A stretch of 64,000 bases of DNA from assembly GCA_026414565.1 (NCBI GenBank), contig JAOAIT010000018.1:62001-126000 (forward strand). Reading direction: 5' to 3'. A model generated the notes under the pieces. It ran no database searches and was not told where the DNA came from. It was given only the letters and a program-made list of their open reading frames with translations. Positions 1 through 64,000 of this stretch are shown one piece after another; the first letter of the stretch is position 1, and each line of letters starts with the position of its first letter. Origin of the DNA: Verrucomicrobiia bacterium. GTDB lineage: Bacteria > Verrucomicrobiota > Verrucomicrobiia > Limisphaerales > Fontisphaeraceae. The position numbers and the translations under genes are program-made.

Positions 1-506
1 AAACGGTACACCGCGCCCATCCATTCGCTGTCGCGGGCGGCGAGGTAATCGTTGACGGTGACCACATGCACGCCGCGGCCGGTGAGGGCATTGAGATAGA
101 CGGGGAGGGTGGCGACCAGCGTTTTGCCTTCGCCGGTGGCCATTTCGGCGATGCGTCCCTTGTGCAAGGCCCAGCCGCCCATGAGCTGGACATCAAAGGG
201 CACCATATCCCATTTGAGGGTATGGCCGCGCACGACGATTTCGGTGCCCAGAAGACGGCGGCAGGCATTTTTCACGACGGCAAACGCCTCGGGCAGGATG
301 GCATCCAGCTCGCGCTGCAATTCGTTATTATCCTGAATGGTGGATAATCTGGCTTTCCAGGCGGCGGTTTTCTCGCGCAACGCCTCGTCGGGGAGGCTTT
401 GGAGCTCCTGCTCAAGCTGGTTGATTTGACGCACCAAGGGCAGGAGGCGCCGCAATTCACGGTCATTTTTTGACCCGAAAATCTTTTTAATGATGTACCC
501 TAGCAT
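1..506 (-). CDS. secA: Protein translocase ATPase SecA (N-terminal part, cut by window edge)
   Basis: This is the motor of the Sec pathway: it binds preproteins and drives them through SecYEG by ATP hydrolysis at the inner membrane. Reading the minus strand from the ATG at 506 gives an open frame of 168 codons that runs off the left edge. It starts [15 protein letters not shown], a typical SecA amino end. The SecA form of Walker A, MATGEGKT, is at residues 122-129, preceded by the MGGWALHKG block and followed by VNDYLAARD, all family hallmarks. The remaining DEAD motor, preprotein cross-linking and C-terminal domains lie outside the window. It is divergent from the NYN gene that starts at 728. 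The assignment is secure; only completeness is unknown. Confidence 0.96.
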
Positions 507-727
507 GTTGCCTACAGTGACGAAGTACCCTACGGGAGAACCAGGCCATCGTCAAATGCGCAGATTTTAACGCGGGCCACCGGCGGCGGGGCGGGGCGGG
601 TGGGAGTTTCTGTTGCGGTGCGCCCGTTAATGCCGTATGGTGACGTTCTGCTGTTGCCTGAGAACAGGCGGCAATCTGACCTTCCCCGGTGATGGCCGCG
701 GAAGGAGAGGTATCTAATAAAGGCATT
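507..727. other. Divergent intergenic region between secA and the NYN gene
   Basis: This gap of about 220 bases separates two divergent genes and must hold both promoters, though no clear -35/-10 pair stands out. A small inverted repeat lies at 653-675 (TTGCC pairing with GGCAA, with an inner GCCTG/CAGGC alternative). A purine-rich GGAAGGAGAGG stretch near 700-710 is too far (about 18 nt) from the ATG at 728 to be a normal ribosome binding site. AAAGG at 719-723 is 4 nt from that ATG. Confidence 0.4.
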
Positions 728-1399
728 ATGAAAAAAGTGGCGTTATTGATTGATGGCGGGTGGTTCACCAAAGTGCTGCGCAAAGAACTGGCGGAGACAG
801 TTTCCAATGGCCATGCGCGCCGGCCCACGGTGACGGCGGAGGTGGTACGCAAGAATGCGTTGTTGGCGCTGGATAGCGACGAGGAGGAGCCGTGGCGCAT
901 TTTTTATTATGATGCCTATCCCTATGATGGCATGGTGACCAATCCAGTTGATGGAAAGTCCACTGACTTTGGCACCAGTCCCACCAATGCATACGCCACC
1001 AAGCTGTTCAAGGAACTGGGCCAGATGGACTTGGTGGCCCTGCGACGCGGTGTGCTCAAACCGCGCGGCTGGCTGTTGACGGAGAGTTTCGTGCGCGAAT
1101 CGCTGGCCGCGGCACAAAACAACGCCCCGGTGCCGGCCCTGGAGCCGGAGGATGTGACTTTTGCTCTGGAGCAAAAGGGGGTGGACATCCGGGTGGGTTT
1201 GGATGTGGCCACGCTCGCCATCAAACGCCTGGTGGACCGGCTTTTGATTTTCTCGGGGGATACCGATATCGTGCCGGCGATGAAACTGGCGCGGCGGGAG
1301 GGTTTGCAGGTGGCGGTGGTGGAAGTGGGGGGCACGCGTCTGAGCGCCGAGCTGGTGGAGGACGCGGATTTCCTCCGGCACATTGAGCCGGTGATGTAG
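728..1399 (+). CDS. NYN-domain (LabA/DUF88-like) putative ribonuclease
   Basis: A 223-residue protein of the PIN-like NYN fold. Family members are metal-dependent RNases or RNA-processing factors. The first strand KVALLIDGG carries an acidic residue (D9). The C-terminal half has VDIRVGLDVATLA (D153, D159) and then LLIFSGDTDIVPAM (D178, D180), the spacing of acidic residues expected for the NYN active site. The last strands (LQVAVVEVGG) close the Rossmann-like core. A longer frame opens upstream, but MKKVALLIDGG at 728 begins exactly at the domain. There is no signal peptide, so a cytoplasmic protein is likely. The RNA target is unknown. The next gene starts 83 nt downstream on the same strand. 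Confidence 0.8.
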   Translation: MKKVALLIDGGWFTKVLRKELAETVSNGHARRPTVTAEVVRKNALLALDSDEEEPWRIFYYDAYPYDGMVTNPVDGKSTDFGTSPTNAYATKLFKELGQMDLVALRRGVLKPRGWLLTESFVRESLAAAQNNAPVPALEPEDVTFALEQKGVDIRVGLDVATLAIKRLVDRLLIFSGDTDIVPAMKLARREGLQVAVVEVGGTRLSAELVEDADFLRHIEPVM

Positions 1400-1482
1400 G
1401 CCGCATCAAGGTCAGCTCCGATGCCACGGCGGGGCGGGCGCCTCCGGGGATTGGGGTAATCAATCGGTCAAGCAACGGTGGT

Positions 1483-2373
1483 ATGTCGTGGAAAGATGGG
1501 ATTCGCCGACATCGGCAGGTGCATCGGAGCATGAAGCACCTGATGTCGGTTGTCTTGGCGCCTTGGTGCCGGCTGCGCGGCAAGCCACCTGCATTGATTC
1601 CGCGGCGGCTGAGGGCAGCGTTTACCTTAGGGGGGAAGATCGAGGTTTTGTATGCCTACGTGGACGGTTCGCGAGCGGTGCCCTATCGCTACAGCCGGGA
1701 GCGCATCGCCGAGGTTTGTCGGCGGGTGGCGGCGGGCGAAATGGGGCATTATGGGGGAGTGGATGCGTGGTTGTATGCGGCGCTGGCACGTTATCCAATT
1801 GCCGGGCAGCGGGTGGCCATCATGGGCAGCGCGGATCAGGGCTATGGTCCGTGGTATGAGGGGGTTTGCCTGCATTATGGCGCCCAGCCGGTAACGGTGG
1901 ACTATAATCCCGTTGAATTTGAGGATGAACGGCTGCAATTTATGCGGGCGCCGGTGGACTTGGCCCGGGTGAGACCCTTTGATGCGGCATTGTCCATTTC
2001 CTCGTTTGAGCATGACGGTTTGGGGCGCTACGGCGAGCCTTTGGATCCGGATGGAGATTTGAAGGCGATGCAGCTCATGAAGCGCCTGATTAAACCGGGG
2101 GGCCGCCTTTTCCTGACCGTGCCGGTGGGACGGGACAAGGTGGTCTTCAACATTCATCGCATCTATGGCCGGCTGCGGCTGCCCCTGCTGTTGCAAGGTT
2201 GGAAGGTGGAAGATCGTTTCGGTTGGGAGGAGGCCGCGCTGGATCGGGACACAGGGTTTGGGTGGGAGCCGGTGGAATATGTGCGCGGGAAAGCCGGGTG
2301 GGAGGCCCGGCTCCTGCATCCGGGTTGTCCAGAATACGCTCCCGTGTGGGTGCTGCGCAACGAACCGGCATGA
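1483..2373 (+). CDS. DUF268-family SAM-methyltransferase-like protein
   Basis: A 296-residue protein resembling the DUF268 family, which has a degenerate SAM-dependent methyltransferase fold and is often found in polysaccharide loci. The core runs from VAIMGSADQGYGPWYE (about residues 107-122, glycine-rich loop) through VTVDYNPVEF to ALSISSFEHDGLGRYG and IKPGGRLFLTVPVG, as in methyltransferase motifs I-V. The stop codon overlaps the ATG of the following glycosyltransferase (ATGA at 2370-2373), so the two are translationally coupled and probably act together on a surface glycan or glycolipid. The amino-terminal 45 residues are basic and may include a late alternative start (MKHL or MSVVL). The substrate cannot be told from sequence. 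Confidence 0.72.
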   Translation: MSWKDGIRRHRQVHRSMKHLMSVVLAPWCRLRGKPPALIPRRLRAAFTLGGKIEVLYAYVDGSRAVPYRYSRERIAEVCRRVAAGEMGHYGGVDAWLYAALARYPIAGQRVAIMGSADQGYGPWYEGVCLHYGAQPVTVDYNPVEFEDERLQFMRAPVDLARVRPFDAALSISSFEHDGLGRYGEPLDPDGDLKAMQLMKRLIKPGGRLFLTVPVGRDKVVFNIHRIYGRLRLPLLLQGWKVEDRFGWEEAALDRDTGFGWEPVEYVRGKAGWEARLLHPGCPEYAPVWVLRNEPA

Positions 2374-3461
2374 AAATCCTGATCATCAAACGGGAGTCGT
2401 TGACGCGCGCCGATGGCATCAGCCAGTTCATTTTCTCTCTGGCGGGAGCCTGGTTGCGGGAAGGGCATGAGGTGGTATGTGCTGCCACGCATGGCACCCG
2501 GGTGGAGGAGGGGGTGCGTGAACTGTATGAGATGGAGCGCTATCCGCAATTGGATGTGCTGCAACCGGTGGCGCACCTGGCGGACTGGCGCAAGTTTTTC
2601 ACGTGGCGACGGCATGGAGCCGCCTTGGAGAGGCGGCATCAACCGGATTTGATTCTCATCAACGGCGCGGTGCCGGTGCGGTTCAAGGCGCGCACGATTT
2701 TGGTGGCGCACGATGTGGAGCGGCGATGGTTGGGGCCGCTGGGGCCGCTGGGGCGCATTTTATATAAGAGCATGACCTACCGGCTGGTGGAACAGGTGGT
2801 GACGACCTGCCCGGAATTGGTGGCCCCGGTGGCGCGGGAATGCCGCCTGGAGCCGCAAAGAATCACGGTCATTCCCACGTGCATTGAAGTGCGGCGGTAT
2901 GCCGGGCTGCCCGTGAGCCACCGGCAGCCCTTGATTCTTCACCTGGGACAACAGGATTACAAGCAACCCCAGGCGTCTTTGCAGGCATTGGCCCTGACGC
3001 AACATCGGGAGGCGCGGCTGGTGGTGACCGGCAAGGAGGAGCGGGCATTTATGCGGGTGTTGCAAAAAATGCCGGCGGAGGTGCAACGCCGCGTGGAGTT
3101 GCCGGGGGTGGTGCCTGTGGGGCGGTTGAAGGAGCTGCTGGCGGTGGCACGGGTGGTATCCATCCCTTCGCGCTATGCGCATCCGGTGGCGTCACCCACA
3201 GCGCTGGAGGCGCTGGCCAGCCATACGCCGGCGGTGTGTTCGTCCAGTGTGTCCACCTTGATGGCGCGCGATGGGGAAACCTGTTTTGTGGAAGACACCG
3301 CGGCAGGCATGGCGCGGCGGTTTGACAAACTGCTCACGGATGACACGGTTTGGCAGCGGCTATCGGGGCGTTGCGAGGAAATCAAGCAGCAATTCGATGC
3401 GGCCACTGTGGCGGCCCAATACCTGGCACTGGCCGGAAAAAGCAACCGGGGGACCCTCTGA
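2370..3461 (+). CDS. GT-B glycosyltransferase (GT4-like)
   Basis: A 363-residue glycosyltransferase. MKILIIKRESLTRADGIS at the amino end and the layout of two Rossmann domains fit GT-B/GT4 enzymes that transfer a nucleotide-activated sugar retaining its anomeric configuration. The acceptor domain covers residues 1-190. The donor domain begins near PLILHLGQQDYKQP and contains ARLVVTGKEERAF, a PGVVPVGRLKELLAVA segment and SPTALEALASHTPAVCS. That last block corresponds to the E-x7-E region of GT4, here with only one clear Glu. The ATG overlaps the stop of the DUF268 gene by 4 nt, which decides the start over a longer in-frame extension from 2199. The donor sugar and acceptor are unknown. Confidence 0.8.
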   Translation: MKILIIKRESLTRADGISQFIFSLAGAWLREGHEVVCAATHGTRVEEGVRELYEMERYPQLDVLQPVAHLADWRKFFTWRRHGAALERRHQPDLILINGAVPVRFKARTILVAHDVERRWLGPLGPLGRILYKSMTYRLVEQVVTTCPELVAPVARECRLEPQRITVIPTCIEVRRYAGLPVSHRQPLILHLGQQDYKQPQASLQALALTQHREARLVVTGKEERAFMRVLQKMPAEVQRRVELPGVVPVGRLKELLAVARVVSIPSRYAHPVASPTALEALASHTPAVCSSSVSTLMARDGETCFVEDTAAGMARRFDKLLTDDTVWQRLSGRCEEIKQQFDAATVAAQYLALAGKSNRGTL

Positions 3462-3508
3462 TGGAGTGAAATGCCCCGGGTTAAGCCCTCGACGGCGGGG
3501 GGGGCGAG

Positions 3509-3537
3509 TTGACGCAGGGGCGGTGCGGGGATAGTAT
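3509..3537 (+). promoter_or_regulatory. Predicted promoter for the iscA-type gene; leaderless-type spacing
   Basis: TTGACG at 3509-3514 and TAGTAT at 3532-3537 are separated by 17 nt. The -10 box ends 8 nt before the ATG at 3546, so the expected transcription start falls at or next to the start codon. No Shine-Dalgarno sequence could fit in that leader. Confidence 0.5.
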
Positions 3538-3545
3538 GGTGATAT

Positions 3546-3938
3546 ATGATAGCGGCTTCTGCGAATCAAAACCAACCTGCGGCGGCGGTGAATTATCGTG
3601 TGGGGGACGAGCGGCTGGTGCGGGTGACTCCCAGCGCAGGAGAGAAGGTGCGCTCGTTGTTACAGAAACAAGGGCGCCCCAACGGGGTGCTGCGGATTGC
3701 CGTGGTGGGCGGAGGCTGTTCGGGGCTGCAGTACAAAATGGATTTGCAGGATGGCCCGGCCAACCGGGACATTCTGGTGGAAAGCGGGGGCATTCGCGTG
3801 GTGGTGGATCCGAAAAGCGCGCTGTATGTGACGGGCAGTGAACTGGATTATGTGGATGCCTTGCAGGGGGGCGGCTTCAAGGTGAAGAATCCCAACGCCG
3901 CCACCACCTGTTCGTGTGGGGAAAGTTTCAGCGCTTAA
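3546..3938 (+). CDS. IscA/ErpA/HesB-type iron-sulfur cluster carrier
   Basis: An A-type carrier that receives Fe-S clusters from a scaffold and passes them to apoproteins in the cytoplasm. The 130-residue product has the three cluster-binding cysteines: C58 in GGGCSGLQY and C122/C124 in TCSCGESF near the carboxyl end. A nonconserved 20-residue tail precedes VRVTPSAGEKV, the usual amino end of the domain. The next gene, hscB, starts 23 nt downstream, so the pair forms an Fe-S assembly unit. IscU, HscA and IscS are not in this window. Whether it is functionally IscA, ErpA or a HesB relative cannot be decided from sequence alone. Confidence 0.92.
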   Translation: MIAASANQNQPAAAVNYRVGDERLVRVTPSAGEKVRSLLQKQGRPNGVLRIAVVGGGCSGLQYKMDLQDGPANRDILVESGGIRVVVDPKSALYVTGSELDYVDALQGGGFKVKNPNAATTCSCGESFSA

Positions 3939-3961
3939 ACCGGCCAACCTCAGCTTCCGGG

Positions 3962-4582
3962 ATGACGGATTATTTTGCTCTGCTCAATGAACCACGGCGG
4001 CCGGCGCTGGAGGTGGAGGCTTTGAAAGAACGCTTTCTGAAGCTGTCCAGCAGCGTGCATCCCGACCGTTTTCATCATGCATCGGCAGCCGAGCGCCAGG
4101 CGGCCACGGAGCGTTATGCGGAGTTGAATGCCGCGTTCCAGTGTCTCAGCGAGCCGAAGGAGCGGTTGTTGCACTTGTACGAGTTGGAAACGGGTCAACG
4201 TCCCAAGGACATTCAGCGCATCCCGCCGGGGACGATGGATTTGTTTGTGGAGGTGGGGCAGCTTTGCCGGGACGTGGATGCTTTTCTGGCGGAGCGGGCC
4301 AAAGCGGAGTCGCCGATGGTCAAAGTGCAACTTTTTGCGCGCGGGCTGGAATGGGTGGACAAGCTGCAACAGGTGCAGGCGCATGTGAACGCCAAACGCG
4401 AGGAGCTGCTGGCCGAACTGGAGGGACTCAATGCGGTGTGGGAAAAGGCGCCGCCGCCGGGCGATCCCGGACGGGTTGCGGCCCTGCCGTTGGAACGGCT
4501 GGAACAGATTTATCGGGTGTTGAGTTACATCCAACGGTGGTCCGGTCAATTGCAGGAGCGCCTGGTGCAGTTGTCCTTATGA
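3962..4582 (+). CDS. hscB: Fe-S assembly co-chaperone HscB
   Basis: A J-domain co-chaperone that delivers the IscU scaffold to the Hsp70 HscA and stimulates its ATPase during Fe-S cluster transfer. The 206-residue product starts MTDYFALLNEPRRPALEV and has the HPD motif at residues 33-35 (SSVHPDRFHHA). This is followed by the helical C-terminal domain expected to bind IscU (YAELNAAFQCLSEPKERLLHL and onward). Length is close to that of known HscB (about 170-200). The start at 3962 was chosen because the fold begins there; a longer frame from 3914 would overlap the iscA-type gene. The preceding carrier gene supports the Fe-S role. Confidence 0.88.
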   Translation: MTDYFALLNEPRRPALEVEALKERFLKLSSSVHPDRFHHASAAERQAATERYAELNAAFQCLSEPKERLLHLYELETGQRPKDIQRIPPGTMDLFVEVGQLCRDVDAFLAERAKAESPMVKVQLFARGLEWVDKLQQVQAHVNAKREELLAELEGLNAVWEKAPPPGDPGRVAALPLERLEQIYRVLSYIQRWSGQLQERLVQLSL

Positions 4583-4722
4583 GCCAGCCCTGCGGGCGGA
4601 GAGAGCCATTTGGGGATTGCATTTTCCGCGGAGGCGTGTTTTAAGCGGCATTTCTTGACGCCGGCGCCGGAAGAGGCCGTTGGCGGCAAGCGGCCTCCAG
4701 CGGGGGTGAGCAGGCAGAGAGC

Positions 4723-7566
4723 ATGGGCAAAGCATTAATCATTGCGGAGAAACCGTCCGTGGCCCGCGACATCGCGAAGGCCCTGGGCGGTTTCAAGTCA
4801 CACGACGATTATTTCGAGAGCGACCAATATGTGCTGGCCTCGGCGGTGGGGCACTTGTTGGAGCTGGCAGTGCCGCCGCAGTACGAGGTACAGCGCGGCA
4901 AGTGGTCTTTCGCCCATCTTCCGGTCATTCCGCCGCACTTTGATTTACAGCCGATTGAGAAGACCGCCTCCCGCCTGCGGCTGTTGGAGCGGCTGATCAA
5001 GCGCAAGGATGTGGACAGCCTCATCAACGCCTGCGATGCCGGGCGGGAGGGGGAATTGATTTTCCGGTATATTGTCAAATACACAGGCACGCAAAAGCCC
5101 ATTCGGCGGCTTTGGTTGCAATCCATGACGCCGGCGGCCATCCGGGAGGGATTTGCCGCGTTGCGCAGCGATGAGGAATTGCAGCCGCTGGCCAACGCGG
5201 CCATCTGCCGTTCGGAGTCGGACTGGCTGGTGGGCATCAATGGGACGCGGGCCTTGACGGCCTTCAACTCGCGCAGCGGCGGTTTTCAGAAGACCACGGT
5301 AGGACGGGTGCAGACGCCCACGCTGGCCATTCTGGTGGAGCGCGAGCATAAGATTCGCAAATTTGTGCCGCGTGATTACTGGGAGGTTCACGCCACCTTC
5401 ACCGCCGAGGCGGGCACTTACACGGGCCGCTGGTTTGACGAAAAGTTCACCAAGGACAAGGAAGACAGCGACTTGCGGCCGGAGCGATTGTGGGACGCGC
5501 AGCGGGCGGAGGACATTCGCGCCCGCTGTTTGGGCAAGCCGGGGGTGGTCACCGAGGAAAGCAAGCCCACGACCCAGCTTTCTCCGCTGCTGTATGATTT
5601 AACCTCATTGCAACGCGAGGCCAACAGCCGCTTTGGTTTTTCAGCCAAAGCCACCCTGGCGCTGGCGCAGGCGCTATACGAGAAACACAAGGTCATCACC
5701 TATCCGCGCACGGACTCGCGGGCGTTGCCGGAGGATTATCTGGGGACAGTGCGGCAGACCCTGCAGGCCATGGAAGGCACGGAGTATGCATCGTTTGCGC
5801 ACACGGTGCTGGAGCAGGGCTGGGTGCGGCCCAATAAACGCATTTTCAACAACGCCAAGGTGTCCGACCACTTTGCCATTATTCCCACAACGCTGCCGCC
5901 GAAACATCTGACGGACGCCGAGGGCAAGATTTATGACATGATCGCCCGCCGGTTTTTGGCGGTATTCTACCCGGCGGCGGAGTATCTGGTCACCACGCGC
6001 ATCACCCGCGTGGAGGGCGAGCCGTTCAAGAGCGAAGGCAAGGTCATGTTGAATCCCGGCTGGTTGACGGTTTACGGGAAGGAAGCCCCGGCTGATGATA
6101 CTCCTTCTCTGGCGCCGGTGCAGGCGGGGGAGGCGGTGAAGACCACGGAAATCCAAGTGGAGAAATCTCAAACCCGTCCGCCGCCGCGGTTTACAGAAGC
6201 CACCTTGTTGAGCGCCATGGAAGGGGCGGGCAAGTTGGTGGAAGATGAGGAATTGCGTGAAGCCATGGCGGCCAAGGGCCTGGGGACGCCGGCCACGCGG
6301 GCAGCCATTATTGAGGGGTTGATTGAGGAGAAATACGTGGTGCGACACGGGAAGGAGCTGGTGCCGACGGCCAAAGCGTTTTCGCTCATTGTGCTCTTGA
6401 ACGGCCTGGGCATCCCGGAACTGTGCAAGCCGGAGCTGACGGGGGACTGGGAGTTCAAGCTCAAGCTGATGGAGCGGGGGCAAATGCGGCGCGAAGATTT
6501 CATGCGCGAGATCGAGGCCATGACCCGCCATATCGTGGAGCAGGCGCGCAATTATCAAAGTGACACGGTGCCGGGAGATTTTGGCGAGCTGAAAACGCCC
6601 TGTCCTCGTTGCGGGGGGTTAATCAAGGAGAATTATCGCAATTTTCAATGCCAGAAATGCAGTTTCAACTTCCGCAAGATTGTGGCCGGCCGCATTCTGG
6701 AACACGAAGAGGCGGAGGAACTGGTGGCCAAAAAGGTCATCGGCCCCCTGCAAGGTTTTCGCAGTCAGAAGGGCTTGCCCTTCGCCGCCATGCTGCGACT
6801 GGCCGAGGACGGGAATATTGAACTGGATTTTGGAAACGGGGACCGCAAGAACGGCAACGGAGAGCAGGGGGAAAAGAGCGAGGCGGCAACGGTGGATTTC
6901 ACGGGCAAGGAGCCCCTGGGCAAATGTCCCAAGTGCGGTGGGCGGGTTTTTGATGCGGGCATGTCGTACCTGTGCGAGAAGGCCGCAGGGCCGGAGAAGA
7001 CCTGCGATTTCCGCACCGGCGCCGTCATTTTGCAGCGCAAGATTGCGCCGGAGGAAATGCGCCGTTTGCTGGCCGAGGGCAGGACGGAGCTGCTCAAAGG
7101 GTTTGTGTCCAAACGCAACGGGCGAGCCTTTGACGCGCACCTGGTGCTGGGCAAGGATGGCGCGGTGGGTTTCGAATTTGCCGCGCGCCCGGCGCGGGCC
7201 AAGGCCCGGGCCAAATCCGCGGAGCAGCCGCCGCCGCCGAAGCTGGATTTCAGCGGCCAGCGGCCCCTGGGAAAATGTCCGCGCTGCGGCGGGAAGGTGT
7301 TTGAAGGCCCCGAGGCTTACGTGTGCGAGCGAAGCCAGTTGGCCAGCCGCGCCTGCAAATTCAAAGTGGGCAAGGTCATTTTGCAACAACCGCTGGAGGC
7401 CGCCCAGGTCATCAAGTTGCTGCAGGATCGGCGCACTGACGTGTTGAGCGGCTTTATTTCCAAAAAGACGGGCAAGCCCTTCAAGGCAGCGCTGGTGCTG
7501 GATGAAAAAGAGCGCGTGAGTTTTGAGTTTCCCGAGCGCGAGCCGGCCTCCCCGAGCGCCTCGTGA
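4723..7566 (+). CDS. topB: DNA topoisomerase III (type IA) with three C-terminal Cys modules
   Basis: A 947-residue type IA topoisomerase that relaxes and decatenates DNA by passing a strand through a transient single-strand break. The TOPRIM domain starts at KALIIAEKPSVARDI (E9) and carries the acidic cluster ACDAGREGE (D105, E109). The catalytic tyrosine is Y327 in KVITYPRTDSR. The toroid ends near residue 615. Three repeated modules follow: residues about 625-705 (CPRCGG ... CQKC), 727-820 (CPKCGG ... C ... C) and 848-937 (CPRCGG ... C ... C). Each is followed by a conserved block ending in a KG(F/L)PF- or FVSKRNGRAF-like segment. Such zinc-ribbon-like repeats probably hold single-stranded DNA. 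Standard E. coli TopB is about 650 residues, so this is a long form. The gene is solitary. Confidence 0.93.
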   Translation: MGKALIIAEKPSVARDIAKALGGFKSHDDYFESDQYVLASAVGHLLELAVPPQYEVQRGKWSFAHLPVIPPHFDLQPIEKTASRLRLLERLIKRKDVDSLINACDAGREGELIFRYIVKYTGTQKPIRRLWLQSMTPAAIREGFAALRSDEELQPLANAAICRSESDWLVGINGTRALTAFNSRSGGFQKTTVGRVQTPTLAILVEREHKIRKFVPRDYWEVHATFTAEAGTYTGRWFDEKFTKDKEDSDLRPERLWDAQRAEDIRARCLGKPGVVTEESKPTTQLSPLLYDLTSLQREANSRFGFSAKATLALAQALYEKHKVITYPRTDSRALPEDYLGTVRQTLQAMEGTEYASFAHTVLEQGWVRPNKRIFNNAKVSDHFAIIPTTLPPKHLTDAEGKIYDMIARRFLAVFYPAAEYLVTTRITRVEGEPFKSEGKVMLNPGWLTVYGKEAPADDTPSLAPVQAGEAVKTTEIQVEKSQTRPPPRFTEATLLSAMEGAGKLVEDEELREAMAAKGLGTPATRAAIIEGLIEEKYVVRHGKELVPTAKAFSLIVLLNGLGIPELCKPELTGDWEFKLKLMERGQMRREDFMREIEAMTRHIVEQARNYQSDTVPGDFGELKTPCPRCGGLIKENYRNFQCQKCSFNFRKIVAGRILEHEEAEELVAKKVIGPLQGFRSQKGLPFAAMLRLAEDGNIELDFGNGDRKNGNGEQGEKSEAATVDFTGKEPLGKCPKCGGRVFDAGMSYLCEKAAGPEKTCDFRTGAVILQRKIAPEEMRRLLAEGRTELLKGFVSKRNGRAFDAHLVLGKDGAVGFEFAARPARAKARAKSAEQPPPPKLDFSGQRPLGKCPRCGGKVFEGPEAYVCERSQLASRACKFKVGKVILQQPLEAAQVIKLLQDRRTDVLSGFISKKTGKPFKAALVLDEKERVSFEFPEREPASPSAS

Positions 7567-7635
7567 CAAACTCTGTTTCGTCCGTGGGGGCGGGTGTATT
7601 TGCCGCCGGGCAAATACCGCATTATCTTGGCGGGC

Positions 7636-7920
7636 ATGACGAAGATTGTTCTCTGGATCTATGTGGTGCTGCTCGTGGCGGGTGGCTTCATAGGGTATCT
7701 CAAGGCCGGCAGCCTGATTTCGCTGGTGACTTCGACGGCTTTCGCCATTCCCCTGGCGCTGTGCGCGCTGGGCATTTTGCCGATGTGGGTGGGGCGGCTG
7801 TTGACGGCGGTGCTGGTGGGATTTTTTGCCTTCCGTCTGTATAAGACGGGCAAATTCATGCCGGCGGGCATGATGGCGGTGGTATCGGCGATTGTTCTGC
7901 TGCTGCTTTTCCTGCTGTGA
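7636..7920 (+). CDS. Small TMEM14/UPF0136-like membrane protein
   Basis: A 94-residue hydrophobic protein predicted to span the membrane three to four times: segments near residues 4-20 (VLWIYVVLLVAGGFIGYL), 26-48, 50-66 and 75-94. The GGFIGYLKAGSLISLV stretch and the TGKFMPAGMMAV stretch resemble the TMEM14 (UPF0136) family, whose bacterial members have no established role. A longer frame opens at 7594, but MTKIVLWIYVV at 7636 puts the start right before the first membrane segment. It lies 69 nt after topB on the same strand and converges with the response regulator. The function is unknown. Confidence 0.65.
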   Translation: MTKIVLWIYVVLLVAGGFIGYLKAGSLISLVTSTAFAIPLALCALGILPMWVGRLLTAVLVGFFAFRLYKTGKFMPAGMMAVVSAIVLLLLFLL

Positions 7921-7935
7921 ACCGTTACGGCAGCA

Positions 7936-8529
7936 TCACTCGAATTTGCGGGCTTCGCGGGCGGCACATTCCGGGCAAAGGGCGCGATTGAAGCGGATAT
8001 TGGCGTGTTCAGCGAAATAGGCGTCCACCTGCTGCCAATAATTGTCATCGTTGCGGACTTTCTTGCACATGACACAAATGGGCAGCAGCCCCTGCAGGCG
8101 TTTGACATGACTCATGGCCTGCTCCAGCTCGCGGATGCGAGTGCGTAATTCCTCCTGCAGTTGAACCACGCGCAGGCCCACCCGCACACGGGCTTCAAGT
8201 TCCACGGGGTTGAAAGGCTTGGTGAGGTAGTCATTGGCGCCGGCCTCCAGACCGGCCACGATGTGCTCCGGCTGACTGAGACCGGTGACCAGGATCAGGT
8301 AGAGGTGGCGCAGGGCAGGCACGTTGCGCACCCGACGGCAGATTTCGTCGCCGTCCACGCCGGGCATGCGCCAGTCCAGCACCGCGAGAAGGGGGCGATT
8401 CTCGGCCTGCAGCGCCTCCCAAGCCATCTCGCCATCGGGACAGGAAACCACTGACAACCCCATGCGTTTCAAGATGGTCTCCAGCATTTCGCGCGAGGCG
8501 AGGTCATCTTCAGCCAGCAACACTTTCAT
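7936..8529 (-). CDS. Response regulator receiver protein with C-terminal Cys4 motif
   Basis: A 197-residue protein. Residues 1-120 form a CheY-like receiver domain with acidic pocket E7/D8/D9, phosphoacceptor D52 (LAVLDWRMPGVDG), T82 and K104 (DYLTKPF). A coiled-coil linker (about 122-146) leads to a C-terminal module LPICVMCKKVRNDDNYW ... RALCPEC, with cysteines 152, 155, 185 and 188 positioned as a possible zinc site. This tail is familiar from other single-domain regulators and PAS proteins, but no biochemical role is assigned to it. There is no DNA-binding domain and no histidine kinase nearby, so it is an orphan. The ATG lies 22 nt downstream of the tRNA-Gly 3' end on the same strand, so read-through from the tRNA promoter is possible. 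Confidence 0.88.
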   Translation of the reverse strand: MKVLLAEDDLASREMLETILKRMGLSVVSCPDGEMAWEALQAENRPLLAVLDWRMPGVDGDEICRRVRNVPALRHLYLILVTGLSQPEHIVAGLEAGANDYLTKPFNPVELEARVRVGLRVVQLQEELRTRIRELEQAMSHVKRLQGLLPICVMCKKVRNDDNYWQQVDAYFAEHANIRFNRALCPECAAREARKFE

Positions 8530-8551
8530 AAAGATGGGGTGATTAAAAAAA

Positions 8552-8625
8552 TGGAGCGGGCGATGGGAATCGAACCCACGTGTGAAGCTTGGAAGGCTTC
8601 CGTTCTACCATTGAACTACGCCCGC
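8552..8625 (-). tRNA. tRNA-Gly (anticodon TCC)
   Basis: Read on the minus strand, the 74-nt sequence folds as a cloverleaf. The acceptor stem GCGGGCG pairs with CGCCCGC. The D arm contains AGTTCAATGGTAGA. The anticodon loop is CTTCCAA with anticodon TCC, and the T arm carries GGTTCGATTCC. The discriminator base is T and the 3' CCA is encoded. A run of seven T follows directly on the coding strand, a likely termination or pausing signal. TCC reads GGA and GGG codons. Confidence 0.95.
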
Positions 8626-8636
8626 ACGACTTGTAA

Positions 8637-8664
8637 AAGATAATCGCCCCGGCCTGGGGGACAA
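8637..8664 (-). promoter_or_regulatory. Predicted promoter of tRNA-Gly
   Basis: On the minus strand TTGTCC (8659-8664) and TATCTT (8637-8642) are spaced by 16 nt. The -10 box ends 11 nt upstream of the mature tRNA 5' end at 8625, a normal distance for a tRNA gene. The same -35 form (TTGTC) recurs before other genes in the window. Confidence 0.5.
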
Positions 8665-8723
8665 TAAAAAATTTTGTGGCCGGCCCGAAGGACAAGCCGG
8701 GGTATGTTCTGTCCAGCGCCTGC

Positions 8724-9461
8724 TCACCACCACACGTCAATGGTTTTAACGGGAGAGGGGTTCATGTCATAGCGCATTTGGAGGCGTTGCAACTGGGCGC
8801 GCAGTCTGGCTCGGCGCTCGGCCCTTTCCGCGGGGCTGAGGGCCAGCTCCTCCGGGGCGTCGGGCATGCCGGCGGCCTTGAGCTGCCGGGATTCCATTTG
8901 CACCCAGCGCCAAAGTCCCATGACGTAAGTATAGCGCTCGTAACGGTTGGGCTCGATGGCCCCCAGTTCCAACGGCAGGCGGCCATAGGGTTGCCCCAGC
9001 TTGAGATAGCCGATGGTGTCAAAACGCGCGGGATCGGCGGGGGGATTGGGCGAGCCGGTGCAATCAATGTACACCAAGCCTTTGTCGGTGGTTTGAAATG
9101 CGTTCAGGGCATGGCCAGGGCCGCGCTGGAAACGGACGCCCACGAGGGCACAACGAATGCCGGCAGCCTCGGCAGCGTTGTGAAGCGCCACCGCGAATTC
9201 GGTGCAGGCAAACTGGCCCGTGCGGTAAGGTAATTGATTGACCTGGTTGCTTTGCACAAAGGCCAACACCTGCTGGAAGGGCACGTCTCTGGCCTGGGGG
9301 TTGTTGCGCAAGGTGACAGGTTGCCCCTGGGCATCCACCAGCCGCCAACCCTGCCGGGAAATCAGCCAGGGCGATTCCACCAGCGCAGCGGCGGCTTTGG
9401 CTGCCTCGAGTCCTGAGGAGACCGCGAAGGCAATCAGCAAAGCGTGGAGCCAGCGTGGCAC
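8724..9461 (-). CDS. Exported transglutaminase-like (Cys-His-Asp) protein
   Basis: A 245-residue protein with an amino-terminal signal peptide (MPRWLHALLIAFAVSSG...). The core has the order of a transglutaminase/papain-like triad: C86 in FACTEFAVALHNAAEAAG, H117 in GPGHALNAFQT, and D133 in LVYIDCTGS. Bacterial proteins with this arrangement are peptidases or amidases acting outside the cytoplasm. A basic, Arg-rich C-terminal segment (AERAERRARLRAQLQR) follows. The gene stands alone between tRNA-Gly and the GH57 gene, so context does not suggest a substrate. The fold call rests on the triad spacing and is reasonably sure; the activity is not known. Confidence 0.68.
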   Translation of the reverse strand: MPRWLHALLIAFAVSSGLEAAKAAAALVESPWLISRQGWRLVDAQGQPVTLRNNPQARDVPFQQVLAFVQSNQVNQLPYRTGQFACTEFAVALHNAAEAAGIRCALVGVRFQRGPGHALNAFQTTDKGLVYIDCTGSPNPPADPARFDTIGYLKLGQPYGRLPLELGAIEPNRYERYTYVMGLWRWVQMESRQLKAAGMPDAPEELALSPAERAERRARLRAQLQRLQMRYDMNPSPVKTIDVWW

Positions 9462-9526
9462 ATTACTAATTTAATGCCGGGGCTGCAGGACAGCAAACCC
9501 TCACGGCATCGAGATCGCGAATTTCC

Positions 9527-11101
9527 TCATGCCCAGTAGAGGTGGTTCAGGTTGGGGAAGAGATTGTCGGTCCCTTCGAGGCGTTTGAGGTAATTTTCGG
9601 AGACGCGCGTGGCGGTAAGCTGTTCATGGAGAGCGATGAAGCGCAGGAGGTGATCCTTGACCCGGCGCCGGGCATAATCGGGGCTGGTGCCAGTGCGAAG
9701 GATGAAGGGCCAGTCACTGGCCTGGGCCAGCAACAGCTCGCGGGCGGCCTGCTGCAAGGCGCGCAGGGTCACTCCTTCGGCGGAGGGGAAGCGGCGGGCC
9801 AGTTGGGTCATGCGTTCCTGCGCCACGTGCAGGTGGGGCAGAATCCATTGGTTGGATTCATTAAGCCAGAGCTTGCAATAGCCTTCCTCGCCCCAGCTTG
9901 AGGTGCTGGGAGTGGCGATCTGATGGGTGGGATGGCGGCGCAGGTACTGGCTGGGGGTGATCAATTCAATTTGATGTTGGTCGCAGCACAGTTTGCGGAC
10001 GTAGAAATCAAGGAATTGCGGGCCTTCATACCACCAATGGCCAAACAATTCGGCGTCATAGGGGGAGACAATGAGGGGGGGCAGGTCCATGACGGTGGCC
10101 AGCTCGGCAATTTGTTTCTGACGGGATTCCAGAAAATGAGCGGCGTGGGCGGCGGCGGCATCGCGGGCCGCGGCGGGTTGATAGACCAATTTGTGCGGCG
10201 TATCGCCGGTGATCTGGTAGTATTTGAAGCCTGTGAAACCGCGCAGGTCAGGACTGGGCAGATAAGGGCGCACGTAATCGAAATCGAGGTCGTAGCCGAT
10301 GTCGCGGTAGAAGTCGCGATAACGGGGATCGCCCGGATAGCCCTCATGGCGGCTCCAAACCTGCCGGGCAGAATCCAAATCCCGGCCAAAGGCGGCAATA
10401 CAGTTGGGGGTGTAGAGTGGGGCGAATACGCCGTAACGGGGCCGGGGCTGAGCGTGCAGCACGCCATGGGTATCCAGGATGAACCAGCGGATGTTGGCTT
10501 CCTGGAGCACTTTTTCCACGCCGGGGGCGTAGGCACATTCAGGGAGCCAAACACCCCGCGGTTCACACCCGAAACATTCGCGGTAATAATCCCGCCCGAT
10601 GAGCAGTTGAGCCCGCACGGAAGGGGGATGCTGAGCCAACAGAGGGAGGAGGGCATGCGTGGCGGCGCAGGCAACCAACTCCACGCGGCCCTCGTTTTGC
10701 AGGCGGGCAAAGGCTGCGACCAAGTCCCCCTGGCAGGCCTGCCATAACTCGCGGGCGCGGCTCAGGCGATGATGGTACATCCAGGCCAGCTCATGGAAAG
10801 CACGATCCCAATGCGTGCGATGAATTTCCTTCTCGGCCAGCTCAATCAAGCCGTTGAGGTGGCGTTCATAGCGGGAGCGAAGGAGGGAATCCCGCAGCAT
10901 GGCACAGAGGGTGGGAGAAAGGTTGAGGGTGAGAGGTGCATTCAAACCGTCCCGTTGCCAGCCTTGAATGACCTCCAGCAAAGGCAGATAGGACTCGGTG
11001 ATGGCCTCAAAGAGCCAGTTTTCCTCCAAAAATTTGGGGTGCTCTGGATGCCGTACAAACGGCAGATGCGCATGAAGAATGATGGCGTGGTAACCTAGCA
11101 T
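9527..11101 (-). CDS. GH57 1,4-alpha-glucan branching enzyme-like protein
   Basis: A 524-residue glycoside hydrolase family 57 protein of the DUF1957-containing branching-enzyme type, which makes alpha-1,6 branches in glycogen-like glucans. The amino end has the family motif ILHAHLPFVRHPE (H10, H12). The nucleophile is expected at E188 (GVWLPECAYAPG) and the acid/base at D349 (IVSPYDAELFGHWW). The C-terminal helical region (about 400-515) matches the branching-enzyme extension. Length is typical (about 520-560). It lies 82 nt downstream of the DUF4912 gene on the same strand and is probably cotranscribed with it. No other glycogen gene is in the window. Amylopullulanase-type specificity is less likely given the C-terminal extension. 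Confidence 0.86.
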   Translation of the reverse strand: MLGYHAIILHAHLPFVRHPEHPKFLEENWLFEAITESYLPLLEVIQGWQRDGLNAPLTLNLSPTLCAMLRDSLLRSRYERHLNGLIELAEKEIHRTHWDRAFHELAWMYHHRLSRARELWQACQGDLVAAFARLQNEGRVELVACAATHALLPLLAQHPPSVRAQLLIGRDYYRECFGCEPRGVWLPECAYAPGVEKVLQEANIRWFILDTHGVLHAQPRPRYGVFAPLYTPNCIAAFGRDLDSARQVWSRHEGYPGDPRYRDFYRDIGYDLDFDYVRPYLPSPDLRGFTGFKYYQITGDTPHKLVYQPAAARDAAAAHAAHFLESRQKQIAELATVMDLPPLIVSPYDAELFGHWWYEGPQFLDFYVRKLCCDQHQIELITPSQYLRRHPTHQIATPSTSSWGEEGYCKLWLNESNQWILPHLHVAQERMTQLARRFPSAEGVTLRALQQAARELLLAQASDWPFILRTGTSPDYARRRVKDHLLRFIALHEQLTATRVSENYLKRLEGTDNLFPNLNHLYWA

Positions 11102-11183
11102 GTTGTGTAGCCGAAATAAGATGTTGGATGCATCCCCCCAGACGTGCGCCCGGGGGGAGGATAAAACCTATGGTTGGGCAGCC

Positions 11184-12590
11184 TCAAAGATTTTCGGGCA
11201 GCGGCGGTTGCAAAGCAGGGTCTTGGGGATGCAGGCCGACTTCGCCCTGGTACTCGGTGCGCCGGGTAAAATGCAAATCGGCACCCCGTCCTTCCGATTT
11301 ATCCGCGGAAACAGCGACGATGGGCAGGTCAAATTGACCGTCGGGAAGGGCAAACCGGTAGCTGAACGAGCCATCAGGGCGTAATTGAATGGGGCGGCCG
11401 GCGATGGTGACGGAGGCATCCGGCTCGGTGGCGCCATAGATTACCAGCTCGGCATTGACGTTAAACCAGAAGCCTTTGGGGCCGGCCGGCTGGCCCCCGA
11501 AGGGACTGGCCAGACTGGCCAAACTGATCGGCCCGGCAGGGCCAGCGGGTTGGGGAATGGCGGCCTGAGAGGCAAGCTCGTGGGCCAGGCGTCGCCGCAC
11601 GAGTTCCGTGATTTCCAGGGAGCCAATCCAAACACGGCGCACCGCGTCGAGGGAAATGATTTGGGCCAGCGCCTTTTCCTGCTCAGGTGTCCACGTAGCA
11701 GGGAGCACAGCCCCGGGCACCTGCAGTTCTCGTGGCACGTTGCCGGTTTGCGCCGGGGCGGGGGCGTCGGTGGCTTGGGGTTGGACAATTTCCGCAATGG
11801 CCTGGGCGAGCGGCAGATGCTGGCGGGCGGCTTCTTTGACCACCTCAACCAGGCGTTCAAAGGGAACATCGGGAGGGACGGTGGCAAAGCGAGCCGAGAC
11901 GTCGTCGGCCAGACTGTCTGGCGGGGTGAGGGTGGCTTCGGACTCGGCCACCTTCTGCCAGCGGCGCTGTTTGTTATAGTAGCCGAGCTGGGCAAAGTAA
12001 CGCGCGCCGCCCTTGCCCACGTGCACAAACCAGTTGCGGGATTCGGGGTGCACGGCGACTTCGGTATGGGGGTGGTCCGAAATCTTGTCCAGAAAGACGC
12101 GCAAGGTGAGATGGCCCTCGGCGGCGCGGCGATTAAACCGGCGCAATTGTTCGGAGGTAAAGTCCCACCAGGCATACAGCCAATGCGGATCCCGAGCGGT
12201 CAGCAACAACATGCCGGTGCCGTAGGCTTCAGGCAGCTCGCCCGGTTCGCCCGCGGCTACGTGAGCGGGCGGCGGGGTTGGCCCCAGGGCAAATTTTTGG
12301 CCCGGCCCATGCGCGGGAGGTGGCGGGGGGACATCACCTTCCATTAAAATAGGAGGGACGGGGACTTTAGCGGGGCGAGCCGTTTTTTTTCTGGGGGCCG
12401 GTTTGGCTTTTTGCGGCGGGACTGAACGGGAAGGTTGCTGGGAGCGGGGAGGCTCGGTTTTGGCGCCGGCCTGAGGAGTGGGCGAGCGTTTGAGGGTTGT
12501 TTTGGCGGGTTTGGCAGTGGTCTTGGGGGCGGGAGTTTCTGCCTTTTTGGCGGCCTTGGGCGGCGTTTTGGGCGTTTTCCTGGTTTTCAT
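11184..12590 (-). CDS. DUF4912 protein with Lys/Ala/Pro-rich N-terminal tail
   Basis: A 468-residue protein. Residues 1-80 are a low-complexity, strongly basic K/A/P/T tail (MKTRKTPKTPPKAAKKAE...) reminiscent of histone H1 or AlgP-type tails, followed by a Pro-rich linker. The DUF4912 domain begins near residue 123 with YGTGMLLLTARDPHWLYAWW and includes FVHVGKGGARYFAQLGYY. The C-terminal third holds another beta-rich region (LVIYGATEPDASVTIAGRPI) that looks like a bacterial Ig-like fold. The role of DUF4912 is not established. The downstream GH57 gene suggests a part in alpha-glucan metabolism or binding. The start at 12590 is chosen where the Lys-rich tail begins; the frame stays open to 12779 but that part lacks coding character. 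Confidence 0.8.
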   Translation of the reverse strand: MKTRKTPKTPPKAAKKAETPAPKTTAKPAKTTLKRSPTPQAGAKTEPPRSQQPSRSVPPQKAKPAPRKKTARPAKVPVPPILMEGDVPPPPPAHGPGQKFALGPTPPPAHVAAGEPGELPEAYGTGMLLLTARDPHWLYAWWDFTSEQLRRFNRRAAEGHLTLRVFLDKISDHPHTEVAVHPESRNWFVHVGKGGARYFAQLGYYNKQRRWQKVAESEATLTPPDSLADDVSARFATVPPDVPFERLVEVVKEAARQHLPLAQAIAEIVQPQATDAPAPAQTGNVPRELQVPGAVLPATWTPEQEKALAQIISLDAVRRVWIGSLEITELVRRRLAHELASQAAIPQPAGPAGPISLASLASPFGGQPAGPKGFWFNVNAELVIYGATEPDASVTIAGRPIQLRPDGSFSYRFALPDGQFDLPIVAVSADKSEGRGADLHFTRRTEYQGEVGLHPQDPALQPPLPENL

Positions 12591-13010
12591 GGCAACGCAC
12601 AGACTGCAGGCACGTTTTGTGCCAACTGCCAGAATCATACCCACCACGCGTGGCAACGTCCAATCAAAATGAAAAAATGGGCTGCGCCAAGCATGTGCTG
12701 ACGGATGGCGGGGCGGGCGGTCAGGGAAAGGCGATGGGCAGGTTGGGAGGTTTTTTCTGGTTGTGGGGTTGACATTCAACTGGGTTTAAGGCAAACCGGC
12801 TCCGGTCATCCACTGGCAGGGGTTGCAGAACTCCCGGCCACATCCGCGAATCGCCCCCGCGATTCCTCTGCAGATCGGCCGAGGCAGCCGGTTGCAGAAT
12901 CCTGACTTGGGAAAGCGCGGGATCGGCCCGAGGTGGGCGGCGGCTGGCGGCGGCAGGATGGCGTTGGCGCGGCACGCGTTTCAATCATTCATGTTTCTGG
13001 AGGAACTACC
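12591..13010. promoter_or_regulatory. Divergent DUF4912/carB intergenic region
   Basis: This 420-nt gap serves two divergent genes. No protein-coding signal is seen. It contains a perfect 7-bp inverted repeat with a CCCC loop at 12848-12865 (GAATCGC / GCGATTC) and a 10-bp direct repeat GGTTGCAGAA at 12821-12830 and 12890-12899 that brackets it. TTGACA occurs at 12769-12774 but no good -10 box follows at the right distance. On the minus strand a TATGAT box lies about 57 nt before the DUF4912 start. No classic pyrimidine attenuator is visible. Confidence 0.35.
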
Positions 13011-16000
13011 ATGCCCAAACGTGACGATATCCATAAGGTCCTGATCATTGGTTCTGGTCCGATTGTAATTGGTCAGGCGTGTGAGTTTGATTATTCGGGC
13101 ACCCAGGCCTGCAAGGCCCTGCGGGCGCTGGGGTATCAAATCGTATTAGTCAATTCCAACCCGGCCACCATCATGACCGATCCGGGCATGGCAGATGCGA
13201 CTTACATTGAGCCGCTGACAGTGGCGAGCTTGACGGAAATCATTGAGAAAGAACGGCCGGATGCGCTGCTTCCGAATCTGGGGGGCCAGACCGGCTTGAA
13301 TTTATCCTCCCAACTGGCCAAGGCGGGTGTGCTGGCGAAGTATGGAGTGCGGGTCATTGGGGTGGATTTGGATGCCATCGAAAAAGGCGAGGATCGCATT
13401 ATTTTCAAGGAGACCATGAAGCGGCTGGGCATTGACATGCCGCGCAGCGCCCCGGCTTTTTCGGTGGAGGAGGCGGAAAAGGTCGCCGCCGAGCTGGGCT
13501 ATCCTGTGGTGGTGCGGCCGGCATACACGCTGGGCGGGACGGGGGGCGGACATTGCTACAACGTGGAGGAATTGCGTACCGTGGCCAGCCGTGGATTGGA
13601 TGCCAGCATGGTGCATCAAATCCTGATCGAGGAGTCGGTGCTGGGGTGGGAAGAGCTGGAGCTGGAGGTGGTGCGTGATGCCAAAAATCAGATGATTACC
13701 GTCTGCTTCATTGAGAATGTGGACGCGATGGGGGTGCACACGGGGGATTCGTATTGTGTGGCGCCGATGCTGACGATTGAGCCCAAGCTGCAGGCCAAAT
13801 TGCAGGAATACGCGTATCGGATTGTGGAGGCGATTCAGGTTATCGGGGGGACCAATATACAGTTTGCGCATGATCCGAAAACGGGGCGGGTGGTGGTGAT
13901 CGAGATCAATCCGCGCACTTCCCGATCCTCCGCGCTGGCCTCCAAGGCGACGGGTTTTCCGATTGCCCTGATCTCGGCCAAGCTGGCAGCCGGGTTGACC
14001 CTGGATGAAATTCCCTATTGGAAGGAGGGAACGCTGGAGAAGTACCAGCCCTCGGGAGATTATGTGGTGGTGAAGTTTGCGCGCTGGGCCTTTGAGAAAT
14101 TCCGGGGCGCGCAGGACAAACTGGGGACGCAAATGAAGGCGGTGGGCGAGGTCATGAGCATCGGCAAGACCTACAAGGAGGCGTTGCAAAAGGCGATTCG
14201 TTCGCTGGAGAACGGACGTTACGGGTTGGGTTTTGCCAAAGATTTTCACCAGAAACCACTGGAGAAACTGCTCCGGCTGCTCAATGAGCCGAGCAGCGAG
14301 CGCCAGTGGATCATGTATGAGGCGCTACGCAAGGGGGCGACGATTTCCGATTTGTACGCGCGGACGCATATCAAGCCGTGGTTCATCCAGCAAATGAAGG
14401 AGTTGGTGGAATTGGAGGAGAAAATGCTCAAGTTCAAGGGCAGGCGGCTGCCGGATGATTTGTTGATACAGGCCAAGCGGGACGGTTTCGCCGATAAATA
14501 CCTGGCCCAGATATTGGGGGTGCCGGAGCGGGAAATTCGCGAGCGGCGCACCGCCCTGGGCGTGGTGGAGCATTGGGATGCGGTGCCGGTGAGCGGCGTG
14601 GAGAACGCCGCCTATTACTATTCGACTTACAACGGGCCGGACCGGGTGCCGGTCAGCGGGCGCAAAAAGGTGATGGTACTGGGGGGCGGGCCCAACCGAA
14701 TCGGGCAGGGGATTGAGTTTGATTATTGCTGCGTCCATGCCGCATTTGCGCTGCGCGATGCTGGTTACGAGACCATCATGGTCAACTGCAACCCGGAGAC
14801 GGTTTCCACCGACTACGACACGTCGGACAAACTGTACTTTGAGCCGTTGACCGTGGAGGACGTGCTGGCCATTTATCAGAAGGAAAAGCCGGAGGGGGTG
14901 GTGGTGCAGTTTGGCGGGCAAACCCCGCTCAACCTGGCCAATGAACTGGCCGCCAACGGGGTGCGCATTCTGGGCACCAGTCCGGACATCATTGATCTGG
15001 CGGAGGATCGGGATCGCTTTCGCAAGTGCATGGAGCAGATGGGCATCCCCATGCCGGAGTCGGGCATGGCGAGCACGTGGGAGCAGGCGCGGGAGGTGGC
15101 GGGCCGGATTGGGTATCCGGTGATGGTACGGCCTTCGTTTGTGTTGGGCGGGCGCGCCATGGAGGTGGTACATGACGAGGAGATGTTGCACGAGTACTTC
15201 GCCAAGGCGGTGGATGTGTCGCCGGAGCGGCCCATATTAATTGACCGTTTTCTGGATAATGCGATTGAAGCGGAGGCGGATGCGCTGGCGGACGGCACGG
15301 ATGCCTATGTGCCGGCAATCATGGAGCATATTGAGCTGGCGGGAATTCACTCAGGCGACAGCGCCTGCGCCATTCCGCCGGTGACGCTGCCGGGGCGGCA
15401 TCTGAAAACCATTGAAGAATACACCCTGCGCATCAGCCGGGAGTTGAAGGTGTGCGGCGTGATGAACATCCAGTATGCCATTTGCCGGGACAAGGTCTAT
15501 GTGCTGGAGGCCAATCCCCGGGCTTCGCGCACCGTGCCGCTGGTGTCCAAGGTGTGCAATGTGCCGATGGCCCGGCTGGCCACGCGGCTGATGTTGGGCG
15601 AGCCGTTGCACCGGTTGGGAATGCAAAAGCGACGGATTCCTTATGTGGGCGTCAAGGAGGTGGTGCTGCCGTTCAACATGTTTCCGGAGGTGGATCCGGT
15701 TCTGGGGCCGGAGATGCGCTCGACCGGCGAGGTGCTGGGGCTGGCGCCGAGTTTTGGGCTGGCCTATTTCAAGGCGCAGCAGGCGGCCATGCCGGCCCTG
15801 CCGTTGCAGGGCACGGTATTTATTTCAGTGACCGATGCCGACAAGCCGGCGGTGGTGGATATTGCGCGGCAATTCCTGACGCTGGGCTTCCGACTCAAAG
15901 CCACGGCGGGCACCTGGGAGTACCTCAATAATCACGGGGTGAAGTGCGAGCGCACATTCAAGCTGCACGAATATCAGCGGCCGCATGTGGTGGACGAGAT

Positions 16001-16214
16001 CAAGAGCGGAGAGGTCCAATTGATCATCAACACGCCGATTGGGCGGCGGAGCGCCACCGACGATTCCTACATTCGTCAGGCCGCCATCAAGTATAAAATC
16101 CCGTATGTCACCACCCTGGCGGCGGCCCGGGCGGCGGTGGTGGGTATTACGGAATGGCGGGCGGGCAAGGCCACGGTGAAATCATTGCAGGAGTATCACC
16201 GGCAGATCGAATAG
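13011..16214 (+). CDS. carB: Carbamoyl-phosphate synthase large subunit
   Basis: Makes carbamoyl phosphate from bicarbonate, 2 ATP and ammonia (from the small subunit CarA) for pyrimidine and arginine synthesis. The 1067-residue length is normal (about 1070). Two ATP-grasp halves are visible: the first begins KVLIIGSGPIVIGQACEFDYSG, and the second begins near VMVLGGGPNRIGQGIEFDYC. Each is followed by its own metal-binding region such as EINPRTSRSSALASKATGFP and EANPRASRTVPLVSKVCNVP. The C-terminal MGS-like allosteric domain covers about residues 935-1067 (GTVFISVTDADKPAVVDIA...). The start at 13011 is supported by GGAGGAACTACC directly upstream, the clearest ribosome binding site in the window. 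carA is not adjacent. Confidence 0.97.
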   Translation: MPKRDDIHKVLIIGSGPIVIGQACEFDYSGTQACKALRALGYQIVLVNSNPATIMTDPGMADATYIEPLTVASLTEIIEKERPDALLPNLGGQTGLNLSSQLAKAGVLAKYGVRVIGVDLDAIEKGEDRIIFKETMKRLGIDMPRSAPAFSVEEAEKVAAELGYPVVVRPAYTLGGTGGGHCYNVEELRTVASRGLDASMVHQILIEESVLGWEELELEVVRDAKNQMITVCFIENVDAMGVHTGDSYCVAPMLTIEPKLQAKLQEYAYRIVEAIQVIGGTNIQFAHDPKTGRVVVIEINPRTSRSSALASKATGFPIALISAKLAAGLTLDEIPYWKEGTLEKYQPSGDYVVVKFARWAFEKFRGAQDKLGTQMKAVGEVMSIGKTYKEALQKAIRSLENGRYGLGFAKDFHQKPLEKLLRLLNEPSSERQWIMYEALRKGATISDLYARTHIKPWFIQQMKELVELEEKMLKFKGRRLPDDLLIQAKRDGFADKYLAQILGVPEREIRERRTALGVVEHWDAVPVSGVENAAYYYSTYNGPDRVPVSGRKKVMVLGGGPNRIGQGIEFDYCCVHAAFALRDAGYETIMVNCNPETVSTDYDTSDKLYFEPLTVEDVLAIYQKEKPEGVVVQFGGQTPLNLANELAANGVRILGTSPDIIDLAEDRDRFRKCMEQMGIPMPESGMASTWEQAREVAGRIGYPVMVRPSFVLGGRAMEVVHDEEMLHEYFAKAVDVSPERPILIDRFLDNAIEAEADALADGTDAYVPAIMEHIELAGIHSGDSACAIPPVTLPGRHLKTIEEYTLRISRELKVCGVMNIQYAICRDKVYVLEANPRASRTVPLVSKVCNVPMARLATRLMLGEPLHRLGMQKRRIPYVGVKEVVLPFNMFPEVDPVLGPEMRSTGEVLGLAPSFGLAYFKAQQAAMPALPLQGTVFISVTDADKPAVVDIARQFLTLGFRLKATAGTWEYLNNHGVKCERTFKLHEYQRPHVVDEIKSGEVQLIINTPIGRRSATDDSYIRQAAIKYKIPYVTTLAAARAAVVGITEWRAGKATVKSLQEYHRQIE

Positions 16215-16245
16215 GACGCTGGCCAAGAAACCGGACGGGTGGGCA

Positions 16246-16734
16246 TTAAGGGCCTTCCTGCAGGCGGCGGAGCAGGTGGGTGGTGGAAAGGCCGGGCACA
16301 CCGGGCAGGATGAGCACCTGACCGCCCAGTTTTTCCACCAACCGGCGTTCGTCCTGGTTGATGGTGTCCAGGGTGTAATCCCCTCCTTTGACATACACCT
16401 CCGGGGCCAACAATTCGAGGACGGCCCGGGCATCGGGCTCGTCAAAAATGGTGACGGCGTCCACGCACGCCAGCGCGGCGAGGACGCGGGCGCGATCGGC
16501 TTCACCATTGATGGGTCTAAGGGGGCCTTTGAGGCGGCGGACGGAGGCGTCGGAATTCACGGCCACCAAAAGGGCATCGGCGGTCTGGCGGGCGGCTTCC
16601 AGATAAGTAACGTGGCCGGCATGGAGCAGGTCAAAGCAGCCATTGGTCACGGCCAGCCGCCGGCCCGCGCGACGGAGATTTTCGCGCCAGGCGGGCAAGT
16701 CGCTCCGGGACAAGATTTTAGCCAGCGAATTCAC
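16246..16734 (-). CDS. rfaE2: D-glycero-beta-D-manno-heptose 1-phosphate adenylyltransferase
   Basis: A 162-residue nucleotidyltransferase corresponding to the C-terminal domain of E. coli HldE. It activates heptose 1-phosphate with ATP to ADP-heptose for the lipopolysaccharide core. The cytidylyltransferase-like signature NGCFDLLHAGHVTYLEAAR contains the HxGH motif (H38, H41), and the YVKGGDYTLD block is typical of the RfaE2 subgroup. It is a stand-alone domain, as in many bacteria that split HldE. The start codon is GTG at 16734. It converges with carB (31 nt gap) and is divergent from the bifunctional-nuclease gene. It supports a Gram-negative envelope with heptose-containing LPS. Confidence 0.9.
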   Translation of the reverse strand: MNSLAKILSRSDLPAWRENLRRAGRRLAVTNGCFDLLHAGHVTYLEAARQTADALLVAVNSDASVRRLKGPLRPINGEADRARVLAALACVDAVTIFDEPDARAVLELLAPEVYVKGGDYTLDTINQDERRLVEKLGGQVLILPGVPGLSTTHLLRRLQEGP

Positions 16735-16793
16735 GGCGGAGAAGTATGGCGGTTTTGCGCCGGACCCGCAACGTTGAAATGGCCAGTTTGGAG

Positions 16794-16823
16794 TTGTCGG
16801 GAGGGATTGTTTGGGGCTACATT
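16794..16823 (+). promoter_or_regulatory. Predicted promoter of the bifunctional nuclease gene
   Basis: TTGTCG (16794-16799) and TACATT (16818-16823) are 18 nt apart. The -10 box ends 10 nt before the ATG at 16834, so the transcript would have a leader of only a few bases. No Shine-Dalgarno sequence is seen. Confidence 0.45.
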
Positions 16824-16833
16824 AAACCAGCGT

Positions 16834-17295
16834 ATGAAATCCGATGTCATACCGGTGGAGTTACGGGGGATTGTGCCCTCGACCAACGGCTGTGCACTGT
16901 TTGTGGGGAACGAGCAGAAGGTTTTTGTCATTCATGTGGAAAGCAACATGGGGGCGGTGATCGGAATGTTCATGCGCGACATTCCCAAGGAACGTCCACT
17001 GACGCATGATTTGATGATCAACATCTTCAAGGGGCTGGGCGTGACGGTGGAACGGGTGGTGATTACGGAGGTGAAAAATTCCACTTACTTTGCCCGCCTG
17101 ATATTGCAACAGCAGAACGAATTGGGCCGCAAGATATTGGAGCTGGATGCGCGGCCCAGCGATTGTCTGGCGCTGGCGACGGCCTTGAAGCGGCCCATTT
17201 TTGTGACCCAATCCCTGTTCTCCCAGGTGGAGGACATGAGCGAATACCTGCATCGTTATAATGAAGCCTCCGGAGAGATGGGGGAATCGGAATAA
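16834..17295 (+). CDS. Bifunctional nuclease family (DUF151) protein
   Basis: A 153-residue member of the BFN/DUF151 family, named for plant proteins with DNase and RNase activity; bacterial members remain poorly characterised. The core motif LDARPSDCLALATALKRPIFV matches the conserved D-x-R-P-S-D-A-x-A-L region. The amino half (VELRGIVPSTNGCALFVGN) also fits. A much longer open frame extends upstream to 16276 but runs antisense through rfaE2; the protein begins at MKSDVIPVEL, where similarity starts. holA begins 30 nt downstream, suggesting cotranscription. Confidence 0.85.
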   Translation: MKSDVIPVELRGIVPSTNGCALFVGNEQKVFVIHVESNMGAVIGMFMRDIPKERPLTHDLMINIFKGLGVTVERVVITEVKNSTYFARLILQQQNELGRKILELDARPSDCLALATALKRPIFVTQSLFSQVEDMSEYLHRYNEASGEMGESE

Positions 17296-17325
17296 TCCCG
17301 CCGGCGTCGGCGGTGCTTGAGACTC

Positions 17326-18495
17326 ATGCCTTCCCGAGCAGCCACGGCCAGCCCGGTGGTGTTCTTTGGCGGCACTGACGACTTCACAGTGCAACGCCGG
17401 GCGCGGGAGCAATTTGAAGCGTGGAGCCGTGAGCTGGGCGGCATGGATCATGAGATCATCGAAGCCACCGCCAACACCGCCGACCAGGCAATCAAAGCGA
17501 TCGGCCGGCTGCGCGAGGCCTTGCTGACCCTGCCTTTTTTCGGCGGCGCCAAGGCGGTGTGGTTCAAAGACTGCAATTTCCTTGGGGAAGAAGGTGCGGG
17601 GGAGCGGAAGGTTGGCGGCGCGGCGGAGGTGCAGGAGGCCTTGCAGGGGTTGGCCGAGTTGTTGTCCCGCTTTGATTGGTCCGGAGTGCGTCTGGTGATA
17701 AGCGCCGGGAAGGTGGACCGGCGGAAATCTTTTTACAAGGCGCTGGAGAAGCTGGCGCGGGTGGAATTGATTGAAGCACTCTCCGCCGATGACCGGGATT
17801 GGGAGGACACCGCCGTGGCCCTGGTGCAACGCGAGGCCGAGGGGCGGGGGAAAAGTTTGTCGGACGCCGTGGCTGCAGCGCTGGTGGAGGCGGTCGGCCC
17901 CAACACCGCCCAACTGGTGGCGGAGGTGGAAAAGTTGTCGCTGTATGTGGGCGAGCGTGGCCGCATTGAGCGGGCCGATGTGGAGGCGGTGGTATCGCGG
18001 CAGAAGGTGGCGCGGGCATTTGCGCTGGGGGATGCGTTGGGGGAGCGCAACCTGCCCTTGTTGATGCGGCGGCTGGACGAGGAATTGTGGGCGATGCAAA
18101 CCGACCGGAAACGCTCCGAGATCGGTTTGATCTACGGGCTGATTGCCAAATGGCGGGCGATGTTGATGGCCAAGATGCTGGTGGAAGAAGGCTGGCTGCG
18201 CCCCCGCATGAATTTTGCCGAAGTCAAAGCGCAGATGGCCAAGTGGCCCGAGGAGCGGCTGGCCCGGGACAAAAAGTACAGCCCGCTGGGACTCAATGCG
18301 TATGTGTTGTTTCGGGCCCTGGAGCACAGCTCGCGCTACACCATGGCCGAGCTGGTGAGGGGCATGGAAATTCTGCTGGAGGCCAACGTGAAGATGGTCA
18401 GTTCCGGCCAGGAGGAGGCCTTGATATTGCAACAAGCCCTGACGCGCATGGTGGGCACGGCCTCCTCCCGGGCTGGCAGTGCGGCTGGTGCATGA
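17326..18495 (+). CDS. holA: DNA polymerase III delta subunit
   Basis: The delta subunit of the clamp loader, which opens the beta sliding clamp at primed sites. The 389-residue product has the DNA_pol3_delta layout: an N-terminal AAA-like domain without Walker motifs (VVFFGGTDDFTVQRRAREQF; LLTLPFFGGAKAVWFKDCNF), then VGPNTAQLVAEVEKLSLYVG and VVSRQKVARAFALGDALGERN, followed by the helical collar domain (KYSPLGLNAYVLFRALEHSSRYTMAEL). Length is close to E. coli HolA (343). A TTG at 17317 is an alternative start; the ATG at 17326 is preferred. It sits between the DUF151 gene and a STAS gene on the same strand. Confidence 0.87.
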   Translation: MPSRAATASPVVFFGGTDDFTVQRRAREQFEAWSRELGGMDHEIIEATANTADQAIKAIGRLREALLTLPFFGGAKAVWFKDCNFLGEEGAGERKVGGAAEVQEALQGLAELLSRFDWSGVRLVISAGKVDRRKSFYKALEKLARVELIEALSADDRDWEDTAVALVQREAEGRGKSLSDAVAAALVEAVGPNTAQLVAEVEKLSLYVGERGRIERADVEAVVSRQKVARAFALGDALGERNLPLLMRRLDEELWAMQTDRKRSEIGLIYGLIAKWRAMLMAKMLVEEGWLRPRMNFAEVKAQMAKWPEERLARDKKYSPLGLNAYVLFRALEHSSRYTMAELVRGMEILLEANVKMVSSGQEEALILQQALTRMVGTASSRAGSAAGA

Positions 18496-18505
18496 GAGAC
18501 TAATT

Positions 18506-19036
18506 ATGAGTGCCAATGCATGTCCTCTGGAGGTTTGCCTGAAGGCCGGGACGGCGGTGCTGCGGGTGAACGGGCGCGCCAGCATGAAATGCAGTCCGGA
18601 GTTCAAGCGGTTGTTGCTGGAATTGTATCAGCGGGGCACCACGCATTTTGTGCTGGATTTGAGCCAGTGCGATTTGATGGACAGCACCTTTTTGGGGGTC
18701 TTGCTGGGTTTTGCCATCAAGACGCCCGCCGGGCCGGCCGGCCCGCCCAAGGTGGAGTTGTATCGGCCCGGCGCGCGGGTAAAAAGTTTGTTTGAGACCC
18801 TGGGAGTAATGGAGTATTTCCCGTTGCGCGAAACACTGTCCATCGAAGGCCTCAATTACGAGCCGGTGTGCACGCAGGAAGGAGGCGCCTCCAAAACTGA
18901 ACTGGCCGCGACTTCGCTGGAGGCGCATCAGAACTTGATGGCGGTGAATCCGGCCAACGTGATGCGCTTCAAGGATGTGGTGAAATTTCTGGAGGAAGAT
19001 TTGGGCCAGCAGGGCGGTGGCCACGGGAAGGCGTGA
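18506..19036 (+). CDS. STAS-domain anti-sigma-factor-antagonist-like protein
   Basis: A 176-residue protein. Residues 7-110 form a STAS domain like SpoIIAA/RsbV, with the phosphorylation-site region VLDLSQCDLMDSTFLGVLLG (S60 is the likely phosphorylatable residue). In the family, this site is phosphorylated by a serine kinase/anti-sigma factor and dephosphorylated by a PP2C phosphatase, switching partner binding. A C-terminal extension of about 65 residues (ELAATSLEAHQNLMAVNPANVMRF) is unusual for stand-alone STAS proteins and might bind a partner. No kinase or phosphatase is adjacent. The start at 18506 follows the holA stop by 10 nt, so the gene is probably in the holA transcript. Confidence 0.83.
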   Translation: MSANACPLEVCLKAGTAVLRVNGRASMKCSPEFKRLLLELYQRGTTHFVLDLSQCDLMDSTFLGVLLGFAIKTPAGPAGPPKVELYRPGARVKSLFETLGVMEYFPLRETLSIEGLNYEPVCTQEGGASKTELAATSLEAHQNLMAVNPANVMRFKDVVKFLEEDLGQQGGGHGKA

Positions 19037-19054
19037 ACGGCCCTTGCGCCCCGG

Positions 19055-19876
19055 TTACCGGCGCGTGGTCTGGTCGTGCGCGAGGGGGACCGGCGCGCGA
19101 AGTTTCTTATAGAGCCAGGCTTCCAGGGGGCGGAGCGGGCGCAGCCAGCGATAAAAGGGGGAGTAAATAAGCCGCAAACGGATCACCGATAGCAGCATGG
19201 TCAGGGAAGTGCGGCCCAGGGTGACTTTGCTGCCGATTTTATCAGTCCACTCGGTGGGCACTTCCAGGATGCGGCAGCCGGCCCGTTTCAGCACGTAAAG
19301 GAGATTGATGTCAAAGGCCATGTCCGCAATGGTCAACGCAGCATGGATTTTCTCCACGGCCTCGCGGCGCATGACTTTGGCCCCGCACTGGGTATCGCGG
19401 ATGTTCATCCAGAAGAAAAGCTGCACAATGGCGTGAAACACGCGGCTGGCAAAGCGGCGTTTGGTGGTTTGGACCTGATGCAATACGGCGCCGGGCAGCC
19501 AGCGGGAGCCGATGACACAATCCGCTTCGGGGAGGCGCCGGACCAAATCATAAAAGGCGGGGGGGCGCGTGGCGCCGTCAGCGTCCACGTAGCCGATGGC
19601 CTCGGCCAGGGGGGCCAGCTTCAGCCCTTCGATGAGTGCGCCCCCCTTGCCTATGGGGTCGGGAAACTCCAGGTATCGGATGAAGGGGAAATCTTTTGCC
19701 ACCTCCTCCACGACTCCCCGCGTGTTGTCCCGGCAGCCGTTGAGCACGACCACCAACTGGAAGGGGCCGTGGTAGTGGTCGCGAAACCATGTGCCATAGT
19801 CACGGAGCACCGGCCCGATTCGCTGCTCTTCGTTGTAGGCAGGAATCAGGAGCAACAAACTGGGGTCCCGTTGCAT
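19055..19876 (-). CDS. GT2 glycosyltransferase (dolichyl-phosphate-mannose-synthase-like)
   Basis: A 273-residue family 2 glycosyltransferase. SLLLLIPAYNEEQRIGPVL opens the GT-A fold. The metal-binding DxD is YVDADGATRP (about residues 98-100). IGKGGALIEGLKLAP and IRDTQCGAKVMRREAVEKI match the DPM1/GtrB-like subgroup that loads a sugar on a polyprenyl phosphate. No C-terminal membrane helices are evident, which makes it a soluble or peripheral DPM1-like enzyme. The ATG at 19876 is preceded by an in-frame GTG at 19879. It converges with the STAS gene and is divergent from the oxidoreductase gene. The actual sugar is unknown. Confidence 0.83.
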   Translation of the reverse strand: MQRDPSLLLLIPAYNEEQRIGPVLRDYGTWFRDHYHGPFQLVVVLNGCRDNTRGVVEEVAKDFPFIRYLEFPDPIGKGGALIEGLKLAPLAEAIGYVDADGATRPPAFYDLVRRLPEADCVIGSRWLPGAVLHQVQTTKRRFASRVFHAIVQLFFWMNIRDTQCGAKVMRREAVEKIHAALTIADMAFDINLLYVLKRAGCRILEVPTEWTDKIGSKVTLGRTSLTMLLSVIRLRLIYSPFYRWLRPLRPLEAWLYKKLRAPVPLAHDQTTRR

Positions 19877-19946
19877 CACGCGTTGTGCTTAGCAAATCCC
19901 CGCTGTAGGGGGCAAATCTTAAGTTGCCACGCGGCCGCGGAAAGGC

Positions 19947-19974
19947 TTGATTTGGCAGGATGAAGGGATATGGT
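19947..19974 (+). promoter_or_regulatory. Predicted promoter of the Gfo/Idh/MocA gene; leaderless-type spacing
   Basis: TTGATT (19947-19952) and TATGGT (19969-19974) are 16 nt apart. Only six bases (GATTGT) separate the -10 box from the ATG at 19981. The iscA-type promoter shares a TATGGTGAT string just before its start codon. Just upstream, a CCCC/GGGG hairpin (19898-19911) is flanked by two copies of GCAAATC. Confidence 0.45.
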
Positions 19975-19980
19975 GATTGT

Positions 19981-21375
19981 ATGAACACCACTTCCGGCTG
20001 GTCTTCGCAGCGTCGTGTGTCCGCCCCCTCCACCCTTTCCCGCCGGCGCTTTTTGCGCTGGACGGCGCTGGCCGGCACTGCGCCCTTGATTCTGCCCTCG
20101 GGTTTGCTCTCCGCCGCGCCCAACAGCAAGCTGTGTCATGCCTGTATTGGCACGGGGGGGATGGGAGTGGGGGATATGAGTGAGTTTATGAAGCATCCCA
20201 AGGTGCAAGTTGTGGCCTTGTGTGATGTGGATGCCAACCACCTGGCCGCCGCAGCGCAAAAAGTCCCGGGCGCCCGGCAATACCGGGACTGGCGCGAGTT
20301 GCTGGCGCAGGAGGGGGACAAGGTGGATTCTGTGAATGTCACCGTGCCTGATCACATGCATTTTCCGATTGCCTATCGCGCCATCCAGAAGGGCAAGCAT
20401 GTGTATCTGCAGAAGCCGATGTGCCATGATGTGGCCGAAGTGCGTGCTTTGACCAAGGAGGCAGTCAAACGCAAGGTGGTCACGCAGTTGGGCACGCAAA
20501 TGGCCAGCAGTCTGGGAGACATGACCACGGTGCAGTTGCTGCGCCAGGGAGCGATTGGACAGATTCAGCATGTGTATTTGACGGCCAACCGCCCGGGGGC
20601 GGTGGAGAATTACCGGCTGTTGGGGCCGCGCCCGCCCAAGGGCGAGGATCCGCCGGCGCATTTGCAATGGGATTATTGGATCGGCACGGCGCCCATGCGG
20701 CCGTACGTGCCGGGAATCTATCATCCGGTGAAGTGGCGCGCATGGCTGGATTTTGGGACGGGCTGGAGCGGGGACATTGGGTGTCACATCTTCGATGCGG
20801 TATGGAAGGGATTATCCCTCAAAGCGCCGAAAACGGTTTATGCGCGGGTGCAGGAGTCATGGAAGAACTCGCCGGAGCGGCGGGCGGACACCTGGCCCCA
20901 AGCCAATCATATAACCTGGGTTTTTCCGGGCAATGCGCTTACCGCCGAAAAGGAATTGGTGGTGGAGTGGTTTGATGGCGAGTTTTATCCCCCGCGGGAG
21001 ATCATGGCGATGTATTCGGTGAAAGATTACCCGCCGGAATCCATGATGCTCATCGGGACGGAGGGCGCGCTGCTGATGGAGCTGGGACGGGGGCCGATCC
21101 TGCTCCCGGACGCCAAGTTTCGGGAGTTTAAAAAGCCGGCCGTGCCGCGGCGGAATCATTATCATCATTTTGTGGATGCCTGTCTGGGCGGCGAGATGAC
21201 GGAGTCCCATTTTGCGCAGACGGGGCCGATGACCGAGGCGATTCTATTGGGTACGGTGGCGGTGCAGGTGCCGGAAACCGAGTTGAAATGGAGTGCCGGC
21301 GCGATGCGCTTTACCAACCATGCCGAGGCAAACAAGCTGCTGAAGCGCAAATACCGCGCCGGCTGGGAGGTGTGA
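19981..21375 (+). CDS. Tat-exported Gfo/Idh/MocA-family oxidoreductase
   Basis: A 464-residue NAD(P)-dependent sugar or cyclitol oxidoreductase. The amino end has a twin-arginine signal (STLSRRRFLRW, residues 18-27, then a hydrophobic stretch to about residue 46), so the folded protein with its cofactor is exported. The Rossmann domain starts near CHACIGTGGMGVGDM and continues VQVVALCDVDANHLA. The usual EKP motif appears as LQKPMCHDVAEV, with Gln in place of Glu. The C-terminal alpha/beta domain contains the HFVDACLGGEMTE block. Exported members of this family are abundant in Planctomycetes and Verrucomicrobia, where roles in polysaccharide breakdown are supposed. The substrate is unknown. 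Confidence 0.88.
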   Translation: MNTTSGWSSQRRVSAPSTLSRRRFLRWTALAGTAPLILPSGLLSAAPNSKLCHACIGTGGMGVGDMSEFMKHPKVQVVALCDVDANHLAAAAQKVPGARQYRDWRELLAQEGDKVDSVNVTVPDHMHFPIAYRAIQKGKHVYLQKPMCHDVAEVRALTKEAVKRKVVTQLGTQMASSLGDMTTVQLLRQGAIGQIQHVYLTANRPGAVENYRLLGPRPPKGEDPPAHLQWDYWIGTAPMRPYVPGIYHPVKWRAWLDFGTGWSGDIGCHIFDAVWKGLSLKAPKTVYARVQESWKNSPERRADTWPQANHITWVFPGNALTAEKELVVEWFDGEFYPPREIMAMYSVKDYPPESMMLIGTEGALLMELGRGPILLPDAKFREFKKPAVPRRNHYHHFVDACLGGEMTESHFAQTGPMTEAILLGTVAVQVPETELKWSAGAMRFTNHAEANKLLKRKYRAGWEV

Positions 21376-21381
21376 TTTGCT

Positions 21382-22368
21382 TTAACGCAGGATGTCCAGG
21401 GCGGCCTGCAGGGCCGTCCGTCCGCGGCGGGGCTGCAGCGTGTAGGTGTTGGTTTGGGAGAGGGACTGGCCGGGGGCAAGCGTGTGCAGCGGTCCCAGCA
21501 TTTCCAGCTCCACGTAGTCCAGTTCGCCACCGTTGGTGTACACCTCGGCGCTGCTGTTGCGATCGGGATATTCGGCCTGGGGAATGCGGGGCGAATCAAT
21601 GCGCACCACAGTGTTGGGGCCCACCCAGATCAGGGTGCCCGCCGGGGTGCCAATTTTGTAAGAGTTGCGTGGGTCGCGACGAAGAGCGAGCAGGCCGTTG
21701 GTGGCGAGGGTGAGGGAGGGAGGGAAGGTGCGGGAAAGCGCCACACAACCCTGCGTGACGGCCGTGATCCCGGGCAGGGGGATAAAAACCTGCTCCGGCT
21801 CCTTGAGTTGCGTGATGATCCAGATGCCCAGGCGTGAGGGCTGACCGCTGATTCGTTCGTAACGAGTGCGCACGGACAAAGCCGGTCTGCCGGGCAGCAA
21901 TTCGAATTCACGAATGACCCGAATCCCGTAATGAGGATCCAGGGCGCTGGTGAGTACAAGCATGTGATTGGTGGGATGGGCTGTGGCTGGCAGGCCATCA
22001 AAGCCGCGCGGAGGAAACCAGGATTTATCGCCGGTGTAGCGTCCCCATTCAGCCTCGGGCGAGGGCCATGACTTGTCGCCCCCCAAATTGATCCAGTTGG
22101 TTTGCTTGCCGTCGAGTCGTGTGCCCAAAAGCCTGGTATTAATCCAGATGACATTTTCCCCACCTTTCAAGCTGAGATGCATGAGGCGTCCGATTTCCGG
22201 TACAACGATAGCCTCAATCATTCCATTATCGAGCCGCCAGGCCTGGGTGTAGCCGTGATAGTTGGTGGGGGTGATTTGTGGCTGGGGGGCGGCAGAAACT
22301 GGCAGGCATGCCAGCCAGGGGAAAAGCAGCAACCAGTGCCAGTGTCCACGCAAGCAACGTGTTTTCAT
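21382..22368 (-). CDS. Exported DUF4380-like protein
   Basis: A 328-residue protein with a signal peptide (MKTRCLRGHWHWLLLFPWLACLPV). The mature part begins with a TPTNYHGYTQAWRLDNGMIEA block and continues VVPEIGRLMHLSLKGGENVIW and NLGGDKSWPSPEAEWG, characteristic of DUF4380. These proteins are beta-sandwiches related to aldose-epimerase/galactose-mutarotase-like folds, with no assigned reaction. The frame is open further upstream to 22458, but the signal peptide begins at 22368. It converges with the exported oxidoreductase (6 nt gap), and both are predicted to work outside the cytoplasm, perhaps on sugars. Confidence 0.72.
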   Translation of the reverse strand: MKTRCLRGHWHWLLLFPWLACLPVSAAPQPQITPTNYHGYTQAWRLDNGMIEAIVVPEIGRLMHLSLKGGENVIWINTRLLGTRLDGKQTNWINLGGDKSWPSPEAEWGRYTGDKSWFPPRGFDGLPATAHPTNHMLVLTSALDPHYGIRVIREFELLPGRPALSVRTRYERISGQPSRLGIWIITQLKEPEQVFIPLPGITAVTQGCVALSRTFPPSLTLATNGLLALRRDPRNSYKIGTPAGTLIWVGPNTVVRIDSPRIPQAEYPDRNSSAEVYTNGGELDYVELEMLGPLHTLAPGQSLSQTNTYTLQPRRGRTALQAALDILR

Positions 22369-22495
22369 GTGTGCAGGCGACGGAGCGCAGAATAACGCAG
22401 CTAAAAGATGTGGGTAAAGCAGATTTGCCCGTGTTGCGCCGCGCTGCGGATGGGGCATTGCAAGTTTGGCCAGGGTTGCGCATCATCGCCGCCCG

Positions 22496-24463
22496 ATGTT
22501 GACGCTGGCAGGCATCACCAAGACGTATGGCGGGCGGACGTTGTTCCGCGAGGCCACCCTGTGCCTGAATGCGGGGGACCGGGTGGGGTTGGTGGGCCCG
22601 AATGGCGCCGGCAAGACCACGTTGTTTCGCATCCTGCTGGGCGAGGAAAGCCCCGATGCCGGTGAAATCACCTGCCAGCGCGGTTTGCGCATCGGTTATC
22701 TGCCGCAGGAAAACGCGCCCACGGTGGAGGGCACCGTGCTGGAGCTGGCTACGGCGATTTCCAAGGAGTACGCCGAATTAAGGCGGCGCCTTCGAGATGG
22801 GGATGCCGCCCCGCAAGAGATTGCAGCCGTGGGGGATGACGATCATGCGCGTTTCGAGGAACTGGGCGGCTACCGGGTGGAGGTGAAGGCGCGCAAGATG
22901 TTGTTGGGGCTTGGCTTTCGCGAGCGGGATTTTGAGCGGCCGCTGCGGGAATTGAGCGGCGGCTGGGTGATGCGGGCACATCTGGCGCGGTTGCTGGTGA
23001 TGGAGCCGGACTTGCTGCTGTTGGACGAGCCGACCAACCATCTGGATTTGGAGTCCCTGTTATGGTTTCAGGAGTACCTTAAAACTTTTTCCGGGGCCAT
23101 CCTGATGACATCTCATGACCGGGAATTTTTGAATCAACTGGCCGGGGCCATTGTCGAGATTCGGCAGGAGCGGTTGATCCGGTACACGGGCAATTACGAT
23201 GCCTATGTGGCGCAGCGACAGGCGGCGGAGGAGCAACTGCTGGCGGCATACAAAAACCAGCAGCGGGAAATTGCGCGGCTGATGGCGTTTGTGGAGCGGT
23301 TTAGGGCCAAGAACACCAAAGCCACCCAGGCGCAAAGCAAGCTCAAACAAATTGAGCGCATGGAGAAAATCGCGGCGCCTGTGGCAGACGATCCGGAGCT
23401 GGATTTTCAGTTTCCCCAACCCGAGCGCAGCGGCCAGCGGGTGATCGAGCTGAAGGGGGTGCGGCATGCCTACGGGGAGCAACTGGTGTATGCGGATTTA
23501 AATTTTGTGGCGGAGCGCGGCCAGCGCATTGTGTTGGTGGGGCCAAATGGGGCGGGCAAGTCCACGCTGTTGAAACTGCTGGCGGGGGTGTTGCCCGTGC
23601 AGGCCGGGGAACGGGTGGTGGGGTATCGGGTGCGGGTGGGATATTACGCACAATACCGCACAGAAATGCTGCAGCCAGGGCGGACCGTGTTGGAGGAGGC
23701 GCTGGATACTCCGCAGCGGGTGACCGAGCAGTATGTGCGGACGGTGCTGGGTGGGTTCCGGTTTTCGGGGGATGACGTATTCAAACCGGTAAGTGTGCTG
23801 AGCGGAGGCGAAAAAAGCCGGCTGGCGCTGGTGAAATTGTTGTTGGATCCACCCAATCTGCTCTTGATGGACGAGCCCACCACGCACCTGGACATGGCCA
23901 GCACGGATGCGTTGCTGGCGGCGCTGGATCAATTTGAGGGCACCCTTATTTTCATCAGCCATGATGTCTATTTTATCCGCTCGCTGGCGCGGCAGGTGGT
24001 GCGGGTGGAACAGGGGCGGCTGAGCTGGTATGCCGGGGGCTATGATTATTACCTGGAAAAATGGGGGGAACAACGGCTGGCGGCGGTCACGGCAGACGGG
24101 GAGAAAGCGGGAGGCAATGGGAGCATGACTCCGCCACGGGCGGCCGATGTGCGACGGGAGCAGCGACGGCTGGCGGCAGAGCTGCGGAATGTCCGTTCGC
24201 GCGCCCTGCGCGCCCAGCGGCAGCGGGTGAAGGAGTTGGAAGAACAGATCACGGCTCTGGAATCCAGGCAGGCCGAGTTGACGCGCTTGTTGGAGGATCC
24301 GGCGACTTATGGTGACAGCGCGCGCACGGTGGCCATCAATCGCGAGCTGCAGGAGCTGGTGGCGCGGCTGCCCGGTTTGCATGGCGAATGGGAGCAGGAA
24401 GCCCTGAAACTGCACGCCATGGAGACCGAGCCCGACGGATTACTTTCTTCAGCCGGAGGTTAA
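22496..24463 (+). CDS. ABC-F family ATPase (Uup/YheS-like)
   Basis: A 655-residue duplicated ABC ATPase without membrane segments. ABC-F proteins bind the ribosome near the E site and help with stalling, translation factors or antibiotic resistance. Domain 1 has Walker A GPNGAGKTT (about residues 34-42), signature LSGGWVMRAHLARLL and Walker B LLLLDEPTNHLD. Domain 2 has GPNGAGKST, LSGGEKSRLALVKLL and LLLMDEPTTHLD. The inter-domain linker is Lys/Gln-rich (TKATQAQSKLKQIERM). A C-terminal coiled coil (about 565-640) resembles that of Uup/YheS. The first signature has GGWVMR where GGxxxR/K is normal, so both sites look intact. The gene is solitary and converges with the regulator at 24478. Confidence 0.92.
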   Translation: MLTLAGITKTYGGRTLFREATLCLNAGDRVGLVGPNGAGKTTLFRILLGEESPDAGEITCQRGLRIGYLPQENAPTVEGTVLELATAISKEYAELRRRLRDGDAAPQEIAAVGDDDHARFEELGGYRVEVKARKMLLGLGFRERDFERPLRELSGGWVMRAHLARLLVMEPDLLLLDEPTNHLDLESLLWFQEYLKTFSGAILMTSHDREFLNQLAGAIVEIRQERLIRYTGNYDAYVAQRQAAEEQLLAAYKNQQREIARLMAFVERFRAKNTKATQAQSKLKQIERMEKIAAPVADDPELDFQFPQPERSGQRVIELKGVRHAYGEQLVYADLNFVAERGQRIVLVGPNGAGKSTLLKLLAGVLPVQAGERVVGYRVRVGYYAQYRTEMLQPGRTVLEEALDTPQRVTEQYVRTVLGGFRFSGDDVFKPVSVLSGGEKSRLALVKLLLDPPNLLLMDEPTTHLDMASTDALLAALDQFEGTLIFISHDVYFIRSLARQVVRVEQGRLSWYAGGYDYYLEKWGEQRLAAVTADGEKAGGNGSMTPPRAADVRREQRRLAAELRNVRSRALRAQRQRVKELEEQITALESRQAELTRLLEDPATYGDSARTVAINRELQELVARLPGLHGEWEQEALKLHAMETEPDGLLSSAGG

Positions 24464-24477
24464 GGCAATTGCCGGCG

Positions 24478-25551
24478 TTAACCCAGCGTCTCGCCGGGTA
24501 CGAATTCGGGCAAGAGGCGGATGGAGCGGATTTTGCCGGGGCCATGTTGGATTTGATCCAGGAGCAGCTCGGCGGCACGGCGGCCCATGCGTTCGCCATC
24601 CACCCGATAACGGGCCACGCTGGGGATGCTGTAAGCGAGGTATTGATCATCCACGCGGCTGATTACGGCCACATCTTCCGGCACACGAAGGCCGAGTTTA
24701 TGGAGAAAACCGATGACGGTGAAGGTGTGCTCAGGCCAGCCCACCAGGATGGCATTGGGGCAGGGGCGGCGCTCCATTTCCTCCCGCAGAACGCGGCACA
24801 AGTCCGGCACGGTGGTGTCGTAATTGACGAGACGCGCCCGCCCGGGAGGGCGCCCTCTGGAGGCTCCGTCAATAAACCCCTCGGCGCTGGCTTGATCCCC
24901 GGCGGTCATGGGCGAAGGCGTCACAAAAATCATTTCCTGGCGGCCCCTGGCCAGAAACAAACCGGCGGCGTGGCGGCTGCTGGAGCGCACGTCAAATTCC
25001 ACATTGGCCAGCGGCACTCCCCGGTGTACGGTGCCCAGGACGACACAGGGTTGGCCGGATTTGGCGAAGTATTCCTGCTGTTCGCGGGTGGACAGATATA
25101 ACAGCCATCCGGCAGTGTCCGGGAGGGCCAGAAGGCGGCGCATTTCGCGTTCGGAAAACCGCTGATAAAAGCCGGGATGCACTTCCAATTGCATCAAATA
25201 GCCTTCCTTGGCCAGGCGCTCGAGCAAGGCATTTTGCACAAGCTGGGCCGTGGTGTTGACGCGATGGCGGGGGTAGGGACTGAGCATTCGCACCGTACGG
25301 CCCCGGCTGGTTTCGGTCTCGGAAACGGGTCGAATGATGCGGTGGTGGCGTCCGCGCCCGCCCATGAGAATGATTCCTTCACGGGCAAGCTGCAGCAGGG
25401 CGCGCCGCAAGGTGACGCGACTGATCTGGAATTCGCGGCATAAATCCGCCTCACTGGGGAGGGTGGCGCCCCAGTGACCTTTGAGGGCCAAATCTCGCAG
25501 CAGAGCCGTGGTTTGATCCGTCAACAGCAAGCGCTGGGGCAACGTGCTCAT
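24478..25551 (-). CDS. GntR-type winged-helix / LacI-type ligand-binding regulator
   Basis: A 357-residue transcription factor. Residues 5-75 form a GntR winged helix (ATLPSEADLCREFQISRVTLRRALLQLAREGII). Residues about 85-350 are a periplasmic-binding-protein-like sensor as in LacI regulators (VRMLSPYPRHRVNTTAQLVQ; EDVAVISRVDDQYLAYSIPSVARYRVDGERMGRRAAELL). This combination resembles AraR of Bacillus and is common in Verrucomicrobia and Planctomycetes. The ligand is presumably a sugar, but no sugar-uptake or glycoside-hydrolase gene is adjacent. The divergent neighbour is the IMPase-HAD/Nudix-FolB unit 176 nt away, which could be a target, although no palindromic operator was seen. Confidence 0.83.
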   Translation of the reverse strand: MSTLPQRLLLTDQTTALLRDLALKGHWGATLPSEADLCREFQISRVTLRRALLQLAREGIILMGGRGRHHRIIRPVSETETSRGRTVRMLSPYPRHRVNTTAQLVQNALLERLAKEGYLMQLEVHPGFYQRFSEREMRRLLALPDTAGWLLYLSTREQQEYFAKSGQPCVVLGTVHRGVPLANVEFDVRSSSRHAAGLFLARGRQEMIFVTPSPMTAGDQASAEGFIDGASRGRPPGRARLVNYDTTVPDLCRVLREEMERRPCPNAILVGWPEHTFTVIGFLHKLGLRVPEDVAVISRVDDQYLAYSIPSVARYRVDGERMGRRAAELLLDQIQHGPGKIRSIRLLPEFVPGETLG

Positions 25552-25691
25552 AATATGTGTCCCGCCGCAGCCGCGAGCATACTCATGAACGGGCGGTTTG
25601 GGAAGGCATCTTGATCAGGCGGGCGGCGAAAGAACGCTTGCGCTGAGATGCGCAAGCGCCACAATGCGCCCAGCAGGCAGGGTGAGCCACC

Positions 25692-25718
25692 TTGCCCCGT
25701 GGGGGATGTCGCTAGAAC
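25692..25718 (+). promoter_or_regulatory. Possible promoter of the IMPase-HAD/Nudix-folB unit
   Basis: TTGCCC (25692-25697) and TAGAAC (25713-25718) are 15 nt apart, a short spacer. The -10 box ends 9 nt before the ATG at 25728. The match is weaker than for the other promoters listed. Confidence 0.3.
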
Positions 25719-25727
25719 AGTTTGTTT

Positions 25728-26552
25728 ATGACTCAAATGGAATTGAAGAGGGCCTTGGAGACCGCCCAGGAAACCGCCCGGGCGGCGGGGGCGTTGATGC
25801 GCCGCGAATTGGGACGGGCCAAAGAGGTGAAGGAAACCCATGCGCATGACATCAAGCTGGCGCTGGACGTGGAATGTCAAAAATTGATTGAGCGCCGGTT
25901 GCACAAGGTGTTTCCGCGCATTCCAGTGTTGGGTGAGGAAGGCCGGGCGGGGGAAGACCAGGGAGAAGCGCGGTGGGTGGTGGATCCGATTGATGGGACG
26001 GTCAATTTCGCGCATGGCATTCCCCATGCCTGCGTCTCGATTGCCTTGCAGGTGAAGACTGCAGCCCCTCCGAAGGGAGTTTCGGTGTATCCCGATGGCT
26101 ATGCCACCATGGCGGGGGTGGTGTATGATCCGTTCACGGAGGAGTTGTGGACAGCGGACTGGAAAGGGCCGGCGCGGCTGAACGGAAAGGTGGTGCGGGT
26201 CAGCAAGCGGGCGCGGCTGGCGGAGGCGGTGGTGGCCACGGGGTTTTCCAAGAGTCCATCGGTCATCCGCAAAACCCTGAGGGTGCTTAACCGGCTGTCG
26301 CCCCGGGTGCGCAAGGTGCGGATTATGGGCGCGGCGGCCTTGTCGCTGGCCTATGTTGCCGGTGGACGGATGGATTTATATTTGGAACAGGGCGTGCGGT
26401 TGTGGGACATTGCCGCGGGCGGGTTGCTGGTTGAGCGAGCCGGAGGCCGGTTTGAATTTCGGCGCCAGCAGGGGGAGCATCGTTACTGGATGCTGGGCGA
26501 GAACGGGCGGGTAGGAGAGGAATTGCGCCGGGTTCTAGGTAGGCCAGGGTGA
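25728..26552 (+). CDS. Inositol monophosphatase family phosphatase
   Basis: A 274-residue Mg-dependent phosphatase of the IMPase superfamily (IMPase, FBPase class IV, histidinol-phosphatase and related). Metal ligands are present: E70 in LGEEGRAGE, D86 and D89 in WVVDPIDGTVNFAHG, and D227 in LWDIAAGGLLVERAGG. An insertion of roughly 16 residues (about 108-125, KTAAPPKGVSVYPDGYA) sits between two core strands. The ATG at 25728 was chosen; a TTG lies 6 nt upstream and another ATG 9 nt downstream. The next gene, a HAD-Nudix fusion, starts 3 nt after the stop, and folB follows with a 4-nt overlap. The substrate is therefore open: inositol phosphate by family, or a folate-pathway phosphate by context. 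Confidence 0.88.
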   Translation: MTQMELKRALETAQETARAAGALMRRELGRAKEVKETHAHDIKLALDVECQKLIERRLHKVFPRIPVLGEEGRAGEDQGEARWVVDPIDGTVNFAHGIPHACVSIALQVKTAAPPKGVSVYPDGYATMAGVVYDPFTEELWTADWKGPARLNGKVVRVSKRARLAEAVVATGFSKSPSVIRKTLRVLNRLSPRVRKVRIMGAAALSLAYVAGGRMDLYLEQGVRLWDIAAGGLLVERAGGRFEFRRQQGEHRYWMLGENGRVGEELRRVLGRPG

Positions 26553-26555
26553 GGC

Positions 26556-27647
26556 ATGGACGAGCAGATCCAGAATGTCATCTTTGACTGGTCGGGCACG
26601 CTGGTGGATGATTTGCCGGCGGCGTGGCGGGCCACCAATTATGTCTTCCGGCAGGCGGGGCTGCCGGAATTGACGCTGGAGCAGTTTCGGGCGGAGTTTT
26701 GCCTGCCATTCAAAAAGTTTTATGATCGTTATACGCCGGATTTACCCATGGAACAACTGGAGCAGTGGTTTCATGGGCACTTCAAGGAGGTGGCGCATTT
26801 GGTCACGGAGCTGCCCCATGCCCGCGGTTTTCTGGAGTTTTGCCGGACGCGGGGGCTGCGCACCTTTGTGTTGAGCAGCGTGCATCCCAGTTATTACGAG
26901 ATTCAGGCCACCGCCACCGGTTTTGGGGAGCTGCTGGAGCATCCCTACGTGCAGGTTTATGACAAGCGCCAGAAGATCCATGAAATCATGGCGGCGCATC
27001 AACTGGCCCCGCGGGCGACGCTGTTTATTGGGGACATGGAGCATGACATTGAAACCGCGCGACATGGCGGGGTGTGGTCGTGCGCGGTTTTAACGGGTTA
27101 CAACACTCTCCATCAGTTGCGCGCCGCCGAGCCGGATTTGATTGTGGAGCACCTGGGCGAGCTGCGGCAGGTGCTCACCCAATGTGATCTGCGCCTGGGG
27201 AAGTACCTGGCCGAAGTGAACGTCGTGCTGCCGGTGGCCACGGTGGGGGCGCTGATCTTTCATCCGGTGGACCGGCGGGTGTTGATGTTGCGGACCCATA
27301 AATGGTCCAATCTGTGGGGTATTCCCGGCGGCAAGATCAAAGGAGGAGAGCGGGCGGAGGCGGCTCTGCGGCGGGAGATACGGGAGGAAACCGGATTGGA
27401 GATCGGCCATATTCGGTTTCAACTGGTGCAGGATTGCATTCAATCTCCGGAGTTCTATCGCCCGGCGCACTTTCTTTTGTTGAATTACGTGTGCGAAGCG
27501 CAAGCCCCGGTGGCGGTGAAGCTCAACGAGGAGGCGCAGGAGTATCGCTGGTGCACGATGGAGGAGGCTCTGCGCCTGCCGCTGAACACGCCGACGCGGG
27601 TCTTGCTGGAGGCGGTGAAGGAAGGAGCGCCAAGAGCAGAGCCATGA
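26556..27647 (+). CDS. HAD hydrolase-Nudix hydrolase fusion protein
   Basis: A 363-residue two-domain enzyme. Residues 5-205 are a HAD-superfamily phosphatase domain with a helical cap: motif I IFDWSGTLVDD (D11 nucleophile; S13 at the usual second-Asp position), motif II FVLSSVHP (S107), Lys of motif III in YDKRQKIHE, and motif IV FIGDMEHDIETA (D160, D164). Residues 225-355 are a Nudix domain whose box runs from G259 to L281 and matches G-x5-E-x7-REUxEExGU (E265, R273, E274, E277, E278). Nudix enzymes cleave nucleoside or pterin diphosphate linkages. The gene begins 3 nt after the IMPase stop and its TGA overlaps the folB ATG. A role in dephosphorylating dihydroneopterin triphosphate is inferred from this context; general nucleotide housecleaning is the alternative. 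Confidence 0.9.
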   Translation: MDEQIQNVIFDWSGTLVDDLPAAWRATNYVFRQAGLPELTLEQFRAEFCLPFKKFYDRYTPDLPMEQLEQWFHGHFKEVAHLVTELPHARGFLEFCRTRGLRTFVLSSVHPSYYEIQATATGFGELLEHPYVQVYDKRQKIHEIMAAHQLAPRATLFIGDMEHDIETARHGGVWSCAVLTGYNTLHQLRAAEPDLIVEHLGELRQVLTQCDLRLGKYLAEVNVVLPVATVGALIFHPVDRRVLMLRTHKWSNLWGIPGGKIKGGERAEAALRREIREETGLEIGHIRFQLVQDCIQSPEFYRPAHFLLLNYVCEAQAPVAVKLNEEAQEYRWCTMEEALRLPLNTPTRVLLEAVKEGAPRAEP

Positions 27648-28006
27648 TGGACCAGATTCATATCGAGGATTTGGAGGTGCATTATTGTGTGGGGGTGCCG
27701 GATGAGGAACGGGCACGTCCGCAGCGGTTGTTGTTGAGCGTGACCCTGTATCATGACTTTACGGCGGCGGCCGAGGCCGATGACTTGAATGCCACAGTGG
27801 ATTATTATGCGTTGACGCGCCGCCTGTTGAAACTGGGGGAGGGCCGGAGCTGGCGATTGATTGAGACGCTGGCGGTGGATATTGCCGGGCTGGTGCTGCG
27901 GGAGTTCCATCCGGCGGCGGTGGAGGTGGAGGTGAAGAAGTTTATTCTGCCGGAGACGCGCTGGGTGAGCGTCAAGGTGCGTCGCCTGCAGCCGGGCGGG
28001 GGGTGA
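27644..28006 (+). CDS. folB: Dihydroneopterin aldolase
   Basis: Converts 7,8-dihydroneopterin to 6-hydroxymethyl-7,8-dihydropterin and glycolaldehyde in folate synthesis. The 120-residue product has the FolB order of motifs: IHIEDLEVHYCVGVPDEER (Glu near 21-22), QRLLLSVTLYHD, DDLNATVDYYALT (Y54), RLIETLAVDIAGLVL (E74) and VEVEVKKFILP (catalytic Lys at 98-99). The fold usually forms an octamer. The ATG overlaps the TGA of the HAD-Nudix gene. The carboxyl end overlaps the convergent secretion ATPase gene by 35 nt, so each stop lies inside the other gene. FolX-type epimerase activity cannot be excluded but is less likely without folE2/folM context. Confidence 0.88.
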   Translation: MMDQIHIEDLEVHYCVGVPDEERARPQRLLLSVTLYHDFTAAAEADDLNATVDYYALTRRLLKLGEGRSWRLIETLAVDIAGLVLREFHPAAVEVEVKKFILPETRWVSVKVRRLQPGGG

Positions 28007-29711
28007 CTTTGTAGGTGAGGCGTTGCTGTTCGCTCAGGGGAATCAGACCGGATTGGACTTTGCGCCAGCCTTGTTCACGCAAAGAGACCCAGCCATGACG
28101 GCGGGCGGCTTCCCGCAACTGGTTGGTTTTGACGCCGGGTTCGATGAGGTCGGCAATTTCGTCATTGACCAGGAAAAACTCGTAGAGGGCGATGCGTCCG
28201 CGGCAGCCCTGGTGATTGCATTCCACGCAGCCGGCGCCTTTCCAGGCGCGGATTTGATCAGGCGGCAGGCGCAGGGCTTCCGCCATTTCGTGGCGGATGC
28301 GCTCGGGGATGGCCGGGTCAGGCTGGCCACAGTGTTTGCAGACGCGGCGGGCGAGGCGCTGGGCAATACTGCAGACCAGGGAGCCGGCAATCAGGTAGGG
28401 ATCCACGCGCATGTCCATGAGGCGGGTGACCGCGCTGATGCTGTCGTTGGGGTGGAGAGTGGAGAAGACCAGATGACCGGTTTGTGCTGCTCGCACGGCG
28501 ATTTCGGCGGTTTCCTGATCCCGGATCTCGCCAATGAGCACGACGTCGGGGTCGTGGCGCAAGACGGAGCGCAGGCCGGCGGAGAAGGTCAGGCCGATGT
28601 CTTCGTGGACCTGGATTTGTTGGACGCCTTCGAGGCGGTATTCGACGGGGTCCTCGATGGTAATGACCTTGCGGGATTCATCATTGGCATGGGCGAGCGC
28701 GGCGTAGAGGGTGGTGGTTTTGCCGCTGCCGGTGGGACCGGTGATGAGGATCATGCCCTGGGAAAGCTGGGTCAGTTCAGCAAACATGGCCTCCTGTTCA
28801 GGCTCCATGCCCAGTTGGGTCATGTCGCGGAACAGGCCCTGGCGCCCCAGAATGCGCAGGCAGACGGCTTCGCCAAACTTGGTGGGGATGACGGAGACGC
28901 GCAGATCGTATTCCTCTTTTTCCCGTTTCATGGCAATGCGTCCGTCCTGAGGGAGGCGGCGCTCGGCAATGTCCAGACCGGCCATGATTTTCAAGCGGGA
29001 GACGACGGTGGAATAGAATTGCCGGAGGTCGCTGGGAAGCGGCACGGGCTGCAGGAGGCCGTCAATACGGTAGCGCAGGCGGATGGCGGTGCCGTAGGGC
29101 TCGATGTGGATGTCGGTGGCCTGCAAGCGGAGCGCCTCCAGCAGGATTTGATCTACAAAGTCGGCGATGGTGGGGTCCACCATCTGGGTGGTTTCGGTTG
29201 ACTTGACATCGAAAATGATTTCTTCGGTGGCGGGGGTGGCGTTTTTTTCCTCGCGCAGTTTCTCAATGGTGGCGGCGCCCAGGCCGTAGCGTTGTTTGAG
29301 AAAGGCGTGGATGGCGCTGGGGGCGGCGATGACCATGCGGATGCGTTTGTTGAGCAGCAGCCGCAGATTTCCTTGTTCGAGCTGGGTGAGCGGTTCGCTG
29401 AGGGCCACGGTGAGGGTTTCCCCCTGGAGGGAGAGAGGCACCATTCGATGGTGGAAGACCAATTTAAGCGGGACAATTTCCAACAGTTGCTGGGGGACTT
29501 CAGTCCTGGCGAGGTCCACAAAATCCAGATTCAATAATTTGGCCAAAGCGCGGTAGGTATCTTCTTCAGAGGCCAGGTTCAGGTCCACGATGGCCGCCTG
29601 TTGAGGGCGGCCGGTGCGGCTCTGATGGCGGCGGACTTGTTCAAGCTGCCGTTCCGTGAGCAGGCCGGCTTCCAACAACAGATCGCCAACTTCTTTAGGG
29701 GGTGTTTCCAT
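27972..29711 (-). CDS. PilB/GspE-type secretion or pilus assembly ATPase
   Basis: A 579-residue hexameric ATPase that powers type IV pilus or type II secretion pseudopilus assembly. It has an N1 domain (GDLLLEAGLLTERQLEQ, about residues 8-150), then the N2/CTE core: VDQILLEALRLQATDIHIEPYG, Walker A GPTGSGKTTTLY (325-336), ASP box ITIEDPVEYRLEGVQQIQV, Walker B VVLIGEIRDQETA and His box GHLVFSTLHPNDS. A zinc-binding Cys4 motif (C458, C461, C495, C498) is intact, which favours an assembly over a retraction ATPase. The start METPPKEVG at 29711 overlaps the upstream PilP-like gene by 17 nt. It is the last gene of a five-gene minus-strand unit. Confidence 0.93.
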   Translation of the reverse strand: METPPKEVGDLLLEAGLLTERQLEQVRRHQSRTGRPQQAAIVDLNLASEEDTYRALAKLLNLDFVDLARTEVPQQLLEIVPLKLVFHHRMVPLSLQGETLTVALSEPLTQLEQGNLRLLLNKRIRMVIAAPSAIHAFLKQRYGLGAATIEKLREEKNATPATEEIIFDVKSTETTQMVDPTIADFVDQILLEALRLQATDIHIEPYGTAIRLRYRIDGLLQPVPLPSDLRQFYSTVVSRLKIMAGLDIAERRLPQDGRIAMKREKEEYDLRVSVIPTKFGEAVCLRILGRQGLFRDMTQLGMEPEQEAMFAELTQLSQGMILITGPTGSGKTTTLYAALAHANDESRKVITIEDPVEYRLEGVQQIQVHEDIGLTFSAGLRSVLRHDPDVVLIGEIRDQETAEIAVRAAQTGHLVFSTLHPNDSISAVTRLMDMRVDPYLIAGSLVCSIAQRLARRVCKHCGQPDPAIPERIRHEMAEALRLPPDQIRAWKGAGCVECNHQGCRGRIALYEFFLVNDEIADLIEPGVKTNQLREAARRHGWVSLREQGWRKVQSGLIPLSEQQRLTYKVTPRPAAGDAP

Positions 29712-30282
29712 GGGCAGCAGGGGCGGGCGGCAAAACCAATTCGGCAGGTTGGTTAAACAGAAGCACGTTGGTCTGGGCGGTATTGCGCAGGACGGCCTTT
29801 TTGTAATCAAACTCCACCAACTCCAGCGCCCCGGTAATCACGGCGCCGGTTTTTAGAGGGGTGCTGACGCCAGCGATGGTAAGATAGGCGGTGCGTTCAC
29901 CGGCGGAATTGGCCCAGAAGCCCTGATAAACGATGGGCACCTTGATGGGCGGGGGCGGAGGCGGCGGAGGCGGCGGAGGGGGAGTGTTGGTGGGGGGCGG
30001 AGGGGGCTTGAAATAGTCGGTGAAGAAAGGGCTGTTGGTGCTGCCCAGCAGCAGGGCAGCAGCGGCGTGACGCCCATGCACGAGGGTTTCGGCATGGTCC
30101 AGGAAAGTCAGTTCGGTGCCATTTTTGGGATTGGCGGCAAACGCGAGCAAACCCGTGGAGTGTTGCGTCATCTCGCTCAGTCCCAAGCCCAACAAGGCGA
30201 GAGCCAAGGTGAGCATGACCCACGCCGTGAGGCGCTTGTGCACCAGGCGGTTGGTGAATTGCTGGAGCGATTCCCAGTTCAT
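29695..30282 (-). CDS. PilP/GspC-like inner-membrane protein with polyproline linker
   Basis: A 195-residue protein with one membrane segment (residues 20-36, AWVMLTLALALLGLGL), a periplasmic stretch, a proline run at residues 93-112 (19 of 20 positions Pro or Thr-interrupted Pro), and a C-terminal beta domain about 114-185 (VPIVYQGFWANSAGERTAYL ... LKTGAVITGALELVEFDYKKAVL). The last part resembles the homology-region/PilP domains that contact the secretin's N0 domain. The sequence is divergent, so the name rests on topology, the beta-domain pattern and position between PilO-like and ATPase genes. The start overlaps the previous gene by 4 nt. It probably couples inner-membrane platform and outer-membrane secretin. 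Confidence 0.66.
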   Translation of the reverse strand: MNWESLQQFTNRLVHKRLTAWVMLTLALALLGLGLSEMTQHSTGLLAFAANPKNGTELTFLDHAETLVHGRHAAAALLLGSTNSPFFTDYFKPPPPPTNTPPPPPPPPPPPPIKVPIVYQGFWANSAGERTAYLTIAGVSTPLKTGAVITGALELVEFDYKKAVLRNTAQTNVLLFNQPAELVLPPAPAAHGNTP

Positions 30283-31115
30283 AAGGCAGGCGGCAGGCTG
30301 ACGCCCAGCAGGCGAATCTCCAACCGAACGATTTCGGGTTTCTCCGGCACGTCTTTGCGCAACAGGATGCGCTCCAGGTAGAACACCGGTTTGCCCGGCG
30401 ACAATTCTGGCAGGCCGGCGGGCAAGGGGTCCCCCTGCCGCACCGGCAGGGAGGCAAGAAAGCGCATGACGGCCGGCCAGGGGCCACTGGCATTAAAGGT
30501 CACCGGCAGTTCGTATCCCAGCGGTCTATCTTGAACGCTGGAGGGTGGGGAGAGGGGGCGCGGCGGACGCACGCTTAAGGCGACGAGATTGGTCAGGCCG
30601 CAACGCACGGCGAGCAGGGCAGTTTCATGGGCCACCGCCAGGTGTCCCCATAGCAGTTCCGGTTTGGTCATGTCAGCCGAATATTCCGGATAGCCATTCC
30701 ACACGGCCGGGGCCACGGTGACGCCGGCAGCGGCAGCGGCACTGAGCAGTTCCTCCTGACGGAGCTGGCGTTCATTTTGAAAATCCACCAGTTGGAAGGA
30801 GCGGCGCATTTTGGCTTCCACGGCGCTGCTGAAGCCCAGCCGCACGGCGAGGGTGTTGCTCAAGGTGCCCAGGCGCGCGGCGGCCAGCTCCAGTTCGCGG
30901 AGGCGCAGGTCCAAGGGAGTGGTGTTGAGCATGCCCTGGTCTGTTTCCACGAGGCGGGTGCGCAGCAAATTGGCCCAAGCCTTTCCCACCGGACTTTCCA
31001 AGGCATTGACCCGCTCGCAGAGGGGGAGAAAGACCAAGGCGTAGAAAAGTGCCAGGAACAACCCCCCCAGCAGGAGGATGCGCTGCACCATCTGGTATTT
31101 CTGCGGGCTGATCAT
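30279..31115 (-). CDS. PilO/GspM-like inner-membrane platform protein
   Basis: A 278-residue protein with a short cytoplasmic tail (MISPQKYQMVQR), a membrane helix at residues 13-32 (ILLLGGLFLALFYALVFLPL), a coiled-coil region (about 35-120) and a C-terminal alpha/beta domain (LPVTFNASGPWPAVMRFLASLPVRQGDPL) with the ferredoxin-like pattern of PilO and GspM. In those systems it pairs with PilN/GspL to form the periplasmic part of the alignment complex. Similarity is weak at the sequence level; topology, size and location between the PilMN fusion and PilP-like genes support it. It overlaps both neighbours by 4 nt. Confidence 0.65.
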   Translation of the reverse strand: MISPQKYQMVQRILLLGGLFLALFYALVFLPLCERVNALESPVGKAWANLLRTRLVETDQGMLNTTPLDLRLRELELAAARLGTLSNTLAVRLGFSSAVEAKMRRSFQLVDFQNERQLRQEELLSAAAAAGVTVAPAVWNGYPEYSADMTKPELLWGHLAVAHETALLAVRCGLTNLVALSVRPPRPLSPPSSVQDRPLGYELPVTFNASGPWPAVMRFLASLPVRQGDPLPAGLPELSPGKPVFYLERILLRKDVPEKPEIVRLEIRLLGVSLPPAL

Positions 31116-32971
31116 GGTTGACGCTCGGGATTCACAATGGGCCGGGCAGGGCGGCTGCCCGACGGGGCAACGGCCGCAGCGGCGGAGGCAGAAGCCGGAG
31201 GTGGATTGGTGGCCGGGCTGGAAACCGTAAGAAATTCATTGGTAGCCAATTCCAGGAGCAGCGCAAAGTGACGTTCGGGGTTGGGCAGCAACGCCTTGGG
31301 TTCGGCCAGAGCGCGCCGTTGTTCCGGGGGCACGGTGTCCACGTTTTTGAAACGGGGGTTGCGTTGCAAAGCCGCCACGGTCTGGCTGAGGCTGCGGCGC
31401 AGGGCTTCGCCCTCTTCAGGAATGCAAAGTTCCGCGACAAAGCCGGGTTTGTAAGGCGGGCGGTTGGTGGGAGGCTGGACTTCGGCCGGAGGCATGGGCC
31501 CGAGCGTGACCGGGGCATTGGTGGCCGCGGTAGTTTCCATGGCCGGTGGGGCGGCCATATAAGTTTGAGTGTCCGCAAAGAGTACATACCACCAGGATTG
31601 GGTGGTGCGCGCGGAACTGAGCCAGGCCAGCGCTCTCAAGGTGTCATCGGTAAATTGCTCACGCTCGAGGAGAGGATGGAGGCGCAGCACGTTTTCGGCG
31701 TGTTGTCGGCTTAACTCCTTCAAAGCGCGCACCCGGGCCTGGGCGTTTTGAGCGGTCTCGAGCGCGGTCATGAGGCGTGCTTCTTCACGGCTTTTTTGCC
31801 AGGACCCCATGCCAAGCACCAGGCCGGCGAGGAGGAGCAGGAGGAAGGTGAAGGTCTGGAAGAGCTGGGCCTCACGTTGTTTCTGCCAGTGCTGCCGTGC
31901 CTCCATGGGCAGCAGGGCGGCGCTTTGCCGGGCCTTGCCGAGAGCTTGAGCGGCCACGCCGCGGGCGATGGCAAAACGTCCTTCCTGGATGGGGTTGACG
32001 CCGGCTTCGCGCTCCGGCCACGGGCCAAATACCGGGCGGCCGGTGGTTCGATTGAGGTGGGCGGCAAACCAGGGAGCCTCGGCCATGCATCCGGTCAAGA
32101 CGAATTGGAAGGCTTCCGCCGGCGGCGCCAGGACGCCCTGCTCGGCATGCCATTCGTGGAAGACACGCATGAGCTCGCCCAACCAGTTATCCACGCTTTT
32201 GCGGAGAGCGGGGACGGCATCGGGGCCATGGAGCAAATTGGAGTGCAGGGCTTTTTGCTCGGCCTGCTCCAAGCTGAGATTCAAGGCGTTGGCGACTGTT
32301 TCGATAAACAATTCGCCCCCCAGGGGGAAGCTGGCCAGGTGCACGCCCTGGCCTTCGAGGAGGATGGCGACAGTGGTGCTGCGCAGGCCGGCGTTGACCA
32401 GGACGGTGGCGGTAGTCTCGGGGAATTGTGCGAGGTAGGAATTAATCAGGGCGTTGCCGGCGGAGGTGGCACCGCAGATGTTTTCCGGGTTAAGTCCCAA
32501 GCGCTCAGCCAGAGCCAGCACTTCGCTCTCCTGACAAAGGGAAACCCAGTAGGCGTGTTGATGGCGGCCAAAGGGTTGCAAGGGGGCATGGTCATAAGCG
32601 ACGCGGGACTGCCCCAAACCGCTGAGTTTATAGACTTCGTTCTGAATGAGGCGGGCGACAATGGAGCGCTCGACGGGGGGAAGGTCCACCACCTGCGAGA
32701 GGGTGCGATGCTGAGGCAAAGCCAGGGCGATGGGGTAGGGACCCAACTCCTCCAGGGCGGCAGCCAGGCGCTCCGCAGTCTCGCTGGGTTGCGCATCGCC
32801 CAGCCAGCCGGGACATTCGAGCTGCACGTTTTGGAGAATGCGCAGGCGATTGAAGCAGCGTTCGGCCAGAACGAGCTTGATACACCGGTTGCCGGGGTCA
32901 ATCCCAATGACCCGGCTGGCCGGCAGGAGGGGTATGCCCCATAAGAATGGAAATTGCAGCGCGCGTGCCAC
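31112..32971 (-). CDS. PilM-PilN (GspL-like) fusion protein
   Basis: A 619-residue protein. Residues 18-345 form an actin-like PilM/GspL-cytoplasmic domain: SRVIGIDPGNRCIKLVLAE (phosphate-1 loop), VDLPPVERSIVARLIQNEVYKL, and TATVLVNAGLRSTTVAILLEG (phosphate-2 region). A membrane helix lies near 372-392 (FTFLLLLLAGLVLGMGSW), followed by a coiled coil and a periplasmic part with Pro/Thr/Ala-rich segments, as in PilN or the GspL C-terminal half. PilM and PilN are separate proteins in classical type IV pili, while GspL is a fusion of similar domains, so this could be called either. It starts 11 nt after the secretin stop and overlaps the PilO-like start by 4 nt. Confidence 0.78.
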   Translation of the reverse strand: MARALQFPFLWGIPLLPASRVIGIDPGNRCIKLVLAERCFNRLRILQNVQLECPGWLGDAQPSETAERLAAALEELGPYPIALALPQHRTLSQVVDLPPVERSIVARLIQNEVYKLSGLGQSRVAYDHAPLQPFGRHQHAYWVSLCQESEVLALAERLGLNPENICGATSAGNALINSYLAQFPETTATVLVNAGLRSTTVAILLEGQGVHLASFPLGGELFIETVANALNLSLEQAEQKALHSNLLHGPDAVPALRKSVDNWLGELMRVFHEWHAEQGVLAPPAEAFQFVLTGCMAEAPWFAAHLNRTTGRPVFGPWPEREAGVNPIQEGRFAIARGVAAQALGKARQSAALLPMEARQHWQKQREAQLFQTFTFLLLLLAGLVLGMGSWQKSREEARLMTALETAQNAQARVRALKELSRQHAENVLRLHPLLEREQFTDDTLRALAWLSSARTTQSWWYVLFADTQTYMAAPPAMETTAATNAPVTLGPMPPAEVQPPTNRPPYKPGFVAELCIPEEGEALRRSLSQTVAALQRNPRFKNVDTVPPEQRRALAEPKALLPNPERHFALLLELATNEFLTVSSPATNPPPASASAAAAVAPSGSRPARPIVNPERQP

Positions 32972-32982
32972 GGTTCAGCGTT

Positions 32983-35127
32983 CTATGGTTTTGGCGGAAG
33001 CGGTGGAGGCGTGGCCGCGGGCGTGGCAGCGGTGGGGTTGGGTGCCGGGGCGGCGGCCGGGGCAGCGGGGGCAGGCGCAGGAGCCGGGGCGGCAGCCGGC
33101 GGTGGCGCATTGGTGGGGGTGACTTTGGGGTGGGGGTAGCTCAAGGTTTGCACCCGCGGCAGGGAGCGTGGCGGGGTGGCTTCAGTTTCAGCAATCAACA
33201 GCTCGCCTGTCTCAGAGAGGAGGGTGGCGGTTACAAATATCAGGAGATAACGCGGTTTGTTCAGCTCGGTGCGCTTGCGGAAAGCGGCTCCGATGATGGG
33301 GATGCTGCCGAGGATGGGGGTGGACTCGACGAAGGTGCGCTGCTCCCGTTCGAGCACCCCTCCCATGACCACGGTCTGGCCGGATTGCACGAGCACCCGC
33401 GTGGCCAGGGATTGGGTGCGGGATTCAGGCAGGCGGATTTCAAAGGAGCCGGACACCTTACCATCGGGGCCGAAGTCTTTGACTTCAGCGAAGGTGACCA
33501 TCTTGACGTCCTGATTGACCTCGGGATTTAGGGCCAACAGGATGGTGCGGCCATCGCCGCCGATGCTGGCAACAACGTGCAGCGATACGCCAGAGGTGAT
33601 TTTGGTGGGTTTCCCCTGAGGGACGAGGCTTGAGGCGGTGTTGTAGGCGCCGACGGTCTGCTTCACGGTATATTCTTCGTAATAGTATTGGATTTTACCA
33701 TCGCTAATCATGGCAGGCAGGTTGTTGACCAGCGTCAGGCGCGGCGCGCTCAAGGTTTGGCCCTCGCCGGATTGTTGCAGGGCGGTGAGGGTGACGGACA
33801 GTTCCGAGCGGCCCAAGACTTTGGGAAAGATATTGGTCCAACTCTTTTGAATACCAGTGCTCAAATCATTCTTGAGGCCGGAGAAAGTGCCCAGGCCGGT
33901 AAAGTCCTGAGGAGAGGGCACGGGGCGTCCATCGCGGGCGGTTTCCCAGGCGGCCCCCAGTTGCAGGAAGGCGGCCTCACTGATGGTAATGAAACGCGCT
34001 TCAATGAGCACCTGCTGGAGGGGGCGGTCGAATTCTTCGATGATGCGATCGAGGACTTCCAATTGGTCGCGGGTGCCGCGGGCGACGATGACATTGCGCT
34101 CGTAATCTATGAAATATTTGCTGCCGGTGAAGAACTGCTTGATGACGTTTTCGATGACCGGGGTTTCAGGAGCGCCGTCATTGACAAATTTCGTCAGGCG
34201 GACGTTTTCCGTGACGGTGGTAAGCTGGGGGGTGGTGGTGGTAACGCGGTTGACTTGTTCGGGGCCGAATTGAGCGGGGATGACAAAGCCGTGGCGCAAG
34301 CGGTAGATGCGGGTTTCTTCGACGACGCGTTTGGGGTCCCGGGCGTCAATAATCCAGATGAGGTCATTGCCCACCTGAAACTGGACGTCGAGATTGCGGG
34401 ACACATAACGGAGGAACTCCCCCAGTTTAACTTTTTCCATGTTGACGCTGAGGGTTTGCTTGAAGGCGGGCAGATTTTTGTCCGCCACAAAGTTGATGCC
34501 CTCAGCCTGGCCCAGGTTGAAGATGATGGCCTCGAGGGTGACATTGTCGAGGTGCACGGAGACTTCTTTATCGAGGATTTTGGCCATGCGGCCTTCGGGG
34601 GATTCCAGGTCAAACAACTGGGAGCGCTGCCGTTGCGTTTTGCCGTAATTTTCCGGGATGTAAGGTGTCGCTTCAATTTGTTGCACGGCATCGCGCACAT
34701 CGCGGCGGGCGGGCAGCCCGCGGTCTTTGTTTTCCGTCAGCAGGTCGGGGAGAGTGGGATTGAGGGCGCTATTTTTGGCGTCAATTTCGCGGATTTTGTT
34801 TTCCACCGCGGAGTCACGTTGCTGCATGCGATTCTTGGCCACCCAGTCCTGCACCCGCTTCACGGTTTCATCTTCCGGGGCCCGTTGGCGCAAAACGGCC
34901 GCTTTCCGTTCTGCCTCGTCCCATCGGTTGCGTTCGGCAAGCTCGAAGATTTCGCGAATTTCCTCATCGTAGAAGGTGCTGTATTTGCCTTCTTTTTTGG
35001 GAAAACTTGAGGGTTTGGAGGTGGTGGTTTTGGGTTTGTCACTCTGGCAGGATGCCAGCAGGAGGGCGGCTGACACCAGAACAGCCACCGCCAGGGTGGG
35101 TTGATTCCTCATGGCTCTCGCTTGCAT
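32983..35127 (-). CDS. Secretin (GspD/PilQ-type) lipoprotein
   Basis: A 714-residue outer-membrane secretin that would form the gated channel for secreted proteins or a pilus. The signal peptide ends in a lipobox (VSAALLLASC, about residues 20-29), which suggests self-targeting as a lipoprotein. N-domain material includes VSVHLDNVTLEAIIFNLGQAEGINF and the VVEETRIYRLRHGFV segment. An N3-like subdomain has VIARGTRDQLEVLDRIIEEFD. The secretin core covers about residues 420-650 (LSAPRLTLVNNLPAMISDG, VLVQSGQTVVMGGVL, PILGSIPIIGAAFRKR). The C-terminal 90 residues are Ala/Pro-rich. The start at 35127 has GGCGAGG 8 nt upstream; an ATG at 35112 is a close alternative. It is the first gene of the pilus/secretion unit. 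Confidence 0.92.
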   Translation of the reverse strand: MQARAMRNQPTLAVAVLVSAALLLASCQSDKPKTTTSKPSSFPKKEGKYSTFYDEEIREIFELAERNRWDEAERKAAVLRQRAPEDETVKRVQDWVAKNRMQQRDSAVENKIREIDAKNSALNPTLPDLLTENKDRGLPARRDVRDAVQQIEATPYIPENYGKTQRQRSQLFDLESPEGRMAKILDKEVSVHLDNVTLEAIIFNLGQAEGINFVADKNLPAFKQTLSVNMEKVKLGEFLRYVSRNLDVQFQVGNDLIWIIDARDPKRVVEETRIYRLRHGFVIPAQFGPEQVNRVTTTTPQLTTVTENVRLTKFVNDGAPETPVIENVIKQFFTGSKYFIDYERNVIVARGTRDQLEVLDRIIEEFDRPLQQVLIEARFITISEAAFLQLGAAWETARDGRPVPSPQDFTGLGTFSGLKNDLSTGIQKSWTNIFPKVLGRSELSVTLTALQQSGEGQTLSAPRLTLVNNLPAMISDGKIQYYYEEYTVKQTVGAYNTASSLVPQGKPTKITSGVSLHVVASIGGDGRTILLALNPEVNQDVKMVTFAEVKDFGPDGKVSGSFEIRLPESRTQSLATRVLVQSGQTVVMGGVLEREQRTFVESTPILGSIPIIGAAFRKRTELNKPRYLLIFVTATLLSETGELLIAETEATPPRSLPRVQTLSYPHPKVTPTNAPPPAAAPAPAPAPAAPAAAPAPNPTAATPAATPPPLPPKP

Positions 35128-35430
35128 AGATGATGCCTCGCCGGCAACTTTCTGCACACTTATACACCGTTCCCCCAAGGGCGCGGCGTTCCCTTCTGCC
35201 CAAATGACGTTGCGTGATTCTCGGGCATTCAGAAAACCACGAAAATGCGCGGCAGGCAAGGAGTTTTCAGGGAGGGACGAAGTTTGCGAGGCAGCAGTGC
35301 AAGGGCATTTTTATCAGGGTCCCACCGTCCAGGATGAGAAAGACACGGAGTGGTTTGGGCGCCCCAAGTCTGTAGGCATGTCCAGGTTTTTTTGTGGCTA
35401 AAAGCGTGGAGGTGGCGATAGAAGAAGGCC
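35128..35430. other. Divergent intergenic region upstream of the secretin gene
   Basis: This stretch of about 300 nt separates the secretin gene (minus strand) from a small membrane-protein gene (plus strand). On the minus strand a TATAAG box lies at 35159-35164, about 31 nt before the secretin start at 35127, leaving room for a normal leader and the GAGG ribosome binding site. No convincing -35 partner is present. Nothing coding or structured was seen in the rest. Confidence 0.35.
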
Positions 35431-35838
35431 GTGAACAATCCACCTGCAGGAGATGAGAAAGCACACGGCAGGCCGAATAGCGTTTTGGCCGGGGGTTGGC
35501 GCTGGTTGCGGACGCTGGCCCTGCTGGCCCTGGGAAGCTGGCTCATAACCCACCTGCTGGATTATTCTGCCCGCACAGCAGCCGAAACGAAAAAGCCGGC
35601 AGGCATGGTTTTAGGCATGCTGCATGGAGCCTGCATGCCGGCCACCTGGCCCATGCTGGTGTTGGGCAAGGACACCGTGATTTATGCCCCAAACAATGAC
35701 GGTCGTCCTTACAAGCTGGGCTACACGCTGGGGGTAAATCTCTGCGGGGCGGTATTTTTCGGTTTGTGGTTTTGGAGATGGCAGCGCTGGCGGCAGGGAC
35801 GAAAACCAGCATCATGCCAGGCCGCGAAGGCGTCGTAA
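35431..35838 (+). CDS. Small membrane protein of unknown function
   Basis: A 135-residue protein starting at a GTG, with AGAAGG just upstream. Two membrane helices are predicted: residues about 26-45 (LRTLALLALGSWLITHLL) and 100-120 (LGVNLCGAVFFGLWFWRW). Between them, a loop contains GMVLGMLHGACMPATWPMLVLG and NNDGRPYKLGYTLG. I do not recognise the family with confidence. Coding potential is supported by a clean hydrophobicity pattern. Its last 27 nt overlap the convergent end of the vWA/GATase-like gene. The function is unknown and it may not be linked to its neighbours. Confidence 0.55.
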   Translation: MNNPPAGDEKAHGRPNSVLAGGWRWLRTLALLALGSWLITHLLDYSARTAAETKKPAGMVLGMLHGACMPATWPMLVLGKDTVIYAPNNDGRPYKLGYTLGVNLCGAVFFGLWFWRWQRWRQGRKPASCQAAKAS

Positions 35839-38157
35839 AATCCATTCGGCGGTAAGCAGGCCGATGATGGCCGCCAGCAGCCAGGCGTTATCCCACATGG
35901 GTTTGCGCCTTAATTCCACCGTGGGGGGAGGAGCCGAGCCAAACAGCGGCCGCAGGTCTTTGTATTGAGTGGTTTGGGTGTCCAGGGCGCGGCCATGTGT
36001 GAGTCGCGCCAGGGTGGCCAGTGATTCAGGACGGGCCCGGACATCGAGCATTTCTTTGTCCAGTTCTTCGACCACAACGAGTTGTTTGTCTTCACCCAGT
36101 TTGATGCCGCGCAAGGAAGCCTCAGCGCGCAGCGTGAAATCCCCGGCCACAGGCATGGGAAGGCGGGCGCGGAAAGCCTGCAAGGCGGGATCATATTCTG
36201 CCTGAGCCAGTCGCTCCACGGTGCCGGGGGCGGAGAGCGCCAACCGGACTTCGGCGGCGGCGGCAGGGCGTCCGGTGGCGTCGCGCACGTGGACAAGGGG
36301 TTCTAGAGTGGCGCCAGGGTGGAGAGGCGCCGGAGGCAATTCCACCACCACGGGGTTGTTGGTGCGGCCGAGGCGGTTGGCGGCGAGCCAGCGGACGGCG
36401 TTGATCCAGAAACGGCGATAATAACGCTGATCGCAGTTGTATTCTGTCCAGAATCCCTGGGGATTGAGCAATTCGCCCCAGAGGGTTTCAAAGTCTTTAC
36501 CCCAGGAGCGGGTGATGTCGGAGGTGAAGGCCATGGTGCGGCCTTTGCCGATTTCCTGAACGGCCAGCACCACCAGGGGGCCGTCCGCGTTGCGCTCGGT
36601 GGGGTGCACGGCCAGGACCGTGGCGCCGGGTTTGGCGCGATTGACGCGGTTGAGACCATAGAGCAGGGGCAGGCGGGTGGTCCACATGGCGGTGGTTTCT
36701 TCGCGGGTGGCTCCGAGGGCAATCAGGGGATGATTCCAAGCTGGCTGGGGCAGGGCCATGCGAAAGGGTTGATTCAGGGTGTCATTGCTGGATTCCATGG
36801 CTACGGGAATCAGGCGATCCAGAGGGGTGCGATGGTATCCGCCGGTGCCGAAGGCAGATTTACCGCCTATCATAACAAAACCGCCGCCGTGTTCCTCCAC
36901 CCACTTGACGGTATAATCCAATTGTTCCTGGGAGAACATATCCTTGGGGATGTCACTATGAATGACCACATCAAAAAGCTGCAGTTCTTCCAAGGTGCGG
37001 GGATAACCTTTGGTCAGATGCTCCACGGGATAGATCTCATCACCGGGTTGGATGTCGGCTTCCGGGATGAACCCCCCCTGAAATCCACGAAATCGAGTGC
37101 GATAAAGAACTTTGACCTTGATGTGCGGGTCACTTTCCAGGGCGGTTTTGAGGTAGCGCCATTCGGGTTGAGGGGCATTGTCCTGCATGGGAGTGCCCTC
37201 CATGTAAAGGACGCGCAGGGTGGCATCGGTGGCTTCCAATCCAAAGGCGCGGCGATTGTTGGAGGGCAGCCATTCGCCGGGCTCGGGAGGGACAAACACA
37301 TTATAGATTTCGTACTGGCGCGAAGGAGGCCGAAACTCAAATTCGACATGCTGACGCCCGCCGCTCAACAATACGGTTTGTTCGGCGAGAACCCGCTGGA
37401 GCTGACGAATCTGGACCCGGCGTGAAAAGCCGGCAAAGCCGGGAGAGGAAAGGGTGGCCACGATGCGGGCGGGCGCATTGGAGCCGACCGGACGGCGCAC
37501 CTGCACGTTTTCCACCACAATGTCCCGCATTTCATTGGTGGTGCCCACACAAATGGTGTGGATGGGGATGCCCTTGCGCCGAAACCAGCGGGAGAGGGAG
37601 AGAAAATCTCCCTTCTCTGTTTCGCCGCCGTCGGTGCACAGGATGACGGCGGCGGGAGGCGCGGAGGCGGTGGTATTCCAGAGCGTTTCCAGGGCGACGG
37701 AAATGGCAGTGGCCGATCCGGTGGCGGCAAGACCCGAAAATACTTGGGCCTGAAACGAGGCGGTGTTCGTTAAAGGGCGGAGGGAGGCATCAAAAGCGTA
37801 TGGCAGGATTTGCACGTGGCGCGGGGCCAGCGGGAGCAGATGTTGGCCGAGCCACTCCTGGGCTTCAGCCAGCCGACCATCCGGATCGGCGTCGTGCAGA
37901 GACATGCTGCGAGACGTGTCGAGGAGAACTGCCACCCGCAATGGGGGCTGCTGTTCCACCCGATCCACCCATTGAGGATTCAGCCAACACAGGAAGGCCA
38001 GCCCCAATGCTGTTAGGCGCAGCAATACGAGGGTGAAACGCGTCCAGCGGCCCGGACGCCCTACCGATGTCTGGTAGCTCCACCACACCAGCAGCAGCAC
38101 CAATCCGCCGCCCGCCGCCAGCCCCCACCAGGGGGGTGTATAACCAAACTCAATCAC
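35812..38157 (-). CDS. vWA-domain membrane protein with class I glutamine-amidotransferase-like fold
   Basis: A 781-residue membrane protein. Two helices (residues 12-26 and 42-58) precede a von Willebrand A domain with MIDAS DTSRSMSLHD (80-89). A middle region contains the flavodoxin/GATase-like stretch LFDVVIHSDIPKDMFSQEQL ... EHGGGFVMIGGKSAFGTGGY, which is not expected to be catalytically active because the GATase Cys is not evident. Beta-sandwich repeats follow, and the protein ends in one helix (WLLAAIIGLLTAEWILRRL). Such proteins accompany MoxR/DUF58 genes in many bacteria, where periplasmic chaperone or assembly roles are discussed. It starts 3 nt after the DUF4175-like gene and is the last gene of the cluster. 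Confidence 0.8.
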   Translation of the reverse strand: MIEFGYTPPWWGLAAGGGLVLLLVWWSYQTSVGRPGRWTRFTLVLLRLTALGLAFLCWLNPQWVDRVEQQPPLRVAVLLDTSRSMSLHDADPDGRLAEAQEWLGQHLLPLAPRHVQILPYAFDASLRPLTNTASFQAQVFSGLAATGSATAISVALETLWNTTASAPPAAVILCTDGGETEKGDFLSLSRWFRRKGIPIHTICVGTTNEMRDIVVENVQVRRPVGSNAPARIVATLSSPGFAGFSRRVQIRQLQRVLAEQTVLLSGGRQHVEFEFRPPSRQYEIYNVFVPPEPGEWLPSNNRRAFGLEATDATLRVLYMEGTPMQDNAPQPEWRYLKTALESDPHIKVKVLYRTRFRGFQGGFIPEADIQPGDEIYPVEHLTKGYPRTLEELQLFDVVIHSDIPKDMFSQEQLDYTVKWVEEHGGGFVMIGGKSAFGTGGYHRTPLDRLIPVAMESSNDTLNQPFRMALPQPAWNHPLIALGATREETTAMWTTRLPLLYGLNRVNRAKPGATVLAVHPTERNADGPLVVLAVQEIGKGRTMAFTSDITRSWGKDFETLWGELLNPQGFWTEYNCDQRYYRRFWINAVRWLAANRLGRTNNPVVVELPPAPLHPGATLEPLVHVRDATGRPAAAAEVRLALSAPGTVERLAQAEYDPALQAFRARLPMPVAGDFTLRAEASLRGIKLGEDKQLVVVEELDKEMLDVRARPESLATLARLTHGRALDTQTTQYKDLRPLFGSAPPPTVELRRKPMWDNAWLLAAIIGLLTAEWILRRLRGLA

Positions 38158-38160
38158 TGC

Positions 38161-40863
38161 TTATTCCTGGTGAGACAGACGTTTCAGGTACTCCTGGATG
38201 ACGTGCTGATATTCCTTGGGATAATCCTCGGCAGAAGTATCGGTTAGACGGAGATCGTCCCCCACCAATTTTTCCAGCTTGGATGCCACCGTGTTCAAGC
38301 CGTAACCACCCTCGCGCGCCTGGGTTAAACCTTGTCCGGGCTGGCCGCCCTTCAGGCTCTGAGCCGCGTTTTTCATTTGGTTTGCAGCTTGATTCATCAG
38401 AGTGGCAACATTGTGTCCCACCCGTCCGTCCTTGCCGGCCAGTGTGGCGAGCTTTTGCGCAACGGCATCAGCCTGTTGTCCCAATTGTTCTTGCTGTTGT
38501 GCCAGTTGCGGCAATTGCTGGGAGGCATCCGCTTGTTGGCCATTACCCTGACCTGGCCGCCCTTGCTGGCCAGTATTGCGCCCTTTGCCTGCTTGTTGGG
38601 CTTGCTGCCCCTGTTGTCCCTGCTGGCCCTGTTGTCCCTGCTGGCCCTGTTGTCCCTGCTGGCCCTGTTGTCCCTGCTGGCCCTGTTGTCCCTGCTGGCC
38701 CTGTTGTCCCTGCTGGCCCTGTTGCCCCTGCTGGCCCTGTTGCCCCTGCTGGCCTTGCTGGGTTTGTTGGCTTTCAGCGGACTGGTTTTGAGCGGCCATA
38801 TTTTCCAAGAGGTTTTGCATGGCTTCCGTCAGCGCAGCTTGTGCCTGGCTTAATTGGTGGACCTGCTGCGCCAATTCAGCCATCTCCTGACCCGTGGCCT
38901 GGGCCTGCTGCTCCTGCCGCTGACGGATGGCTTCCAAGGCCAGACGCACGGCCTGATTTTGGGGCTGGCCTGCTTGTTGAGGTTGGAGGGGCAGGTCTTG
39001 AAGCTCTGGCATGTGCTTAAGAGCCTGGTACATATTGGCGAGAGCGCGCTCTTCATGGGGTAGTGCCTCGGATGGTTTTTGCTTTTCCAGAGCGTTGGCG
39101 GCCTGACGCATTTCATTGACGGCTGCATCCATTTGCTGGCGGGTTGCTTGGGGGGCGTCCACGGCATTCAAAGCGTCACGATAGGCCTCCGCAAAATCAG
39201 CGGCAGCTTGCTGCCGTTGAGAAAGCTCCCGGGCGGCTTCGGGACGGGGTTGCTGGGGAAGGGCGCGGGTGTCGGCAATAAGCTGCTTTTGCACGGTAAG
39301 CAGATTTAATTTGGGCGGTGGCGGGGGTTGCGGTTGCGAAGCAAGACCTGAGTCTGTCGGGGTGGCATTTGGACGGAGGGATGGCCGGGTTACCTCAATA
39401 AAATAGACCTTGGATTTGCCGAGGCCAGGCCCGTCGAGCGTGTTGTTGTCCTCGGCTTCAGCGTAATAAGCTGCCACTTCGTACTCGCGCAGCCCCAGTT
39501 CAGCAATCGAAAGCGAGGTGCTGGCCTGGATTTCACCTTTGCCTGTGGATTTGCCCTGGAGGACGCGAGTTTGTTCAGGCTGTCCCAGCTTGTGATACTT
39601 AAGGCGGATTTCGCGGAGGCCAAAATCATCGGAAGCGGACACGGTAATGGGAAGGATGGCATCGGCGGCAAGGCTGAGGTCCCTGGCGGGAGCAGTGATT
39701 TCCACCAGCGGTGGCTCGTCCGGCAGGGCATGGATGCGGTGCGGGACAGCGTTGGAGCCGAGGTGTTGGCGGCGATCGGTTAGTTCAATCCAATACCTGG
39801 CGTTGGTGGTAACGGTGAAAGCAGTTTTCCATGTTACATCACCCTCGGGCACAAGGGGGATGGGCGCTTGATGGTGATCAAAGATTAGGCGAGCGCTCGC
39901 CAGCGGGACGTTGGGTTTAATCTGTAAGGTGATGGTGGAAGCCCGCAATACGTTAAGATTGGGGAGAGACTGCTGGAAGGGAGGAAGGCCGGTATAAGAA
40001 GGCATGGCCACGTTAATTTGAAACTCCTGTACTTCCGGGGGGATATAAGGCAGGACTTGGTAATCCGGGGAGCGGGCATCTCCTCCCGTGACATGATAGA
40101 AAAGTGGGTTGCGCACGTTACGCAGCGTAAAGGAAAGGTTGCCCTTTTCGTTGGTGGTCAGCACTTTTTGCTGCCAGACGTCCTGGCCGAGCTCCCGCCA
40201 GTGCAGCAGAGGGCGTTTGGGCTGGCGGCCGGTGAATTCGCAAGTAATTTCCAGATCACGTCCCATGGGGATTTCGATATTGCCGGGCAAGACGCTGACC
40301 CGGGTATAGGTTTCGGGGGTCCAAGGGGTGGCGAGGCGCTTCAGTGCGGTATCCGGCCGGGTGGAAAGAAAGATGAAACCTGCCAGGGAGAGCAGGGCGA
40401 CAGCCAGAAGGGCCAGGGGCCAGCGGAGTTGACGTTGGTAGGGGACATGTACACGCCGCAAGGTGCGTGCAGCTTCAGCTTCCAGCGCAGCCACCAATTC
40501 CGGCTCGTAAGCCTGGGTGGGACGGCGCTGGCCGGAGACGTACTCAGCGGCTGTTGACACAGTGCAGCCAAGCGCAGGGTCCTGAGCTTCGGCATCCAAG
40601 GCCGCCTCCTTGAATGAGGCCGGATGTTGAAAGAGCCGGAGCACTCTGATTAGGCCGGTGGCGGTGAGGGCACCTAATCCCACCAGCACCAACAACCGCA
40701 GGCCTGGCGGCAGGGCCAGGTGGTAATCGGCAATGGCGGCAACAATAAACAGGAGGAGCAACAAGGCCAGTTGCAGGGTCAGCCACGCCAGCCGTCGGTT
40801 GCGGTCTTTTTGACGGGCAGCGGCAGCCAGCCGGGCGGCGGCAATTTGTTCAACGGGATTCAT
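38161..40863 (-). CDS. DUF4175-like membrane protein with Gln/Gly repeat
   Basis: A 900-residue protein. Three membrane helices lie at about residues 26-46, 55-75 and 147-166. A long periplasmic region has beta-rich segments ([59 protein letters not shown]). From about residue 530 it becomes helical and very Gln-rich. Residues 704-751 are encoded by eight 18-bp units and read as repeated QQG. The helical tail ends [18 protein letters not shown]. It resembles the DUF4175 proteins found in MoxR-DUF58-vWA clusters. The start at 40863 overlaps the upstream vWA gene (ATGA). The function is unknown; a scaffold or cargo-binding role is speculative. Confidence 0.75.
38611..38754. repeat. Eight-copy 18-bp tandem repeat coding (QQG)n
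   Basis: Eight back-to-back units of CTGTTGTCCCTGCTGGCC run from 38611 to 38754. Units 1-6 are identical; units 7 and 8 differ by one T-to-C change. Because 18 is a multiple of three, gain or loss of units keeps the reading frame of the DUF4175-like gene. Near-identity at the codon level points to slippage or recent amplification. Confidence 0.95.
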
Positions 40864-42962
40864 GGTACGGTGCGGTTGCCAACTATCGTCTCGGCGAGCA
40901 TGAAAAGCAACCCCGCCAGCAGCAGGAACCGCCACCACTCGCGGGGGCCCGTGTCACTTCCAAATAACAAGGCAGCAGGAGAGTGTGGAGCGGGCGTTTC
41001 AGCGCGGACCAGCCGATGCTGCATTTCCTGCGGCGTGAAGGCGGTGAGATCCGATTCTTCAGCGGGGACATTGGCAGCCATTCGATAGAGTTCGCGGCCC
41101 TGGGCATCGCGCAGGGAATAAATACCGGGCAGGGGCATGGCAAGTTGGTGAACGGCACCCTGGTCATCTGCTTGCACCTCCAGTGGGCGACCGTCCGGCT
41201 GCACCCATTTAAGGGAGGCTCGGAGATCTTCCCTCTTCAACGTGAGGCTGGCTTCTGTTCCCGCGAGGCAGGCAGGGGGACGGCTGCCTTCGAGGTCCAC
41301 GCTGCGGCCAGCCAGAAAGCGGGCGGTACTGTGCAGCCAGGGCACAAAGGTTTTGTGGCGGGGCCAGTCATGCCATTGGGTGTCCGCGGTGGCATTAAAG
41401 AAGAGGATCATACCTTGACCGAGCCGGCGCAGGAGCATGGCCGGCTGGCCGTCCTGAAAACGCGCGAGCACCTGGTCACCATCACGCGCCTGAAGAGCCA
41501 GGCGTTTGTTAAAGCGAGCCACTGAGGGGCTGCCGCTGTTGGGTTGGCGGAAGGGGGCAAAGAGAGGAGAACTTTTTTCCCATTCCCAAATGCGCCAATC
41601 CAAATCGGTGGCCGATTCAGGAAGCCCCCACTGCCCGGGAAGCAAGGCGCCCAGCTCTGTCGTGTAATGATTGACACTGATGCCCTCCCCAGCGAAAAGC
41701 AGGAGGCCGCCCCCTTTCTCAACGAAAGAAAGCAAGGCATCGGCCGCTCCAGGTGGCCAGCGTTTAAGTCCCGGTGCCATTACCAGGGCATAAGGTCCGT
41801 GGGGGGTGCCAGTGGCCAGCCGGTGGATGAAGGCGTCCGGCGGCGTGGTATCCACAGCGAAACCACTCAACCCGCTGTTCGTCTGGCCAAAATGGGGATC
41901 GAGAGCGGTGCGGAGGTAGAAGGTCTCTTCCTGATATATTTTAACGCCTGCCCGTGGCTCGAGCAGGAGGACAGGGATAAGGGGCGGAATAAAAACGGCC
42001 TGGAAACGTGTGTTGTCGGCCGGCAAGGGATCGGCGGTTTCGAGATGAACAGCAACGCTATGCCAGCCGGCGGTGAGGCGCGGTAGGGTGAAGTCCAGGT
42101 TGCTGTGAGTGCCCCCGGGCAGCAGAAGGGTGCGAGAGGCGGTTAATTTGCCATCCACCAGGAGTTGGGCGGTGACGGGGCCGGCGTCTTCTGTGTCAAA
42201 GTTGGTAATCAAAACTGTCGAGGTTTGCCCGCTGCCCCCAGCAAGGTTGACTTCGGTGACGGCCAAGTTGGGGGTTAGGGGATCGCTGACGGGCAGCCAG
42301 TGCACGCGCACATCGGCGGGCAAAGACGTGTGCGGCACCCGTTTGCAGGAGGTACGCTGGAGGTCACTGATGATGTACAAGCTGTTGGTGGACCGCGAGC
42401 CTTCCTGGGCGAAAAAACGGGCAGCCAGATCGAGGGCGTCTCCCATTTCCCCTCCAGCCATGACAGGTTGGGCAGCATCGAGGGCCTTCAGGGTATCAGC
42501 CGCAGGGCCGGGGGTGGCAAGCCATTCGGCATGGCCGCCAAAGACGAGCAGGCCAACGCGGGCCTCGCGGGGCAGTTGGTAAAGGATTTTTCGGGCTGCG
42601 GCACGGGCGCGGTCCCAGCGGCTGCCTTCAGGATCACGGGCTGTCAGGCTGAGGGATCGGTCCAGCAATAACACAGCCAACTGCGGGCGAGCGCCGGCAG
42701 CAGCGGCGCTTTGTTGAGGCAGGAATGGGCGCGCAAAAGCCAGCACCAAAAGGATGACGATCAGGAGGCGCAGCAGGAGCAGGAGCCAGTGGCGCAGTTT
42801 GCGGCTGCGTACGGCTTCCTCATCGAGAAAGTCAAAGAAACGCAGCGTGCTGAACTTCATCCGGCGCTGCCGCGTCTTGAACATGAGGTGGATGAGAATG
42901 GGGATGCCCACGGCCACGAGTCCACCCAGCAGGGCAGCATTGAGGAATGACGGCCAGAGCAT
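40860..42962 (-). CDS. BatA-like vWA membrane protein
   Basis: A 700-residue protein with the N-terminal double-helix region typical of BatA proteins: helix 1 at residues 7-27 (LNAALLGGLVAVGIPILIHL), the basic MKFSTLRFFDFL segment, and helix 2 at 58-78. A vWA domain follows with MIDAS-like DRSLSLTARD (101-110). The middle and C-terminal parts are beta-sandwich modules plus a flavodoxin-like stretch (YALVMAPGLKRWPPGAADAL). A final helix is near residue 680 (FLLLAGLLFMLAETIVG). It starts 9 nt after DUF58 and overlaps the DUF4175-like gene by 4 nt. In Bacteroides the Bat genes affect aerotolerance; whether that applies here is unknown. Confidence 0.83.
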   Translation of the reverse strand: MLWPSFLNAALLGGLVAVGIPILIHLMFKTRQRRMKFSTLRFFDFLDEEAVRSRKLRHWLLLLLRLLIVILLVLAFARPFLPQQSAAAAGARPQLAVLLLDRSLSLTARDPEGSRWDRARAAARKILYQLPREARVGLLVFGGHAEWLATPGPAADTLKALDAAQPVMAGGEMGDALDLAARFFAQEGSRSTNSLYIISDLQRTSCKRVPHTSLPADVRVHWLPVSDPLTPNLAVTEVNLAGGSGQTSTVLITNFDTEDAGPVTAQLLVDGKLTASRTLLLPGGTHSNLDFTLPRLTAGWHSVAVHLETADPLPADNTRFQAVFIPPLIPVLLLEPRAGVKIYQEETFYLRTALDPHFGQTNSGLSGFAVDTTPPDAFIHRLATGTPHGPYALVMAPGLKRWPPGAADALLSFVEKGGGLLLFAGEGISVNHYTTELGALLPGQWGLPESATDLDWRIWEWEKSSPLFAPFRQPNSGSPSVARFNKRLALQARDGDQVLARFQDGQPAMLLRRLGQGMILFFNATADTQWHDWPRHKTFVPWLHSTARFLAGRSVDLEGSRPPACLAGTEASLTLKREDLRASLKWVQPDGRPLEVQADDQGAVHQLAMPLPGIYSLRDAQGRELYRMAANVPAEESDLTAFTPQEMQHRLVRAETPAPHSPAALLFGSDTGPREWWRFLLLAGLLFMLAETIVGNRTVP

Positions 42963-42971
42963 AACGGTGAA

Positions 42972-43859
42972 CTACAGGGCGTTGCGTTTTTCGAGGTAGG
43001 CCATCAGGGCGAAATCCAGCGGCTGATCCGTGCGAAAGAGGTGATAATCGGCTTCGAGTTTAATGCATTCACCGCGCAATTCGTCGCAGTAGCGATGCAA
43101 GCGCTCAAGGTATTTCTGGCGGAAAGCCTCTGCGTGGACGGGTTTTTCTTCCGCGGTTTCGCTGTCCTGCAGCAAAAGGGCGCCGCGATAGGGAAAATCC
43201 AGCTCCTCAGGAGAGAGGAGGTGCATGACGATGGTTTCCTGCTGCTGGGCATGGAGTTGGCGCAGCAGCTCGAAGGCAGTGTGGCCAGCGGCAAAGAAGT
43301 CGGAAATGATTACGGCCACTCCGCGACGGCGAAGGCTTTGCACAATTCCCAGAAGATCCGGGCCGATCAGGGTGGGGCCGCCTGCCTGCAATTGGGCCAG
43401 GACCTGAAAGATTTCTTCCGCATGAAAGCGCGCGGCCTTGGGTGGCACGGCCTGGCTGGCTTGAGCCGAGAAGAGGGCCAGACCGGGGGCGTCGTGCTGA
43501 TGAGTCATCAGGTAGGCCAGGACGGCTGCCAGCATGCGGCCATAGAGAAATTTGTTGGCATCGCCCTGGCCAAAGTCCATGGAGGCGCTGGTATCGAGAA
43601 AGATCTGACAGGTGAGGTTGGTATCGTCCTCGAATTGTTTAACGTAATATTTGTCGCAGCGGGCCCAGAGTTTCCAGTCGATGTAGCTGGGGTCGTCCCC
43701 GGTGGCGTAGGGGCGGTAGGCGGAGAACTCTGTGCTGTAACCCAAAAAGGGGCTGCGATGCAACCCTTCCAGAAAGCCCTCCACCACAGTGCGGGCCAGC
43801 AGTGACAAATCGTCAATGGCAGCCAGGGCGTTTGGGTTGAGGGCGAAGGTGGACGGCAT
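42972..43859 (-). CDS. DUF58 domain protein
   Basis: A 295-residue cytoplasmic vWA-related protein. The DUF58 hallmark is SAYRPYATGDDPSYIDWKLW (about residues 46-64). The vWA MIDAS follows as IFLDTSASMDFG (89-93), with VAVIISDFFAAG downstream. DUF58 proteins are near-constant partners of MoxR AAA ATPases and are thought to recruit them or their client. The ATG at 43859 was preferred over an in-frame TTG at 43874. The gap to the moxR stop is 16 nt and to the next gene 9 nt, so it belongs to the same operon. Confidence 0.9.
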   Translation of the reverse strand: MPSTFALNPNALAAIDDLSLLARTVVEGFLEGLHRSPFLGYSTEFSAYRPYATGDDPSYIDWKLWARCDKYYVKQFEDDTNLTCQIFLDTSASMDFGQGDANKFLYGRMLAAVLAYLMTHQHDAPGLALFSAQASQAVPPKAARFHAEEIFQVLAQLQAGGPTLIGPDLLGIVQSLRRRGVAVIISDFFAAGHTAFELLRQLHAQQQETIVMHLLSPEELDFPYRGALLLQDSETAEEKPVHAEAFRQKYLERLHRYCDELRGECIKLEADYHLFRTDQPLDFALMAYLEKRNAL

Positions 43860-43875
43860 AATCGCAGGCGGCAAA

Positions 43876-44892
43876 TTATGGTTTTACGTCGGCGAGCAGT
43901 TTTTCAATCAATTCAGGGACAGAAACTTTCTGGGCTCGGGCATTAAAATTGATCAAGATGCGATGACTGAGCACCTGACGGGCGACGGAGCGGACGCCTT
44001 CATAATCAGCGCAAAGTTTGCCAGAGACCGCCGCCCGGGCTTTGGCCCCCAGGATGAGGTACTGGGATGCGCGGGGACTGGCGCCCCAACGGACGAATTC
44101 TTTGATGTATTTAGGGGCGGCAGGGTCATCGGGGCGGGTGCGGGAGACCAGACGGACGGCGTATCGCACCACCTCCGTGGAGGCGGGGACGGCCCGGATT
44201 AGTTTTTGAATCTCCAGGACTTCCGCCGCATTGAGCACTGGCTTGAGATCGGGGATGGCTGTGCCCGTGGTGTTCAACACCACTTGTTCCTCTTCCTCGT
44301 TGGAAGGGTAGCGGGTGATAATATTAAACATGAAACGATCGGCCTGGGCTTCGGGTAGAACGTACGTGCCCTCCATTTCGATGGGGTTTTGGGTGGCGAA
44401 AACGTGAAAGGGTTGGGGCAGGGGATAGGTGGTGTTGCCCACAGTAACTTCCCGTTCCTGCATCACCTGAAGCATGGCGGCCTGAGTTTTGGGAGGGGTG
44501 CGATTGATTTCATCGGCCAGAATGAGGTTGGCAAAGATGGGGCCTTTGAGGAATTCGACTTTGCGGCGGCCGGTTTCAGGGTCGTCCTGAATGATGTCGG
44601 TGCCGGTGATATCGGCCGGCATGAGATCCGGAGTGAATTGGATGCGGCTGAAGGACATATCCAGAACACGCCCCAAGGAGCGCACCAGCAATGTTTTGGC
44701 GAGGCCGGGCACACCCATGACGAGAGAATGGCCGCCGCAGAAAATTGTTAGGAGGACGTTGTCAATTACCTCCCGCTGGCCGACAATCACCTTGCCCAAT
44801 TCGTCCATTAAAGCCTTGCGCCGGGCCGTTAAACGTTCAATGGCTTCGACGGTTATGCGTTGGTCTGCATCGGCCATCAGGGACGTGCTCAT
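43876..44892 (-). CDS. MoxR-family AAA+ ATPase
   Basis: A 338-residue AAA+ ATPase of the MoxR family, whose members act as chaperones for assembly or metal insertion together with vWA-domain partners. Walker A is VMGVPGLAKTLLV (K66), the Walker B region is NLILADEINRTPPKTQAAML, sensor 1 is FATQNPIEMEGTYVLPEAQADRF, and sensor 2 is near ASPRASQYLILGAKA. These are textbook MoxR motifs. It is the first gene of the minus-strand cluster MoxR-DUF58-BatA-like-DUF4175-like-vWA. An alternative start MADADQ lies 15 nt downstream. No clear ribosome binding site or promoter was recognised upstream. Confidence 0.94.
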   Translation of the reverse strand: MSTSLMADADQRITVEAIERLTARRKALMDELGKVIVGQREVIDNVLLTIFCGGHSLVMGVPGLAKTLLVRSLGRVLDMSFSRIQFTPDLMPADITGTDIIQDDPETGRRKVEFLKGPIFANLILADEINRTPPKTQAAMLQVMQEREVTVGNTTYPLPQPFHVFATQNPIEMEGTYVLPEAQADRFMFNIITRYPSNEEEEQVVLNTTGTAIPDLKPVLNAAEVLEIQKLIRAVPASTEVVRYAVRLVSRTRPDDPAAPKYIKEFVRWGASPRASQYLILGAKARAAVSGKLCADYEGVRSVARQVLSHRILINFNARAQKVSVPELIEKLLADVKP

Positions 44893-45239
44893 GTGTGTTT
44901 ATGCAAGTTGATTAGTGCCATAAAATGCCGCTCCCTGAGGGGAAGGGCAAGCATGGACGGTCTCTATTCAATAGACACCACGTAGCGGGCAGCTATTCAA
45001 AGAGGCCTGAAGATCGAGCCGTTAATTTGCGATCTGCCACCGGCGTTTGGCCAGCCAGGGGGATGTTCAACGGGACAACAGGGCGCGGCAGACTTATACG
45101 GCGGCAACAAGCCCATCTCCCTTCTCAGGACCACGCACAGGCAGCTCGAGACTCACTCCATTGCGGGTTCCGGCCGACGGAGGATAAAAGCGGCAAAGCC
45201 GGTGAGAATATGCAGATTCAATAGGCCGAACTGCTTGGA
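44893..45239. other. Intergenic region between moxR and valS
   Basis: This gap of about 350 nt lies upstream of moxR and downstream of valS, both on the minus strand. An open frame of 99 codons at 44925-45224 on the plus strand has no recognisable similarity or coding pattern and was not accepted. A small stem with AAA/TTT loop (45191-45201) may end the valS transcript. A promoter for the moxR cluster must be here, but I cannot point to one with confidence. Confidence 0.35.
45191..45201 (-). terminator. Weak hairpin downstream of valS
   Basis: On the minus strand CGGC-TTT-GCCG is followed by CTTTTATCC, about 39 nt after the valS stop. The stem is only 4 bp and the T run is interrupted, so it is a weak candidate. 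Confidence 0.25.
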
Positions 45240-47912
45240 CTAGGTGGTCAAGGCCTGAATCGCATCCGCGGCTTTTTGCTTTTTAGCTTCCCATTCGGCC
45301 AGACGACGTTGCTGCTCCGCCAGGATATGAGGCGGCACTTTCTGGGTGAATTGAGGATTGTGGAGCTTCTCCAAGATCTTATCAATTTCCCGTTGGATTT
45401 TATCCAACTCTTTTTGGAGGCGGGCTTTTTCCGCTTCGACATCCACCGCGCCGGCCAAAAGCAGATACAGGTCGCCCAGCGGAGTGCGCGCCGAAGGGGT
45501 GCCTTTGGGAGGTTGATATGCGGGTTGGACGAGAAATTCCTGGGCGTTCAATAGCAGCTTAATGACCACCGCCTCTTCCGCGGGGATTTCAGTTTCGGGT
45601 TTCAGGACAAACTGGACTTTTTTTGCAGGGGCGATATTGGCTTCGCGCTTGAGGTTGCGGCCCTGACGTACCAGTTCGTATTTGTTTTCCGTAAAGGCGG
45701 CCAGCTCGGGACGCAGTCGGTAATGCTCCTTAAAATCTTCATCCAACGGTTTGGGCCACGGGGCAAACATGATGGTTTTGCCGCCCTGCCGGTCAGGCAT
45801 GTCGGCATTAAAGCCCATGCCATGCCACAGTTCTTCGGTGATGAACGGCAGAAACGGATGAAACAGGCGGAGGGCATGGGAAAGAACGAAGTCAATGACA
45901 GCCAGGGTATTGGCCTTGCGCGCCTGGTCTGCGCCTTGCAGCACGGCTTTGCTGGCTTCGATGTACCAATCGCAGTATTCGTTCCAGAAGAAACGATATA
46001 AGACGTTGGCGGCTTCATTGAAATGATACTCTTCGAGAGCGGTACTGACTTCGCGAATGGCTGCGTCAAGGCGCAGTAAAATCCAGATGTCATCAGAGGA
46101 AAGCAGGGCGGGATTGATCTCTGCTTCAGATTCACCTCCCTGCATTTGCCGGAAGCGACAGGCGTTCCACAGCTTGTTGCAAAAGTTACGGCCCAGTTCC
46201 ACGTCTTTTTCATCAAAAAGAACATCCTGGCCGAGTGGAGCACCGCGCATGGTGCCAAAGCGCAGGGCATCAGCGCCGTATTTGGCAATCAACTCCAACG
46301 GCTCGGGGGAATTGCCCAGGCTTTTACTCATCTTGCGGCCCAGCTTGTCGCGGATGATGCCGGTGAAATAGACGTTGCGGAAGGGCATTTCGCCCATGAA
46401 TTCGTAACCGGCCATGATCATGCGCGCCACCCAGAAAAAGATGATGTCGGGGCCGGTAACGAGGTCCGTGGTGGGATAAAACTTTTTCAGCGTGTCGGTA
46501 TTATCCGGCCAGCCCATGGTTGCAAAGGGCCAGAGCCAGGAACTAAACCAGGTATCCAACACATCGGGGTCCTGGTTCCAGTTTTCGGGATCAGGCGGGG
46601 GCTGGATGTCACAGTAGATTTCAGGTTTCGACTTGTGATACCACACGGGCACGCGATGCCCCCACCACAACTGGCGGCTGATGCACCAGTCCTTTAGATT
46701 GCGCATCCAGTGGGTGTAGGTTTTAACCCAGCGGCTGGGATGGAATTGCAGTCGGCCTTCCTCCACCACCCTGAGTGAAGGCTCCACGCTGGGATATTTC
46801 AAGAACCACTGCTCGCTCAGGTAAGGTTCAATGGGCACATGACTGCGTTGACTATAGCCCACATTGTGGACGTAATCCTCTGTTTTAACCAACAGTCCCA
46901 AACCTGTGAGTTCCTCGATAACGGCCTGGCGGGCTTCCATGCGGTCCATGCCGGCAAAATCGTCGCCTGCTGCGTCAGTCATGACGCCGTCGGGGCCGAT
47001 GACCACCGTAAAAGGCAGGTGGTGGCGTACCGCCATTTCATAGTCCGCCGGATCATGGGCGGGTGTGACTTTAACACACCCCGTGCCGAATTTTGGATCC
47101 ACCAATTCATCGGTGATGACCGGGATGGACTTGTTTTGCAGCGGCAGAAGCAGTCTTTTGCCATGCAAATGGCGGTAGCGCTCATCCTCAGGATGGACCG
47201 CCACGGCTTCGTCGCCCAACATGGTTTCGGGACGGGTGGTGGCCACCACGACATGGGCGTCCGCTTTGGGGTTACCTGACTCATCCAGTACGGGATATTT
47301 GATATGCCAGAGATGTCCCTTTTCCTCGATCCATTCCACCTCCTCGTCAGACAAGGCCGTCCGCGCGGCCGGGTCCCAGTTCACCATGCGCTTGCCGCGG
47401 TAGATCAAACCTTTGCGGTACAACTCGACAAAAACCTTCTGAACACATTTGGAATACTCGGAATCCATGGTGAATCGCTCGCGCGTCCAGTCGCACGAGC
47501 ACCCCAGTTTTTTGAGCTGCTCAATGATGATGCCCCCGTGCTTCTCCTTCCACGCCCAGACATATTCGAGGAATTTTTCGCGGCCCAGATCATCGCGGTG
47601 CTTCATGATGCCCTGTTTGCGCAGGTTTTTCTCCACCACGGCCTGGGTGGCAATGCCGGCGTGGTCAGTGCCGGGCAGCCAAAGCACTTCCTTGCCTTGC
47701 ATGCGAGCGCGCCGGCTCAGGATATCTTGAATGGTATTATTCAGGACGTGCCCCATGTGCAGCACTCCCGTCACATTGGGCGGCGGAATGACGATGGAAT
47801 ACGCTGGCTTGGAGGAATTCGGATTGGCTGTAAAACAGCCTTGGGACATCCAGTACTGATACCATTTGCCTTCAACGGCTTGAGGTTCGTAGGCTTTAGG
47901 AATTTCAGACAT
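45240..47912 (-). CDS. valS: Valyl-tRNA synthetase
   Basis: Charges tRNA-Val with valine. The 890-residue class I enzyme has the HIGH-type motif in PPPNVTGVLHMGHVLNN (about residues 43-59), the WLPGTDHAGIATQ block, editing-domain segments (HVVVATTRPETMLGDEAVAVHP), KMSKS as RKMSKSLGNSPEP, and the C-terminal coiled coil (about 825-885) that binds the tRNA. Length is normal for a bacterial ValRS (880-950). It reads from 47912 on the minus strand. No T-box leader is visible in the 90 nt upstream. Confidence 0.97.
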   Translation of the reverse strand: MSEIPKAYEPQAVEGKWYQYWMSQGCFTANPNSSKPAYSIVIPPPNVTGVLHMGHVLNNTIQDILSRRARMQGKEVLWLPGTDHAGIATQAVVEKNLRKQGIMKHRDDLGREKFLEYVWAWKEKHGGIIIEQLKKLGCSCDWTRERFTMDSEYSKCVQKVFVELYRKGLIYRGKRMVNWDPAARTALSDEEVEWIEEKGHLWHIKYPVLDESGNPKADAHVVVATTRPETMLGDEAVAVHPEDERYRHLHGKRLLLPLQNKSIPVITDELVDPKFGTGCVKVTPAHDPADYEMAVRHHLPFTVVIGPDGVMTDAAGDDFAGMDRMEARQAVIEELTGLGLLVKTEDYVHNVGYSQRSHVPIEPYLSEQWFLKYPSVEPSLRVVEEGRLQFHPSRWVKTYTHWMRNLKDWCISRQLWWGHRVPVWYHKSKPEIYCDIQPPPDPENWNQDPDVLDTWFSSWLWPFATMGWPDNTDTLKKFYPTTDLVTGPDIIFFWVARMIMAGYEFMGEMPFRNVYFTGIIRDKLGRKMSKSLGNSPEPLELIAKYGADALRFGTMRGAPLGQDVLFDEKDVELGRNFCNKLWNACRFRQMQGGESEAEINPALLSSDDIWILLRLDAAIREVSTALEEYHFNEAANVLYRFFWNEYCDWYIEASKAVLQGADQARKANTLAVIDFVLSHALRLFHPFLPFITEELWHGMGFNADMPDRQGGKTIMFAPWPKPLDEDFKEHYRLRPELAAFTENKYELVRQGRNLKREANIAPAKKVQFVLKPETEIPAEEAVVIKLLLNAQEFLVQPAYQPPKGTPSARTPLGDLYLLLAGAVDVEAEKARLQKELDKIQREIDKILEKLHNPQFTQKVPPHILAEQQRRLAEWEAKKQKAADAIQALTT

Positions 47913-48002
47913 AGGAATTGAGTAAAAAGCTTATTTGCATCGGCCACGTGCTTGTGATGATTATCGTCACTCCGCAGTGATTACGGCAGGCTGGATGTTA
48001 AT

Positions 48003-48437
48003 TCAGTCCTCTTCCAAATATGATTGCGGAGGGCCGATGATGCCAAAGCCGCCGATTTGTCGAAAATGTTTGTCAAAAGTGGCCGCACGCTCCAAACCCA
48101 GGCGGCGCATCAATGCAAACGACACGGCGTCGCAATAACTAAAACTTTTGTCGGCATACCTGCGTAAAAGACGGCGGGCTTCCTGTTCGTCCTCGGCCAG
48201 TACGGGTTCCCAGCGCATTACCGGGTTTTTCTCTGCATCATCAAGGATCTGCAGGCGCATTTTGAGCGAGCGGGAAAAATAGGCGTAAGTCTCGGCCAGA
48301 ATAAAACTGGTGAATACAAACCCCTGACGCATGCTTAAAAGCTGCCGCGTCATGGCGACGGCCTGGCTGTGTGCAGGCTCGCGCATGTCTCTTAAAGCAA
48401 TCCAAAAGGAGGCGTCCAAAAAAACCCAATTATTCAT
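48003..48437 (-). CDS. PIN-domain toxin (VapC-like)
   Basis: A 144-residue PIN-domain protein, a predicted Mg-dependent RNase of the VapC toxin type. Acidic residues expected for the active site are D8 (WVFLDASFW), E49 (FILAETYAYF), D103 (FSYCDAVSFALM) and D122 (AATFDKHF). It overlaps the upstream antitoxin gene by 8 nt, the usual coupling in toxin-antitoxin pairs. The target RNA is not predictable. Confidence 0.88.
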   Translation of the reverse strand: MNNWVFLDASFWIALRDMREPAHSQAVAMTRQLLSMRQGFVFTSFILAETYAYFSRSLKMRLQILDDAEKNPVMRWEPVLAEDEQEARRLLRRYADKSFSYCDAVSFALMRRLGLERAATFDKHFRQIGGFGIIGPPQSYLEED

Positions 48438-48891
48438 TCTTTACTCCCAGGCTTTGATCGTAAGCTTTACGGCTTTTTTCGTTTTCGTAGTAGTCCTCAG
48501 GCAAAGGAGGGGCTGGCACCCATTGCCCACCCCTTTTAACGTGTCGCTTGGGCGTGCCGTAGATGTAATGATCGTGATTAATCACGCCATCTTCAGGACC
48601 CACAAAACTCGCGTCGGCCGGTGGCGCCAGCAAGGGGTTTTTGGACCATGCCTCTTCCGGCAGATTCATCCTTTCGTCAATCAACGAGCGAATGACGGCT
48701 GCCATGGGAACCCCCCGGCGCGCGGCTTCTGCCTGCAGGAAACGGTGCTCACTCGCGCTCAGGTAGATCTGAGTGCGAATCATCGGACCGGTGTTTTCCT
48801 CAATCCACGGGGTGGATTGAGGAAGGGCATCCTGCAACTGTGCAGGTTCCGTGGCGCACTGTTTATGACTGCGATGCTTTTTTGTTTTCAT
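48430..48891 (-). CDS. Ribbon-helix-helix antitoxin partner of the PIN toxin
   Basis: A product of up to 153 residues. A ribbon-helix-helix segment (RTQIYLSASEHRFLQAEAARRGVPMAAVIRSLID) begins at about residue 38 counting from the ATG at 48891, after a basic, disordered-looking tail. The C-terminal part (PEDGVINHDHYIYGTPKRHVK ... ENEKSRKAYDQSL) would wrap the toxin. The true start may be the internal ATG at 48783, directly before the RHH strand. The predicted promoter ends only 6 nt upstream of 48891, so either a leaderless transcript or that internal start is implied. The gene precedes and overlaps the toxin. Confidence 0.8.
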   Translation of the reverse strand: MKTKKHRSHKQCATEPAQLQDALPQSTPWIEENTGPMIRTQIYLSASEHRFLQAEAARRGVPMAAVIRSLIDERMNLPEEAWSKNPLLAPPADASFVGPEDGVINHDHYIYGTPKRHVKRGGQWVPAPPLPEDYYENEKSRKAYDQSLGVKNE

Positions 48892-48897
48892 GCGCCT

Positions 48898-48925
48898 AAT
48901 ATACATCGCAACATCTATATGTCAA
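48898..48925 (-). promoter_or_regulatory. Promoter and probable operator of the toxin-antitoxin pair
   Basis: On the minus strand TTGACA (48920-48925, perfect consensus) and TATATT (48898-48903) are 16 nt apart, in the 36-nt gap between cimA and the antitoxin gene. The space between the boxes holds an imperfect inverted repeat, TATAGAT-N6-ATGTATA (48900-48919, 6 of 7 pairs). It overlaps the -10 box and is a plausible autorepression site for the RHH antitoxin. Confidence 0.62.
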
Positions 48926-48927
48926 TA

Positions 48928-50496
48928 TTATTTTTGAATTTTTTGCAGCGCGTATTCCATGCTGTCCACCAAGGCTTGAAGCGAAGCGGTGATGATGTTT
49001 TCACTGACCCCCACAGTTCCCCACTCTTTATGGCCATCGGAGGAAGTGATTAAGACGCGGGTTTTGGCCGCAGTGCCGGCGGCGGTGTTGATAATACGCA
49101 CCTTGTAATCCACCAAGGTGACTTTCTCCAAGTGCGGGAAAAACTTCACCAAGGCCTGACGCAATGCGCCATCCAAGGCATTCACCGGCCCGTCTCCCTC
49201 GGCAACGGTATGGGCGATCCGGTCCTTGACCCGTACTTTGATCGTAGCCTCACAAGTTGATTGACCGTTTTGGCCGCGAATTGACACGTGGTAGCCCTCC
49301 ACATGGAAGGGCAGGGAGGTCTGCTGCAAATGCTTGCGGATGAGCAAAGCCAGCGAGGCCTCGGCGGCCTCAAATTCATACCCCTCGCTCTCCAGTCTTT
49401 TGATTTCATTCAGAACGGCCTTTAGTTCTGCAGTGTCGGGAGTGACCTTGAATCCCAGCTCCCGGGCTTTCCAATAGATATTCGAGCGGCCGGACAAATC
49501 ACTGACCAACACCTTGCGGGTATTTCCCACAGATTCCGGCGCAATGTGCTCGTAACTCTGGGCCACCCGCTCCACAGCATGCACGTGCATACCGCCTTTG
49601 TGCGCAAACGCTGTGGCACCCACCCAAGGCTGACGCGGATCCGGCCGCACATTGGCGATTTCATCCACAAACAGCGAAAGCTCGCGTAACTTCGGCAGCG
49701 AAGCTGGAGGCACGCAGACCATTCCCATTTTGAAGTGCAGGGTGGGGATGACGCTGGTCAGATTACAATTACCCGTACGCTCACCGTAGCCATTGATGGT
49801 GCCCTGTACCTGGGTGGCTCCGGCTTCGACAGCGGCAATTGCATTGGCCACCCCAAAACCACAATCGTTATGCGTATGAATGCCAATTGGCACCGTAAGG
49901 CGGCCTTTGGCAATCTCAGTAATGCGCTTGATTTCGGATGGCAGACAGCCGCCGTTGGTATCGCACAATATGACACAATCGGCACCGGCTTTCTCGGCGG
50001 CCTGCCAAGTCGCAAGCGCATACTCCGGCTCGTTTTTATAGCCGTCAAAAGAGTGCTCAGCATCATAAAAGACCGTTTTCCCATGGTCCTTGAAGAAACG
50101 AATGGTGTCGGCGATCATGGCCAGATTTTCGTCCGGCGTGGCACGCAGCACCTCCGTTACGTGCAACAGCCAGGTTTTGCCCACAATCGTGACCACGGGG
50201 GTTTCCGCTTCCAACAGTTGAATCATCAACTCATCGCGTTCTACGGGCATCCCTTTGCGCCGGGTCATGCTAAAGGCGGCGATTTTGGCATTTTTGTATT
50301 TGCGTCGGGCCGCCTGCTGAAAAAACTCCATGTCCTTGGGGTTGCTGCCGGGCCAGCCCCCCTCAATATACTGAATGCCGAAGGCGTCCAACCGCTCCGC
50401 GATCCTCAGCTTGTCTGCCGCGGACAAATTGATGCCTTCGCCCTGCGTGCCGTCCCGCAGGGTGGTGTCGTAGATTTCCACTGCCGGTTTTTTCAT
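48928..50496 (-). CDS. cimA: Citramalate synthase
   Basis: Condenses pyruvate and acetyl-CoA to (R)-citramalate, the entry to threonine-independent isoleucine synthesis. The 522-residue product has the HMGL-like TIM barrel: IYDTTLRDGTQGEGINLS (DTTLRDG metal/substrate motif), GIQYIEGGWPGSNPKD, ILCDTNGG, IHTHNDCGFGVANAIAAV and GTINGYGERTGNCNL. A LeuA-type C-terminal regulatory domain is at about 370-515. EGGWPGSNPKD is the form that separates CimA from 2-isopropylmalate synthase. The start MKKPAVEIYDTT at 50496 places the barrel right at the amino end. It lies directly upstream of the toxin-antitoxin pair on the same strand. Confidence 0.9.
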   Translation of the reverse strand: MKKPAVEIYDTTLRDGTQGEGINLSAADKLRIAERLDAFGIQYIEGGWPGSNPKDMEFFQQAARRKYKNAKIAAFSMTRRKGMPVERDELMIQLLEAETPVVTIVGKTWLLHVTEVLRATPDENLAMIADTIRFFKDHGKTVFYDAEHSFDGYKNEPEYALATWQAAEKAGADCVILCDTNGGCLPSEIKRITEIAKGRLTVPIGIHTHNDCGFGVANAIAAVEAGATQVQGTINGYGERTGNCNLTSVIPTLHFKMGMVCVPPASLPKLRELSLFVDEIANVRPDPRQPWVGATAFAHKGGMHVHAVERVAQSYEHIAPESVGNTRKVLVSDLSGRSNIYWKARELGFKVTPDTAELKAVLNEIKRLESEGYEFEAAEASLALLIRKHLQQTSLPFHVEGYHVSIRGQNGQSTCEATIKVRVKDRIAHTVAEGDGPVNALDGALRQALVKFFPHLEKVTLVDYKVRIINTAAGTAAKTRVLITSSDGHKEWGTVGVSENIITASLQALVDSMEYALQKIQK

Positions 50497-50659
50497 AACA
50501 GAGATTCGGTGCGGCATCCGCTTCGTCTTGACCTGCTTAGACCAGACACGACATGCCGCAACAAGAGCTTAAAGCCTATCACCCGGCCAAACGGCTGGCA
50601 AATCTGTAATTGCCAGGAGAGCCCTCCCGAACTCATGGTAAGAAATACGGAATGCAGAG

Positions 50660-50687
50660 TTGCCTACCTCATCCCATCTGTTATGCT
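50660..50687 (+). promoter_or_regulatory. Predicted promoter of the CDF transporter gene
   Basis: TTGCCT (50660-50665) and TATGCT (50682-50687) are 16 nt apart, giving an expected transcript start near 50694. This rules out the far-upstream TTG at 50660 as the start codon and favours the GTG at 50708. Confidence 0.45.
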
Positions 50688-50707
50688 GGGCCATCGCGAG
50701 CACGACA

Positions 50708-51697
50708 GTGGTTGCAACTACGCAAAAGCCGAGAGATGCAAACAGCTTCACCGAGGCCAGATTGACTCGTTATGCCTGGTTGTCCATTGGCGCAGCAGGA
50801 GTAACCATTGGACTGAAGACCAGCGCTTTTTTCATCACTGGCTCCATCGGTTTGCTATCTGATGCCCTGGAATCACTGGTTAATTTAGCGGGTGCAATCA
50901 TGGCCTTGATCGTGCTGGCCATTGCCGCCCGCCCCCCCGATGAAGACCATGCCTACGGTCATGGCAAAGCAGAGTATTTTTCCAGCGGGGCTGAAGGTAC
51001 GATGATTGTGGTGGCGGCGGTCAGCATCGCGGCAGCGGCGCTCAACCGCCTGCTATTTCCACAGCCCTTGCAAGACCTTGGCCTGGGCTTGGTCATCAGC
51101 GTGGTGGCCTCGGGAATTAACCTGGCCGTGGCCCTCGTCCTGGGCCGGGCTGGGCGCACCCATCGTTCCATTACCCTCGAGGCCAATGCCAGTCATCTGA
51201 TGACTGACGTTTGGACCTCGGTGGCCGTCTTGGTGGGGGTGGGCGCAGTGGGACTGAGCGGCTGGCAATGGTTAGACCCAGTGATCGCCATGGCCATGGC
51301 CATCAACATCATGCGCACAGGCTGGTTGATTGTACGGCGTTCCATCCTTGGCCTCATGGACACCGCCCTGCCCGCTGAAGATCAAAAACTGATTCAAGAA
51401 GTGCTGGCTCCTTACCGCGAGCGTGGCCTCCAATTCCATGCCTTGCGCACGCGACAATCCGGCGCCCGGCAGTTTGTTTCCATGCATGTCTTGGTGCCCG
51501 GAACCTGGACGGTGCAGCAGGGGCATGACTGGCTGGAAAAATTGGAGGCCGATTTAAGGGCACGTCTGCCCGCCGCCACCGTGTTCACACACCTGGAACC
51601 CATTGAAGATCCCTGCTCCTGGGAGGATACCCACCTTGAGCGGACCTCGACCACAGCAAACTCGACCGCCGAGGCGCCGCCGGCGCCCTCGATTTGA
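50708..51697 (+). CDS. Cation diffusion facilitator (CDF) transporter
   Basis: A 329-residue Zn/Mn/Fe/Co exporter of the CDF family using proton exchange. Membrane helices start near [22 protein letters not shown]. The first metal motif is [14 protein letters not shown], in which the usual HxxxD of the D/H-x3-D pair is replaced by [19 protein letters not shown] follows, and the second motif is [18 protein letters not shown] (H-x3-D). The C-terminal domain (about 210-300) is the ferredoxin-like cytoplasmic part ([22 protein letters not shown]). The start is uncertain: no in-frame ATG exists before the first helix, and GTG at 50708 fits the predicted promoter. The metal cannot be predicted with confidence. 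Confidence 0.84.
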
Positions 51698-51701
51698 GCT
51701 T

Positions 51702-52478
51702 TTAGCCTGCCTGGCCCCCCTGCATGTCAGCCAGAACGGGGAAATTCCGGCGATAAGCAAGCAGGGTTTCCAAGTCGAGTTGCAGGTCCAGCACCGTTTC
51801 CCTATCACCGGCCTGCGCCAACACCTCACCGCGCGGGCCGACCACCAAAGAACCGCCGCCATAGGCTAATTGGGGAGATTGGCCACAGCGGTTGACACCT
51901 ACAACAAAAGCCTGGTTTTCGATTGCCCGCGCGCGCAGAAGAATGTGCCAGTGCTCCAGCCGCTCCAAAGGCCAGTTGGCAATGACGACAAACAACTGGA
52001 CGTCTTCACGAACGGCGCGGCGAAACAGCTCGGGGAAACGCAGGTCGTAACAAACAAGGGGCACCCAGCGCCATGCGCCTGTGGCCACCACGGCATGATG
52101 CACGCCGCACTCGTAATGTTGCCCCTCGCCACCGGGGTTAAAGGTGCGTTGCTTGGCATAACGCGCGACTAGCCCGCCCCGGTCGTTGAAAACGACTGCC
52201 TCGTTGCGGCCTTTGCCATCTTTGCCGGGCGAAACCTTGCCCCCCACAATGGTACACTGCAAAGTGCGAGCCAGCTCGCTAAGGAATTGCTCCGTGGGGC
52301 CGGACTCCGGTTCGGCAACCAGCTCGACCCGCATGGAAAAGCCCGTGGCAAACATCTCGGGCAAAACCACCAAGGCCCCCGGGCAGGGGCTAGCCCGGTG
52401 CAACAACTGCCGTACCTTGTCAAAATTGGCTGCTTGGTTTTCCCAAGCAATATCATATTGCAAGGCAATGACGCGCAT
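51702..52478 (-). CDS. Carbon-nitrogen hydrolase, omega-amidase (YafV/NIT2)-like
   Basis: A 258-residue nitrilase-superfamily hydrolase. The Glu-Lys-Cys triad is E41 (VVLPEMFATGFSM), K109 (ARYAKQRTF) and C143 (VPLVCYDLRFPELFR). The PEMFATGFSM block is typical of the YafV/NIT2-type omega-amidases that hydrolyse alpha-ketoglutaramate and alpha-ketosuccinamate in metabolite repair. The start MRVIALQYDIAW at 52478 is set by the fold; the frame is open 36 nt further. It converges with the CDF gene (4-nt gap). Confidence 0.85.
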   Translation of the reverse strand: MRVIALQYDIAWENQAANFDKVRQLLHRASPCPGALVVLPEMFATGFSMRVELVAEPESGPTEQFLSELARTLQCTIVGGKVSPGKDGKGRNEAVVFNDRGGLVARYAKQRTFNPGGEGQHYECGVHHAVVATGAWRWVPLVCYDLRFPELFRRAVREDVQLFVVIANWPLERLEHWHILLRARAIENQAFVVGVNRCGQSPQLAYGGGSLVVGPRGEVLAQAGDRETVLDLQLDLETLLAYRRNFPVLADMQGGQAG

Positions 52479-52484
52479 GGGCAC

Positions 52485-52514
52485 AGCATAAGACCACATC
52501 AGGTTAACCGGCAA
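52485..52514 (-). promoter_or_regulatory. Predicted promoter of the omega-amidase gene; leaderless-type spacing
   Basis: On the minus strand TTGCCG (52509-52514) and TATGCT (52485-52490) are 18 nt apart. Six bases separate the -10 box from the ATG at 52478, so the transcript would begin at the start codon. Confidence 0.45.
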
Positions 52515-52547
52515 AACGAAAACTGGTCCGGATTCTGCATAATCCGC

Positions 52548-52576
52548 GTGACGCCGATGGAGGCTTGCGCTAGCTT
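52548..52576 (+). promoter_or_regulatory. Predicted promoter of the O-antigen ligase-TPR gene
   Basis: GTGACG (52548-52553) and TAGCTT (52571-52576) are 17 nt apart. The -10 box ends 9 nt before the ATG at 52586. The -35 box is a weak match. Confidence 0.35.
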
Positions 52577-52585
52577 GACCAAAAG

Positions 52586-54457
52586 ATGCAAGTGGACACT
52601 CAACGCATAGATGGAGTGCTGGAAAAAGTGTGTCTAGCGCTTCTGTGTCTCATTTTGGTCTATTCCACCCTGGCTTTTGGCGCGGTGCGGGCCACGGAAT
52701 TTGCCGTGGTGACCGGCCTGGTGCTGCTGGCCCTGGCGGTCTGGCTGGTGCGCCTATGGCTTTCCCCAGTGCCCCGGCTCCTGTGGCCTCCCGTGTGTTG
52801 GCTGGTATTGCTATTCACTGGTTACACGCTGGTGCGTGCTCATTACGCCACGGTTCAATTTGAGGCTTGGGAAGAAGCCCTGCGGGTGGGGGTATTTGCC
52901 GTCTTCTTCCTCTGGGTTCTCAACAATCTTTACCGGCAGGAGGCGAGCCGTTGGGTCACGTTGTGCCTGAGTCTGCTGGCGGTGGGCATCTCCCTTTATG
53001 CCATTGTGCAATTCGTCACGGGCGACACCATGGTTTGGCACTTGTTCAAACCGGCCCAATATGCCCAGCGCGGGAGCGGCACCTTTGCCTATCCGAATCA
53101 CCTCGCGGGCTACCTGACGCTGCTTCTGCCCCTGGCAATCACCTTCACTTTGGCGGGCAGACTTAACTACCCCACGCGCATCATCACGGGATATGCCGCG
53201 CTAATCATGGTGGGGGGCATCGCTGTCACCCTGTCCCGAGGAGGCTGGGTCGCGGCTTTCATCACCCTGGTGCTGCTGGCCGCCATGCTGTTTGCCCTGC
53301 GCCAATACCGCATTCCCGCTTTAATCATTTTGGTCGTTGTTTTTGTGGCCGGAATCTGGTTTTACGGTCAGGCCCAGGAAAAAATTAAGAAGCGGGTGGC
53401 TGCGGCGTTTGTTCGTGGTCATGACCGTGACCCAAGATGGCGCCTCTGGGAAGCCGGATTCCAGTTGTGGCAGGACAGCCCCTACTGGGGCCATGGCCCG
53501 GCCCATTTTGACCTGGTCTATCCCAAATACCGTCAACCGGTGAACCATACCCAGCTCCGGCCCAATTTTGCCCTCAACGAATATGTTAACACGCTGGTGG
53601 ACTACGGGGCGGTTGGTTATGGCATTCTCACTCTGGCCGTGGCCTTTGGGCTGGGAGGGGGCTGGCGCGCGTGGCGCGCCTTGAGTCATTCCACCCACCA
53701 GGAAGAATTGCGGGGGGGCAAACGAGCCTTTCTCATGGGAGCTGGTATTGGCTGGATTGGATTATTGCTCGCCTGTGTTACTGATTTTCACTTTCACCTG
53801 CCGGCCATTGCTCTCACGGCTTTTGCCCTGTTGGCGCTTATGTGCGGACATTTGCGCTTCGCCACCGAACGCTATTGGATCACCTTAAGCCGGCCCACAC
53901 TCGTGCTTTTCAGTCTGTTCGTCGTCATGGCGGGAGGTTTTCTCGGTGTTCGCGCCTGGCGCAGTGCCGAGCATGCCTATTGGCAACGGCGGGCAGACCA
54001 GGCGGAAACCGGCACAGAACAACTGGCTGCCTTGCATCGCGCCTGGGAAAGCCAGCCATCGAGCCATTGGGTGGCTCACCAAATTGGCGAATATCATCGC
54101 CGCAAGAGCTGGAAGCAGGAGGGCGACTACGTGAAGCAGGCGCGCATCGCGATGGAATGGTTTCAGCGAACCATAGAATTAAACCCGCTGGATTCCTATG
54201 CCTTGATTCGTTTGGGCATGTGCCATGATTGGCTGGGTGAACATGAAAAAGCCGAACCTTATTTTCTGCGAGCGGTGGAGCTGGATCCGAATAATTATTA
54301 CACCCTGGCCAACATGGGATGGCACTATTTTCAACGCCGTCAATATCGCCGATCCAAGGTCTGGTTTGCGGCTTCCATCCGCCTGAACTGGTGGGACAAC
54401 CCGACAGCTTATACCTACTATCGCGCGGCGGAGCGATACTGGGATGAGAAACCTTGA
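52586..54457 (+). CDS. O-antigen ligase/polymerase-family protein with TPR tail
   Basis: A 623-residue membrane protein with about ten to twelve helices in residues 15-455. The Wzy_C/O-antigen-ligase signature lies in the large periplasmic loop, about residues 280-345 (DPRWRLWEAGFQLWQDSPYW; GHGPAHFDLVYPKYRQPVNH; LNEYVNTLVDYGAVGYG). The C-terminal 150 residues are soluble TPR-like helices (AMEWFQRTIELNPLDSYALI; PYFLRAVELDPNNYYTLANM). Such proteins join or polymerise O-antigen or other bactoprenol-linked glycans; TPR-tailed members are also known as glycan ligases in other Gram-negatives. The closest envelope genes are rfaE2 and the GT genes elsewhere in the window. The exact substrate is unknown. 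Confidence 0.83.
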   Translation: MQVDTQRIDGVLEKVCLALLCLILVYSTLAFGAVRATEFAVVTGLVLLALAVWLVRLWLSPVPRLLWPPVCWLVLLFTGYTLVRAHYATVQFEAWEEALRVGVFAVFFLWVLNNLYRQEASRWVTLCLSLLAVGISLYAIVQFVTGDTMVWHLFKPAQYAQRGSGTFAYPNHLAGYLTLLLPLAITFTLAGRLNYPTRIITGYAALIMVGGIAVTLSRGGWVAAFITLVLLAAMLFALRQYRIPALIILVVVFVAGIWFYGQAQEKIKKRVAAAFVRGHDRDPRWRLWEAGFQLWQDSPYWGHGPAHFDLVYPKYRQPVNHTQLRPNFALNEYVNTLVDYGAVGYGILTLAVAFGLGGGWRAWRALSHSTHQEELRGGKRAFLMGAGIGWIGLLLACVTDFHFHLPAIALTAFALLALMCGHLRFATERYWITLSRPTLVLFSLFVVMAGGFLGVRAWRSAEHAYWQRRADQAETGTEQLAALHRAWESQPSSHWVAHQIGEYHRRKSWKQEGDYVKQARIAMEWFQRTIELNPLDSYALIRLGMCHDWLGEHEKAEPYFLRAVELDPNNYYTLANMGWHYFQRRQYRRSKVWFAASIRLNWWDNPTAYTYYRAAERYWDEKP

Positions 54458-54504
54458 TCGAGCGAATGTAAGGATCACCACGGCTGGCAGCGGTGTTTCT
54501 GCGC

Positions 54505-57039
54505 ATGGCTGAACGTTTGCCCATCTACGACCTCGAGGCGGAGATTCTCCGCCGCCTGCGGGAGCATCACCGACTGATTGTGCAGGCCCCCACCGGCTCC
54601 GGCAAATCCACCCAGGTTCCCCAAATGTTGCTCCAACAAGGCTTGTTGGGCGATGGGCAAGCCGTCGTTTTGCAGCCCCGCCGGCTGGCGGCTCGATTGC
54701 TGGCGGCACGAGTGGCCGCTGAAATGGGGGTCCCCCTGGGCCGTGAGGTGGGGTACAGCATTCGTTTTGAAAATGTCACCTCGGCGGCCACCCGCATTCG
54801 TTACGTTACGGAAGGCATCCTTTTGCGGCAGATGGTGGAAGACCCTGAACTCAGAGGGATTAATGCCATTCTTTTTGATGAATTTCATGAACGCCATCTC
54901 TACGGCGACATCACTCTGGCCCGGGCACTCACCTTGCAGGAACAACTGCGGCCTGACTTGAAACTCCTGGTCATGTCGGCCACGTTGGACACACGCTTGT
55001 TGTACGACTACCTGCAGCCCTGTGCCGTGGTGACTTCGGCCGGAAGAATGTTTCCCGTAGATATCGAGTATTTGCCTGCCAGAAGCGGGGGCGGGCAAGC
55101 CGTATGGGATCTGGCGGCAGAAGCGCTGGCCAGAGCTTTGCGGCAGGGGGGGGAAGGGGACGTGCTGGTTTTCATGCCGGGCGCCTTCGAGATTCAACAA
55201 ACCTTGGAAACTGTGCGCCAACTGCCGGAGGCGCGCGGCATGGTTTTGTTGCCGCTTCACGGAGAATTACCCCCCCACGCGCAGGACGCCGCTGTAGCCC
55301 GTTATGCGCAGCGCAAGATTGTCGTCGCCACCAATGTGGCGGAGACCTCGCTGACGATTGACGGGGTACGCCTGGTCATTGACAGCGGACTGGCGCGTAT
55401 ACCGCGCTACGATCCGAATCGCGGAATTAACACGCTCTTCATCGAGAAAATCAGCCGGGCTTCTGCCGAACAACGCGCAGGCCGGGCCGGGCGCACGGCC
55501 CCAGGCCGGTGCCTGCGCTTGTGGAGTGCCCAGGAACATTGGGAACGACCCGCCCAAGAAACCCCGGAAGTCAAGCGCCTGGAACTTTCCGAGGTGGTGC
55601 TTACCCTGAAAGCCGCCGGAGTGGAGGATTTGCAGTCCTTCAAATGGCTTGAGCCCCCTCCTGCTGAAGCGCTCGCACATGCAGTAGAACTGCTCACTGA
55701 CCTGGGCGCGTTGGATACGACAGGCCGTTTGACAACGCTGGGGCGCAAAATGTTAGCCTTCCCTGTCCATCCCCGATACGCACGGCTGCTCCTGGCGGCG
55801 GCGGACTATCACTGCGTCCCCCAAGCTGCTTTAATGGCCGCACTCACCCAGGGTCGGGACTTGCTGGCCCGGCGGCTGGACCGCGTTTCCAGCCAGAATC
55901 GCGACGATCTGCTGGGTGAAAAGGCCGAGTCCGACTTTTTCCTGCTCATGCGGGCATGGAACTACGCCGTGCGAAACGACTTTCGCCCCGAGGCCTGTCA
56001 TCGCGTCGGTGTAAACCCGCAGGCGGCCAGACAGGTGGGGCCGCTGCAGGAGCAGTTTCTGCGCATCGCCGCACGGGAGGGTTTGCCCGTGCAAGCGGAA
56101 AGGGTTTCCGACGAAGCCTTGTGCAAATGTTTGCTGGCAGCTTTTGCCGACCGCGTGGCCCGGCGGGTGGACATGGGCACGCTGCGGTGTGAACTGGTGC
56201 ATGGGCGCAAGGGCATTCTGGCCCGGGATAGCGTGGTGCATCACAGCCCATTGTTGGTGGCGGCGGAAATCAGGGAGGTGGAGGCGGCGGACAAAACCAT
56301 ACAAACGCTGCTTTCCCTGGCCACGGCGATCAAACCAGAATGGCTCCAGGAACTTTTTCCCGGCGATATACAAGAAAAGCAGCGACTTTACTACGATCCT
56401 GCCGATCGGCGGGTGTATGCTGAAGCTTGTGTCATGTTTCGTGATTTACCGCTTGCAACCCGCAAAGTGGAACCTCCGCCGCCGGAGGCTGCGGCACCGC
56501 TTCTGGCGGCCGAGGTTGCCGCGGGGCGCCTGACATTAAAACAATGGGATCACGAGGTGGAACAGTGGATTCTCCGCCTCAACTTTCTCGCCCGCGTTTG
56601 TCCCGAACTGGGACTACCGCCGCTCGAGGAACAAGACCGACTCCACCTGATCGAACAGGTTTGTCACGGGGCTTTTACCTATAAAGACATCAAAGACCGG
56701 CCAGTAAAGCCTGTGGTGCAATCCTGGCTCTCGCCGGCGCAACAGGACCTTTTGAATCGTCACGCGCCCGAACGGGTGGACCTGGGCAACGGGCGACGTC
56801 CCAAAGTCGTATATGCCGAAAACCAGCCCCCCTACATCGCGGCCCGTATTCAAGAACTTTTTGGCTTGGACAAAACACCGCGCATTGCCCTGGGCAAAGT
56901 CACACTGACCGTACACATCCTCGCCCCCAACATGCGCCCCGTACAAATAACCCAGGATTTGGCCGGCTTTTGGCGGGAGCATTACCCGCGCATCAAACAG
57001 GAACTGCAACGCAAGTACCCCAAACACGAGTGGCGCTGA
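54505..57039 (+). CDS. hrpB: ATP-dependent helicase HrpB
   Basis: An 844-residue DExH-box helicase of the HrpB subgroup, related to RNA helicases and present in many bacteria; its in vivo role is uncertain. Motifs: I APTGSGKSTQVP (residues 28-39), II LFDEFHERHLYG (DEFH, 125-128), III VMSATLDTRLL, V ATNVAETSLTIDGV, and VI SRASAEQRAGRAGRTAPG. The HA2 domain and the HrpB_C C-terminal domain follow (about 640-840, PPYIAARIQELFGLDKTPRI). Length is near that of E. coli HrpB (about 810). The ATG at 54505 was chosen; a GTG lies 12 nt upstream. It converges with the AEC gene with a gap of only 4 nt. Confidence 0.93.
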   Translation: MAERLPIYDLEAEILRRLREHHRLIVQAPTGSGKSTQVPQMLLQQGLLGDGQAVVLQPRRLAARLLAARVAAEMGVPLGREVGYSIRFENVTSAATRIRYVTEGILLRQMVEDPELRGINAILFDEFHERHLYGDITLARALTLQEQLRPDLKLLVMSATLDTRLLYDYLQPCAVVTSAGRMFPVDIEYLPARSGGGQAVWDLAAEALARALRQGGEGDVLVFMPGAFEIQQTLETVRQLPEARGMVLLPLHGELPPHAQDAAVARYAQRKIVVATNVAETSLTIDGVRLVIDSGLARIPRYDPNRGINTLFIEKISRASAEQRAGRAGRTAPGRCLRLWSAQEHWERPAQETPEVKRLELSEVVLTLKAAGVEDLQSFKWLEPPPAEALAHAVELLTDLGALDTTGRLTTLGRKMLAFPVHPRYARLLLAAADYHCVPQAALMAALTQGRDLLARRLDRVSSQNRDDLLGEKAESDFFLLMRAWNYAVRNDFRPEACHRVGVNPQAARQVGPLQEQFLRIAAREGLPVQAERVSDEALCKCLLAAFADRVARRVDMGTLRCELVHGRKGILARDSVVHHSPLLVAAEIREVEAADKTIQTLLSLATAIKPEWLQELFPGDIQEKQRLYYDPADRRVYAEACVMFRDLPLATRKVEPPPPEAAAPLLAAEVAAGRLTLKQWDHEVEQWILRLNFLARVCPELGLPPLEEQDRLHLIEQVCHGAFTYKDIKDRPVKPVVQSWLSPAQQDLLNRHAPERVDLGNGRRPKVVYAENQPPYIAARIQELFGLDKTPRIALGKVTLTVHILAPNMRPVQITQDLAGFWREHYPRIKQELQRKYPKHEWR

Positions 57040-57043
57040 ACGA

Positions 57044-58009
57044 TCAGCTAAAAATCCAGAAGACCAGGGGCAGCACCAGAACCAGGTAGAGGACGGTGTT
57101 GGCCACAAATAACGCAGAGGCTTCTTCTGGTTTCAAGCGAAACATGTTGGCCACGGCCACTGAAGTAATGGCCGTCGGCACGAATCCCTGGACCACGTAA
57201 ACCTTCCAGCGCAATCCCTCCAACGGCCACGGCAAAGCGTGGGTGGCCCACGCCAGCCCCATGGCTGTGAGCGCCCCCAACCCGAATCGCACCAGTGCCG
57301 TTCCCACAATCATCCGGCGCAACGGCGCCAGGCGGGACAACCGCAGCCGCAAACCGATGCCAAAAAATGCCAGTGGCGTGATGGTGTACACCAGGGCGTC
57401 CACAACATGCCAGCGCGAGATGAAGGCAGGCCGTTCCACCCCCCAAGAAGACAACGCAATGGCCAGCAACACGACCGGCAGTCCAAGGGAACGCCAGTCA
57501 AACAGGCTTTTGCGAAACAACTCCGTCAGCGAGCCTTGCGGATATTCTTCCGCATGATGGCGTGCCAGCGGATAGAGCACCAATACCGCCATGGCCATGA
57601 AAAGAAGAATATAGATATTGGACAGCCCCATGGCTTCTTCCCCGTAAAGCAGATACAACACAAACGCGCCACCCGTGAAGCCATTGTTGCCCACCCCGGC
57701 AATCAACGCAAACAGACCCCGCTCCGCCCGGTTTGCAGTAAACCACCGCGCAATTCCGAGACTGAGAAATGTCATTATCAGCATGTGCAAAACCGCCCAC
57801 ACTGGCAAAATGGCGTCCGCCGGCTTTAAGGTGGTACCCCAGACCGTCAGAAAACCCACACTGGAATATCCGAAAACCGCCACCCAGGTCATGATGCGTT
57901 CACTGGCGGTCTCGGCCAGCCAGCCGCGCCGGCGAATGAGATAACCCGCCACCGTGGACAACACGATGACACCCGCAGAAATGATGAATTTCTGAACCAC
58001 CGGCGACAT
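57044..58009 (-). CDS. AEC-family (auxin efflux carrier-like) transporter
   Basis: A 321-residue membrane protein with about ten helices in two five-helix halves. Half 1 spans residues 5-160 (KFIISAGVIVLSTVAGYLI; GVGNNGFTGGAFVLYLLYGE, which carries the family NxGFTG-type motif). Half 2 spans 185-320 (YTITPLAFFGIGLRLRL; GFVPTAITSVAVANMF). Bacterial AEC members export or import organic anions such as malate or malonate. No adjacent gene suggests the substrate. The ATG at 58009 places the first helix right behind the start; the frame is open 81 nt further upstream but without coding character. Confidence 0.85.
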   Translation of the reverse strand: MSPVVQKFIISAGVIVLSTVAGYLIRRRGWLAETASERIMTWVAVFGYSSVGFLTVWGTTLKPADAILPVWAVLHMLIMTFLSLGIARWFTANRAERGLFALIAGVGNNGFTGGAFVLYLLYGEEAMGLSNIYILLFMAMAVLVLYPLARHHAEEYPQGSLTELFRKSLFDWRSLGLPVVLLAIALSSWGVERPAFISRWHVVDALVYTITPLAFFGIGLRLRLSRLAPLRRMIVGTALVRFGLGALTAMGLAWATHALPWPLEGLRWKVYVVQGFVPTAITSVAVANMFRLKPEEASALFVANTVLYLVLVLPLVFWIFS

Positions 58010-58254
58010 GCCCAAGTCCCTAATAACGGGCGCCCACACTAAAAGTTGTCGGTATCTGTGGCAAGCTGGAAGACCGGCCACTTGCTGCATAAAGTTGCTT
58101 AGAGGCGGCTTTTTGACAGGCCCCGCTACTCACCTTTACCCCCTTCCCAGATGACTGCCCTCCTGCCGCGGGCAATTTGTCATTGCCGAAGAGGCTGTCC
58201 CAAGGAATGCTGGTGTCGTAACCATGCGTTTAATCCCGCAAAATTAACCATCTT

Positions 58255-59100
58255 ATGCCTGACAACACTCTTCATCAAACGGCCAGCGCTCTCATTACGG
58301 CGCAGGAAACCCTGGTTAAATTCTTCGTTGAATACGGATTCAAGCTGTTGGGGGCGCTGCTAATCCTCATTGCCGGCGTGGTGCTCGCGCGGTACATCGG
58401 CAAGTTTGTGCAGGAGCGGCTGGCCAAAATTGACATTGAGCCCCCTATTAAACTGCTGCTGGTGCGGGTGGCGCGTTTGCTGGTCATTGGCTTCACCCTG
58501 TTGATTGCCGTGCAGAATCTTGGAGTCAACATTATGCCGCTCATCGCCGGTATGGGGGTGGTGGGCGTAGGCATCGGGCTGGCCATGCAGGGCGTGCTCT
58601 CCAACGCCATGGCCGGTCTGACCATCATCTTCACCAAACCCTATCGCGTTGGCGACTACATCGCCATCCACGATGTCGAGGGCGAAGTGGTTGCCATCGA
58701 GTTGTTCACCACCACCCTGGCGCATCCCGACCTTTCCCGCATCCGTGTGCCCAACCGCAAAATCGTGGGCGAAATTCTGCACAATTTCGGCGCCCTGCGA
58801 CAGTTGGACATGAATGTGGGCGTGGCCTACTCGACGGATTTGGACAAGGCCCTGACCATCATCCGCGAGGTGCTGGCCGCCGACCCCGTCGTGCTTAAAG
58901 AGCCGCAGCCCATCATTGGCGTGAACACCCTGGCTGATTCCTCGATTGTCATTGCCATCAAGCCCTGGACCAGTGTCAAAGCCTGGCCGGTAGCCCACGC
59001 CCGGATTTATCAAGAAATTGTGGACCGATTTCGTGCCCGAGGTGTAAGCATACCGTTCCCTCAACGCGAAGTCCGCATCCTCCATCCCACGGCAGCGTGA
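58255..59100 (+). CDS. Small-conductance mechanosensitive channel (MscS-type)
   Basis: A 281-residue channel that opens on membrane tension to release solutes on hypo-osmotic shock. Three helices precede the pore: residues about 22-44 (YGFKLLGALLILIAGVVLAR), 65-85, and the pore helix TM3 (LIAGMGVVGVGIGLAMQGVLSNAMAG, about 98-125, with the Gly/Ala pattern of MscS). The beta domain (TIIFTKPYRVGDYIAIHDVEGEV) and alpha/beta cage domain follow. The size matches E. coli MscS (286). The ATG at 58255 has no evident ribosome binding site. It is single and is followed by the sigma-factor gene. Confidence 0.93.
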   Translation: MPDNTLHQTASALITAQETLVKFFVEYGFKLLGALLILIAGVVLARYIGKFVQERLAKIDIEPPIKLLLVRVARLLVIGFTLLIAVQNLGVNIMPLIAGMGVVGVGIGLAMQGVLSNAMAGLTIIFTKPYRVGDYIAIHDVEGEVVAIELFTTTLAHPDLSRIRVPNRKIVGEILHNFGALRQLDMNVGVAYSTDLDKALTIIREVLAADPVVLKEPQPIIGVNTLADSSIVIAIKPWTSVKAWPVAHARIYQEIVDRFRARGVSIPFPQREVRILHPTAA

Positions 59101-59140
59101 CGGACAAATTCGGCGAAGCCGGGCAGGCCACGAGCAAAAC

Positions 59141-59170
59141 TTGTCGGGCCGGCCTCGGTTTGGTTAGTCT
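59141..59170 (+). promoter_or_regulatory. Predicted promoter of the ECF sigma gene
   Basis: TTGTCG (59141-59146) and TAGTCT (59165-59170) are 18 nt apart. The -10 box ends 8 nt before the ATG at 59179. If this ECF unit is autoregulated, a different -35 (often AAC-containing) would be expected; none was recognised. Confidence 0.4.
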
Positions 59171-59178
59171 GGACGGGC

Positions 59179-59790
59179 ATGGCGGCCAATTCGGATCCCG
59201 ATTCACTGCTGATGCTGCGCGTCCGCAAGGGCGACCGGCAGGCCTTTGCCGAATTGGTGGAAAAGTACAAACAACCGCTAGTCAACTATATTGCGAGGAC
59301 CATCCAGGACCCCGTCGAGGCAGAGGACCTGGCCCAGACGGTTTTTGTGCAGGTGTACAAGGCCGCGCACCGATTCCGCGCCCAGGCACGCTTCGCGCCC
59401 TGGCTTTTCAGCATCGCGCGCAACGCCTGTCTGAATGAATTACGCCGTCGTTCGCGACACCCAACGGCTTCGTTGGAAGAGGTGCACGCCCCGGACGAAG
59501 AAGCGGCGCCTCGGCCCCTGCCAGATCAGCAAACACCCCCCCCGTCCCAGCAAGTCTTGCGCGCGGAACTGGAGACCAAAGTGGCGGAGGCCCTGCGGGA
59601 TTTGCCGGAAAATCAGCGCACCGCCATTTTGTTGTACCAGCAGCAACAGATGTCCTACGAGGAAATCGCTCAGGTGATGGGGTGTTCCTTAGTGGCGGTC
59701 AAATCGTTGATTTTCCGGGGGCGGGAAGTGCTAAAGGCGCGGCTGAAGGCCTATCTGGCCTCCGGGGCGTGGGAACCCCGCGGGCGTTAG
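59179..59790 (+). CDS. RNA polymerase ECF-type sigma factor
   Basis: A 203-residue group IV sigma factor. Region 2 covers residues 12-85 (LMLRVRKGDRQAFAELVEKY; EAEDLAQTVFVQVYKAAHRF; WLFSIARNACLNELRRRSRH). Region 4 covers about 135-190 (VAEALRDLPENQRTAILLYQ; QMSYEEIAQVMGCSLVAVKSLIFRGR), with a clear helix-turn-helix. There is no region 1.1 or 3. The linker is Pro-rich (PRPLPDQQTPPPSQQ). The next two genes, on the same strand at 69 nt and 3 nt spacing, encode a single-span protein and a secreted DUF3106 protein, the pattern of an ECF sigma factor with its anti-sigma factor and an envelope sensor or effector. Confidence 0.93.
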   Translation: MAANSDPDSLLMLRVRKGDRQAFAELVEKYKQPLVNYIARTIQDPVEAEDLAQTVFVQVYKAAHRFRAQARFAPWLFSIARNACLNELRRRSRHPTASLEEVHAPDEEAAPRPLPDQQTPPPSQQVLRAELETKVAEALRDLPENQRTAILLYQQQQMSYEEIAQVMGCSLVAVKSLIFRGREVLKARLKAYLASGAWEPRGR

Positions 59791-59858
59791 CAGAACACCT
59801 GTGTGGGCCGCACAACTTTTGGCCTCGGACGGTGTAATAACCCATGGGACGTGGAGCC

Positions 59859-60380
59859 ATGAACGACGCTGAATTTGAACGTTGGCAGGAAGCGGCGCGC
59901 CGCGGTCAACTGACCGGGGACGAAATCGCGGCACTTGCCCGGCAGCACGGATGGACTCCGGAGCAATGTGCCGAACTGCTCCTTGAAGTGCAGTTGAGCC
60001 GGGCGCTGGCTGAGCTGCCTGCGCCAATGGTTTCCAGCAATTTTACCCATCGAGTTTTGGAGGCTGTGGAAGCCAAACCGGCCTCGTCCCACTTCATGTG
60101 GCGCGAATGGCTGGCCCGGTATTGGCCCCGGCTGGCCGTGCCGGCGACGGCGACGGCTCTGGCCATTTACCTGGGCATGGCGCACCATCAAAACACCGTT
60201 CGCCGGGCGCAAGTGGCCGCCTCAGTGCATGCCGTGGCCACGCTGGTTTCGGCTCCCGCCTCGGCCGCTGAACGCCTGGATTTGGACGTGTGGGATAATT
60301 TTGACGTTATTTTGCGCATGGGCACTGTGGCCGCAGACACTGAACTGTTGCGGTTGCTCGATCAGTCGCAATCCCGTTGA
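59859..60380 (+). CDS. Probable anti-sigma factor (single-span membrane protein)
   Basis: A 173-residue protein with a soluble N-terminal helical part (MNDAEFERWQEAARRGQLTG; EIAALARQHGWTPEQCAELL), one membrane helix at about residues 93-110 (LAVPATATALAIYLGMAH), and a short exported C-terminal part ending DVILRMGTVAADTELLRLLD. Position directly behind an ECF sigma gene suggests it holds the sigma factor inactive at the membrane. No zinc-binding HxxxCxxC motif of the ZAS type is present. GGAG upstream of the ATG at 59859 supports this start over the ATG at 59844. The role is inferred from context and topology. Confidence 0.68.
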   Translation: MNDAEFERWQEAARRGQLTGDEIAALARQHGWTPEQCAELLLEVQLSRALAELPAPMVSSNFTHRVLEAVEAKPASSHFMWREWLARYWPRLAVPATATALAIYLGMAHHQNTVRRAQVAASVHAVATLVSAPASAAERLDLDVWDNFDVILRMGTVAADTELLRLLDQSQSR

Positions 60381-60383
60381 ACC

Positions 60384-61325
60384 ATGAAGCGCGTTGCCTG
60401 GTTAATGCTGGCGTTGACCGCGGTGGTCTGGGCGGCGGGCCCCCCCATGGCTCCCGAGGGAACGCAGCCCCCCTTGCCGCCGCTCGGGGCGCCTCCCATG
60501 CAAGTCTTCCGCGATTTGTTGAACACCAATGCCACCGGGCGGGAAGCCTTCTTAAGCCATCGCTCGGCGGAACAACGGCGCTTAATCGAACAAAAGCTCG
60601 CGGAGTATGAAGGGATGCCTCCCACCCAGCGGGAACTGCGGCTGACCCTCACAGATTTGCGGCATTATCTGATGATTTTTCTGCACCTGCCCGAACAGTG
60701 GCGTGGCTTTTATCTGGCCCAGTTACCCGAGGGTTATCGGCCACTGGTGATGGAACGGCTTAGAACTTGGGACCGTCTGGATGAAACTACCCGGCGCGAG
60801 TTGCTGCAAAACGAAGACTTGCTGGCCTACCTGGTCCGATTGGAAAGCGTGCCTCCCGTGCCGGAGGGGTTGTTCCTTCATCAACTGCCGGCCGAACGCC
60901 GACAAGCCATCGAGGCGGCCATGCAAATCTGGCGGCAAACCACGCCCCAACACCAACAGGCCATGCTTCAGCGCTTCAAACAATTCTTTCATCTTTCCGA
61001 GGCGGAGCAGCGCCAAGTCCTGAGCACTTTGCCGGCCGAGCAACGGCATACGCCGGAAAAATTGTTAGCCGCCTTATCCCGCCTGCCACCTGAGCAGCGT
61101 GAGAAATACACAGCGGCCTTAAACCGCTTTCTTAGCCTTGGGCCAGTGGAGCGGGAGCAGTTCTTGCGAAATGCCCTGACCTGGCAGAGCTTAAGCCCCG
61201 AGCAGCGCCAAATGGTTCGCGAAATGGTCAGCAAAGTGCCCCCGCTTCCACCTTTGCCCCCCGGACTCCTGCAAAGCACCGGGCCGAGCCTTGGGGGAAA
61301 CCCGGCATCAGCGCCCCAGCGTTAA
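60384..61325 (+). CDS. Exported DUF3106-like protein
   Basis: A 313-residue protein with a signal peptide (MKRVAWLMLALTAVVWAAG). The mature part is helical, with DUF3106-like repeats around R-x-L-x-x-L-P-E-x-x-R cores: LHLPEQWRGFYLAQLPEGYR, FHLSEAEQRQVLSTLPAEQR, SRLPPEQREKYTAALNRFLS, QSLSPEQRQMVREMVSKV. Such PEQR repeats occur in proteins associated with ECF sigma and envelope-stress loci, but no reaction is known. It begins 3 nt after the probable anti-sigma gene, so it belongs to the same operon and might sense or buffer envelope stress. Confidence 0.72.
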   Translation: MKRVAWLMLALTAVVWAAGPPMAPEGTQPPLPPLGAPPMQVFRDLLNTNATGREAFLSHRSAEQRRLIEQKLAEYEGMPPTQRELRLTLTDLRHYLMIFLHLPEQWRGFYLAQLPEGYRPLVMERLRTWDRLDETTRRELLQNEDLLAYLVRLESVPPVPEGLFLHQLPAERRQAIEAAMQIWRQTTPQHQQAMLQRFKQFFHLSEAEQRQVLSTLPAEQRHTPEKLLAALSRLPPEQREKYTAALNRFLSLGPVEREQFLRNALTWQSLSPEQRQMVREMVSKVPPLPPLPPGLLQSTGPSLGGNPASAPQR

Positions 61326-61477
61326 CGTTAACAGCCCTTGATTGATTCCGGCGTTTGCCGTGTTCAGTTGCTGGAGGGGGTGGGTTTTTCGGGAAAAACA
61401 AGGCTCTAGCGGGTTGGGTCGCAATAAATAGCCCTTAAATGCCCCCAAAATGGCACAAAAAAATCAATAAAAAGCCA

Positions 61478-61506
61478 TTGACTTTCAAGCACTTGTAGGC
61501 TATGTA
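61478..61506 (+). promoter_or_regulatory. Predicted promoter of the Ala-rich protein gene
   Basis: TTGACT (61478-61483) and TATGTA (61501-61506) are 17 nt apart, in an AT-rich stretch that stands out from the GC-rich surroundings. A transcript would start near 61513, upstream of the GTG at 61519 and the ATG at 61537. Confidence 0.55.
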
Positions 61507-61536
61507 TAGGCTCAAATTGTGGCAGCACATACTCTT

Positions 61537-62481
61537 ATGAACAAGTGGCCTAAGCTCTTCTTGGTGGGAGTTGGTGGCGCGGTGTTGTCGGTGGTGGGCT
61601 TTAATCTTCTCCCCGTACGCAACGATCATCTGCCATCGGGCACTCCATTGGCTGAGATCAGCCGTGTGGCAGCGACCGAAATACCGGCAGTGGCAGCAAG
61701 TTTGGTGCGCCAGGCGCCGGCAGAAAGCCGTACTGTGGTGGCCCGCCAAGTACTCGAAGCAGTGCAGGCTTTGGAGCGCCCCTGTGCGCTTCCCTATGTG
61801 GTGGCAGAGATGACCAAAGCTGAGCCTGCGGTGGCCCCGCAAGCCGTGGCCACCGCCGCCGAGTTGCAGCCAGCCGAATCACTGGCTGCCGTGCAGGCCG
61901 CTGTGGCTGCCGCGCCCCAATTAACGGGCGATATTCTGTTTGAATTTTCCCAAAAAATGCCGGGATTGTCTTTTGCCGCGGCCCAGGCTGCAGCCACCGT
62001 GGCGGCTGATCAGGCTCTGGTTGCGGTGCGGGCGGTGGGTCGAGCCCTGCCCGGCTTTGCCCCTCACGTGGAAAGGGCGGTGCAAAACCAGGCGTCCGCC
62101 GGCAAAATTGATGTCACCACGGTTTTGAAGCAGGCCCAGGAAATGGCTGCCGTGGCAGCCCAGGAAGAAAAACGAAAAGAGGCAGAACGTGCGGTAACCA
62201 CGGCCATGGCCCAGCAACCTGTGGCCAGCCCGGTACGCACGTTACCCGATGGCAAAGTCGAACTGCAAAACCTGGGCAACTATGCTGCGAGTGAACTGGC
62301 GCGCGCAAATCAGTCCACCGCCAAACCCGCCCAGCCCTCGCTCGCCGTGGCCTCGGCCTCGGCAGCTTTCAAGGCGCCGGCCAAGGCGGTTTCTCCGGCA
62401 AGTTTGAAAGTGCCCAGTCCGGAGCAGGTGAAATCGCAGGTGGACGATTTGGTCAGGCCCAACAACTATAATCGGCCTTGA
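61537..62481 (+). CDS. Ala-rich exported helical protein of unknown function
   Basis: A 314-residue protein with an N-terminal membrane or signal segment (NKWPKLFLVGVGGAVLSVVGF). The rest is dominated by alanine, valine and glutamine in long helical stretches (AAELQPAESLAAVQAAVAAA; FAAAQAAATVAADQALVAVR), then a Lys/Glu-rich helix and a Pro/Ala/Ser-rich tail. I do not recognise a family. It has its own predicted promoter in an AT-rich gap. An in-frame GTG at 61519 is an alternative start. Low-complexity helical proteins of this type may bind cell-wall or nucleoid components, but nothing in the sequence shows that. Confidence 0.6.
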   Translation: MNKWPKLFLVGVGGAVLSVVGFNLLPVRNDHLPSGTPLAEISRVAATEIPAVAASLVRQAPAESRTVVARQVLEAVQALERPCALPYVVAEMTKAEPAVAPQAVATAAELQPAESLAAVQAAVAAAPQLTGDILFEFSQKMPGLSFAAAQAAATVAADQALVAVRAVGRALPGFAPHVERAVQNQASAGKIDVTTVLKQAQEMAAVAAQEEKRKEAERAVTTAMAQQPVASPVRTLPDGKVELQNLGNYAASELARANQSTAKPAQPSLAVASASAAFKAPAKAVSPASLKVPSPEQVKSQVDDLVRPNNYNRP

Positions 62482-62796
62482 ACAGGCTATGGTGGGCGAT
62501 GGCCATCTCTCACCTGAAACAAGTTCATGGCGGGGCCGGCGCCGGTTTCCGTTTTTTTCCTGTTCTGGCCTCTGCCAAGCTGCGCTGCACGGGTACTGAG
62601 CATTTGCAACGGAGGGGCGCCGCGGACGGAAAACGATGCCGCAGCGGTCAGTGGCCGGGAAGCGCCCCTGGGAAGTGCGAAAGGCATCGTGCGCACCATG
62701 CAACGCCAAACACGCATACAGGTTATGAAATCGGCAGGCCGGCAAAGTGCCCACGGTTTTTCAACCGTTTTTCACCGTTTTGAGTCATTCAGGCTT
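62482..62796. other. Intergenic region before the beta-helix protein gene
   Basis: This 315-nt gap has no accepted gene. It holds a GC-rich palindrome CCGGCGCCGG followed by TTTCCGTTTTTTT (about 62536-62558), a candidate end for the previous transcript. Near the downstream gene it holds a 6-bp hairpin with a T run (62753-62772). Confidence 0.35.
62753..62772 (+). terminator. Hairpin with T run in the leader of the beta-helix gene
   Basis: ACGGTT (62753-62758) pairs with AACCGT (62763-62768) around a TTTC loop, and TTTTT (62768-62772) follows, 24 nt before the ATG at 62797. It could end upstream transcription or act as an attenuator. A second, imperfect copy, CACCGTTTT, follows. Confidence 0.4.
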
Positions 62797-64000
62797 ATGA
62801 ACCAATATGCTCGTTTGTGGGGGATGGGACTGGCTCTTGTCCTGGGAATTTTCCCAACCTCCGCCGTCGTGCCTGGGCCCGCACAAACAACGGTTAACAA
62901 CACCACGCTGGTCATATCCGCCAACAGTCACGCCAGCGACACGGTCAGCGTCATCAACAACGGCCTGCTCAAAGGCAACGGCACTGTTGCCAATCTTTCT
63001 GTCAGCGCTACCGGACGGATCAATCCCGGCGCCAGTCCGGGGACGATTACGGTGGTGGGTGACGCCACTTGGGGGCCGGCTGGCATATACGAGTGGGAAA
63101 TCAATGATGCGCTCGGCACGGCGGGGGCAGACCCCGGTTGGGATTTGCTGCAGGTGGGCAACAATCTTAACATCACTGCAACACCAGCCAACCGCTTTGT
63201 GGTCAAAATTATTACCCTGAATGGTGGCTCCCCTGGCGCCATGGCCAACTTCAACAAACTGCAACCCTACACTTGGAAGATTGCCAGCGCCACCAACATT
63301 GTGGGATTCGCGCTCAACAAATTCATCTTGGACGTCTCCGGTGTGGTCAATGATTTCTCGGGAGGCGAATTTGCGCTGGTCCAGTCCGGCAATGACATCC
63401 TGGTTTGCTATTTTCCGAACCCTGTCATTACCGTGGGGCCGGGGGGCGATTATGCCTCCATTCAAGCCGCGGTGAATGACGCCCTTCCCCAGTCGGTAAT
63501 TCTCGTTTATGCCGACACCTACATAGAAAACGTAGCCATCAACAAGCCACTCACCCTGCTCGGCCCCAATTTTGGGAAGGCCGGCAGCAACCCGGGGCGG
63601 GGACCGGAAGCGGTGGTGATGTCCGCTGTAAATGACCCCGAGGATGCGGTCATCTTTGCCATTCTCGCCTCCAACGTGGTGGTGGACGGGTTTTACTTTG
63701 ATGGGGACAATCCGATGTTGACCGGCGGTTACACCGTCGGGACGGCCGATGTCAATGCCGCCGTGGGCATTCAAAACAGCACAAGCATCCTCAATCCATT
63801 CACCCAGGTGGAGCATGTCACAGTGCAAAACAATGTGTTTAAGAACTTCAGCTATGGCGGCATTTACCTGGAGGTAAATTATCTCTCCAGCCGCTCCTGG
63901 AATTACATCCGACACAATTATTTTGAGCAGCAATGGGAGGGGCTGCAGCTCTATGCCATCCACGCGGTAATTGACAGCAACGTCATGACCAATGTGGGGC
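62797..64000 (+). CDS. Secreted right-handed beta-helix surface protein (5' part, cut by window edge)
   Basis: An open frame of 401 codons continues beyond the right edge. A signal peptide (MNQYARLWGMGLALVLGIFP) is followed by a region resembling autotransporter-associated repeats (NNGLLKGNGTVANLSVSATG; GRINPGASPGTITV; about residues 50-85). Another beta-rich part leads to the parallel beta-helix start VGPGGDYASIQAAVNDALPQ, as in pectin-lyase-like and DUF1565-type proteins, with VVVDGFYFDGDN and HVTVQNNVFKNFSYGGIYL as helix coils. It is predicted to be secreted and to bind or degrade polysaccharide. A C-terminal sorting signal, if any, is outside the window. Confidence 0.82.
   Translation, partial: MNQYARLWGMGLALVLGIFPTSAVVPGPAQTTVNNTTLVISANSHASDTVSVINNGLLKGNGTVANLSVSATGRINPGASPGTITVVGDATWGPAGIYEWEINDALGTAGADPGWDLLQVGNNLNITATPANRFVVKIITLNGGSPGAMANFNKLQPYTWKIASATNIVGFALNKFILDVSGVVNDFSGGEFALVQSGNDILVCYFPNPVITVGPGGDYASIQAAVNDALPQSVILVYADTYIENVAINKPLTLLGPNFGKAGSNPGRGPEAVVMSAVNDPEDAVIFAILASNVVVDGFYFDGDNPMLTGGYTVGTADVNAAVGIQNSTSILNPFTQVEHVTVQNNVFKNFSYGGIYLEVNYLSSRSWNYIRHNYFEQQWEGLQLYAIHAVIDSNVMTNVG

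Follow-up and report, generated by a model that had tools for sequence, protein, structure and literature searches.

A Gly-Gln-Gln coding minisatellite as a likely flexible spacer in a DUF4175-type membrane protein

A gene for a DUF4175-type membrane protein in the 64-kb window, the whole stretch of DNA analysed here, contains an array of 17 identical Gly-Gln-Gln (GQQ) tripeptides. Sequence comparison and a structure model make it likely that this array is a coding minisatellite yielding a flexible spacer in a membrane-anchored protein, with the hydrophilic GQQ kept and its length tolerated. As the pattern of units suggests, slippage or unequal exchange may add, remove and homogenise 9-bp units and 18-bp pairs. 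The reading frame is never broken because the units are multiples of three. The uncharged and hydrophilic (Gly-Gln-Gln)n would act as a flexible spacer joining two long helical segments. The protein carrying it would be membrane-anchored, encoded beside a MoxR/VWA gene set and probably located outside the cytoplasm in its linker part. Selection would hold the linker hydrophilic; GQQ, once present, would stay GQQ, and wide changes in length would be tolerated.

The array is real. TRF reported a row at window positions 38603-38754 with a period of 18, 8.4 copies, 98% matches and a score of 283, which confirms the in-frame 18-bp array described in an earlier note on this DNA. That note had placed it at 38611-38754: the end holds, and the start was about one 9-bp unit late. 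The Gln/Gly linker proposed there is present in frame as (GQQ)17 on the minus strand, flanked by TQQ and AQQ (Table 1). The 18-bp dimer consists of the 9-bp units GGCCAGCAG and GGACAACAG. GGGCAACAG substitutes in two 5′ copies, the final unit is GGGCAGCAA, and the order of the units is ACACABABABABABABD. Codons six positions apart were identical in a fraction of 0.93. In 20,000 recodings of the same protein, with codon usage taken from the remainder of the gene, this fraction averaged 0.44 and never exceeded 0.73. The similarity of the units thus goes beyond selection on the protein alone, as had been claimed, and recent duplication or homogenisation is needed. The remaining two TRF rows of the window scored 52. 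Among 15 rows from 20 further stretches of the same genome (G000; 389,970 bp in total), the best other array had a score of 73.

With tandem coding units of at least about 9 bp that are homogeneous at synonymous sites, the array is an ordinary repeat type; coding minisatellites are already a known kind. It has in common with in-frame coding minisatellites and intragenic VNTRs of bacteria the units in multiples of three, the near-identical synonymous sites and an unequal copy number between relatives, here at species level. The host differs: it is a DUF4175 membrane protein and no known surface adhesin.

Table 1. Array and operon features in window coordinates.
Feature	Position	Strand	Basis
GATase1_like gene (PF07090), downstream in operon	35812..38157	-	Pfam; gene order in relatives
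DUF4175-type membrane protein gene, 900 aa from ATG at 40863	38161..40863	-	Pfam PF13779; start by alignment with relatives
(Gly-Gln-Gln)x17 array; 9-bp units, mostly 18-bp dimer	38602..38754	-	TRF, unit string and translation
Exact 18-bp periodicity, 116 bp, within GQQ array	38609..38724	-	Codon/period analysis
BatA N-terminal domain and VWA_2 gene, upstream in operon	40860..42962	-	Profile matches; gene order in relatives
DUF58 gene, upstream in operon	42972..43874	-	Pfam; gene order in relatives
MoxR-type AAA ATPase (AAA_3) gene, upstream in operon	43876..44892	-	Profile match; gene order in relatives

The open frame of the host gene extends to a GTG at 40938 (925 aa). The PF13779 profile matched with 36.9 bits, above the Pfam cut-off of 27.3, and covers only profile positions 190-334 of 825; the match bears out the earlier description as a DUF4175-like protein. 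The gene belongs to an operon with the order MoxR-DUF58-BatA-DUF4175-GATase1_like, all on the minus strand. The same-genus genome G001 keeps this order, as do 15 of 26 orthologue loci. Of the remaining 11, nine are truncated where a contig or locus ends, and two (L101 and L109) are without these neighbours although there is room for them. Hydropathy indicates three membrane segments at about residues 23-55, 54-78 and 146-170. With three such segments the linker would lie outside the cytoplasm, and the periplasmic location claimed before is probable on the basis of hydropathy.

A single-chain AlphaFold2 model of the window protein, built with 24 sequences, had a mean pLDDT of 78.7 and a pTM of 0.44. 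It begins with N-terminal helices, followed by domains rich in beta structure (about 187-491), by helices up to residue 698 and, further on, by helices at 780-867 and 883-899. Residues 698-777, between the helices 637-698 and 780-811, have a pLDDT below 50, a mere proxy for disorder. The GQQ tract (residues 704-754) lies entirely inside this segment, and the model suggests that the linker between the two long helices is probably disordered. A function could not be derived from the fold: among the 50 Foldseek matches listed, only Ig/fibronectin-III-type beta-sandwiches were found, with query TM-scores of 0.09-0.17. AdvA of Acinetobacter baumannii was the sole protein with the DUF4175 label met in the literature search. 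In the available part of the source, AdvA has this label and N-terminal membrane segments in common with the window protein (PMC7481262); no function of the window protein is derived from this likeness.

G001 was the one same-genus genome among 58 in the first search and consists of a single 4.7-Mb contig. Its orthologue (L081 8013-11705) is 79% identical to the window protein and has 126 GQQ at the same position, that is, 1134 bp with zero amino-acid changes. This was the longest array in the analysis. Its units are GGGCAACAA (85 copies), GGTCAGCAA (35), GGGCAGCAA (5) and GGTCAACAA (1). Among these four types, only GGGCAGCAA is common to the four types of the window. A third orthologue (G054) has 15 GQQ, an AQQ/GQQ/AQQ patch and 9 further GQQ.

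A low-complexity linker is present at the equivalent position in 23 orthologues besides those of G000 and G001. The resulting 25 rows comprise 23 of the 26 loci plus G000 and G001; L109, L114 and L116 were left out, being cut or too distant. The linkers are 37-430 aa long and rich in varied mixes of G, K, P, Q, E and D. Distant orthologues have a Gly-containing low-complexity linker with a composition other than GQQ. In a tree of 27 rows, the GQQ label needs 2 changes (bootstrap 2-3), a lower bound that carries no weight for the ancestor, as the three outgroup rows were chosen for bearing the array. Prokaryotic low-complexity regions resemble these linkers in the available part of one report: they are Gly-rich, probably disordered and conserved in position (PMC6821194). 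The GQQ tract is extreme among them in purity and length, with 126 identical tripeptides in G001.

At least four QQG units in the DNA were found in 11 of 486 genomes searched: 8 of 293 from the order and 4 of 194 from the phylum, with G000 in both counts. In nine of these genomes, the array is located in a DUF4175-like gene, and three subfamilies are involved. G000, G001 and G054 carry it in orthologues of the window gene. A larger, divergent subfamily includes G063 (52 GQQ), G005, G083, G252 and G039. The G083 protein had no Pfam match at 0.001 and owes its placement to a phmmer match with the window protein (1.7e-25), and G039 is a cut contig with the C-terminal part alone visible. Within this subfamily, L074 has its own five-gene set of like kind; four of these five genes are visible in L072, and the DUF4175 gene alone in L073. 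The third subfamily is represented by G315 with 14 GQQ. The G315 and G063 proteins score under the Pfam DUF4175 cut-off.

The G315 protein (L158:261-3035) has long poly-Gly and poly-Gln runs beside its GQQ. G000 encodes a relative of it, a second DUF4175-like protein without a GQQ tract. That protein (L132:11428-14640, G000:C15) contains ten consecutive Gly as well as Q-rich stretches. A restriction of GQQ to DUF4175 proteins was ruled out by a bactofilin of G307 (L157:1407-2126) with 6 GQQ in the C-terminal tail and by a Rho protein of G302 (L159:934-3012) with four QQG units in a long N-terminal low-complexity insertion. Literature on Gly-Gln-Gln with collagen yielded unrelated work only. 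The array was not found in literature on collagen-like proteins and Verrucomicrobia, on MoxR/DUF58 or on intragenic tandem repeats, judged from the listings.

Differences from the unit consensus were 185 synonymous and 9 nonsynonymous in eight array pieces of seven genomes. These counts are non-independent: units share descent, G005 enters twice with two contigs, and TRF favours similar units. Counted as distinct kinds, 19 synonymous differences stand against 7 nonsynonymous ones, of which 5 occur in G083 alone. The synonymous excess is significant against a random expectation of 5/27 (P = 2e-9) and of 1/3 (P = 4e-5). Array limits were set by TRF and not by protein purity, and G039 was excluded. 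Protein-level selection probably keeps GQQ, judging from these differences. The synonymous excess and the species-specific units together indicate that the DNA units turn over while the GQQ peptide is kept. On this sequence evidence, repeat turnover accounts for the identical DNA units. The 126 changeless repeats of G001 could alternatively reflect a tract that is simply very young.

Two congeneric species, with one genome compared for each, differ strongly in copy number (17 against 126 GQQ), in agreement with the earlier claim that this number can change in frame. This gap and the exact 116-bp periodic run, which is of a type that readily changes in length, would suit an adaptive tuning of length, in which the repeat number differs among cells or strains and adjusts how far the linker reaches or how stiff it is, as in a length-type contingency locus. 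The collagen-like protein Lcl of Legionella provides a precedent: in the available part of the report, the number of its Gly-X-Y repeats is polymorphic and shows a correlation with both binding and biofilm (PMC6460258). Still, such tuning appears rather unlikely for the window array. With 9-bp and 18-bp units the frame is never lost, so on/off switching by frameshift, a mark of contingency loci, is impossible. The window species and G001 are too distant, at their level of protein identity, to reveal fast change. The length of orthologue linkers is unconstrained, and the free variation of length and composition in these sequences argues against a tightly tuned length.

A more elaborate proposal starts from an ordered or self-associating rod or a condensate-forming segment, collagen-like or a Gln-zipper without proline. 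It would have been acquired separately in three DUF4175 subfamilies, and its repeat number, tuned by minisatellite expansion, would determine how far a MoxR/VWA envelope machine can reach. We regard this as improbable. The rise used for an estimate of the extended length is 0.29 nm per residue. If the proposal were true, 17 to 126 repeats would correspond to roughly 15 to 110 nm in the extended state.

A collagen-like rod, in which the Gly-X-Y tract would wind into a triple helix and make the protein a trimer, is very improbable. Gly occupies every third residue perfectly, without interruption in both (GQQ)17 of the window and the 126 repeats of G001, and the Pfam Collagen profile matched the tract with 33.4 bits against a cut-off of 27.2. 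Proline-rich X and Y positions stabilise the collagen helix, but the GQQ tract has no proline. NCBIfam collagen-adhesin models, the curated Scl2/Lcl ones, remained far under their cut-offs (43.2 of 325 and 27 of 500 bits). A Gly period of three exceeded shuffles in 11 of the 25 orthologue linkers (uncorrected p<=0.05; L104-L108 are close relatives). The other 14 had no significant period, and some favoured the opposite; Gly-X-Y is not kept in the orthologues. A conserved role as collagen triple helix is not supported. The window protein and Lcl, as described in the available part of its report, share a perfect Gly-X-Y register and a variable repeat number (PMC6460258). In the window protein, however, X and Y are always Gln, proline is absent, and the tract lies as a linker within a protein of the inner-membrane type. 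By the sequence tests made, the Gly period in orthologues and the curated models, it lies outside the Lcl family.

A wrong copy number, with the array collapsed or mis-counted in assembly, would be a further explanation and is highly improbable. G000 is an assembly of 71 contigs, and GQQ arrays can break genome assemblies: two contigs of G005 (L076:2-3316 and L077:3-782) both end inside such an array and look like halves of one gene broken in assembly. The window array, however, is internal to a 386-kb contig and exactly periodic over no more than 116 bp, and two synonymous variants mark its 5′ part. G001 carries a still longer array on its single contig. A function of the DNA or mRNA itself, for example through G-quadruplexes formed by the GGG that recurs every 9 bases in the coding strand, has next to no likelihood and is not supported as a conserved role, since the G3-loop pattern runs over 139 bp in the window, 282 bp in G001 and 337 bp in G063 but is missing from the 15-unit array of G054 and from G005 contig C367, is short elsewhere (12-39 bp), and the DNA units vary between species with GQQ constant.

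The arrays are also of use beyond the window. They form a clean natural series of 9 to 126 identical tripeptides at an equivalent place and in a like operon type. For an uncharacterised MoxR/VWA envelope protein, this series lets one ask what difference the length of the linker makes; it also suits the question of how coding minisatellites grow with the peptide staying pure. In 400 kb sampled from G001, the GQQ array ranks second by TRF score. A 470-bp unit with 2.2 copies and a TRF score of 1783, unrelated to GQQ, is located at L150:13683-14694 of the same genome.
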